NCBI GenBank assembly: GCA_031262525.1
Contig: JAISHM010000001.1
Location: 1-44,323 of the forward strand
DNA: 44,323 nucleotides
Origin: Rickettsiales bacterium
Lineage (GTDB): Bacteria; Pseudomonadota; Alphaproteobacteria; Rs-D84
Direction: 5' to 3'
Both the position numbers and the translations under genes were made by a program. Shown here piece after piece: positions 1 to 44,323 of this stretch. The notes below the pieces were generated by a model. The model did not search any database and was not told the origin of the DNA. It was given only the letters and a program-made list of their open reading frames with translations. Numbering within the stretch: position 1 is the stretch's first letter; each line of letters starts with the position of its first letter.

Positions 1-64
1 TCCGTCCCGCACACCTTCGGTTTTCAACCTCGGCTCGCCGCGATAAAATCGCGGGCGCGACGGG
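1..64. repeat. GC-rich palindromic sequence interrupting the tRNA-Gln T-arm
   Basis: Minus strand GGTTCGCC...CCGCGATTTTATCGCGG...GGCGAGCC forms a nested hairpin, followed by GGTTGAAAACC. It contains no tRNA 3' half. Confidence 0.45.
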
Positions 65-119
65 CGAACCAATACCAACGGAGTCAGAGTCCGTTGTTCT
101 ACCATTAAACTATGCCCCA
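65..119 (-). tRNA. tRNA-Gln (anticodon CTG), 5' ~55-57 nt only; continuity broken in the T-loop
   Basis: Minus strand reads TGGGGCA TA GTTTAATGGTAGAAC A ACGGA-CTCTGAC-TCCGT TGGT ATTGG TTCG. Acceptor 5' strand, D-arm, anticodon arm (CTG) and T-stem 5' strand are recognisable. The expected AATCC...TGCCCCA 3' half is replaced by a GC-rich palindromic sequence running to the window edge. Confidence 0.7.
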
Positions 120-170
120 CAGACTTTACCGATTATAAACATATAATTTATTTTTTCAAGAATAAAATTG

Positions 171-190
171 TTGTCCTTTATAAAGGACAA
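171..190. repeat. 20-bp perfect palindrome TTGTCCTTTATAAAGGACAA (copy 1)
   Basis: Exact self-reverse-complement; identical cores at 7265, 29178 and 36156. Confidence 0.95.
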
Positions 191-195
191 CCTAT

Positions 196-240
196 CCCCG
201 CCCCCACGGGGCGGGGGTTTTATACCGAGTGTATAAGAAT
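196..240. repeat. Partial copy of composite intergenic element (CCCCGCCCC-CAC-GGGGCGGGG hairpin plus TTTTATACCGAGT)
   Basis: Shares the GC hairpin and TTTTATACCGAGT with the element at 7126-7287. Confidence 0.7.
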
Positions 241-500
241 ACTAGGGGCGAAACGAACCGCAAGCAGGCATCCACAGACACTCTCAAAAAATAAATTTAT
301 GTGAGATGATTGCGCCGCGGTTTGATTTGCGAAGTGTATAAGAATACTAGGGGCGAAACGAACCGCAAGCAGATACCCACAGACACTCTCAAAAAATAAA
401 TTTATGTGAGATGATTGCGCCGCGGTTTGATTTGCGAAGTGTATAAGAATACTAGGGGCGAAACGAACCGCAAGCAGATACCCACAGAAATTTATTTTTT
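229..500. repeat. Tandem array (period 105 bp, ~2.5 units) of a palindromic element; last complete unit 391-500
   Basis: GTGTATAAGAATACTAGGGGCGAAACGAACCGCAAGCAG starts at 229, 334 and 439. AAAAAATAAATTTATGTGAG occurs at 286 and 391. Unit 391-500 ends with the exact inverted repeat AAATTTATTTTTT. Confidence 0.93.
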
Positions 501-1173
501 AGAAGCCTTTTGGTGTTTTCATCTTAAACTTTGCGATGCGTTTATTCAGTGCGCTGATTACATCATCTGTAATATCCAGATTTTTCACATCGTTGCCAAT
601 CCGCGCAAAGCGTCCGTCAATCACCAATGATAAATTTTTCTTTTCAATAATCCGTTCAATAATTGGGTCCAGATTTGAAGATTGAATTTGATTTAATGCG
701 TCTTGGAACGATGCCTCTATCGCGCCCGCGCGTGTTGTTAAATCCTGTTGCAATTTTGCAACCTTTTGTTGATATTCAATCGCGCGGCGTTGCAACGCTT
801 CACGTGATAAAACATCTTGGGACTTTTCAATTTCAACTTTTTCTTTTTCCAATTCTTTTTGACGACGCGTCAATTCATCACGCAATTTAGTTTCATACGA
901 ATCGCGTTGTTTCCGCAAATCAGTCAAAACCTTTGATTCAGACTGAATTTTATCCATTCGCACGACCGCGATATTCAAATCAGATGCCCGCGCAGCATCA
1001 GCCGTAACATCAGATACAGCCGCCCCCACAGATGTGTATCCGCCCTGCATCGCGCTGATTCCCCAGAATCCTAATGCTGCCACCACAACCACAATCGCCG
1101 CAACAATTCCAATTTTTTTATAGTTGCGCAATGCCGTTGGCAACACTGATTTATTTATTTTTTTATTTACCAT
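499..1173 (-). CDS. OmpH/Skp-family periplasmic chaperone-like protein with N-terminal TM anchor
   Basis: N-terminal TM, long coiled coil (RQKELEKEKVEIEKSQDVLSREALQRRAIEYQQKVAKLQQDL), then IIEKKNLSLVIDG typical of OmpH. Confidence 0.75.
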   Translation of the reverse strand: MVNKKINKSVLPTALRNYKKIGIVAAIVVVVAALGFWGISAMQGGYTSVGAAVSDVTADAARASDLNIAVVRMDKIQSESKVLTDLRKQRDSYETKLRDELTRRQKELEKEKVEIEKSQDVLSREALQRRAIEYQQKVAKLQQDLTTRAGAIEASFQDALNQIQSSNLDPIIERIIEKKNLSLVIDGRFARIGNDVKNLDITDDVISALNKRIAKFKMKTPKGF

Positions 1174-1235
1174 TTCTTTCTCCTTTTATTTATATGTAAT
1201 AATTATATGTCCAAACCCAAACCAAAATCAAGCGA

Positions 1236-1901
1236 TTATTTCACAGGCGAAATTCTGATTTCAATCCGCCTGTTCATTCGTCGCCCATTATCGTCCTGGG
1301 CGGCAATAGGTCGCGCCGCGCCGCGCCCATTTATAAACAAACGCGTGGGACTTATTTTCTCGCCAACAAAAAATACCGCAACCCTTTTTGCCATATCCAA
1401 TGACAAGGCCGCCGCCGCCGCTTTATCACGCATTGCATCGGTATAACCAGTAATTTCAACCCAGGTCGTATTATATTTTTTCAGAACATCTGCAACCCGC
1501 CTTAAAATTCGCGCACCACTATCCGATATTTCCGGCGCGTCCGAATACATAAAAGTATCACGCGTTATCAGTAAAACCACATCTGTGCCGACGCGACCCG
1601 TCTGGACCCCGGGCGACAACAAAGAATCATACAATTCGCGTTCCAGATTTATTGCAAATTGCATCTCGTTTGGATTTACATCTGATGGCGATGGTGCCCG
1701 CCCATATTCATTGGATTGAAAATTTGACAATTTGCCCCCTGCCCCCAGATACACTGGTCGCTTTGCAACCTTCATTGTATCGGTCATTTCGGAATAAGTC
1801 GCGCCATTCAATATAAAATCCCATTGTGTCATCGGCGGAGATTTATACGCCGCGCACGCGCATAAAAAAAACAATAAAAAAAGTCTTCCAAAAAATTTCA
1901 T
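1236..1901 (-). CDS. OmpA-family C-terminal domain lipoprotein
   Basis: Start placed at MKFFGRLFLLFFLCAC (lipobox-like). C-terminal VEITGYTDAMRDKAAAAALSLDMAKRVAVFF...NGRGAARPIAAQDDNGRRMNRRIEIRI matches OmpA-like peptidoglycan binding. Confidence 0.8.
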   Translation of the reverse strand: MKFFGRLFLLFFLCACAAYKSPPMTQWDFILNGATYSEMTDTMKVAKRPVYLGAGGKLSNFQSNEYGRAPSPSDVNPNEMQFAINLERELYDSLLSPGVQTGRVGTDVVLLITRDTFMYSDAPEISDSGARILRRVADVLKKYNTTWVEITGYTDAMRDKAAAAALSLDMAKRVAVFFVGEKISPTRLFINGRGAARPIAAQDDNGRRMNRRIEIRISPVK

Positions 1902-1911
1902 ATCAAAAAAA

Positions 1912-2382
1912 TTATTCCACCCAAATTTCAATTTGGTTTGTTTCCAACTTTTTACAATATGTCGCGGCCGATTCACTAAATCCATTTACACTGACATTTC
2001 TGGCCCAGTCCAATTTAATTGTCGCCAACCATGCGCAATCATCAAACCCAACCCCGTCCAATAACATTACAAAGCCAGACGCATCCGTCGGATTTACCAC
2101 CACCGAAAATTCAACATTCGGCAAAGGCGATTTATCATTTTTTATCGCGCCTGCGTCAATTAAATACTGGGTTGATATTCCGGTATAATCCCGTTTTGCC
2201 GCAAATAAAGTCCGTGCATTTTCAGCGGTTTCTTTTAATTGTTCCTGGGCGACTATACGCGCCTGACGCGTGCGAACCGAATTATATAAAACAATCGCGC
2301 CCGCTGTCATAATCCCTGCAATCGCCAAAACCCCCAGCATTTCTATTAGGGAACGCCCACTTTGTTCATTTTTCATATTCAA
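1912..2382 (-). CDS. Type IV prepilin/pseudopilin-like protein
   Basis: N-terminal SGRSLIEMLGVLAIAGIMTAGAIVLYNSV resembles the prepilin class III motif and hydrophobic helix. Confidence 0.7.
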   Translation of the reverse strand: MNMKNEQSGRSLIEMLGVLAIAGIMTAGAIVLYNSVRTRQARIVAQEQLKETAENARTLFAAKRDYTGISTQYLIDAGAIKNDKSPLPNVEFSVVVNPTDASGFVMLLDGVGFDDCAWLATIKLDWARNVSVNGFSESAATYCKKLETNQIEIWVE

Positions 2383-2388
2383 TCCTTT

Positions 2389-3936
2389 CTATTTTGTTCC
2401 GATTATTTCCGCACCCGCAAACAGGTCCAGCGCATTCGCAACCATCGGGTCAGATTCAATTTCCAAGCGTTGGATTTCACCCAATGTCTGGTGTGGTGCG
2501 GCGTCTTCTGGGTGTTCCAATTTTTCCAAGACCCATTCAACCCCTGTTTTTTCCAATAAAAATTTTTGTAGTTTTGGAACGAATGTTTTATCATCGCGTC
2601 GGTCATAAAATTTTATATTTCCGATTGCGAAATTAACGACTTCTATATTATTATTCCACTCTGCCATCAGCAATAATTCTTTTGCGTCATTCAGTGCGTC
2701 CGCCAATTCTGTTGGACTGGAAATAGTAATTGTTGTTTTTGGTGTTTCTGTTTTTATCGACGCTGCGACAACAGGGGTTTCTTTTTTCACAGGCGCGGGC
2801 GCTGTCTTTAATTCCGAAATTGGCGGTATATCTGCAACATACATCAGGCGCACTATCAACATATCAAAACTTTGTTTTTGATTCCCAGCCGCCTGCATTT
2901 CTGAAACGGACGCCACCATAACCTGCCATATTCTGGACAAGGTATTCAGCGATACATTTTCAATAATTTCTTTGATTTGATTTTTTTGGTCTGCGGTGTA
3001 TGGAATCGCATCGGTATCCGGCATTTTCAACGCGGAATGCATACGCGTTGCCCAGTGCGTCCATTCCATCATATCATTTAATAACATCCCCAGGTCCGCA
3101 CCGCCTGTATATAATTCATCAACACGCGCCATTGCCGCCGCTGTATCGCCCGACAATAGTATTTTCATAAATTCAATAACCGCGCCGCGGTCTGCGCGTT
3201 TTAACATTTCCAAGACCGACACTTCATCAACATTGCCGCCAGTTTGCGCAATTGCCTGGTCCAATAAACTTAAACCATCACGAACCGAACCATCGGCAGC
3301 GCGTGCAATCAATTCATTCGCGGCATCGGACAGATGAACATTTTCTTGCCCCGCAATCCAATCAAAATGTTTTTTTAATATCTCCACAGGAATACGTACC
3401 AGGTCAAACCGCTGGCACCGCGATAAAATAGTAATTGGAACTTTGCGAATTTCTGTTGTCGCCAAAATAAAAATCAAATGAGATGGGGGCTCTTCCAGTG
3501 TTTTCAGCAACGCATTAAATGCGCTGTTGGATAGCATATGCACCTCGTCAATAATATAAACTTTATAGCGTCCATTTGTTGGGCGATATTGCGCAGACTC
3601 CAACAGGTCGCGCATATTATCAACCCCAGTATGCGATGCCGCGTCAATTTCAATAACATCTATGTGTTGTCCCGATGCAATTGCGCGACAATTTTCACAT
3701 TCTCCACATGGCGATGCGGTCGCCGCATCACCCGACAAACAATTTAACGCCTTGGCCATAATACGCGCGGTGCTGGTCTTACCCGTTCCACGAATTCCCG
3801 TTAAAATATAAGCGTGTGCAATACGCCCTGTATTTATTGCGGTGGTCAGTGTTTTTACCAGCACATCTTGCCCGATTAAAGAATTGAAATTTTGACTGCG
3901 ATATTTTCGCGCCAGAACTGCGTATGCTTCACTCAT
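2389..3936 (-). CDS. dnaX: DNA polymerase III subunit gamma/tau
   Basis: VLARKYRSQNFNSLIGQDVLVKTL, GIRGTGKTSTARIMAKALNC, Zn cluster CGECENC, DEVHMLSNSAFNALLKTLEEPP. Confidence 0.95.
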   Translation of the reverse strand: MSEAYAVLARKYRSQNFNSLIGQDVLVKTLTTAINTGRIAHAYILTGIRGTGKTSTARIMAKALNCLSGDAATASPCGECENCRAIASGQHIDVIEIDAASHTGVDNMRDLLESAQYRPTNGRYKVYIIDEVHMLSNSAFNALLKTLEEPPSHLIFILATTEIRKVPITILSRCQRFDLVRIPVEILKKHFDWIAGQENVHLSDAANELIARAADGSVRDGLSLLDQAIAQTGGNVDEVSVLEMLKRADRGAVIEFMKILLSGDTAAAMARVDELYTGGADLGMLLNDMMEWTHWATRMHSALKMPDTDAIPYTADQKNQIKEIIENVSLNTLSRIWQVMVASVSEMQAAGNQKQSFDMLIVRLMYVADIPPISELKTAPAPVKKETPVVAASIKTETPKTTITISSPTELADALNDAKELLLMAEWNNNIEVVNFAIGNIKFYDRRDDKTFVPKLQKFLLEKTGVEWVLEKLEHPEDAAPHQTLGEIQRLEIESDPMVANALDLFAGAEIIGTK

Positions 3937-3997
3937 TTATTGTGTCCTTGCTTTCTTTGTAAAAGCATAACACACGAATGATCTTTTTCAAGAAAAT

Positions 3998-6088
3998 TTA
4001 TTCGGCTGTTTGCGCAGAGATAGAATGACAAGTCCCACTGGATGAATCATATGTTTGACCAGACGCGCAGCCACAACCAATAATTGGACAACGCGAATTT
4101 ACTCCTGTGCATTCTGCTTGGAACGATGTTCCGGTTGGGCATTGCTGACACGCGCCACTATACACGCCATAGCCCGATTGACATACACATCTTTCATTGA
4201 CATAGACATTGGTCGCGGTACCACCAATCGGATACATTACGCCCGCGCCCGCGCCCGATACACTTGGCATCCATGTTGAATAATCAGGACACAACATAGA
4301 CTGATAGAAAATATCTGAAATACTTTCAATACAGGTATTTGTATCACCCTCTGGACAGGCGTCCGCATCACTGGCGAACACGGCGTATGCACAGGTCAGC
4401 GCAACATTACGACACGCACCCTTTAACACTGCATAAACATTATTCGCATTTGCATTTGATGACCAGGCATTTATTTGGGTCACCTGTTTAGAATAACAGG
4501 TCGCAATATCCGCCATACAATTAGACGCATAATCAGAAATAATTTTTTCTTGGGCCGAACGGATATTGGTCATTGCGCGACTGACATAGCCAACAACGAT
4601 TGAATTTGCAGGTTCATATTTTCCGCGCGTATCACGGGTAAATGCCTGACACTTATCCAGCACAGGCCGACACAGCCCCGATGTTACAGCACTATCCATT
4701 CCGATTTTTCCCAACAGATATTTTACCAAACACTTACCATCGTTATTTGTGGTATCGCACGATTGCATTCCAGACATTCCCCACGCACCACTGATAAACG
4801 ATTTATCTATGGCAGAATTGTCATAGCCCGCCATCATATCACGAATTTTGGAAATATCCTGCCCCAGAACAACACCACCATTTTCGTCTATGTATTTTTT
4901 TGTTGGGTCCAGACATTTTGTATATGACGAACCACAAACCATATCGTCCTTCATACAGGTTTCCAATGCGCCGATGCAACCGCGTGCATCGTATTCATTT
5001 TTATTTTGCAAAACGGACAAGCGCGCCTTTTGCAACATATTTGTTGCGCTGCGCACATTAGATTTAAGCGTATCATTCATCTTGTTCAAACCCTGTTCGT
5101 ATGTGATACAATCTTTATCAACCTCTATGTCATAGCGCGCGGTAATCTGGGCGGTGTTTGCGCCCTGATTTTTACAACTGGTTAAAATAGGTTGGCAACG
5201 CTTTTGCGCAGAATTGTATAAATCTGTGCCACGCAATCCCGAAAAAGAAGTCGCAGTCCCCGTATCGGTTAAATTAAACATATCTGCAACATCGGCGGTC
5301 CCATCAAAAGTTATATCCACATCCAGCAAGCCAGAACCGACGGACGAACTGGACGCAGATGCGACATCTGGTGTGCGAATTAAACTTTCAATTTGTTCCA
5401 GCATATTACGAGATTCAGTGTTATCGGTAACAGTGCTTAACGCTTGTTCTGCCTCGGTTTCGGTCATAATAGAGCGAATTTCGTCCGCAGACAATCCGAC
5501 ATAACGAATCCGTTGCGCAACATCATTTAATTGCGTATTTGCGTCCTTTACCGCGCTTTCCACACGGGCATAAGATTCCAAGTGGGATGAACATGCACAG
5601 CGTTTTTGATTTGCGTCAATAACCGCGCAAAACTGGTCCATACAATCGGTGTATTGTGTCATACAGGTGTCGTTTATCGCGGCGGCGTCTGTTAAACTGG
5701 CTGTTGCGGTGGCGGCGTCAGTCGTTGCGGCGCGATTTGCAATACCGCGCGTTGCGGTGCTGGTCCGCGCATTTGTTTGCGTATCAACCGACATAGTCGG
5801 ACGAACGGAAACATTTTTTGCACGCGATGTTGTGTTCGTATTTTCGGTCCGTGCAGCGCGCGCACCAACATTTCGTGGCGACGCGGAAGGATTGCGAACA
5901 TTTTGATTTGATTGTTCGGTCGCCGCGCGATTTACATTTGCAACGCGCGCCGAATTATTACGACCCGCATTATTACTTTCGGAACTTTCCACACGTGCAT
6001 CACGCGACACAGCGCGTGGCGTAGATGCGGCAAAAACGCCATTCACAGCGAACAGCGAACAAACAAAAAGTAAAAATACTTTTTTCAT
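3998..6088 (-). CDS. Large Cys-rich secreted protein of unknown function (paralog of 21422..23905)
   Basis: Signal peptide; A/R/N/T low-complexity segment; YTDCMDQFCAVIDANQKRCACSSHL motif; many Cys pairs. Confidence 0.8.
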   Translation of the reverse strand: MKKVFLLFVCSLFAVNGVFAASTPRAVSRDARVESSESNNAGRNNSARVANVNRAATEQSNQNVRNPSASPRNVGARAARTENTNTTSRAKNVSVRPTMSVDTQTNARTSTATRGIANRAATTDAATATASLTDAAAINDTCMTQYTDCMDQFCAVIDANQKRCACSSHLESYARVESAVKDANTQLNDVAQRIRYVGLSADEIRSIMTETEAEQALSTVTDNTESRNMLEQIESLIRTPDVASASSSSVGSGLLDVDITFDGTADVADMFNLTDTGTATSFSGLRGTDLYNSAQKRCQPILTSCKNQGANTAQITARYDIEVDKDCITYEQGLNKMNDTLKSNVRSATNMLQKARLSVLQNKNEYDARGCIGALETCMKDDMVCGSSYTKCLDPTKKYIDENGGVVLGQDISKIRDMMAGYDNSAIDKSFISGAWGMSGMQSCDTTNNDGKCLVKYLLGKIGMDSAVTSGLCRPVLDKCQAFTRDTRGKYEPANSIVVGYVSRAMTNIRSAQEKIISDYASNCMADIATCYSKQVTQINAWSSNANANNVYAVLKGACRNVALTCAYAVFASDADACPEGDTNTCIESISDIFYQSMLCPDYSTWMPSVSGAGAGVMYPIGGTATNVYVNERCVCQSGYGVYSGACQQCPTGTSFQAECTGVNSRCPIIGCGCASGQTYDSSSGTCHSISAQTAE

Positions 6089-6219
6089 TACGAATAATTA
6101 TATCACAAAAAACTATAAATTATAAACGATAAATTTAACATCAAAGATACGATAAAAAACCTAATTAAAAACAAATAAAAATATGATAAAATAAAGAAAA
6201 ATAAACCTAAGGATAAAAA

Positions 6220-6519
6220 ATGTCAGAAACAAAAAAAACGGAAAAAACAAACGCACCAGAAATTATAATTTTTTATAGTCCAACCTGTCCGTATTGTCAT
6301 CGGGCTTTGGAATTTTTGGGCGAACATTTGCCGGATATTTCCGCAGAACTGATAGAGGTTGGCGGAGACCCAGAAAATCATCGCCGATTTTTAACAGCCT
6401 TGGAAACATTTGGATTGGAATCGCGGGGGATACCGCTAATTATCGTTGGGAATAAAGTATTCCAGGGCTTTGACATTGAAACTGGGGAAAAAATTATCAC
6501 AGCGGTAAAAAAGAAATAA
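6220..6519 (+). CDS. Glutaredoxin
   Basis: IIFYSPTCPYCHRALEFL with CPYC active site, and GIPLIIVGNKVFQGFD. Confidence 0.88.
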   Translation: MSETKKTEKTNAPEIIIFYSPTCPYCHRALEFLGEHLPDISAELIEVGGDPENHRRFLTALETFGLESRGIPLIIVGNKVFQGFDIETGEKIITAVKKK

Positions 6520-6528
6520 CCCATCATT

Positions 6529-6546
6529 ATACCAGCAAACGCCGGT
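6529..6546. repeat. REP-like hairpin upstream of GIY-YIG gene (TACCAGCAAACGCCGGTA)
   Basis: Imperfect version of the TACCGGC-n4-GCCGGTA hairpin downstream. Confidence 0.65.
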
Positions 6547-6564
6547 ATCAAGGGGTATAAAATT

Positions 6565-6879
6565 ATGAAATCCGGTGGTTATGTTTATATTTTAACTAAC
6601 AAAAAAAATAGGACTTTGTATATTGGCTCTACCACCGATTTAATTCAACGCGTATGGCAACATAAAAACAAGAAATTTCCAGGTTTTACCGCGAGATATA
6701 ATGTTGATAAACTGATGTATTATGAATGGCACGATTCTTTATTTTATATGGTCGCGCGCGAACGCGCCATAAAAGAATGGAAACGTTATTGGAAAATAAA
6801 ACTGATAGAAGAAAAAAATCCAGAATGGAATGATTTATATAATGATGTTTTGTCATTAAATGGGTTTGAAACTATTTAA
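6565..6879 (+). CDS. Small GIY-YIG nuclease family protein (UPF0213/COG2827-like)
   Basis: GGYVYILTNKKNRTLYIGSTTDLIQRVWQHKNK...FTARYNVDKLMYYEWHDS...ARERAIKEWKRYWKIKLIEEKNPEWNDLY. Confidence 0.93.
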   Translation: MKSGGYVYILTNKKNRTLYIGSTTDLIQRVWQHKNKKFPGFTARYNVDKLMYYEWHDSLFYMVARERAIKEWKRYWKIKLIEEKNPEWNDLYNDVLSLNGFETI

Positions 6880-6889
6880 TACTTCTGGA

Positions 6890-6907
6890 TACCGGCGTTC
6901 GCCGGTA
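6890..6907. repeat. REP-like hairpin TACCGGCGTTCGCCGGTA
   Basis: Perfect 7-bp stem, followed by TGACGATT. Confidence 0.85.
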
Positions 6908-6973
6908 TGACGATTGAAAATTTAACTATTTGATACCATAATAAAAAACAATCCGACAGACAAGCTCTCCGCC

Positions 6974-7000
6974 GTCACCCCGTCGGACGACGGGGTCCAG
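6974..7000. repeat. REP-like hairpin GTCACCCCGTCGGACGACGGGGTCCAG
   Basis: CCCCGTC/GACGGGG stem in the same GTCAYNCC...GGNNTCCAG context. Confidence 0.75.
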
Positions 7001-7023
7001 TAGTTTTAATCTTTTTTCTAGCC

Positions 7024-7050
7024 GTCACCCCGGCGGTCGCCGGTATGACG
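7024..7050. repeat. REP-like hairpin GTCACCCCGGCGGTCGCCGGTATGACG
   Basis: CCGGCG/CGCCGG stem with GTCAC...ATGAC flanks. Confidence 0.75.
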
Positions 7051-7125
7051 ATGGCTGTGGTTCGGTATTTTTTGTGTATGGGAATGACAAATTATTTTCT
7101 TACCCACCACAGGGCGGGGAATTTG

Positions 7126-7287
7126 CGTCGGCGTTTATTTATCGTTTAGTTTTATACTCGGTATAAAACTCCCCGCCCGAACTCGGTCTAAATTCCCCGC
7201 CCCATGGGGCGGGGTGCGGACGAAGTCCGCGGGGCGGGGGAATCAGAACAAGATAAAAGTAAGTTTGTCCTTTATAAAGGACAACAA
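7126..7287. repeat. Composite GC-palindrome intergenic element (orientation 1)
   Basis: GGGCGGGGAATT...ACTCGGTATAAAAC...GAACTCGGTCTAAATTCCCCGCCCCATGGGGCGGGGTGCGGAC...TTGTCCTTTATAAAGGACAAC. The same block order is seen as the reverse complement at 36154-36370. Confidence 0.85.
7265..7284. repeat. TTGTCCTTTATAAAGGACAA palindrome (copy 2)
   Basis: Exact copy. Confidence 0.95.
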
Positions 7288-7336
7288 TAAAAAAAAATCC
7301 TGGATATACCAGCAATCATTCCACAGAAATTTATTT

Positions 7337-7368
7337 AAAAAAAAACGGGGCGAACGCCCCGTTTTTTA
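7337..7368 (-). terminator. Rho-independent terminator, usable from the minus-strand gene 7384..9213
   Basis: AAAAACGGGGCGAACGCCCCGTTTTTTATA: GC stem with A/T tracts on both sides. Confidence 0.85.
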
Positions 7369-7383
7369 TAAACCACACATTTA

Positions 7384-9213
7384 TTATTCTGCAACTTGCT
7401 GACAGACAAATTTCTTTGGGTCTGTCAAAGAGCGAACCAAGATATTTGGCGCCACACAATCTTCTGCAGTAAATGTAACACCCGCGACCGCATCATACAC
7501 TGCATCAGATGACACCGCGCGTTTGTCACCATTTGTTACCGCATCTGTGGTCAGTGTCCCGATTGTTGTCGCATTACCCAACGCCGCTGCTTGCAATGCG
7601 GTATCCGCCAACGCACCCTGCGCCGATGTTGCGTATGCAGTTGATGCAGTAAATGCCGCGCTACCCAATCCTGCGACAGAAACATCGGTCCCATCAACCT
7701 TAATAGAGCCATTCGCTGTACCAGTTACGATTGTCTGAACCGCGCTGTCTGCCTTATCCAAACTTGCGTTGATTGTTGTATTCAGGTCCGCTTCGGCGAT
7801 TGTGCCGTCGGTAATCAGCGCAGATGTAACCGCGTCTTCTGATGCCAATGCACCTAAATCACCGATATTTCCAACGATTTCAGCAATCGCGCCGGTCAAT
7901 GTGGTCGCAGTTGTCCCCATTGCAGCCTCACCAATTTTTGCCGCCGCATTATCAGCCTTGGTTCCCTGCACCGCTGTTGCGTATGCAGTTGAAGAGGTAA
8001 ATGCTGCGGTGCCCAATGTTCCACCATCAACTAAATTACCAGATGCATCCAAAGTTGCAACATTACCCGCAACCGCTGGCACTGCCTTAGACGCCTTACC
8101 ATCCATTACAGATGACAAAGTAGCAGCCCCATCATATATTTTATCAAGCAAAGGATTTCCCGCGTTGATTGTATTTTCCTTGCCTGTGATATCTGACGCT
8201 TGCAATGCGGTATCCGCTTTACCCAAAGATGTTTGAACATCCGATGCCAATTTTGCCTTGGTCACATTCGCATCCAGGATTTTTGCCGTGACGATACTAT
8301 TCGCGGCAATATCATCCGTCATAATAAGGTCTTTTAATGCCAAATCACCCAAGTCTGCTGTATTCGCTTTTTTACCCATTGCAGCCGACAAAGTATCCGT
8401 CGCGTCATACATTTTGCCTGATAAATTATTTGTTGCGTTGATTGTATTTTCCTTGCCTGTGATATCTGACGCTTGCAATGCTGTATCCGCTTTACCCAAA
8501 GATGCCACAACACTTGCCGCTAAATCCGCTGTTGTAATAGACGCATCTGTGATTGTTCCACCTTCGCCACCAGACACCACATCTAATACCGCCAAATCCC
8601 CCAAATCCGCCGTATTCGCCTTACCCGCGATATCTGCAGATGTTAAACCATCGGTAATACCATATCCCGCCAAGGTTGTCGCTTTTGCCGCGTATGTTGA
8701 TGCTGCATGGGTTTGTGTTTCCATATCGCTAATAGCCGCTGGTTGAACCGCAGTAGCCGCCAACGCACCCTGCGCCGCTGTTGCGTATGCGCCCGAGTCT
8801 GTATATGCCGCGCTGCCCAATCCCTTGACATCAACCTGGGTTGTTGTTCCATCAACTGTTATAGCAACCTGACCATTTGCCGCACCTGTTGTTGCGCTGA
8901 CCGCTTGGACACCGGTATCTATATCACCAATAGCCGTATCCAATAAATTGATAGCCGCTGTGATATTTGTTGCCGCCGCTGCCGCACCTGTAAATTGCAG
9001 GTCGCCGTCCGCCGACTTACGATGTGTCTGTTCAGAACCAACCTGTGCATTTATTTTGGAATCAACATATTTTTTTGATGCCAAAATTTTATTGTCGGTC
9101 GCGGTAACTGTTAAATCAGTAACCGTGCCCACTGTTCCAACCGCGTGTGCAGCGTTGCCCAACGCGCCAACCGCGAATAATGCAACGAATGATGTTATTA
9201 CTATTTTTTTCAT
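7384..9213 (-). CDS. Secreted repetitive fibre/adhesin-like protein
   Basis: Signal peptide MKKIVITSFVALFAVGALGNAAHA. Repeats of QTSLGKADTALQASDITGKENTINA and GSAAYTDSGAYATAAQGALA. Ala/Thr/Asp rich, resembling tail-fibre or adhesin passenger repeats. Confidence 0.75.
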   Translation of the reverse strand: MKKIVITSFVALFAVGALGNAAHAVGTVGTVTDLTVTATDNKILASKKYVDSKINAQVGSEQTHRKSADGDLQFTGAAAAATNITAAINLLDTAIGDIDTGVQAVSATTGAANGQVAITVDGTTTQVDVKGLGSAAYTDSGAYATAAQGALAATAVQPAAISDMETQTHAASTYAAKATTLAGYGITDGLTSADIAGKANTADLGDLAVLDVVSGGEGGTITDASITTADLAASVVASLGKADTALQASDITGKENTINATNNLSGKMYDATDTLSAAMGKKANTADLGDLALKDLIMTDDIAANSIVTAKILDANVTKAKLASDVQTSLGKADTALQASDITGKENTINAGNPLLDKIYDGAATLSSVMDGKASKAVPAVAGNVATLDASGNLVDGGTLGTAAFTSSTAYATAVQGTKADNAAAKIGEAAMGTTATTLTGAIAEIVGNIGDLGALASEDAVTSALITDGTIAEADLNTTINASLDKADSAVQTIVTGTANGSIKVDGTDVSVAGLGSAAFTASTAYATSAQGALADTALQAAALGNATTIGTLTTDAVTNGDKRAVSSDAVYDAVAGVTFTAEDCVAPNILVRSLTDPKKFVCQQVAE

Positions 9214-9302
9214 TTTTCCCTCCTGTGGGCTTTTTGTTTTGTTTTATTTTATCATATTTTGACCCCTAAAAAAAATGTTTTTTCATAGGGAATCTAATTT
9301 TT

Positions 9303-11789
9303 TTACCCTGCGACTGGCAACCATTCCCATGAATCGCCCCCCGTGCTGGACAAGACGCAATTCAGCACCCCGCCCGTAAAACAAGATGATGGTGGTGTTG
9401 GCAGATTTGCATCTGTTCCCGCCGGTCCCTGTGGTCCGGTCGCACCTGTTGCGCCAGTGTCACCCTTTGGTCCGGTCGCGCCAGTTTCACCCTGAATACC
9501 TTGGATACCCTGCTCACCTTGTAATCCTTGCAAACCTTGTGGGCCGGTTGCACCCGTTGCGCCAGTGTCGCCCTTTAATGATGCAATCCATTCGGGCAAT
9601 GTCCCTGAAAATCCGGATAATTCGTATGCTGACAGCCCCGCCGCGCCGGTATCGCCTTTGACACCCTGGGCACCAGTGTCGCCTTTTAATGATGCAATCC
9701 ATTCTTCCACGGAACCTGTATAGCCAGACAATTCATACGCGCTCTTTCCATCTGCGCCCGCCGCGCCAGCCACCCCTTGGATACCTTGTAAACCCTGTTC
9801 GCCCTGGGGTCCTGTTGCACCTGTTGCGCCAGTGTCGCCCTTTGGACCCGCCGCACCTGTTTCACCCTGGATACCTTGGATACCCTGCGGACCCTGTGGC
9901 CCTGTTTCACCCTGAATACCCTGAACACCCTGGGCACCAATCAAAGATTCAAGCCATTCTTCAACTTCGCCAGTATATCCGTTTGCTTGTGCTAACTCAA
10001 ACGCAGAAAGTCCAACGCCAGTATCTCCCTTTGGCCCTGTTGCACCTGTCGCGCCTGTATCACCCTTTGGACCCGCTACACCCTGGATACCTTGTTCTCC
10101 TTGTGGTCCGGTCGCACCAATTAAACCTTGGGGTCCTTGTGGTCCGGTTTCACCCTGGATACCTTGTAATCCTTGTTCGCCTTGCAGTCCTTGTAATCCT
10201 TGTGGCCCAGTCGCACCTGTTGCGCCTGTATCACCCTTTGGACCCGCCGCACCTGTTTCACCCTGGATACCTTGTTCGCCTTGTGGTCCTGTTGCACCTG
10301 TCGCGCCTGGTAATCCTTGTGGTCCCTGGATACCCTGAACCCCCTGGGCACCAATCAAAGATTCAAGCCATTCTTCAACTTCGCCAGTATATCCGTTTGC
10401 TTGTGCTATCTCGAATGCTGAAAGTCCTGTGCCTGTATCACCCTTTGGACCCTGCTCGCCCTGAGGGCCGGTCGCACCAGTTAAACCTTGGATACCTTGT
10501 TCGCCTTGCAGTCCTTGTAATCCTTGTGGCCCTGTTGCACCTGTTGCGCCTGTATCACCCTTTGGACCTGCTACGCCCTGGATACCTTGTTCGCCCTGGG
10601 GTCCTGTTGCACCGGTTAAACCTTGGGGTCCTTGTGGTCCGGTTTCACCCTGGATACCTTGCAGTCCTTGTAATCCTTGTTCACCCTGTGGGCCTGCCGG
10701 ACCTGTTAAACCCTGTTCGCCCTGCGGACCAGTTACACCCTGAATACCTTGTTCGCCTTGTTCGCCTTGCAACGATGCAATCCATTCTACCAATGTGCCT
10801 GTATAACCAGACAACTGATAAGCGCTTTGTCCATCTGCGCCTGCTAGACCTTGCAATCCTTGTGGTCCTTGCGGTCCTGTATCACCTTGAATACCTTGGA
10901 TACCTTGCAATCCTTGTTCACCCTGTAATCCTTGCTCGCCTTGTGGTCCTGTTGCGCCTTGGACACCCTGGACACCTTGGGGACCAACCAACGAATCCAA
11001 CCATTCTAATTCATCGCCCTCAAATCCTGCGACTTTCGCAACTTCGAACGCGGTAAGACCATCTGCGCCCGCCGCACCCGCTGCGCCTGCTGGCCCTTGT
11101 GGTCCTGTTGCACCAGTTAAACCTTGCAATCCTTGCGGACCTGCGGGACCTGTTAAACCTTGCTCGCCTTGTGGACCAGTTGCACCCTGAATACCTTGTG
11201 GACCCTGTGCACCTGTTGCGCCTTGGATACCCTGGATACCTTGGGGACCAACCAACGAATCCAACCATTCTAATTCATCGCCCTCAAATCCTGCGACTTT
11301 CGCAACTTCAAACGCGGTAAGGCCATCGGCACCCGTCGCCCCCGTTGCCCCTGTCGCCCCCGTTGCCCCTGTCGCGCCCGTTGCGCCTGGACCAATTGCG
11401 TTTATAAGGGATTCAACCGCCGCCACCGATGGATACGCCGTATCACTGCCCGTGGCCGCCGCAACACCAGCCACACCAACTTTATTAGACGAAGATTCAA
11501 AACCACTGACATCTGGGATACTGGCCTCTACCGCCGCAATATCTGTATAAATATCTTCCACCGCTGTGGCGATTGTTGCCACCTGGGTATCCAGACTGAT
11601 AACCGCATCCGCAGGATTTGTATCATTCGCAACATAGGTTCCAGTCTTATATGTATCTGGGTCACCAACGCGGTCATTAAATGTGCCACTGCTGACCAAG
11701 CCGCCAACCGGCAAAAGGTCTGCCCGTGCGGTGCTTATCGCGCCGACCGAAATTATTGTTATCAAAGATACACGTATCAGTTTTTTCAT
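9303..11789 (-). CDS. Collagen-like (Gly-X-Y) surface protein
   Basis: Signal peptide, then hundreds of residues of GPQG/GATGATG/GEQG triplets with seven intercalated SA[YF]E[LIV]...G[FY].G...EW[LI].SL modules. Confidence 0.93.
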
Positions 11790-11800
11790 TTCTTATCTTT

Positions 11801-12859
11801 TTAATACACTGGTATATATGTTGGACCCGACACATTACCCGCCCCATCCTTGACCGCGGTCATAACATACGAACCAATCCCAGCCGCCAATTCACTTGCT
11901 GTCGGCATTACCAAGACATCGTCTGCCGCAACCCCAGAATCAGCCAAATTTCCATCTTCGTCCAGACCCGCCAAATTTCCGTCGGTCGCACTGGCAACCT
12001 TATCAGCCTTACCCGATACATCAACACTGCCGACCAAGGAATCCAAATCAACCAAATTTTCCCATTCTATATCGCCCGCCAAACGCCACTGCAAATAACC
12101 AGTTGTTGTGTTATATTGCATTTCAACTTCTTTACCATTGGCACCCGCCGCACCCGCTGCACCCGACGCGCCAGTTAAATCAGACAAGGCAACCAGATTA
12201 TTCCATAACAGACCATCGCCCTCGTATTGCCATTGAATCTGTGTCCCATTATTACGCAGTAAAATTTCACGCCCATCATCTCCGCTGTCGCCTTTGGTGC
12301 CACCGGATACCTCGGCCGAAATAGTTTTTGTTCCGTCCTGATTATCAGTAATTGTAATGTTGTCGCCACCAATTAAATCATCACGGAATAATTTTTCATC
12401 CAGCAAATCATCTGTTTCTGGAATTGTGTAATAGTCTGTTAAATCCACATTCAATTCCAAACCATCAACCTTATTTTCCAAATAATCATATTGTTCCTGG
12501 GTCACATAGTTTGACAGGTCTATGTTGCCACCGCTACTGACCGGGATTTTAATAGTTGAACCAGGACGCAAACGATTCGCCGTAGAACCCAGATATTTTC
12601 CAATTGTATTTACACTGCCCGCACGCTGAACATTAGATGACGCACTATCCGAGCCACTATCAGCCGTTCCAACACTACCCAAACGTATTGGTGCAACAAT
12701 ACGGGTTGGACCGCCCGCACGATTACCCCCAGACGAAGCAACAGACAAACCCGATGTCGAACCACCCGACAAGGGCGTAATCGTCACCGCCGCATTCGCG
12801 CCCATCATCGCGCCAGTGGTTATCAACATTGCAACAAAAATTTTATTAAACTTTTCCAT
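11801..12859 (-). CDS. Secreted fibre-like protein with short collagen-like segment
   Basis: Signal peptide; [58 protein letters not shown]... motif; VSGKADKVASATDGNLAGLDEDGNLADSGVA tail-fibre-like repeat. Confidence 0.75.
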   Translation of the reverse strand: MEKFNKIFVAMLITTGAMMGANAAVTITPLSGGSTSGLSVASSGGNRAGGPTRIVAPIRLGSVGTADSGSDSASSNVQRAGSVNTIGKYLGSTANRLRPGSTIKIPVSSGGNIDLSNYVTQEQYDYLENKVDGLELNVDLTDYYTIPETDDLLDEKLFRDDLIGGDNITITDNQDGTKTISAEVSGGTKGDSGDDGREILLRNNGTQIQWQYEGDGLLWNNLVALSDLTGASGAAGAAGANGKEVEMQYNTTTGYLQWRLAGDIEWENLVDLDSLVGSVDVSGKADKVASATDGNLAGLDEDGNLADSGVAADDVLVMPTASELAAGIGSYVMTAVKDGAGNVSGPTYIPVY

Positions 12860-13833
12860 TAAAAGTTATACCTTATTCCAATACTTAACGAGTTATTCAT
12901 TACCCAACCTGTTTTATTCGTAAATTTCACATCATAAGTTCCACCCGTATCTGTTATTTGCAATTTGCGACTGTGGTCACCCGCATCCATAAACCAAAGT
13001 TTATAACCAATATCCAAAACCAAATTATCATTTAATAAAAACTGATAACCCGCGTTCAATCCACCTGTAAACGACAAAGTTTTCGCGCTTGCATCACTAT
13101 CTAAAAATGCCGCACCATCCATAAATGTTTCAACCCATGCAACTCCAGCAACTGGACCAACATAAAAACCACCCCAACGCTTTGGAGTTGTGTTATATAA
13201 CGCGCCCAATTCCAAGAACTTTGCAGACAAATCATATTCATAACCATCCGCAATATCACGATATTTTCCGGTCATACCACCCGTTACTTCCAAACGCCAT
13301 TTTTCCGAAATCCACGCACCCAACGACGCAGAAAATCCCGACATTGAAACGAATGAGTATGTATCCTTACACGAACTACCAACACAATACTTATCATCGC
13401 TGTAATGCTTATTAGAAAAATTCGCAAATGTATACAGATATTTTATCGCTGCATAAAAATCCATTGTTAAAATACTATCGCTGTGTTCCGTGCGTTTTGT
13501 ATTGACAGGCTCGTCATAAACAATTTCGTCCCGCGCCACATATTCTGTTTTCGTGATACGCGTGTTATCACATTCTGCGCGCACAGATTTATATTTTTCA
13601 TCCGCGTCCGGACCATACCAAACCGGCAACATTTCACAATTTGTCGGTTTTGCAATATGCGACCCGCCGCGCCAAACAGGCATTTTTTTTGTTTCTGTGG
13701 TGATTATTGTTTTGGGATGATATTCAGACACATTAAAATTATTTATAATTTTAACATTGTCCGCGCGCGAAAATCCGGCACCAAACATTACCAACAAACC
13801 TGTAAAAATAGCGATAAATCCGCCGTTTTTCAT
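12859..13833 (-). CDS. Outer-membrane beta-barrel protein (opacity/OmpA-barrel-like)
   Basis: Signal peptide; alternating beta segments; VLDIGYKLWFMDAG...; terminal NSLSIGIRYNF ends in Phe. Its stop overlaps the next start by one base (TAATG). Confidence 0.75.
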   Translation of the reverse strand: MKNGGFIAIFTGLLVMFGAGFSRADNVKIINNFNVSEYHPKTIITTETKKMPVWRGGSHIAKPTNCEMLPVWYGPDADEKYKSVRAECDNTRITKTEYVARDEIVYDEPVNTKRTEHSDSILTMDFYAAIKYLYTFANFSNKHYSDDKYCVGSSCKDTYSFVSMSGFSASLGAWISEKWRLEVTGGMTGKYRDIADGYEYDLSAKFLELGALYNTTPKRWGGFYVGPVAGVAWVETFMDGAAFLDSDASAKTLSFTGGLNAGYQFLLNDNLVLDIGYKLWFMDAGDHSRKLQITDTGGTYDVKFTNKTGWVMNNSLSIGIRYNF

Positions 13834-13960
13834 TCTCTTACTACCCCTTGTGTCTATACAAGTATATCACAAATCGCAATCTAAAAAAAACAAAAAATAG
13901 GAAAAAATAAGTTTTTTTACATAAAAAATTACAAAACAAAACAAACCTGAAATAAATGTA

Positions 13961-13989
13961 TTGACAAATAGCCCATACTGATATATAAT
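13961..13989 (+). promoter_or_regulatory. Perfect sigma70 consensus promoter TTGACA-N17-TATAAT
   Basis: TTGACA 13961-13966, 17-bp spacer, TATAAT 13984-13989; ATG at 13997. Confidence 0.85.
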
Positions 13990-13996
13990 TATTATC

Positions 13997-14830
13997 ATGA
14001 ATACCACAATAGAAACATTTAATACAACAATACATAAACTAGTCAGCGACTATGGGGACGTCGCACCCGGCGAAAAAGGTTATTTATTCACGACCGAAAA
14101 TCCGGATTTTTTTCACAACCTGGATACCCGTGGCAAAGATTGTTTGTATGTAGGCGCGGGCGGCGGCGACCCTGCTTTTTACGCGTTGGCGAATGGCGCG
14201 AAAAATATGGATATATTTGATAACTCTATGCTTGCTTTGACACTGATTGCAATAAAAAAATATCTAATAACCACACTGAACCATAAAGAATTTATTAATT
14301 TGTGGGGGGGGGAAACCATTTTTAAATCCCTAAAACCCTTAGAACGAAAAAATTTTACCCCACCAGAAAATGCACCAGAAATTATAAAAAAATTTTGTAA
14401 TACGCCATCTATTCTTTCAACTTCAACAGGATACTATCGCCTGTATGACAACCCTTATATCAAAAATAAATCTGTTTATAACAAATTATCAACTTCATTA
14501 CATACATCAAATGAAAAACTTATTTATTCTGATATAGAAGATATAGACCAAAACGTTGGTAATAAAAAATACGACATAATTTATCTATCTACACTTCTCA
14601 TCCCCTATAATAAACTTGAAAATTTTTATAATTTATTGAAACAGGATGGTAAAATATATTGCGACTATACATACAACAACAATAATAAGTATAGTATACT
14701 TTCACATACATATATTGACCATCATAAAAATCTTTTTAATGTTGAAGAAATTAGTTTTAGAGCAAATAAATACCGAGATAGCCATAAAAAAGACATAATT
14801 TTTTGCTATCACAAGCAAAAAACTTTATAA
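13997..14830 (+). CDS. Putative SAM-dependent transferase (class I methyltransferase fold; DUF3419/BtaA-like resemblance)
   Basis: GKDCLYVGAGGGDPAFYALANGAKNMDIFDNSMLALTLIAIKKYLI..LNHKEFINLWG resembles motif I plus the DUF3419 layout. Later YDIIYLSTLLIPYNKLENFYNLLKQDGKIYCDYTYNN resembles methyltransferase motifs. Confidence 0.55.
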   Translation: MNTTIETFNTTIHKLVSDYGDVAPGEKGYLFTTENPDFFHNLDTRGKDCLYVGAGGGDPAFYALANGAKNMDIFDNSMLALTLIAIKKYLITTLNHKEFINLWGGETIFKSLKPLERKNFTPPENAPEIIKKFCNTPSILSTSTGYYRLYDNPYIKNKSVYNKLSTSLHTSNEKLIYSDIEDIDQNVGNKKYDIIYLSTLLIPYNKLENFYNLLKQDGKIYCDYTYNNNNKYSILSHTYIDHHKNLFNVEEISFRANKYRDSHKKDIIFCYHKQKTL

Positions 14831-14833
14831 CAT

Positions 14834-15793
14834 TTATTTTTTCTTTGCCTGGCGCCAAATTTTACGATTTTCCTGGTGCCCGGCAAAATCAACCGAAAAA
14901 TTATGTCCGCCCGCGCCGTCCGCTACAAAAAACAAATAACTTGTTTTCGCGGGATTCAGAACCGCGGAAATTGCCTCGCGACCTGGGTTTGCAATCGGCG
15001 TTGGTGGCAACCCATAATTACGATAAGTATTATACGGACTGGACAATTGCAAGTGCGACGACAACAGCGGCGCGCCCTGCATATCACCCAATTTATCTGT
15101 CAGAAAATAAACAATTGTTGGGTCGGCCTGTAATTTCATTTTTGTATTTAATCGGTTCAGATAAACCGATGCAACAATCGGCATTTCGGAAACCTTTGGA
15201 GTTTCTTTTTGCACAATACTGGCCAGTGTTATAATATCATTCCAACTGCGCAGCGGCGCGGGCGCATACCCGCCCGACATTTGCCACGCATTCTGAAATT
15301 CACTCATTTTACCGCGCATTAAATCCATCACCGCTGCGCGCGAAGTCCCCTTGGCCACGCGATAAGTATCCGGAAAAAGTTCGCCGTCCGCTGGGCATTT
15401 TGCCTTGCAAGCATTCCCTGTTAAAAATCCGTTTTTATTTAATTCAATTACGATTTGTTTTGTGGTCAGCCCCTCGGGGATAATAATGGTCGTGCTAGCG
15501 ATATCGCCACGCGCCAGCATTTCTGCCATTTTCCAAACCGAAGTTCCACGCATAAAATCGTAATTTCCGGCCTGAATCTCGCCACCAAAACCCAAAACAA
15601 TAACCTTGAAAACATCTGCGTCGTTTATCATCCCGCGCTTTTCCAGTATTGCGGCAACACTGCCGACCGATGCGCCGCGTTTAATCCGCACAGACTCATT
15701 TTTATCCAAATTGCTGGCAATCCCAAGAAACCACACGCACACTGCAAAGACCAGCGCAACCCCCGCCAAAAAAATTTTCGTTTTTCTGTTCAT
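14834..15793 (-). CDS. mltG: Endolytic murein transglycosylase MltG (YceG-like)
   Basis: TTIIIPEGLTTKQIVIELNKNGFL, LFPDTYRVAKGTS, ASIVQKETPKVSEMPIVASVYLNRLNTKMKLQADPTIVYF, SPYNTYRNYGLPPTPIANPGREAI. Confidence 0.95.
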   Translation of the reverse strand: MNRKTKIFLAGVALVFAVCVWFLGIASNLDKNESVRIKRGASVGSVAAILEKRGMINDADVFKVIVLGFGGEIQAGNYDFMRGTSVWKMAEMLARGDIASTTIIIPEGLTTKQIVIELNKNGFLTGNACKAKCPADGELFPDTYRVAKGTSRAAVMDLMRGKMSEFQNAWQMSGGYAPAPLRSWNDIITLASIVQKETPKVSEMPIVASVYLNRLNTKMKLQADPTIVYFLTDKLGDMQGAPLLSSHLQLSSPYNTYRNYGLPPTPIANPGREAISAVLNPAKTSYLFFVADGAGGHNFSVDFAGHQENRKIWRQAKKK

Positions 15794-17034
15794 TAAATTT
15801 TCTTTAATACAATGCTGGCGTTTGTCCCACCAAACCCGAACGAATTTGATAACGCAACATCAACCCGCCGTTTTTTCGCGACATTCGGCACCAAATCAAC
15901 CCCCGCGGCTTCTGCCATTGGGTTATCCAAATTTATTGTTGGTGGCACAATTTGGTCACGAATAGATAATGCGCTGAATATCGCCTCGGCCGCGCCGGCC
16001 GCGCCCAGTAAATGCCCCGTCATTGACTTTGTGCTGGACATTGAAACATTCACCCCATCAAACAAAGTTTTTACCGCGGATAATTCACCCGCATCCCCCA
16101 GACCCGTGCTGGTCCCGTGCGCGTTGATATAATCAACATCCGACGGGTTTAATCCCGCATCATTTAACGCCGCGCGCATTGCGCGCAATCCACCATTTCC
16201 ATTAGGCGCAGGCGCAGTAATATGATGCGCATCGCCCGACATTCCATAACCAGACACCTCGGCATAAATTTTTGCACCGCGTTGGGTTGCGTGTTCGTAT
16301 TCCTCTAACACCAAAATTCCCGCACCTTCGGCAATTACAAAGCCATCACGCGCATCGTCCCATGGACGCGACGCCGCAGTTGGATTTTCATTATTTGTTG
16401 ATAACGCCCGCATCGCGCAGAACCCCGCAATCCCGACGCGACAGACCGCGGCCTCGGTCCCGCCACAAATCATAACATCGGCGTCCCCATGTGCGATTAA
16501 ACGCGCCCCCTCTCCAATAGAATGAGTCCCCGTTGCACACGCCGTAACCAACGATACATTCGGACCACGATACCCATATTTAATTGAAATATGACCCGCT
16601 GGCATATTTATTAAAACCTTTGGAATAAAAAACGGACTGACAAAACGCGGACCATTTTTTTCCAATTCCACCGACACATCATACATATTTTGCAGACCAC
16701 CAATTCCGCCACCAACACAAACGCCAACGCGGTCGCCACTGCCGAAATCGCCCGCGTCTTTTATCGCCTGGTCCGCCGCAACCAGTGCGAACAAAGTCGT
16801 TTTATCCATTCTTTTTTGTTCCTTGGCATCGGCCGCAATATCAAAATCACATTCACCCGCGCCTTTACCCAAAACTGGCTGCCCCGCGATTTTTGATGGC
16901 AGGTCTGACACATCTATGCTGGTAATTTCGCGAACCCCAGACACCCCATCTAATAAATTTTTCCATGCAAATTCAAGTCCTGTGCCGACCGGGGACACAA
17001 TCCCCATACCCGTTATAACGACGCGCCGTGTCAT
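15793..17034 (-). CDS. fabF: Beta-ketoacyl-ACP synthase II
   Basis: RRVVITGMGIVSPVGTGLE, VTACATGTHSIGEGARLI, NAHGTSTGLGDAGE, SSTKSMTGHLLGAAGAAEAIFS, NSFGFGGTNASIV. Confidence 0.96.
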   Translation of the reverse strand: MTRRVVITGMGIVSPVGTGLEFAWKNLLDGVSGVREITSIDVSDLPSKIAGQPVLGKGAGECDFDIAADAKEQKRMDKTTLFALVAADQAIKDAGDFGSGDRVGVCVGGGIGGLQNMYDVSVELEKNGPRFVSPFFIPKVLINMPAGHISIKYGYRGPNVSLVTACATGTHSIGEGARLIAHGDADVMICGGTEAAVCRVGIAGFCAMRALSTNNENPTAASRPWDDARDGFVIAEGAGILVLEEYEHATQRGAKIYAEVSGYGMSGDAHHITAPAPNGNGGLRAMRAALNDAGLNPSDVDYINAHGTSTGLGDAGELSAVKTLFDGVNVSMSSTKSMTGHLLGAAGAAEAIFSALSIRDQIVPPTINLDNPMAEAAGVDLVPNVAKKRRVDVALSNSFGFGGTNASIVLKKI

Positions 17035-17093
17035 AAAAAATCCTTTTTGTTATTACACATAAATTTTACATTAAATCTGAAAAATCGCAAGTT

Positions 17094-18119
17094 TTATATT
17101 TTTATAGATACTATTCTGTATCCAAATAAATATATACGAAACTTATTATTTTGTCGCGTTATATAAAATTTTTTCAGATATTTTCTGTGTTCTAAATTCT
17201 TCGGCAACCCCAAACTATCATACACTGCCCACCATTTTTTATGGGCGCCAAACATTTTCTGTTTTCGCAGCACTATCGTCCCATTTGCATAATTCATAAC
17301 CAACCAAGGTTTTATCCCGCCCACAAAATGAGATACAACCGGATTTTTAACCGCGGCCACGATTTCATCAGGGGGATAATAAGCCCCAATCATTTTCTTT
17401 GGATACATAACGTTCATCATAGCGTTATATTTATACGGCAAATACACCATTTTATCCGAATGTTTTTGCCCACAAACCGCGTTTAATATATCCTGGTCTA
17501 CGAACCTGGGGTTTGGGTGCCGTCCCAGATAATCAAACCATTTTTTCATTATACCCATATCACGCGCCATTTTCAGATTCAGTATAAAAACACCCGCATT
17601 AAAATAAGGATACTTTTCTGGGTTTTTATTAAACTTTGTAAATTCATCCATTTGTTTCAGATGTTTTTGATAATCAGGGGTCACCATAACACAAACCTCT
17701 ATACCCGCCGCCATCAGTTTATCTGATGGAAACGCATCGTAAATTTCCGATATATCTGAATTTACAATAATATCTGTGTCCATATAAAAACATTTATCCA
17801 CATCATCAGGCAACGCCACGGGAATCAACAAACGAAAATAAGTCCCCAAAGTATTTATATGCCCCAGGTCGCTTTTTTTTACATCTATGTCCGAAAAATA
17901 ATGCATATATTTTTTTATTGAAATAATTTCTATAACCGCATCAGATTTTATTGCGTCAAAAAAACTTTTATCATCATCGGTTAAATCCGCAGATAAAATA
18001 AAAAATCGCGCTGTCCTATTTTTCGCCAAAGTTTGAACCACCGACTTCATCATAACCAACGCCGGCATTAAAAAGTTTCGGTCAAACCCCAACGCAAAAT
18101 TTACATAATTTTTATTCAT
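17094..18119 (-). CDS. Glycosyltransferase family 8 protein
   Basis: DDVDKCFYMDTDIIVNSDISEIYD (DxD), YFNAGVFILNLKMAR, FVDQDILNAVCGQK, VSHFVGGIKPW. Confidence 0.9.
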   Translation of the reverse strand: MNKNYVNFALGFDRNFLMPALVMMKSVVQTLAKNRTARFFILSADLTDDDKSFFDAIKSDAVIEIISIKKYMHYFSDIDVKKSDLGHINTLGTYFRLLIPVALPDDVDKCFYMDTDIIVNSDISEIYDAFPSDKLMAAGIEVCVMVTPDYQKHLKQMDEFTKFNKNPEKYPYFNAGVFILNLKMARDMGIMKKWFDYLGRHPNPRFVDQDILNAVCGQKHSDKMVYLPYKYNAMMNVMYPKKMIGAYYPPDEIVAAVKNPVVSHFVGGIKPWLVMNYANGTIVLRKQKMFGAHKKWWAVYDSLGLPKNLEHRKYLKKFYITRQNNKFRIYLFGYRIVSIKI

Positions 18120-19393
18120 CGTGTTTCTTCTATTGCACGCCGTGTTTTATCTAGATATGCATACCCGTAATAATTATCAGGCTCTAAATACATTGTTTCG
18201 GCCCATTCGTTCCATGCGGAAACAAAAACTATTTTTTCTGGTGCGCCATATTTTCGTGTCCAATCAACAATATCGCGCAACCATTTATAATAATCATCAG
18301 GGGTTATTTCCCCAACCCATGCGCCCGTGGTAAAGGCCTTTCTGCACGAATTATCAAATCCCTGCATACAACCACGATATAAAACATAGTCTGTATCATA
18401 CATATATTTTCTATCACTAATAAATTTATGGGTATCAAAAAACATTTTGTATTTTGCATTTTTATTCATAATTTTTGGCCAATTTTCAGGTTTTATGTTT
18501 TTTGCTTTTGTTTGCATATGAAAATTAAATTCCCCCGCCCCGTCCGCGTTAAATTTCCCAGGGGAAAATGTTTTGCGATTACTTCCACCCCAATCATTAT
18601 TGAATAAAATGATATATGGCGCGACCCCAATTTTTTCCGAAATTAATCGTTTTATATCTGTAATAAATTCTTTGATGCGTGGCTGCTTGTGTTTATAAAT
18701 AATCAGCATTGGTTGCCCTGCTTCGTTTTTAATATAACGCGAATCCGTTAAGAAAGGCAAAATATCATCAACAAATTTTTCGGCATCTCCATCAACAATG
18801 TCTGCATCATAACAATCTTTATTTTCACATTCTTCGCCCCATGTATTAGACCAATTTTCATTAGCGTAAAATAACATAAACGGCATATCTATGCTTTTGT
18901 CAGCCAGCATATTAAACAACGGCTTTTCCATAATGCGTTTTCCGTGAAACCAATAATAGTAATAACAAAATCCGTAAACACCATATTGTCGCGCCAGGTC
19001 AATTTGACGCTTCATAATGGCCGTTGTATCCAGATTATAGAACCCGACATCTATGGGTAATCTTGGGTGAATATGTCCAGTGTATTGCGGTGTTTGTTTT
19101 GTTACATTGGTCCATTCGGTGAAACCGCGCCCAAACCACTTATTATTTTGTTCAAATTCATAAAATTGTGGCAGATAATAAGCGATAATTTTCGGGTCGC
19201 CTGATTTATGCTCGTAATATCTATCTGACAACGGCACAAAGTTTTTCTTGCTGCGCACACCATTCATACACCAATCCATAAATTCTGCTTTATCATGACG
19301 GGTAATTTTTTGTCTGGCTGTGATATAGCGCGCTTTATTTATATTCTTTAATTGTGTCCGACGAACACGTGAAATAATATGAAAAAAACGCAA
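18116..19393 (-). CDS. WbsX-like (GH99-like domain) polysaccharide biosynthesis protein
   Basis: KIIAYYLPQFYEFEQNNKWFGRGFTEWTNVTKQTPQYTGHIHPRLPIDVGFYNL...YGVYGFCYYYYWFHGKRIMEKPL...YANENWSNTW...VSAWNEWAETMYLEPD. Confidence 0.92.
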   Translation of the reverse strand: MRFFHIISRVRRTQLKNINKARYITARQKITRHDKAEFMDWCMNGVRSKKNFVPLSDRYYEHKSGDPKIIAYYLPQFYEFEQNNKWFGRGFTEWTNVTKQTPQYTGHIHPRLPIDVGFYNLDTTAIMKRQIDLARQYGVYGFCYYYYWFHGKRIMEKPLFNMLADKSIDMPFMLFYANENWSNTWGEECENKDCYDADIVDGDAEKFVDDILPFLTDSRYIKNEAGQPMLIIYKHKQPRIKEFITDIKRLISEKIGVAPYIILFNNDWGGSNRKTFSPGKFNADGAGEFNFHMQTKAKNIKPENWPKIMNKNAKYKMFFDTHKFISDRKYMYDTDYVLYRGCMQGFDNSCRKAFTTGAWVGEITPDDYYKWLRDIVDWTRKYGAPEKIVFVSAWNEWAETMYLEPDNYYGYAYLDKTRRAIEETR

Positions 19394-19452
19394 TAAAACA
19401 ACACCAATATAAGTAATTTTATATCTTAGATACGAAAATACAACTAAACCTC

Positions 19453-20712
19453 TTACGCCGCTTTTTTACTTTTTTTCTTTAATAATACTGGTTCTTTTTT
19501 ACCCATAACCACATCGGCGTCAATATAAATTTCTGATAAATCTGGATTATCGGGCGCATCAAACATAGGATTTAACAAAACCCGTTCCAGCGCGCTGCGC
19601 AGACCGCGTGCGCCACTTTTACGCGCCAACGCAGCGCGTGCAATTTCGTGCAGTGCGTCGTCTGTTATGGTCAGTTTTACGCCTTCTAATTCCAATAACG
19701 CTTGATATTGTTTAACAATTGCGTTCTTTGGTTCGGTCAGGATTTTTACCAATGCGTCCTCGTCCAATTCTTGCAATGTTGCAATCACTGGCAAGCGCCC
19801 AATCAGTTCTGGAATAATCCCAAATCGCACCAGGTCAGATGGTTGAACCGAATCCAGATTATTTTTTTCATCACGTGATTTTTTAGAAGAAACTTCCGCG
19901 CCAAAACCAATCCCCGCACGCGAATTTAATCGCGACCCTATGATTTTATTCAGCCCGTCAAAAGCCCCCGCACATATAAATAAAATTTTGCTGGTGTCCA
20001 GTTGCAGAGTGGATTCGTTTGGATGTTTTCGTCCGCCACCCTGGGGGGAAACATTTGCGATTGTTCCCTCTATCAGTTTTAATAATGCTTGTTGCACGCC
20101 TTCCCCGGAAACATCACGGGTCAGTGATGGATTTTCTGATTTGCGCGAAATCTTGTCAATCTCGTCAATATAAATTATTCCGCGTTGGGCGCGTTCAATA
20201 TCAAAGTTCGCGTTTTGCACCAGTCGTGTTAAAATGTTTTCAACATCTTCGCCGACATATCCCGCCTCGGTCAGGGTGGTTGCGTCCGCAATCGCAAAAG
20301 GCACATCCAAAACCCGCGCCAATGTTTGCGCAAACAAAGTCTTTCCAACCCCCGTCGGTCCAATCATCAAGATGTTTGATTTTTGCACTTCTACATCATT
20401 GCGCAATCCAGCAGAATGCCGTTTATAGTGATTATAAACCGCGACTGATAAAATCTTTTTCGCGTCGTTTTGTCCGATAATATACTCGTCCAAAGTTTTA
20501 TAAATTTGCGAAGGGGTCGGCAATGCCGCAGCGTCGGTTGTAATTTTTTGTTGGTCGTCGTCCGCCAAAATATCATTACATAAATTTATACACTCATCAC
20601 AAATGCAGACATTTTTGCCAGTGACAATACGTCGCACTTCGTGCGCGGGCTTGCCACAAAAACTGCAATTTTGTTCTTGTTTAGTTGATATTTTGTTTTC
20701 GTTTTCGCTCAT
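19453..20712 (-). CDS. clpX: ATP-dependent protease ATP-binding subunit ClpX
   Basis: C4 zinc finger [11 protein letters not shown]...[41 protein letters not shown]. Confidence 0.97.
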
Positions 20713-20739
20713 TTTTATCCCCAATTTCCAATATCGTAT

Positions 20740-21321
20740 TTATTTTCTTTCCATAATCGTATCTATCAACCCGAATTTTTTTGCCTCGTCCACGGACATA
20801 TAATTATCACGTTCCATAGCGTCAAATAATTTTTTTTCTGTTTGTCCCGTAAAGTCAGACATCAGTTTTATCAGTTTTTGTTTTGTTTTTATATATTCTG
20901 CAACATGAATTTCCATATCTGTTACCTGACCCTGGGTACCGGCCAAAGGCTGATGAATCATTATCCGAGTATTTGGCAATGCGATTCTTTTACCTTTTTC
21001 GCCCGCCGCCAATAAAACAGATGCCATACTGGCAACCATTCCCATACCAATTGTTGCAACAGGTGCCTTGATATAATTCATTGTATCCAATATGGCCAGC
21101 CCCGCAAATACCGAGCCGCCAGGACTTTGGATATACATATTGATATCTGCATTTGGGTTTTCCGATTCCAATAATAACAATTGTGCAATTATTACATTTG
21201 CCATCTGGGCTGATATTTCGCCCTGTAACATAATAATCCGGTCGCGCAGCAGGCGCGAATAAATATCAAAAGAGCGCTCGCCGCGTGGGGACTCTTCTAT
21301 AACCATTGGTATCAGTGCCAT
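20740..21321 (-). CDS. clpP: ATP-dependent Clp protease proteolytic subunit
   Basis: [50 protein letters not shown] (Ser), [14 protein letters not shown] (His). Confidence 0.97.
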
Positions 21322-21421
21322 AATAAATCCTTTTTTTGTTTCCAATTATACCACCCTTTTATCCGATTCGCGAGTTTTCCACTTGCGCCCATATATAAAA
21401 ATAATGTAAAATAAGAAACAG

Positions 21422-23905
21422 ATGAAAATGTATGGATTTCTGCGATTTTGCGGCATTGTTTTGGCGTGCGCCAGTATCACGCCCGCTTTTGCCGCGCAAA
21501 ATATGCGTGGGGCGACGACAAACTCGGCGCGTTCACAAACTCAATCGCGCGCAGCGATAACAGCGCGCAGCGCGGCCCCGGCGCGAACCGCGACCCAGGC
21601 ACGCAATGCGACAACCACTGCGCGCAGCGCGACCACGGCACGCACAGCGCGGACCGCACAAACAAATAATAATGCCCGCACCAATCGCGCGGCAACCACG
21701 GCGGTGGGTTCAACAATGGGCGGCGAATATAATGTGTGTCGCGATGCTTATTTTACTTGTATGGACCAGTTTTGTGCAAACCGCGACGCAACTTATCGGC
21801 GTTGCGCCTGTTCGTCCAAACTGACAACCCTGCGGGACGCGGCGCGTCAAATTTCGGGAACAGAAACGCAATTACAAACTTTTACTGATTACAATATTGA
21901 CGCAATTTCCAAAACCGCGACCCAGGTTTCGGCAACACTGACCGCGACCGCGGGGGAATCTGCGGCGGTCGCAGACACATCGCAAAGTGCAACGCAACTG
22001 GCGGGCATTTCATCGGTATTAAATGGGGCGCGAACAAATGCATTGGCAACGAATGGCTCGCTGGATGTTGCGGGCGATATCAACGCAATTTGGAATACTC
22101 CTGATTTTATTGGGGGCGCAGATATCGCCAATTTAGAGGGCGAGAAACTTTATACCCAGGTTCATTCGCAATGTGCGGAAATGGTTGCTAATTCTTGCGG
22201 TGCGGACGCAACATTGAATATGGTTGTATCGGCGTATGGAATGTATATTGAACAAGATTGTAATATCGCCGCTGCGGCAATATCCGGGCAAAAAACTGCG
22301 GCCGAGTCTGCGGTGCGCGTGGCTGCCACAACAATGGAGAGCGAGCGATTGGAAAATTACAACACTCACAATTCAACCGAGATAAATGATTGTATCGCGC
22401 GTGTTCGCGCGGACATTACAACTGACGCGGCATGTGGAACGAATTTTGTTCATTGCCTGGATTTAACGGGTTTGTATCTGGATTATAATACGGGTGCGCC
22501 GATTTATTCGTCTGATTTTTTCAAGTTAGAAAATGCGATGACACTGGATGGGGATTTTATGAGCGCCAGCAAAAACCAAAATATATTACTCGCATTGGAA
22601 GAAAAAAAAGCCTTTGCAGCGGACGGGTTGGACACTTGTCGTGATGTCGCGAACGATGTCTGGTCAGAGTTTAAGCGACAAGCGGTCATAGAAATTTATC
22701 AGGCGCAACAGGCCGCAGTGCGCGATGTCCGTGATAATTGCCTTGGGGTTATCAACCAATGTTGGGATGAAAAAATTGGGCAACTGAAAAATTTTGCAAA
22801 CCTAGACTCTCAAATGTTGGTTGGGCAATCTGTTGCGACCGCGCAATCCTTGTGCAGCGAACAAGTAAATGCATGCAGTAATTTATTCGGGGGCGGGACA
22901 AACGGGTTGGCTTCTTTGTTGGATTTTGTATCGGACATTGGGAACGCGAAAATAGCCGAAGGGTGCGCGGCGGGAATGGACGCTTATATTCACGAGGTTT
23001 GCGCTGTCGCGGATGATTTATCGCATTCGTATCCTTATTCTTGCCGTTTGCGCGACCCGGGTTCATATCCCAATCCGGCCGATGGTTCTGTTTATGATTT
23101 ACTGGTAAAATATGCGCGTGAAAATTGTGTTGCGCCGAATTATTCGGCGACTGCGGCATTGCCATCTGATATTATGGAATATGTAAACAAAGCGTTTGAT
23201 TCTGTATTTACCGAAATGCGCACTGCACTGAAAATAGAATGTGAAAAATATAATGGTGAATGGATAGATAACCCAGGTGGGACCAGCGCATCTAATATAG
23301 ATTTATATTTACAAATGGTATCCGCGTCGGATAAATGGGGCGCATGTATTAAACCTTATTGTGTATATCAGGGGGACGCCTGGATTGGTGACAATGGTGT
23401 AAAGCATTGTTGCAAATCAGGGGAAATAGTAAATGAATCTGGGGATGGATGCAGAAGTATAGATTGCACTTCTAATGCACAAAAGAACACTACAATTTGT
23501 AATAATTTTGTTTCCGCGCCTGTGAACAGCGCATCTGATTTAGCATCATCTATTGGCGGGTGTGTGGCCAACAATTGTAAATGTTCAAATAATTATTGGG
23601 CGATCCCAGATGGTAGCACCATTATACCCGGGGTCAGCACAGATGGAATGTGTATTGCGGTATGCCCACAAAATTCTTCTTTTAATAATTCATGCACTGG
23701 CAAGGGCGAAGATAACAGCGCTGGCGGCGCCCTGGGGGCAACAAATAACGAAGGATGTGTCAAACAATATTGCAGATGCAATACTAATTATATAGTAAAA
23801 AGTGCAACCTTGGGTAAGGGCGCGGGATGTGTATATAATGGACCCCTGGGGGGCGGCGGACTTGGCGGGGGCGGACTTGGCGGTATTTCAGATAGCGCAT
23901 TCTGA
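21422..23905 (+). CDS. Large Cys-rich secreted protein of unknown function (paralog of 3998..6088)
   Basis: Signal peptide; A/R/T/N low-complexity region; YFTCMDQFCANRDATYRRCACSSKL; C-terminal Gly-rich tail GGGGLGGGGLGG. Confidence 0.8.
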   Translation: MKMYGFLRFCGIVLACASITPAFAAQNMRGATTNSARSQTQSRAAITARSAAPARTATQARNATTTARSATTARTARTAQTNNNARTNRAATTAVGSTMGGEYNVCRDAYFTCMDQFCANRDATYRRCACSSKLTTLRDAARQISGTETQLQTFTDYNIDAISKTATQVSATLTATAGESAAVADTSQSATQLAGISSVLNGARTNALATNGSLDVAGDINAIWNTPDFIGGADIANLEGEKLYTQVHSQCAEMVANSCGADATLNMVVSAYGMYIEQDCNIAAAAISGQKTAAESAVRVAATTMESERLENYNTHNSTEINDCIARVRADITTDAACGTNFVHCLDLTGLYLDYNTGAPIYSSDFFKLENAMTLDGDFMSASKNQNILLALEEKKAFAADGLDTCRDVANDVWSEFKRQAVIEIYQAQQAAVRDVRDNCLGVINQCWDEKIGQLKNFANLDSQMLVGQSVATAQSLCSEQVNACSNLFGGGTNGLASLLDFVSDIGNAKIAEGCAAGMDAYIHEVCAVADDLSHSYPYSCRLRDPGSYPNPADGSVYDLLVKYARENCVAPNYSATAALPSDIMEYVNKAFDSVFTEMRTALKIECEKYNGEWIDNPGGTSASNIDLYLQMVSASDKWGACIKPYCVYQGDAWIGDNGVKHCCKSGEIVNESGDGCRSIDCTSNAQKNTTICNNFVSAPVNSASDLASSIGGCVANNCKCSNNYWAIPDGSTIIPGVSTDGMCIAVCPQNSSFNNSCTGKGEDNSAGGALGATNNEGCVKQYCRCNTNYIVKSATLGKGAGCVYNGPLGGGGLGGGGLGGISDSAF

Positions 23906-23963
23906 TAATTGACATTTTGACAATTGTATAATAAACTATTGTAAAACAAAGGAAAAACGGATA

Positions 23964-24221
23964 ATGGCAAAAGACGATGTAATTGTATTTAATGGTGTGG
24001 TAGAGGATAAATTGCCCAATACTATGTTTCGGGTAAAATTGGAAAACGGACACCAGATTTTGGCAATGGTTTCGGGTAAGATGCGTAAATCACGGATATG
24101 GGTAAATGTAGGGGAAAACGTCCGTGTGGAAATGACGCCATATGACCTGAATAAGGGACGAATTGTCTATGCGGAACGCAACCGCGGGGGCACAGAACAA
24201 ACGCCACCCAGCGCAGAATAA
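23964..24221 (+). CDS. infA: Translation initiation factor IF-1
   Basis: [72 protein letters not shown]. Confidence 0.95.
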
Positions 24222-24231
24222 ATAAGTAAAA

Positions 24232-24263
24232 CAAAAAAACGGGGCAATGCCCCGTTTTTTTTT
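24232..24263 (+). terminator. Rho-independent terminator of infA
   Basis: AAAAAAACGGGGCAATGCCCCGTTTTTTTTT. Confidence 0.9.
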
Positions 24264-24265
24264 AT

Positions 24266-24373
24266 AAAAATAATTTTATGTGGGACAGATGCAATGTTTT
24301 CGGCGACCCGACGTGTATAAGAATACACGAGGGTCAGCAAAAGCGAGCAGATGCCCACAGAAATTTATTTTTT
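24266..24373. repeat. ~108-bp palindromic element, homologous in architecture to 391-500
   Basis: AAAAATAATTTTATGTGGG...GACCCGACGTGTAT-AAGA-ATACACGAGGGTC...CCCACAGAAATTTATTTTTT. Same termini and apex as 391-500, with different but still complementary internal stem. Confidence 0.9.
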
Positions 24374-24601
24374 TACATTTGCGTCGATGAATTTAACCGC
24401 ATCGCCAACCGTTTTGATTTTTTCCGCTGCATCGTCTGGGATTGTGATATTGAATTTTTGTTCCAACGCCATAACAAATTCAACAGTGTCCAAACTATCC
24501 GCGCCCAAATCCGTTGTAAATTCGGATTCTGGTTTTACATCTTCGGCCTTTACACCTAATTGTTCTACGATTATTTCTTTGACTGAATCAAAAGTGCTCA
24601 T
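24365..24601 (-). CDS. acpP: Acyl carrier protein
   Basis: [61 protein letters not shown]. Confidence 0.97.
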
Positions 24602-24708
24602 TTTTTATCCTTCGTTTTTGTTAAACCTTTGCGCCCTAACCTTTTTTTCACGGGCAACTTAGTAAAAGATACCACGAACGCCCCCCCTGTGTCAAGTTAT
24701 ATAACAAA

Positions 24709-25716
24709 TTATAACAAATCTATATCGGATAGCACATCATTCATATTTTGGCGCAATTGCTCGGTATGAGGGGACCATTCCAGTCGCCCACGCAGATATT
24801 TATAAACATCATTCATCTGAACACCTGGCAATTTCGCCGCAGTTATGATTTTTTTCCACGCCCCCCGTGGGTCGGTCAAATGCCCCGCGCGCGATGGAAA
24901 AACATAAGCAGTGCTTTGCGGGATATTACGCAATAACACGACCGCGCTGTCCGACAAGGGTCGCGACAGCCAGGTATCATTATTAAAATCAAAATCGCGC
25001 CAGCGCATTCCAAACACTGCGGACTTTGGCGCAAATGCGAACACCTGCATTAAAAAAGCAGAACGTAATAACGGGTCAGATTCTTTTTTAATCACTGCAA
25101 CCAATCGCGATAACTCACGCGCCCCGAATTTAATCTTTCGCCGTGATTCTGGATTTTTCTCAATCCCAAGCGTCGGATTTTTTGTGATATGACCAACAGA
25201 TATTGCAAATTTAAACACACTGCCCAAAATTTCCAACATACGATTTGCAGTCGGTATGCCTGCATTTTCTGCGATGTTTTTATATACCATAACAATATCA
25301 TTATTTGTTATTGTGGCGACCTCGCGCTTCATCAGTGGCGCAAAGTATCGCATCGCAGTGCGATTTAATTTTTCCAAAGACCGGGGCGCACGATGAATCC
25401 GACGCGAAACGAAAACAGCCCACAATTTATCAAAAACTATTTTATTGCGACGCGTTGGAATAGGCCTGGACGCAGCAGTAATTTTTTCAGCGACCGCAGC
25501 GCGCGCATATTCAATTGAAATATCTGGCCAGCGCCCAATGATAATCCGCACATCGCGCCCCCGCACCCGTTTACGGGTAAAAAAGGTTTTAACCCCGCGC
25601 GCAGTAATATACAAACGCAAACGCGGTTCTGTGATATCCTGGACCACATCAAATCCGGATTCTGGCATTGCCAGATTATCCAGAATATGCGGCGAAAAGA
25701 AAAACTGATGGCTCAT
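24709..25716 (-). CDS. Tyrosine recombinase/integrase-fold protein, apparently catalytically degenerate
   Basis: DUF4102-like N-terminus (LRLYITARGVKTFFTRKRVRGRDVRIIIGRWPDISIEYARAAV), SAM-like core, AFAPKSAVFGMRWRDFDF. No GxR, HxxR or C-terminal Tyr motif seen. Confidence 0.7.
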   Translation of the reverse strand: MSHQFFFSPHILDNLAMPESGFDVVQDITEPRLRLYITARGVKTFFTRKRVRGRDVRIIIGRWPDISIEYARAAVAEKITAASRPIPTRRNKIVFDKLWAVFVSRRIHRAPRSLEKLNRTAMRYFAPLMKREVATITNNDIVMVYKNIAENAGIPTANRMLEILGSVFKFAISVGHITKNPTLGIEKNPESRRKIKFGARELSRLVAVIKKESDPLLRSAFLMQVFAFAPKSAVFGMRWRDFDFNNDTWLSRPLSDSAVVLLRNIPQSTAYVFPSRAGHLTDPRGAWKKIITAAKLPGVQMNDVYKYLRGRLEWSPHTEQLRQNMNDVLSDIDLL

Positions 25717-25767
25717 AACAGGTCTCCGGGCTGGGGTCTCGTGCTGATGGTTAGTATTAGTTAAACC

Positions 25768-26193
25768 TTACATTATCTTAAAAATCTGCCTGCGACAAGC
25801 GCGCACTTTATCTTTTGCTATTTTCAGGTTATCTAATGTGTCAAAATAATCATCTTTTTCATCACACGACACACAATCACTACAATTTGTAGTTGATTGA
25901 AAATTATTACAACTTACCTCGAACGAGCCAAACGAGTCAGGTTTATAACCCATCTCACCTGTATACTCATTAAATTTTTGTTCTGGGTAAGATGTAATCC
26001 GAAGATTACATATATACGGATAGAATGTTTTGCGATAATTTTCTGGATTGTTTTTATATTTATTAAATGTATCCAATTTAATAAATTCACATCTACTAAT
26101 CTCTGACAATAATTCTTTTTTCTCTTTTTTTATACACGACAATTCTTTTTGGACTTCTAAATAATCTTGAATCTTTTTAACTATTTTAATCAT
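25768..26193 (-). CDS. Hypothetical coiled-coil/Cys protein
   Basis: 141-aa ORF with an upstream AAAAGGAT-like RBS; NCSDCVSCDEKDD; no family recognised. Confidence 0.6.
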   Translation of the reverse strand: MIKIVKKIQDYLEVQKELSCIKKEKKELLSEISRCEFIKLDTFNKYKNNPENYRKTFYPYICNLRITSYPEQKFNEYTGEMGYKPDSFGSFEVSCNNFQSTTNCSDCVSCDEKDDYFDTLDNLKIAKDKVRACRRQIFKIM

Positions 26194-26226
26194 TTTTTAT
26201 CCTTTTTGGTTTGGGTTGATTCTCTC

Positions 26227-28014
26227 TCAACTAACTTTTAATGCGTTGATAAACGCGCTTTGCGGGATTTCCACATTTCCAAAGGTCCGTAATCGCTTTT
26301 TACCCTCTTTTTGTTTTTCCAGCAATTTCCGTTTTCGCGTAATATCCCCTCCATAGCATTTGGCAGTCACATCCTTGCGATAGGCTGCGATTGTCTCGCG
26401 CGCGATAACCTTGCCCCCTATGGCGGCTTGCAATGGAATCTTGAACTGGTGCCGTGGAATTAAATCTTTTAACTTTTCCACAATCTGACGACCACGTTTT
26501 TCAGCAAAAGAACGATGGCATAAAAATGACAGCGGCTCTACCGGTTCTTCATTGACCAAAACAGATACCTTTACCAAATCGGATGTCTCGTACCCAGACA
26601 GAGTATAATCAAAACTGGCATAGCCCTGGGACAGCGATTTTACGCGGTCATAAAAATCAAAAACTATTTCTGCCAGTGGCAATTTATAAACCAAAACCGC
26701 CCTGCCCCCGACATAACTGATATTTTCCTGAATCCCGCGCCGCTCTATGCACAGCGACATCATCGCCCCCAGATATTTATCAGGCGCCATAATTGTCGCG
26801 CGAACCCATGGCTCGTCAATTCCTGCGATTGTTGTGGGCTCTGGCATATCGGATGGATTTTCCAAGTCCATATCCGACCCGTTACGCAGGTGTAATTTAT
26901 ACAACACACTAGGGATTGTGTTTATTAAACTTAAATTAAACTCACGATTTAATCTCTCAGAGATAATTTCCATATGCAGCAGTCCCAAAAATCCACAACG
27001 CAACCCAAAACCAAGCGCCGAAGACTTTTCAACCTGACTGACGAAACTGGCGTCATTCAATGCCAACTTTTCCGCGCCATCACGCAGTGCCGGATAATCA
27101 TCCGCCACCACCGGAAAGAACGATGAAAACACAACCGGCACACTGGGCTTAAAACCTGGTAACGCAACACTTTGTTCATCACGCGCATCGGTAATAGTAT
27201 CCCCAACCTTGCAATCACGAATCGTTTTCATACCAGTAATGATAAAGCCAACCTCTCCCGTTTTTAATTCATCTGTATTTATCATTTTCGGGGTAAAGTA
27301 TCCGATTTTATCAACAACATATTCCGCGTTTGTCGCCATAAATTTAATCTTTTGACCGCGTTTCAGATTGCCATCCATAACGCGCACCAAGACCACCACC
27401 CCCAAATAAGAGTCATACCAAGAATCAACCAGCAACGCGCGCGTCGGCGCGTTCGCGTCCCCACGCGGTGCGGGCAGTTTTTGCACAATTTCTTCCAGCA
27501 AATCAACAACACCATCACCCGTCTTGCCCGACACACACAATGCGTCATTCGCGTCAATTCCAATAACATCGGCGATTTGTTCGCGCGCCGCACATACATC
27601 AGATGACGGCAAATCTATTTTGTTCAGAACAGGTAAAATCTCCAAATCATTGTCAATCGCCAGATAAGCGTTTGCCAGGGTTTGCGCCTGGACCCCCTGG
27701 GTCGCATCAACCAATAAAATTGCGCCCTCTACCGCCGCCAAGGAACGCGATACCTCATAAGTAAAATCCACGTGTCCAGGCGTATCCATTAAATTTAATT
27801 GGTATATTTGCCCATCACGCGCAGTGTAATTTAATCGGACGGTCTGGGCCTTTATCGTAATTCCGCGTTCGCGTTCAATATCCATATTATCCAGGACTTG
27901 CGCCTTCATCTCGCGTTGGGACAGGCCCCCTGTTGCCTGGATAATCCGGTCAGACAGAGTGCTTTTCCCGTGGTCAATATGGGCAACAATCGCAAAATTA
28001 CGAATATTTTTCAT
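26227..28014 (-). CDS. lepA: Elongation factor 4
   Basis: [61 protein letters not shown]. Confidence 0.97.
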
Positions 28015-28018
28015 ATTA

Positions 28019-28138
28019 TTATTTTATAATTGAAAAGTTATTTTTTTTAGATTGTACGTTTTTTATCGCTGCTTGATAATCTATATAATCCATTAAAAAA
28101 TCCGATGGGAATGTACCCTGTTTTTCGTCTTTTTTCAT
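28019..28138 (-). CDS. Possible 39-aa small protein [39 protein letters not shown]
   Basis: Read by eye on the minus strand just upstream of lepA; AAAGG 7 nt before ATG; not in the supplied ORF track (too short). Confidence 0.4.
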
Positions 28139-28190
28139 ATCAAATACCTTTTGTTTAATTGTTATCTATGCGGCAATGATATACCAGTAT

Positions 28191-28553
28191 TTATGAAATT
28201 TCAACCTTTTTTAACAGGGATTCTATTCTTTCTGATTTATCCAAAGTATCATCATAAACGAACCGAATTTCTGGGGTGTACTTTTGGTCAATCCGCGCTG
28301 CTAAATCAAATCGCACGGCACCTGCAATTTTATCTAATGTTGCTTGTAATGCGGCGTCCCCTTGATAAAAAATTCGCACAAAGTTCAATCCCAATGACGC
28401 AGATGCCCCCGTAATAGTAATCCGCAAATCGGGAAATTTATCGCGTAAAATTTCCGCGACAATTGTTTGAACCTTGGATTCAATGCGCCCACTGCGTGAA
28501 AAAGATTTATTATTTTGCCGTCTCAATGTTTTTGCCTTTGTAATATATTGCAA
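28191..28553 (-). CDS. rbfA: Ribosome-binding factor A
   Basis: SRSGRIESKVQTIVAEILRDKF...YTPEIRFVYDDTLDKSERIESLLKK. Confidence 0.85.
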   Translation of the reverse strand: MQYITKAKTLRRQNNKSFSRSGRIESKVQTIVAEILRDKFPDLRITITGASASLGLNFVRIFYQGDAALQATLDKIAGAVRFDLAARIDQKYTPEIRFVYDDTLDKSERIESLLKKVEIS

Positions 28554-28572
28554 TTATATTATACTGCGCATT

Positions 28573-29145
28573 ATGAAACTGCAAGATTATTTATTAAAAA
28601 AAGCAGACAGCGCGATGGCGCTTTGGTTAGTCTTTATTGGCACATTGGCAGAGTCTATATTTTTATTCATCCCGCCCGAGGTTTTTATGACCCCACCAAT
28701 CGTTGCGAATAAAAAACGCACGGGCGGCGCGATTATGGCGGCGGCTGCGGGTTCTCTGGTTGGCGGATTGATTGCGTATTTAATTGGTGTATGGTTATTC
28801 GATTCGGTTGGGTTGTGGTTGATAAATACTTTTTCCAGTATAGAGGTATTTGCGACCGCGCAACAAATGTTTAATAAATACGGCGCGGTTATAATTTTAA
28901 TTACGGCATTTACACCCGTTCCGTATAAGGTTTTATCCATCTGTGCGGGCTTTATTGGATACAATCCGATAATTTATCTGGGGTTGTCCGCGATTTTCAG
29001 AACGGGTCGTTTCGCAATAATCGGTTGGATTTTATGGCGTTTTCAAGAACGCGCAAACGCCATCATAAAAAAATACTTTTGGCAATTGACATTGCTGGCG
29101 ATAACGGCGGCGTGCGCAGGGATATTTTTAATTGCTCTGATTTAA
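28573..29145 (+). CDS. YqaA/DedA-like VTT-domain membrane protein
   Basis: MALWLVFIGTLAESIFLFIPPEVFMTPPIVANKKRTGGAIMAAAAGSLVGGLIAYLIG...FTPVPYKVLSICAGFIGYNP. Confidence 0.88.
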   Translation: MKLQDYLLKKADSAMALWLVFIGTLAESIFLFIPPEVFMTPPIVANKKRTGGAIMAAAAGSLVGGLIAYLIGVWLFDSVGLWLINTFSSIEVFATAQQMFNKYGAVIILITAFTPVPYKVLSICAGFIGYNPIIYLGLSAIFRTGRFAIIGWILWRFQERANAIIKKYFWQLTLLAITAACAGIFLIALI

Positions 29146-29177
29146 TATATAACACGAAAATTCTGTAATAAAAAAGG

Positions 29178-29197
29178 TTGTCCTTTATAAAGGACAA
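29178..29197. repeat. TTGTCCTTTATAAAGGACAA palindrome (copy 3)
   Basis: Exact copy, extended here to GGTTGTCC...GGACAACC. Confidence 0.95.
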
Positions 29198-29229
29198 CCA
29201 ACAACCGGCACGAATCACCAGCACTAATA

Positions 29230-29442
29230 TTATTTTTTTACTGGATGATAACGCAGGACATACTGCCCCAAATTATCCATAGATTTAATGGTCTTTACAA
29301 TATATTGTTCATGGACATTCGCGCGCGATGATAAATTATAAGCCCAATAAATTGTGCAAACATTCATCAAAAACAAGATTGCAATCGCCGCCCATTTCCA
29401 ATCCAAATTTGTTGGTAATTTTATTTTGATTTCTTTTGCCAT
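29230..29442 (-). CDS. Small single-TM hypothetical protein
   Basis: 70 aa; WAAIAILFLMNVCTIYWAY TM helix. Confidence 0.55.
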   Translation of the reverse strand: MAKEIKIKLPTNLDWKWAAIAILFLMNVCTIYWAYNLSSRANVHEQYIVKTIKSMDNLGQYVLRYHPVKK

Positions 29443-29458
29443 TTTTGTTTTCCCTTTG

Positions 29459-29821
29459 TTATTTTAATCCGAACCAATTATAACCCTGCCAAAATTCGGC
29501 AGATTCATTTACAACATCTGCTTTTGAGTCGGACATTTTTTCTGCCTCTAACTGCGCCAGAATGGGTGCGAATTCACGCCACGCAGCGATTTCTGCATCA
29601 AGCATCATTTTTTTGTATTCCGCGTCCGGCATTTTCCACCCTGAACAAACCAATTCATTACAAGGGACGATATGCATTTTATATTCGCCATCAACCCAAT
29701 TTACACATTGGGCGGTGTTTTCGTCCAACTGCTGGCAATGGTGGGTCCGTGTTTCATCACGCGTGGTTGCGCACGCCGACAACATTCCCGATATAAATAA
29801 TACAGCCAATAATTTTTTCAT
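29459..29821 (-). CDS. Small lipoprotein
   Basis: MKKLLAVLFISGMLSACATTRDETRT lipobox; downstream Cys pair. Confidence 0.7.
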   Translation of the reverse strand: MKKLLAVLFISGMLSACATTRDETRTHHCQQLDENTAQCVNWVDGEYKMHIVPCNELVCSGWKMPDAEYKKMMLDAEIAAWREFAPILAQLEAEKMSDSKADVVNESAEFWQGYNWFGLK

Positions 29822-29870
29822 ACTCTTTCTCTTGGTAATTTTTCCCCTTTGTTATCCAAAGGGGATTATA

Positions 29871-31214
29871 TTAGAATCCAAATGTTACGCCCGCGCGCCA
29901 ACTGATTTCGGCATTAGCGCCAGTGCCGTATGCCGCGCCCGCATTGACCAGTGTTCCATTATTGACATAGTGGAATAATCCCGCCGCAACGCCAACACGA
30001 TTTGCATAGCCGCCTGTGCCGAATGAAATCTGGGTATCACCAGATGAACGCGCATTCGGAACCAGCGCAGACATCGCATTTGACGCCGCAAATCCCGCGC
30101 CCAATTTTTCATTCAATTCGTCAATGCGTCCGTCCAAACCACGCAATCCCGCAGACACCCAATCAACGGTTGCGACATCGTGGTATTTTCCATCCAATTG
30201 CGAAATCGTGCGAATCGCCTTGGTTCCATCTAGTGATATTTCGCCTGTTTTATCATTTATAACAACCGAATTTTGACCCAAATGGATAAGACCATCGCTG
30301 CGTTTTGAAATGATATTATTGTCCAGATATTTCAAAGCCTCTGCGATTGTTGTTGCGCTACTGAAATCTGTGTGTGTGTCGCCGCCATGCCCGTCCAGCA
30401 CTGACATATCGCCAATAATGCCATCAATTGTATTCAATGCATCGGCAATACTGGTTTGTGCATTTTTGATTACATTTCCATCTTGGTCGGTTACTTCGCC
30501 CAGATTAGTTCCAGTGAAAGTGGTTGTTGCCATTTGCCCTGTTGTTTGGTTTATACCCATGGAATCGTATAATTCAGTGAATTTTGTTTCAATAGCGTCC
30601 GTGTTCAGATTTGCAACTACATCATATCCACCTGCGTGCGGGGTGTTGGTATATTCAATACGAACTAAATCGCTGCCGTTGATGGTGGTTGAACCTGTGC
30701 CGATTGTATTGCCCTCCCAATCTTGGATAGTCTGTGAAACAACAACTTGTCCATTGGATTCTGCGCCCAAGGTATCACTTAAAGTTGTGCCACTGACCTC
30801 GGTCCAGGAATTTATTGCGTTTTCTTGGATAGTTGGCACAACACCGCCAATACCGAAGTATCCGCCAACACCCGCGACATCATCAGTTGTTCCTTGGATT
30901 CCATCAACGCCCCAGTTTCCACCCGCACCAAAAATCGTTTCATTATTATATTGCATCGCAGTATTGGTTTTGACCAGTTCATTATTTACAGCAGTTATTG
31001 TGTCATTAGCCCAAGTTAAGTTATTATTCATTGCATTCCCGAGTTCATTTACAACAACACCCAGGTTATTTATATCTGTTGATGCATTACCTGTTAAAGC
31101 GCCTGTATAAATATTGGTTCCGCCTGGACCACCATATGTTTTTGGGTTTGCTGCATTCACTGCGCCAATAAATAACGAAAAAATACTGGTTAAAATTAAA
31201 AGTTTTTTATTCAT
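29871..31214 (-). CDS. YadA-type trimeric autotransporter-like protein
   Basis: Signal peptide MNKKLLILTSIFSLFIGAVNA. C-terminal IDELNEKLGAGFAASNAMSALVPNARSSGDTQISFGTGGYANRVGVAAGLFHYVNNGTLVNAGAAYGTGANAEISWRAGVTFGF resembles the YadA anchor. Confidence 0.85.
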   Translation of the reverse strand: MNKKLLILTSIFSLFIGAVNAANPKTYGGPGGTNIYTGALTGNASTDINNLGVVVNELGNAMNNNLTWANDTITAVNNELVKTNTAMQYNNETIFGAGGNWGVDGIQGTTDDVAGVGGYFGIGGVVPTIQENAINSWTEVSGTTLSDTLGAESNGQVVVSQTIQDWEGNTIGTGSTTINGSDLVRIEYTNTPHAGGYDVVANLNTDAIETKFTELYDSMGINQTTGQMATTTFTGTNLGEVTDQDGNVIKNAQTSIADALNTIDGIIGDMSVLDGHGGDTHTDFSSATTIAEALKYLDNNIISKRSDGLIHLGQNSVVINDKTGEISLDGTKAIRTISQLDGKYHDVATVDWVSAGLRGLDGRIDELNEKLGAGFAASNAMSALVPNARSSGDTQISFGTGGYANRVGVAAGLFHYVNNGTLVNAGAAYGTGANAEISWRAGVTFGF

Positions 31215-31327
31215 AATAAATCCTTTCTGATTATTGTTTGGGCATAGTATAATATAGGATTTTTGTCTTTGCAACCCCCGACAATAAAATTTTATTCTGG
31301 ACTATTTTTTTACAAAGTTTTATAGTT

Positions 31328-32119
31328 ATGGCGATGGAAACGGGGACAACAATTTCTTTTGCGAATGTTGCGGCGCGCTATGACGGAGGACGAGAGGTTT
31401 TATCCGATGTATCATTTAATATCGGCGCTGGCTCTTTTTACTTTCTGGGCGGGGCATCGGGCGCAGGTAAAACAACATTATTGCGACTGATTTATATGTT
31501 ACATCCCGCATCGCGCGGTCAAATTAAACTTTTCGGGCGCGCAATTGGTGGAATTTCGCGGGACGAAATTACCGAAATTCGGCGAAAAATGTCCATTGTG
31601 TTCCAGGAATATTCCCTGATATCACATTTATCTGTTTTTGATAATATCGCCCTGCCCCTGCGTGTGCGCGGCGCGGACGAAAAGTATATTAAAAAAATTG
31701 TGGGTAAGACTTTGGAATGGGTGGGGCTCAGCCAATACGCAAATCAGCGTCCATTAAATTTATCAGGCGGACAACAGCAGAGGGTGTCCGTTGCGCGGGC
31801 AATTATTACCCAACCAAAGATTTTACTGGCGGATGAACCGACGGGAAATCTGGACGACGAATCGGCGGCGCGTTTAATGGAACTTTTTTTACAAATGAAT
31901 AAAAATTTTGGAACATCTATTATATTGGCAACACACAGCCAGAAACTGATGACGACCTATAAATTCCCAAAAATTATGGTGGAAGACCACCATGTAAAAT
32001 TTATGGACGCTGGGGAAAAGCCCGAAAAAAAGACAACTGAAAAACCAGCAACTATAAATTTATTTGATGAATTTGATTTATTAAAAAAGTTTGATGCATT
32101 GGCCCAGGGGGAAAAATGA
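31328..32119 (+). CDS. ftsE: Cell division ATP-binding protein FtsE
   Basis: GGASGAGKTTLLRLIYMLHPASRGQIKLFGR, LSGGQQQRVSVARAIITQPKILLADEPTGNLD; followed by FtsX. Confidence 0.9.
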   Translation: MAMETGTTISFANVAARYDGGREVLSDVSFNIGAGSFYFLGGASGAGKTTLLRLIYMLHPASRGQIKLFGRAIGGISRDEITEIRRKMSIVFQEYSLISHLSVFDNIALPLRVRGADEKYIKKIVGKTLEWVGLSQYANQRPLNLSGGQQQRVSVARAIITQPKILLADEPTGNLDDESAARLMELFLQMNKNFGTSIILATHSQKLMTTYKFPKIMVEDHHVKFMDAGEKPEKKTTEKPATINLFDEFDLLKKFDALAQGEK

Positions 32120-32949
32120 TACGGCGACCGATTGTATTTTCAGTGGTTCGTGACCAGGCGATTTTTTTAACCTCAATTTTGGCGTTGCTGTCTTTTCTGG
32201 CGATTTTGGCGTTTGGTATAACAATTGGGATTGGCTCTGGGGTGGCAAAATGGAATGCACGCTGGGATAAATTTGCAACGATTCAGGTTTTACCAAATGG
32301 AAACTTTGACGCGGCGGTGTCATTAGCAAAGACCGCGAAAAAAATGACAATTATTCCGGATTCTGAAACGGCAGATATGTTGCGCCCTGTGTTGGGTTCT
32401 GGCGACGCTTTGCAAAAACATATTCCGAAAATGATAGAGGTTGAATTTAGGAATAAATCCGAAATGCAAAAAATGGGCGCGGCGGCGAATAAACTGGAAC
32501 GGACGCGCTTTATCACATACGCGGACGGGGCGCGTAATATCACGCGTGCGGGTTGGCAGATTATGGGAATTTCGGTCTTGGTAATGCTGATGGTGTTGGG
32601 GGCGATTGGTGTTTGTATAATGTATATCACGCGTAATCTGATTATGATTCATCACCGAGAGTTAGAAATTTTAACACAAATCGGTGCATCCGATTCGTTT
32701 GTGGCAAACCAGATGCAACGAATCGTTTTGCGATTGTCGTTGGTGGCGTCTGGAATTGGGCTTGTTGCGGCGGCACTGATGATTATGATAATAATTGCAA
32801 TGGCACATGGAACGCGAATCGGTTTAATGGCACAAATGTATATTCCAGATTGGGGTTGGGGAATGATTGTGGCGTTGCCTACCCTGATTATTGCGCTGAC
32901 TATATGGCTGGCGCAGCGAACGACATTGCATAAATTGGCGAATAAATGA
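32116..32949 (+). CDS. ftsX: FtsX-like permease
   Basis: Four-TM arrangement with a large periplasmic loop; 4-bp overlap with ftsE. Confidence 0.8.
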   Translation: MIRRPIVFSVVRDQAIFLTSILALLSFLAILAFGITIGIGSGVAKWNARWDKFATIQVLPNGNFDAAVSLAKTAKKMTIIPDSETADMLRPVLGSGDALQKHIPKMIEVEFRNKSEMQKMGAAANKLERTRFITYADGARNITRAGWQIMGISVLVMLMVLGAIGVCIMYITRNLIMIHHRELEILTQIGASDSFVANQMQRIVLRLSLVASGIGLVAAALMIMIIIAMAHGTRIGLMAQMYIPDWGWGMIVALPTLIIALTIWLAQRTTLHKLANK

Positions 32950-33473
32950 AACTGATTACACCATCGTTGGTGATTTTAACAATTGTTTTTGCGGGCGGGG
33001 TTTTTTTTAAGTTATCCGCGCCGACCAAATGCGCGGGGGTGCGCGCGAACGATACTTTGTTTGTTTTAACGGGGGATGCGCGACGAATTCCGTATGCATT
33101 GGACTTATTAAAATATCATCCCTATCGGAAATTGGAAATTATTGGTGTTGGTGGTGGTCAATATAAACAAATGATTCCACGTGAATTGGCGGGTCGTGTG
33201 TCGGTTGAATCCGAATCGGACAGCACCTTTGCCAACGCACTTGCGATAAAAAAAATAGCAGATGAAAAAAACATAAATCGTATTGTAATCGTCACGACCG
33301 AGGACCATATAAACAGGTCGCTGTTGCTGATGCGTCGTCAAATCCCAAACAAACAAATTATTGCGTGCCCAGTGCGATTGCGTAAAATGAATCCGAATGA
33401 GCGGTTGTGGCGTTGGGGGTTGGAATATATAAAATACACCGCGACATTATTGGGATTAGAAAAAAGAAACTAG
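32946..33473 (+). CDS. DUF218/YdcF-like protein
   Basis: NDTLFVLTGDARRIPYALDLLKYHP..KLEIIGVGGG...SDSTFANALAIKKIADEKNINRIVIVTTEDHINRSLLLMRRQ. Confidence 0.88.
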   Translation: MKLITPSLVILTIVFAGGVFFKLSAPTKCAGVRANDTLFVLTGDARRIPYALDLLKYHPYRKLEIIGVGGGQYKQMIPRELAGRVSVESESDSTFANALAIKKIADEKNINRIVIVTTEDHINRSLLLMRRQIPNKQIIACPVRLRKMNPNERLWRWGLEYIKYTATLLGLEKRN

Positions 33474-33889
33474 ATACACCAGGGTTTGCGTTTTTTGCCA
33501 CCATACGGGCGCACCATTTTTTGTTTTAACATTATTGTTGCGACATCACGTCCATCGTCCAATTTAACATTTGCGTCAATTCGCCCCAGATATTTATCGT
33601 CCTTTATATCGGACAAAATTACATTGGTGCCATTTGGCAACAAAGTTTCCAGATATTTTTTTGCTTTGTTTGCCATTTGTATTTCGGATTTACATTCGCC
33701 GTGAATTTCGGGCGCATCAATCCCCAGGATTCGCACACGCACGGAAATTTTTACATCGTTCTTTAATTCAACCACCGCGGCAAAGGTATCCCCATCAAAA
33801 ACATATCCCGATGTTGCGGTAATATAATCAGACGCCAGCGCAGGGAATATAAAAAAACAAAAAAATAAAACGGCAATAAATTTTTTCAT
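33470..33889 (-). CDS. Secreted thermonuclease (SNase-like)
   Basis: Signal peptide; VFDGDTFAAVVEL...VRVRILGIDAPEIHGECKSEIQMANKAKKYLETLL...DKYLGRIDANVKLDDGRDVATIMLKQKMVRPYGG. Confidence 0.92.
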   Translation of the reverse strand: MKKFIAVLFFCFFIFPALASDYITATSGYVFDGDTFAAVVELKNDVKISVRVRILGIDAPEIHGECKSEIQMANKAKKYLETLLPNGTNVILSDIKDDKYLGRIDANVKLDDGRDVATIMLKQKMVRPYGGKKRKPWCI

Positions 33890-33928
33890 AATTTCATTTT
33901 GCCGTTTTATCATTTTTTTCGCAAGTCT

Positions 33929-34597
33929 TTATTTTGATTTTGTATGACTTCTGGCACGATGTAAATTTTTTTCACGCGCCCGCACCTGGGTCCGCAAACC
34001 TTTAACAATTTGTTCATCTGTCTTATTCTGGTCATAGGTTTGATTGTTTTTGTTATAGTGATATTGGTGACCCTTTGCGATTTCATTCAGAACAAAACCC
34101 GTGCTGTCGCTGTCCAATATGTATTGACCACGCATCCCCAAAGAATCCAAAATTGCGTGATATGCATCATACCCTTCGTGCAGGGCGCCAACCGCTATAT
34201 TATTATAACCGATGGTTGCGCCCATAATTTTTCCATTTTGAATTTGAATCATATCACCCTGGCTCAATAGTTCCGCAATCGCAGTATCCGAACCAACCAA
34301 AGTGCGCCACATCGCATTTTCATAATAAAATTTTGGATAGTTAAAATTAGGCACCCCTGTTGCCAGTTTCATAAACTCTTCCAGCGGTAAAATTTCCAAA
34401 TTATAGGCATTTGCAAAAAATACTTTGTTTGTAACCAGCCAATGTGTTGGCTGCGCCACCCCCGATGATTTTTTGTCGTTGGCGGCTATCCTTGCAATTA
34501 CCAAACAAAACAAAGCAATCGTCAGAACAACACCACCAATCAGAACGATTATATTTCTATTTTGATTTTTTATATATTTGTTTTCATCCTTACTCAT
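33929..34597 (-). CDS. Single-TM hypothetical protein (tandem paralog A)
   Basis: N-terminal TM; ELLSQGDMIQIQNGKIMGATIGYNNIAVGALHEGYDAYHAILDSLGMRGQYILDSDSTGFVLNEIA. Confidence 0.7.
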   Translation of the reverse strand: MSKDENKYIKNQNRNIIVLIGGVVLTIALFCLVIARIAANDKKSSGVAQPTHWLVTNKVFFANAYNLEILPLEEFMKLATGVPNFNYPKFYYENAMWRTLVGSDTAIAELLSQGDMIQIQNGKIMGATIGYNNIAVGALHEGYDAYHAILDSLGMRGQYILDSDSTGFVLNEIAKGHQYHYNKNNQTYDQNKTDEQIVKGLRTQVRAREKNLHRARSHTKSK

Positions 34598-34612
34598 ATC
34601 ATATCCCTTTAT

Positions 34613-35287
34613 TTATTGTACTTTTTGTGTATCCATTATTTCCCGCAATTCCCGTTCGCGCAGAAACAATTTTTTGATTACTTCTTTGTTAAATTTATCT
34701 ATGGAATCTGGTTGTTTTTTGTTTTTAATATAGTTGTTTTGTCGCCGTGAATCCGCAATAGTGTTGATAATTACACCCGCGCTGTCGCGTTCCAGATTGT
34801 ATTGCACACGTAATCCCAAATTATCAATAATTTTATTATATGTGCCATAGTATTCATACATAGAGCCCACGCGTATATTTCCCAGTTTGGCGCCTGTGAT
34901 TTGGTTATGATGAATTTCAACAATATCACCAACCCTGATTAAATCGCAAATCAGTTTGTCTGCATCTTTTAACTGATAGTGTGTTTTATGCTTTTTTGCG
35001 AATTTATTATAATTAAAATCAGATTTAATTTTTTGTGTTCTGTATTCTTTGGCGGGCACCAGACTCACATTCCAATCAGTATATTGCCCAGGGTATAAGG
35101 CGTATGGAATATCCCGGTCATAAACAACAACATACTCCCCGTCCAGAATGATTTGGGGCTGACCTTTCTTTGCACACGAACCAAACAAAGTCGCAAAGAA
35201 CCATAATAATATAGTTACCGCGACCGAGGTCCCGACCGTTATAATTACTGGTTTTTCATCAAAATTGTTATTTTGTTTTTCACTCAC
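34613..35287 (-). CDS. Single-TM hypothetical protein (tandem paralog B)
   Basis: DLIRVGDIVEIHHNQITGAKLGNIRVGSMYEYYGTYNKIIDNLGLRVQYNLERDSAGVIINTIA aligns with paralog A. Confidence 0.7.
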   Translation of the reverse strand: MSEKQNNNFDEKPVIITVGTSVAVTILLWFFATLFGSCAKKGQPQIILDGEYVVVYDRDIPYALYPGQYTDWNVSLVPAKEYRTQKIKSDFNYNKFAKKHKTHYQLKDADKLICDLIRVGDIVEIHHNQITGAKLGNIRVGSMYEYYGTYNKIIDNLGLRVQYNLERDSAGVIINTIADSRRQNNYIKNKKQPDSIDKFNKEVIKKLFLRERELREIMDTQKVQ

Positions 35288-35302
35288 GCCCGCCCCCGTT
35301 GT

Positions 35303-35614
35303 TTATTTCAACATTCCATATTCTGCCAATATTCTCTTTTTTTGTATATTGGTTTTACTTGTATTATATTCGCAAGCATCGGCCAAGTCCAGCGCTGTGG
35401 TCATCAGGATATTTTTGGTTAAATCATTATTCCCTGATTTAACACATTCCGGAAAATCCAATATCCTATCATCTACATAAATCGCTGAATTATTATTATT
35501 CGGAACTGCTTGAATACTAAAAGTACATTTTTCAGTCGACACTCTACCAGCACATTTATCACAAGGATTATCACATGTAAATTTGTATGTATTATTCCAT
35601 GCAGGGTTGGACAT
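35303..35614 (-). CDS. Small Cys-containing hypothetical protein
   Basis: 103 aa; CDNPCDKCAGRVSTEKC cluster. Confidence 0.55.
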   Translation of the reverse strand: MSNPAWNNTYKFTCDNPCDKCAGRVSTEKCTFSIQAVPNNNNSAIYVDDRILDFPECVKSGNNDLTKNILMTTALDLADACEYNTSKTNIQKKRILAEYGMLK

Positions 35615-35631
35615 ATTAAACCTCTTATTTT

Positions 35632-35922
35632 TTATTGTTGATTTTTGTTTTCGGTTGATTTTTTGTTTTCATCTATGTTCGCCAAAGAGTATAACACAGA
35701 TGATATCAAAGATTGATATGGAACATGTTGTTCTTCGGCCAGTTTTTTTATACTGGTTAAAATTTCAGCAGGGATTCGCATATTTATAATGCAATTAGAT
35801 TTGTTAAAGGCACGATAAGCAGCATACTCTTTTAACAAAGCCTCTATATTCATAACGAACAATTGTTGCATCACATTAGGCATTTTAACCCCCGTCTGTT
35901 GTGAATACGGACGCAAATACAA
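35632..35922 (-). CDS. Ribbon-helix-helix (CopG/MetJ/Arc-like) putative regulator
   Basis: IINMRIPAEILTSIKKLAEEQHVPYQSLISSVLYSLA has the RHH pattern. The true start may be downstream, at MPNVM or MNIEA. Confidence 0.65.
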   Translation of the reverse strand: MYLRPYSQQTGVKMPNVMQQLFVMNIEALLKEYAAYRAFNKSNCIINMRIPAEILTSIKKLAEEQHVPYQSLISSVLYSLANIDENKKSTENKNQQ

Positions 35923-35963
35923 TTGAATATACCAGCGTCATCACAGGCTACTATACCATTGTA

Positions 35964-35986
35964 AATACAAATGTCAATACAAATGT
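35964..35986. promoter_or_regulatory. Direct repeat AATACAAATGT x2 (12-bp phase) upstream of the RHH gene; candidate operator
   Basis: AATACAAATGT at 35964-35974 and 35976-35986; related AAATACAATTG near 35915. Confidence 0.5.
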
Positions 35987-36054
35987 AAAGGCACCAGTAT
36001 TGTCGGATGTAATGGCGTTTGTGGTGGCAAGTGTATTGTATTGATAATAATTTA

Positions 36055-36138
36055 CAGAGTACAAAGTTCAGAGTTCATATTGCAGAGTTTAGAGCGTAAT
36101 TAGTAATTGGTAATTGGTAATTGGTAATTGGGATTAGT
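36055..36138. repeat. Heptamer ladder: 12 in-phase 7-mers including TAATTGG x4
   Basis: CAGAGTA CAAAGTT CAGAGTT CATATTG CAGAGTT TAGAGCG TAATTAG TAATTGG TAATTGG TAATTGG TAATTGG GATTAGT. Confidence 0.85.
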
Positions 36139-36153
36139 AACAATTATAAAAGT

Positions 36154-36370
36154 CGTTGTCCTTTATAAAGGACAAAATTTTCTCTTGTCTTATATGGTTC
36201 CCCCGCCCCCACCTTCGTAAAAACTTTGGTGGGCAGGCCGTGTCCGCACCCCGCCCCAAGGGGCGGGGATTTTGTATCGGCGTAAATTTATATAAAATGT
36301 TTTATCTGAACTTGGTCTAAAATTCCCGCCTGAACTCGGGCTGAATTCCCCGCCCTTTTGGAGCGGGGAA
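36154..36370. repeat. Composite GC-palindrome intergenic element (orientation 2) including palindrome copy 4 (36156-36175)
   Basis: Its reverse complement shares block order with 7126-7287 (GGGCGGGGAATT, TTAGACC, CCCCGCCCCnnGGGGCGGGGTGCGGAC, GGGGCGGGGGAA, TTGTCCTTTATAAAGGACAA). Confidence 0.85.
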
Positions 36371-36427
36371 TTTATATTGGTATTACTAAAAAATCACTCT
36401 CTAAACTTTGCGCTTTGAAATCTAATC

Positions 36428-37141
36428 TTATACACTATGTTTTCCGATTACGTCCGCGACTTCACCCGCTGACGCATTGCTGGGCAATAATTCCCCAAAC
36501 CATATATTCGCCACACCGGGCGACATTTTCTTACCATGCTTTGGCCAATAAAGGCCGCTGTCTGTGCCAACCGGCATAATTGGCAATTTCAGATGTTCGG
36601 CGATAAACAACAATCCCCGTTTTATTTTTGTCCCACTACCCGGCACACTGCGCGTTCCCTCGGGGAAAATCACCAATGTCATTCCAGATTTAATTTTTTC
36701 GGCGACCGCATCGGTCAATTTTAACATATTCGTTGCCCCGCGTTTACGATTCACAGGTTGAAGACCAATTCGCCAAAACGACCAACCATAAATTGGAATC
36801 CATAACAACTCTCTCTTTAATATAAAAAACGCGTTTTTAATATGGGTAAATAAAATTGCTATTTCCAAGACTGATTGGTGTTTTGCCGCGATAATCGCCT
36901 TGCCATCATTTCTGGAATAAGTGCTGGTCATTGCGGGAATATCCGAATTTTCATCATCATCTGTATAATGAATTTGATATTTAATATGGGTAATAACGCG
37001 CGCCAACCACAATACCCCCATCGCATCCAGCATAACCACAAACCGCGATAGTTTTTTCGATGGCAACACCAACAACAAAATAGGCGCCCACAAAACAAAC
37101 CACAAATACAAACAGATATAAAAAATTATTGTGCGCTTCAT
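36428..37141 (-). CDS. plsC: 1-acyl-sn-glycerol-3-phosphate acyltransferase
   Basis: IIAAKHQSVLEIAILF (HX4D variant HQSVLE), LVIFPEGTRSVPGSGTKIKRGLLFIAEHLKLPIMPVGTDSG. Confidence 0.9.
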   Translation of the reverse strand: MKRTIIFYICLYLWFVLWAPILLLVLPSKKLSRFVVMLDAMGVLWLARVITHIKYQIHYTDDDENSDIPAMTSTYSRNDGKAIIAAKHQSVLEIAILFTHIKNAFFILKRELLWIPIYGWSFWRIGLQPVNRKRGATNMLKLTDAVAEKIKSGMTLVIFPEGTRSVPGSGTKIKRGLLFIAEHLKLPIMPVGTDSGLYWPKHGKKMSPGVANIWFGELLPSNASAGEVADVIGKHSV

Positions 37142-38442
37142 GGTAATTTCGGACTCCACGTTGGCTCCATACCATTTACACCATTTGGCAATTCAATATC
37201 ATAAACATTTTGCCCTGTGATATCTATACTGCGAATATGACTGTGCCGCTGCGTATCAGATGTTTTTTCTGTTTCGTAATAAACCACGCGTCGCGACCCT
37301 GGCGCCCAAGATGGAGCCTCCATAAACCAGCCGCCCGTCAGGATTTTTTCATTTTTACCCTTTGGCGACATAATACCAACAAAGAATGTATCGTCCGCGA
37401 TTTTTGTAAATGCGATATATTTGCCATCTGGGCTGAATGCAGGCGTTGCATACCGACCTGCCCCGAATGTAATTCTTTTTTCCGACAAATCTGATAAATT
37501 CATCAGGTGAATTTGCTGACTGCCCGACCGGTCCGAATTAAACGCCAGATATTTTCCATCGGGTGAATAACTGGGCGAAGTGTTGATTGACCCACCAAAT
37601 GTCAACTGCCGCAACTTATTCGTATTCATATCAAATTCATACAGGTTTGTTTGATTTCCCTTTGCCAATGTCAATGCCACGCGCGCGCCATCTGGCGAAA
37701 ACCGCGGCGCAAAGGTCATTCCACCAAATTGCCCCAACCGCCGTTGTGCGCCCGTATTCATATTCAGCGTCCAAACCATCGGCACATCATCACGATAAGA
37801 TAAAAACACTATCGTTTGCATATTTGGTGAAAAGTGCGGCGACATAACCATATTTTTCCCGTCCGAAATATACCGAAAACCATACCCATCGCTGTCCATA
37901 ATCGCCAGACGCTTTTCCCGATTTCCAATATCACCTGTTTCGGTTGTCAAAACAATTTGTGTATCAAAGTATCCAGATTCGCCCGTCAGTCTTTCATAAA
38001 TCGCATCGGCCATAATATGCGCCAAACGCCGCACTGATTTTTTTGGTGCGACCAGTGTTTGCGCCTCTATCTGCTCTTTGCCTGCAATATCCCAAACATA
38101 AAATTCCAGTTTATATTTTCCGTCCGCGGTTGTGGTCAATTTACTTTGCACCATAACCTGGGCCCGAATTGCTGCCCAATCTGTAAAGACCGGCATTTCA
38201 CCCATCTTGGTAAAAGTCGGATGCGCCGCCGATTTTATAATCCGAAACAAACCCGTTGATTTCAGGTCGCGCTCTATAACACCGCGTAATTCTTCGGCGA
38301 CCTTTGTCTGTTTTGATTCAATTTTTTGTATTGCGATGGGCAACGGGGATAAATTTCCCGCAACAATATCAACCTTTAATTCCGCGCGCGCAACAAACGG
38401 CATCACAACCAAGGCAATCATTAAAATTATTTTTTTCAACAT
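37138..38442 (-). CDS. tolB: Tol-Pal system beta-propeller protein TolB
   Basis: WD40-like PD40 repeats (FSPDGARVALT, YSPDGKYLAFNSDRSGSQQIHLM, FSPDGKYIAFTK); signal peptide. Confidence 0.93.
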   Translation of the reverse strand: MLKKIILMIALVVMPFVARAELKVDIVAGNLSPLPIAIQKIESKQTKVAEELRGVIERDLKSTGLFRIIKSAAHPTFTKMGEMPVFTDWAAIRAQVMVQSKLTTTADGKYKLEFYVWDIAGKEQIEAQTLVAPKKSVRRLAHIMADAIYERLTGESGYFDTQIVLTTETGDIGNREKRLAIMDSDGYGFRYISDGKNMVMSPHFSPNMQTIVFLSYRDDVPMVWTLNMNTGAQRRLGQFGGMTFAPRFSPDGARVALTLAKGNQTNLYEFDMNTNKLRQLTFGGSINTSPSYSPDGKYLAFNSDRSGSQQIHLMNLSDLSEKRITFGAGRYATPAFSPDGKYIAFTKIADDTFFVGIMSPKGKNEKILTGGWFMEAPSWAPGSRRVVYYETEKTSDTQRHSHIRSIDITGQNVYDIELPNGVNGMEPTWSPKLP

Positions 38443-38493
38443 TTAATTCCTTTCCGATGACGCGATTTTATAAAACCCGCGCGCTATTGTCAA

Positions 38494-39288
38494 TTATATA
38501 TTGGTTTCTATTATCTCTCGTTTCAGACGAGCACGCAACTTTTTCATATCATCATATTTTGTAATTTTTCCATGCTCTACAACAGAAATATCCCCGGACT
38601 CTTCGGATACAACCAGAACCAGCGCATTTGATTCTTCGGACATTCCAATTGCCGCACGATGACGCGTTCCATACTTCCACCCCAGGTTTGTATTTTTGGT
38701 CAGTGGCAAAATCGCGCCCGCATTTAATATCCGATTATTACCCAAAATCATTGCGCCATCATGCAAAGGCGTTTTATTAAAAAAAATTGTTAAAATCAGT
38801 TCGCTGGAAATCGTTGCGTCTATTTTAACCCCTGTATTTGCAATTGTTCCGTCAAAGTCATAACGAAAAACCATCAACGCGCCCGTATGTTTTTTTGACA
38901 TAAATTCAGTCGCCAAAATAATCTGGTCCAACGCGGCTTCGGTTGCATCCATTTCTTCCGTATTTTTTACACTATTTTGGGTAAACAGCGCGCGTAAAAA
39001 TTTTATATGCCCCATCAACGCGAAAAATTTTCTTAATTCTGGTTGAAATACAACAACAACTGCGACAGACAAAAATGTCGCAATCAGCATTGTAAAACCA
39101 CCCAATAAACGCAACTGCGCCCAAAACAACAACATACTGACCAACCATATAATCCCCAGCCCCACCAAACCACGCACCAGTTTTTCTGCGTTTGTGTTTT
39201 TAATAAACCGACGATAAAACAACCAGATAATAATTGTGATTATTACTAATTGAAAAACATCAACTAAATTATGTATAAAAAATTCCAT
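38494..39288 (-). CDS. cdaA: Diadenylate cyclase, CdaA-type (DAC/DisA_N domain)
   Basis: Three N-terminal TMs; VVVVFQPELRKFFALMG; FNKTPLHDGAMILGNNRILNAGAILPLT (DGA) and GTRHRAAIGMSEESNALVLVVSEESGDISV (RHR). Confidence 0.92.
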   Translation of the reverse strand: MEFFIHNLVDVFQLVIITIIIWLFYRRFIKNTNAEKLVRGLVGLGIIWLVSMLLFWAQLRLLGGFTMLIATFLSVAVVVVFQPELRKFFALMGHIKFLRALFTQNSVKNTEEMDATEAALDQIILATEFMSKKHTGALMVFRYDFDGTIANTGVKIDATISSELILTIFFNKTPLHDGAMILGNNRILNAGAILPLTKNTNLGWKYGTRHRAAIGMSEESNALVLVVSEESGDISVVEHGKITKYDDMKKLRARLKREIIETNI

Positions 39289-39289
39289 T

Positions 39290-41380
39290 TTATTTCCCCA
39301 GTTCGTTTTTTACCAATGATTCTAAATCCGTGTTCATAAAGTCCGGATCCCCCTTTGCCGCGGGCGCCCCCTTGTCCATTGCGGTATTACACGGATGGTC
39401 GTCAGCCAACCAATTATTCAGCAAATCCCCCGCCAAATACCCCACACCTGCGCCCGCCACCAGCGATAATCCACCCGTAAATGGTGCCAACAATAACATT
39501 CCCAATCCCGCCGTCGCCGCAGTCCGCGACACCATCGCGCCACCATCAAACTTTATATCAGGCTCTGCCAAATCACCATCAAATTCCAAAGAATTTACAA
39601 CATTGCCAGTAATGGAAAGTTTTATCCCGCGCACCGGCGTTGAAACGAATGATGTCTGGATACGCTCGGCACCTAAATCTACAAAGCCCGCCGCGCGCAT
39701 ATTCACCGCATTTGTTTGCACGGCAACCCCGCGTTCTGTTTCAGTCCGACCATTTCTGATTTTCAGATTTGCCACTGCACACGAAATATGAACCTTGTCA
39801 TACTTATTTTTATCATCAACCATATCATGCACGCTGTGGCGCAGCGATGTGATAAAATCCTGACCATATAAATAATCAACTATGTCCGGCAGTGCCACCC
39901 CGCCCGCCGTGTTGCGCACACGCACAGGACCATTTATATTCGCCATTAAATCAGACAAATTATTCCCACGCGACCGCAGATAAAATTCCAATAACAAGGG
40001 TAATCCCGTTATTATATTATTTTCACGAACCCCGGATAATATCTGACCCATTTTAACGCCGATACCCTGTCCTGCGGCTGTTGCCGCGAAAATACCATTT
40101 TTATCGCGCGCACCACGCACTGATAAATTTATCATTCCATCTGCAAATCCTGTATCTGCGCGCACAACTAGTTTCCCATCACGCACAGAAACTTTTGCAT
40201 TTATATCCGAAAACAGCATATCACGATACGGAACCAAGGACGCACAACTAATTTTAATTTCCCCATCAAACAAATCTAGATACTCGGTATAAAGTGGTGT
40301 ATCTTGAAAAGCATTCAATGGTCTATTTGGGCGCACCCATGGTTTTTTATTTGGACCATACATATTTGGAAAAACCTGACCAACATTAAATCCAGAAGAT
40401 TTAATAGTCATATTTATTGTCGGCTTTTTTTTGTTTTTTGATGCGAAAATATATTCCCCAGATATACCGATATTATTTTTACCAGTCGCAAATGATGATT
40501 TATGAATTGTGAATTTTTTATAATCCATTCCACCAGAAATGCTGATAGTCATCGGCGCAATTTTTATTAAATCCAAATCAAATAATTTTGCGACCTGTGC
40601 CGCATCACGAACATCGCCAGACACCACAAAGTCAATCGGCAGTTTTGATTTTGCATCAATCGCAATATCGGACGAAAACCGATTCTCACGCGATTGAATT
40701 GCCACACGCAACGGATATATACCGCGCGCCGCGTCCAATTTTGACATTGACACAACAAAAGAATACTTATGCTCTTTGGAATGTATATAACCATCATATT
40801 GAAATATATCTTTGCGTTTTTCCGATTCTATGAAAAATTCATCCAGCGCATAATTTTCTGTTTTGGTATCTGTTGATACCTGAACCGATAATTTTTTTAT
40901 CAAAACTGAATTTATACCAATGTTTGTATTTACCAGATATTCTGGCAAAGCCGATTCTTTGCCCTGAACCGAGTCTGAATCTACCACACCAATTGAATAT
41001 TCGCCTTTGTCATTTTTCTGAATATCAACATCAACCACTGATAAAATCAAATCGTTTATACGCGGCGTCCCTAATAAAGACAACAAATTCAGGCGTGCTC
41101 CGACCGATTTTATCTTTATTCCATCGGGATTTTTCGCCCAATCTTGCGATTTTATAACCACATCCCCCAGTTCCACACTCGGTGTCAGTGAAAATTTCCA
41201 TCTGATTTTTCCGCGAACCTCTACCGGCATACCGGTTGCCGATTCCAACGCAGAATCTATTTCCCCCCTCAAAGTTTCCAGGTCAATTTGTGATACAGCA
41301 ATACACAATGACACAACCACGCCAATAAAAAACATGGCGATAATTCGCAAAGTCATCAAAGGATATTTTCGCAGTCTCAA
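39290..41380 (-). CDS. AsmA family protein
   Basis: N-terminal TM; DLETLRGEIDSALESATGMPVEVRGKIRWKFSLTPSVELGDVVI; C-terminal AsmA-like region. Confidence 0.88.
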   Translation of the reverse strand: MRLRKYPLMTLRIIAMFFIGVVVSLCIAVSQIDLETLRGEIDSALESATGMPVEVRGKIRWKFSLTPSVELGDVVIKSQDWAKNPDGIKIKSVGARLNLLSLLGTPRINDLILSVVDVDIQKNDKGEYSIGVVDSDSVQGKESALPEYLVNTNIGINSVLIKKLSVQVSTDTKTENYALDEFFIESEKRKDIFQYDGYIHSKEHKYSFVVSMSKLDAARGIYPLRVAIQSRENRFSSDIAIDAKSKLPIDFVVSGDVRDAAQVAKLFDLDLIKIAPMTISISGGMDYKKFTIHKSSFATGKNNIGISGEYIFASKNKKKPTINMTIKSSGFNVGQVFPNMYGPNKKPWVRPNRPLNAFQDTPLYTEYLDLFDGEIKISCASLVPYRDMLFSDINAKVSVRDGKLVVRADTGFADGMINLSVRGARDKNGIFAATAAGQGIGVKMGQILSGVRENNIITGLPLLLEFYLRSRGNNLSDLMANINGPVRVRNTAGGVALPDIVDYLYGQDFITSLRHSVHDMVDDKNKYDKVHISCAVANLKIRNGRTETERGVAVQTNAVNMRAAGFVDLGAERIQTSFVSTPVRGIKLSITGNVVNSLEFDGDLAEPDIKFDGGAMVSRTAATAGLGMLLLAPFTGGLSLVAGAGVGYLAGDLLNNWLADDHPCNTAMDKGAPAAKGDPDFMNTDLESLVKNELGK

Positions 41381-41381
41381 A

Positions 41382-42347
41382 TTACTCCACCTTGAACTCT
41401 AAAAATTTCGCGGGCGCCGCCATAAAATCTGGCAACGACGCGCTAATCGTTATCTCTTTTCCTGTTTTTGGGTGCGTAAATGATAACCTATGCGCAAATA
41501 AAAACAAGTATTTTGTATTAAGAAGTGATTCCAAAAATTGTTCGCCTATTTCTTTTTTATTATACAACGAATCCCCAACAATCGGCGCATTTAATGAAAA
41601 CGCCGCATGCAAACGCAACTGGTGCGTACGGCCAGTCAAAGGCATAAACCGAACCCAAGACAAAACATTTGGTAATTCCCCCAATACTTGATATTCGGTA
41701 ATGGCGCGTTGCGGACGTTCTGCTGATTTTTCTTTTTCATCCAAAACCCGACCCCGCACAATAAAATTATCCAATCGTCCGACCCGTGGGGATACCGCGC
41801 CATTTAACAAAGCCAAATATTCTTTGCGTGCGGTTTTATCCTGAAATTGTTTGGATAAGTTTTGCGCCGCGCGCTGGTTTTTTGCAAGAATAATTACCCC
41901 GCTGGTTTCCCTGTCCAGGCGATGCACCGGTAAAATAGAATCGTATGGGAATAACGCCGCCGCCATTTTATCCAGTGATTTTTTTATTCCTGTTCCCCCT
42001 TGGACCGCCAGACCCGCAGGCTTATCAAACGCAACAAAATCGTTGTCATTTATAATTATCCGTTGGCGCAATTTTTCCAAATCCGCCAAAGAAAATCGTG
42101 TGCCATTTTCTGTTGTTGGTTTTCTCCCACCGGATACAACCAACGAATCCATAAACGGCGGAATACGCAATGCATTGCCTGTGCGTAAAACCTCGTCCCC
42201 CTTGCAGCGCGACGAATTTATTCGCATTTGACCCGTTCGGCACATTTTGTGAATTTCGCCTGTTGATATTTTCGGATAATGCCGTTTGACCCAACGGGAT
42301 AATCTGATTCCGTCCTCGGTCGCAGAAATTATTTTATTATTCGCCAT
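41382..42347 (-). CDS. RluC/RluD-type 23S rRNA pseudouridine synthase
   Basis: S4-like N-terminus; DNDFVAFDKPAGLAVQGG; LPVHRLDRETSGVIILAKN; PLTGRTHQLRLHAAFSLNAPIVGDSLY. Confidence 0.93.
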   Translation of the reverse strand: MANNKIISATEDGIRLSRWVKRHYPKISTGEIHKMCRTGQMRINSSRCKGDEVLRTGNALRIPPFMDSLVVSGGRKPTTENGTRFSLADLEKLRQRIIINDNDFVAFDKPAGLAVQGGTGIKKSLDKMAAALFPYDSILPVHRLDRETSGVIILAKNQRAAQNLSKQFQDKTARKEYLALLNGAVSPRVGRLDNFIVRGRVLDEKEKSAERPQRAITEYQVLGELPNVLSWVRFMPLTGRTHQLRLHAAFSLNAPIVGDSLYNKKEIGEQFLESLLNTKYLFLFAHRLSFTHPKTGKEITISASLPDFMAAPAKFLEFKVE

Positions 42348-42819
42348 ATGTTATCTGAATAGAGTTTTGACCTGTTATTGCACGACAATCACTGGGGATT
42401 GCGACCGCGCCGCTGGACCGCCCACCAGAATCACGATAACCAACTGAATCGGACCAAGCCTTGACCTTGAAATATTCGCAATCTGATGTTTTTAACCCTG
42501 TAATTGTTAAAATAAATTGTCGCATATCTGCGGGATTTACCGATAATGAATATGTTCCGCCATACGGATTTTTATTAGACAGACTGATTGCCGCAAAAAC
42601 CGTGTCATTATTCAGCCCGGAAAAATCATCATATTCGCCGAAAATCATTCGGACACCTGTTATTATTTGCGAGACATCATCTTGGATTGTTGTTCTTTTT
42701 TGACTGCTCATCGCGGCAGAAATCATTGTGATTGCACCAACCGTTATAACGCCCATAATCGCCAAAACCCCCAGCATTTCAATCATAGAGCGACCTGATT
42801 CTTGTTTATTTAATCTCAT
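42337..42819 (-). CDS. Type IV prepilin/pseudopilin-like protein
   Basis: QESGRSMIEMLGVLAIMGVITVGAITMISAAMSSQ; paralog of 1912..2382. Confidence 0.7.
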   Translation of the reverse strand: MRLNKQESGRSMIEMLGVLAIMGVITVGAITMISAAMSSQKRTTIQDDVSQIITGVRMIFGEYDDFSGLNNDTVFAAISLSNKNPYGGTYSLSVNPADMRQFILTITGLKTSDCEYFKVKAWSDSVGYRDSGGRSSGAVAIPSDCRAITGQNSIQITYGE

Positions 42820-42866
42820 TTTTTCTCCTATTTGATTTTTTCACTATAAATTGTATCATATCAAAA

Positions 42867-44270
42867 ATGATTATTCAATTTAACAATTTGATTGAAAAAA
42901 GTCCAAAAATGCCCGGGGTTTATTTAATGTATGATGCGGGCGGGGATTTGTTATATGTGGGCAAAGCAAAAAATATCAGCGCAAGATTAAAACAATACAC
43001 AGATATAAATAAATTGGAATGGCATAAACGGGTAATGCGTTCATTGGTTGCGCGGGTTGAATGGAAAATAACACAAACCGAATCGGACGCGCTGGTTTTG
43101 GAACAAGAACTGATAAAAACCCTGAAACCGAAATATAATATAATGATGACCGACGGGAAAATGTACCCAATGTTGGAATTGACGCGACATGAATACCCGC
43201 GTTTGATGAAGTTTCGCGCGCGGGTTACGAACCGAACGAATGTGTTTGGGCCATATCCATCGGTTGGCGCGTTAAATGATACAATTAAAATTATACAGCG
43301 AGTTTGTCGTATTCGAACATGCACTGATACTTTTTTCAAGAACAGAACGCGACCATGCCTGCTGCACCAGATTGGGCGATGCAGCGCGCCATGTATGAAT
43401 GGTGCGGGATACAGCGACCAGGTAAAAATGGCGCGACAAATTTTAACAGGTGATGCAGGCGTTGTCGCAAAAGAATTGTCAAACGCGATGAACGCGGCAT
43501 CAAAAAAAATGGACTATGAAGCGGCTGCTGTATTTCGGGATAAATTGGCGGCGCTGTCTGCGACATCTGCGCGCGGTCGTTTGCTGGATATTAAACAAAA
43601 TATCGGATTTTATGAAAATTTTGATGCATTGGAAAAATGGACGGGCGCGAAATTTGACCGCGGGGTTGTGTTTGATAATTCGCACTTGTTTGGAAAAAAT
43701 CCGGTGGGGGCAATGATTGTGTTTGGACGCGATGGATTTATAAAAAGTGAATATAAAAAGTTTCGTCTGAATAATAAATCTGCGGCGGGCAATGATATTG
43801 CAATGATGATTGAATTTATAACCCGCGCGCAAAAGTATGCGGGTAATGCGTTGTATATCGTTGATGGCGGACGGGCGCAATGGAACGCGGCGAAACAGGT
43901 CCTGGGGGACACGGCACCAATTTTGGGGGTGACCAAGGGTGATGTCCGCAACGGGGACGAACATTTTATTATGCCGGACGGCACAGAAAATTTTGATTTA
44001 GATAAAAAATCTGACTTGTTTTTATTTTTGCGAAGGGTCAGGGATGAGGCGCATCGTTTTGTTATTACCTTTCACAGGGCGCGACGCGGCGCGGACGCAA
44101 TCACCAGCGCACTGGACGATATTGCGGGGGTTGGGGCGGCGCGCAAACGAGCATTACTCAATCACTTTGGCGGAACACGCGGGGTGGCGGATGCACACGT
44201 TCGTGATTTAATGCGCGTTCCTGGGATTTCTGCATCGGTTGCGGAAAAAATTTATAATCACTTTCATTGA
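42867..44270 (+). CDS. uvrC: Excinuclease ABC subunit C, compact form
   Basis: GIY-YIG (PGVYLMYDAGGDLLYVGKAKNISARLKQY), Cys cluster CRIRTC...CLLHQIGRCSAPC, UVR motif, RNase H-like FDNSH/IVDGG/DEAHRFVITFHR, C-terminal HhH. Confidence 0.93.
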   Translation: MIIQFNNLIEKSPKMPGVYLMYDAGGDLLYVGKAKNISARLKQYTDINKLEWHKRVMRSLVARVEWKITQTESDALVLEQELIKTLKPKYNIMMTDGKMYPMLELTRHEYPRLMKFRARVTNRTNVFGPYPSVGALNDTIKIIQRVCRIRTCTDTFFKNRTRPCLLHQIGRCSAPCMNGAGYSDQVKMARQILTGDAGVVAKELSNAMNAASKKMDYEAAAVFRDKLAALSATSARGRLLDIKQNIGFYENFDALEKWTGAKFDRGVVFDNSHLFGKNPVGAMIVFGRDGFIKSEYKKFRLNNKSAAGNDIAMMIEFITRAQKYAGNALYIVDGGRAQWNAAKQVLGDTAPILGVTKGDVRNGDEHFIMPDGTENFDLDKKSDLFLFLRRVRDEAHRFVITFHRARRGADAITSALDDIAGVGAARKRALLNHFGGTRGVADAHVRDLMRVPGISASVAEKIYNHFH

Positions 44271-44323
44271 CAGGGCGTAAAAATCCTTTATAATCTGGAA
44301 AATGTTATAAAAGGATAAACAAT

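Follow-up and report, generated by a model that had tools for sequence, protein, structure and literature searches.

Two palindromes at the 3' ends of minus-strand genes in a Rickettsiales genome form part of a family of hairpin elements of about 105 bases that is real, broad and, as it appears, not previously described. Copies of the family are dispersed, present or absent at orthologous gene ends, placed on the stop-codon side of genes in one orientation, and built on a common hairpin anatomy. We lean towards a non-autonomous mobile DNA element of ~105 bp, defined by its structure, of which the two palindromes would be copies and whose hairpin would be read as single-stranded DNA by a recombinase.

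Two full copies and a tandem array

The window, i.e. the whole stretch of DNA analysed, covers 44,323 nucleotides of contig JAISHM010000001.1 (GenBank assembly GCA_031262525.1). Both palindromes are present in it, at 391-500 and 24266-24373, with the termini given for them in the preliminary description, and their folding lies far above that of dinucleotide shuffles (z = -6.6 and -8.3, respectively). The first had been listed on its own; it is a real copy (minus strand, covariance model score 100.5 bits) but not an isolated one, being the terminal unit of a 2.5-unit tandem array that spans 228-500 with a period of 105. The array lies at the 3' end of an OmpH-like gene (499-1173, minus strand; Pfam PF03938), the 5' arm of the full copy (488-500) starting at the stop codon of this gene and the 3' arm occupying 391-408. 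The second unit (286-390, minus strand) consists of an element at 286-383, in which 98 nt are identical to 391-488, and of a 7-nt linker, CACTCTC (384-390), that stands in place of the 5' arm. The half unit (228-285, minus strand) holds the half nearer the gene, as far as the apex (228-278), together with the linker (279-285), and is fused to a GC-rich hairpin, CCCCGCCCC..GGGGCGGGG, with a TCGGTATAAAA repeat (187-229, minus strand); the same fusion recurs at C19:19863 and C4:69087.

In the other full copy (24266-24373, minus strand; 94.6 bits), the arm at 24365-24373 is made of the last three codons, AAA AAA TAA, of acpP (24365-24601, minus strand; Pfam PF00550), and an ordinary intrinsic terminator of this gene (24233-24261, minus strand) comes immediately after the element. 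The acpP stop codon had been placed inside the terminal repeat, and indeed the whole Lys-Lys-stop end lies within the arm. That the right terminus falls at a minus-strand stop codon holds for both loci, although the OmpH-like stop codon (499-501) overlaps the element by only 2 nt. On the window minus strand, which is the sense strand of the adjacent gene, the unit has the form AAAAAATAAATTTCTGTGGG-TATCTGCTTGCGG...GTATTCTTATAC...CCGCGGCGCAATCA-TCTCACATAAATTTATTTTTT.

Distribution of the family

DNA search and the covariance model identified at least seven full copies in the window's own genome, further copies being located at C19:11752-11964 (two in tandem), C4:68923-69030 (with a half copy), C19:19863 (a half copy) and C13:24634, and additional ones occur in the relatives G032 and G002. 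The prediction that a covariance-model scan of related genomes would reveal many 3'-terminal copies was borne out: the model, built from nine copies, matched 107 of the 143 genomes that share the window's taxonomic family (order Rs-D84; Candidatus Enterousia with its relatives), and 12 of the 14 genera in that family have the element. When 191 genomes were drawn from the order, all 121 carriers listed fell in this family. Outside it, carriers were confined to one genus of another order, from one other family of the class; its two representatives, G287 and G391, gave 20 and 25 matches, respectively, some of which are possibly one copy seen on both strands; 299 genomes drawn from the phylum included no carrier beyond the window's family and this genus. 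Scoring in these large searches was restricted to the best first-look candidates, so that the copy numbers are approximate. A pattern scan of genomes likewise pointed to Candidatus Enterousia and to alphaproteobacterial genomes from rumen, gut and termite.

Enterousia has been placed in Rs-D84, an order of gut bacteria whose genomes reach about 1 Mb at most (PMC12306168), and the assignment of the window's own family to Rs-D84 is inferred from this placement; palindromes or repeats are not mentioned in that account of Rs-D84 genomes. Within the genus, G064, G081, G118 and G128 have many copies, and the well-covered genomes G010, G028 and G075 gave none. A literature search, with most subscription journals outside its reach, found no description of the hairpin family or of repeats of the order, and Rfam gave no match on the elements at the gathering threshold in the window or at E up to 0.5 at 8 loci.

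Hairpin anatomy and covariation

Among 69 aligned copies, 94.8% of pair cells held standard pairs, against 71% in shuffled alignments and 35-52% when partners were slid. Double changes were observed in 26 of the 30 pairs, amounting to 472 double-change cells versus 151 in shuffles, while one-sided changes were rare among stem pairs. The compensatory changes foreseen for additional copies were therefore found, and with them the proposal that the hairpin is kept rather than the primary sequence gains firm ground. The stem is more than 90% Watson-Crick per position, most positions accommodate three or four types of pair, and both the outer arms and the inner stem vary freely in sequence yet remain complementary.

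The stem is interrupted at fixed places by mismatches, which on the sense strand are nearly always of the pyrimidine-pyrimidine kind, chiefly UC/CU tandems; isolated mismatches include 137 pyrimidine-pyrimidine versus 20 purine-purine ones. An apical motif, CTCATGTA...TACACTACG, is conserved across copies, and the apex CTCATGTA...TACACT(A/T)CG is common even to G287, whose stems are otherwise unrelated. Copies are found in tandem and as halves, and G391 carries an array of different hairpins (C73, locus L284) in which two units combine near-identical outer arms with different inner stems, suggesting that stem segments are exchangeable between units.

Placement at gene ends

Position was assessed by searching for a co-oriented open frame of at least 100 codons ending between -13 and +17 of the element start. 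Of 127 copies, 93 have such a gene end at their 5' arm, mostly at +2 to +5, compared with 13 of 127 in the mirror-image test at the other end and 5% at random positions (p = 8e-26). By its design this test passes over short genes (acpP among them) and the second units of arrays, and it probably underestimates the stop-adjacent fraction. The element has a single orientation relative to the upstream gene and lies between its stop codon and the downstream DNA, whether terminator or next gene; some copies precede a co-directional gene (ung) by only a few bases. The genes that host the element are single-copy and dispersed.

Filled and empty alleles

Element-free alleles had been expected in relatives, and they occur both at yebC and at the gene before ung. 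At yebC, the element stands right after the TAA in 11 of the 29 Enterousia alleles with a readable end, several of the element-bearing alleles having unrelated inner stems, while element-free alleles run directly into a terminator or into ruvC (TAATAATGCG); the tree requires at least seven changes at this 3' end. On the yebC 3' side, loci L231, L236 and L239 show a full element and, after it, a partial one in which pairing between the two halves has deteriorated, and in L240 (sister species G090) the 3' half of the partial copy of L231 sits in an intact element.

In the gene upstream of ung, the insertion point precedes the native stop by a few codons, and the protein of several species thereby acquires a new tail (KLISMDACL...). 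This tail is encoded by the 5' arm and core of the element (loci L033, L034, L035, L043, L055 and L174, from several Enterousia species). The native tail is intact in empty alleles, a scar is left in G385, and native-looking sequence resumes beyond the insert in G185; at least six changes are required on the tree, and no target-site duplication beyond 2 nt is recognisable at the site. The element clearly behaves as a unit, and part of its patchiness may reflect loss or recombination.

At acpP, some relatives without the element also end in Lys-Lys-stop, so that the coding end is probably native. This locus had suggested that the arms consist of the host gene's 3' end and an inverted copy of it, an idea that the ung site does not support: there the arms match the family consensus, and in G185 native-looking sequence lies past the insert.

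Pairing at the DNA or RNA level

If RNA folding were under selection, G-U pairs would be expected to be common and A-C rare. The element stems contained 37 G-T and 50 A-C among 2418 cells, whereas tRNA acceptor stems at the same loci contained 14 G-U and no A-C among 182, a contrast whose p value (4e-5) is indicative only because cells from related copies are not independent. Wobble is as rare as A-C in the elements, unlike in tRNA, which points towards pairing being kept at the DNA level. With DNA parameters, the antisense strand was predicted to be the more stable in 103 of 112 copies and in 16 of 16 in G287, because the conserved mismatches become G-A pairs there, a bias that depends on how the energy model scores G-A mismatches. 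Both results lend indirect support to the view that the relevant hairpin would be DNA, formed by the gene-antisense strand. Complementarity could also owe something to repair-like copying between the arms at replication, but such copying would not maintain the fixed mismatches. The palindromic family at gene 3' ends proposed in the preliminary description is supported, although that description had overlooked that the first copy ends a tandem array, that the orientation is fixed and that mismatches are conserved, as well as this sign of DNA-level pairing.

A proposed mobile element and alternative explanations

In the mechanism that we favour, the hairpin would form on single-stranded DNA, preferably on the gene-antisense strand, where its mismatches are purine-purine (G-A), and a host or helper recombinase would recognise its shape rather than its sequence and copy or insert the element. 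Copies would be retained chiefly in the short space directly after a stop codon, presumably owing to the high coding capacity and the loss of insertions elsewhere, and their one-way orientation would arise either from strand-specific insertion or from selection on mRNA. Several points weigh against such mobility: transposition is inferred from alleles, with no duplication of more than 2 nt at ung; neither of the two enzyme families searched (Y1 transposases and tyrosine recombinases) yielded an enzyme; losses and recombination could account for part of the patchiness; and a fixed gene-relative orientation is equally expected from an RNA function. A bolder version, according to which the elements form a new class of mobile DNA defined almost wholly by shape (mismatch ladder and apical motif on single-stranded DNA), served by an undiscovered recombinase, attC-like but solitary, and seeding the 3' ends of core genes across a bacterial family, is put forward tentatively and strikes us as doubtful.

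The fixed sense orientation and stop-codon adjacency, together with an apical motif conserved across two orders, would also suit RNA devices, namely 3'-untranslated hairpins that shield the end of the upstream mRNA, serve as RNase III substrates or delay ribosomes reaching the stop codon, and that have been duplicated and selected for such a role; E. coli REPs less than 15 nt from a stop codon have been reported to stall ribosomes (PMC12306157). We consider this account rather unlikely, given that G-U is as rare as A-C, unlike in tRNA stems at the same loci, that the conserved sense-strand mismatches are of the pyrimidine-pyrimidine kind, that the antisense strand is predicted to be more stable, and that many orthologous genes do without the element. 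Long intrinsic transcription terminators would share the gene 3'-end location, and the A-rich 5' arm and T-rich 3' arm resemble a hairpin followed by U residues. Yet the T-rich tract is itself base-paired, the stem is broken by conserved mismatches, an ordinary terminator often follows the element (at acpP and at some yebC copies, as in G073 and G063), and the copies just upstream of ung precede a co-directional gene, all of which makes terminators improbable.

The remaining candidates, integron attC sites and REP elements moved by a RAYT (Y1) transposase, are very improbable as literal identities, despite the likenesses of both. Like the elements described here, attC sites (e.g. VCR) are folded hairpins with variable stems, conserved unpaired or mismatched positions, bottom-strand folding and a fixed orientation at gene 3' ends close to stop codons (PMC2727003); in our copies the antisense strand is predicted to be favoured and the mismatch ladder is conserved. 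However, the attC boxes R'' (RYYYAAC) and R' (GTTRRRY), both or even one, were found within 30 nt of the ends in 0 of 127 copies, and the hosts are dispersed core-genome genes rather than cassette arrays. No integron integrase is indicated in the well-covered carriers G064, G128 and G001, which have only two PF00589 matches each, presumably XerC/XerD; extra tyrosine recombinases exist in some genomes (G074, G000) and are absent from several carriers. REP, BIME and REPIN sequences are likewise dispersed palindromes, often near stop codons at gene 3' ends and sometimes in tandem, but REPs measure 20-40 nt and bear a GTAG or CGTC tag (PMC3733652), whereas the present elements are ~105 nt long with no GTAG, CGTC or GGAG in the first 8 nt of either strand. 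Moreover, ~73% of the copies lie at a stop codon; for E. coli REPs, the share found no more than 15 nt away is only ~11% (PMC12306157). The Y1 transposase (TnpA_REP, PF01797) was detected in 0 of 14 genomes, carriers included, the same search being positive in 5 control genomes. The attC site is the nearest working analogue, and the mobile element that we favour is best read as resembling an attC in behaviour without being one.

Relation to other palindromic repeats

The complementary arms, acting as terminal inverted repeats, and the existence of empty and filled alleles are traits of MITEs; no autonomous parent element was identified in the two enzyme families searched (Y1 and tyrosine recombinases). 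The enterobacterial ERIC/RU-1 to RU-3 and the Neisseria NEMIS/Correia repeats are non-coding palindromic mobile repeats of 100-170 bp, located in transcribed intergenic DNA, which can add codons to proteins and keep family consensus termini. The present elements share their palindromic, MITE-like character and the ability to add codons, but differ in that arms and inner stem vary, only pairing and mismatch motifs being kept, and in their stop adjacency and single orientation.

Rickettsia palindromic elements are palindromic inserts within ORFs that can be translated as part of the host protein. The likeness to these and to Wolbachia elements noted in the preliminary description holds as a concept only, on the basis of their description: a palindromic insert in small alphaproteobacterial genomes, translatable in the gene before ung. 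Instead of lying within ORFs, most copies are non-coding and situated at or after a stop codon, a conserved coding tail being contributed by some of them.

Significance

Mobility of the elements would extend structure-recognised mobile DNA to uncultured, genome-reduced gut bacteria, where the REP-moving enzyme family is absent from 14 genomes. Should the DNA-level reading be true, the question becomes which enzyme reads a shape whose sequence may change, and the several hundred natural hairpins offer a set for learning the rules of recognition. The placement at stop codons and the added protein tails are relevant to gene annotation and to 3'-end biology in carrier genomes.

Other features of the window

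A second short repeat, ACTCGGTATAAAA(C)YCCCCGC, of ~24 nt and sometimes in tandem, occurs beside GC-rich hairpins at 7156-7202, at 205-230 and on C4 near 69087, and is fused in three instances to a half element, at the end where this is broken. At the contig start (52-117, minus strand), a tRNA-Gln-like gene has a weak Rfam match (32 bits) and was not called by ARAGORN; unrelated GC-rich sequence stands in place of its T-arm side, which may be a contig-end artefact. Finally, repeats of 36, 45 and 90 nt form long runs at 9844-11389 within a large minus-strand ORF (9303-11789), which looks like a collagen-like repeat protein.
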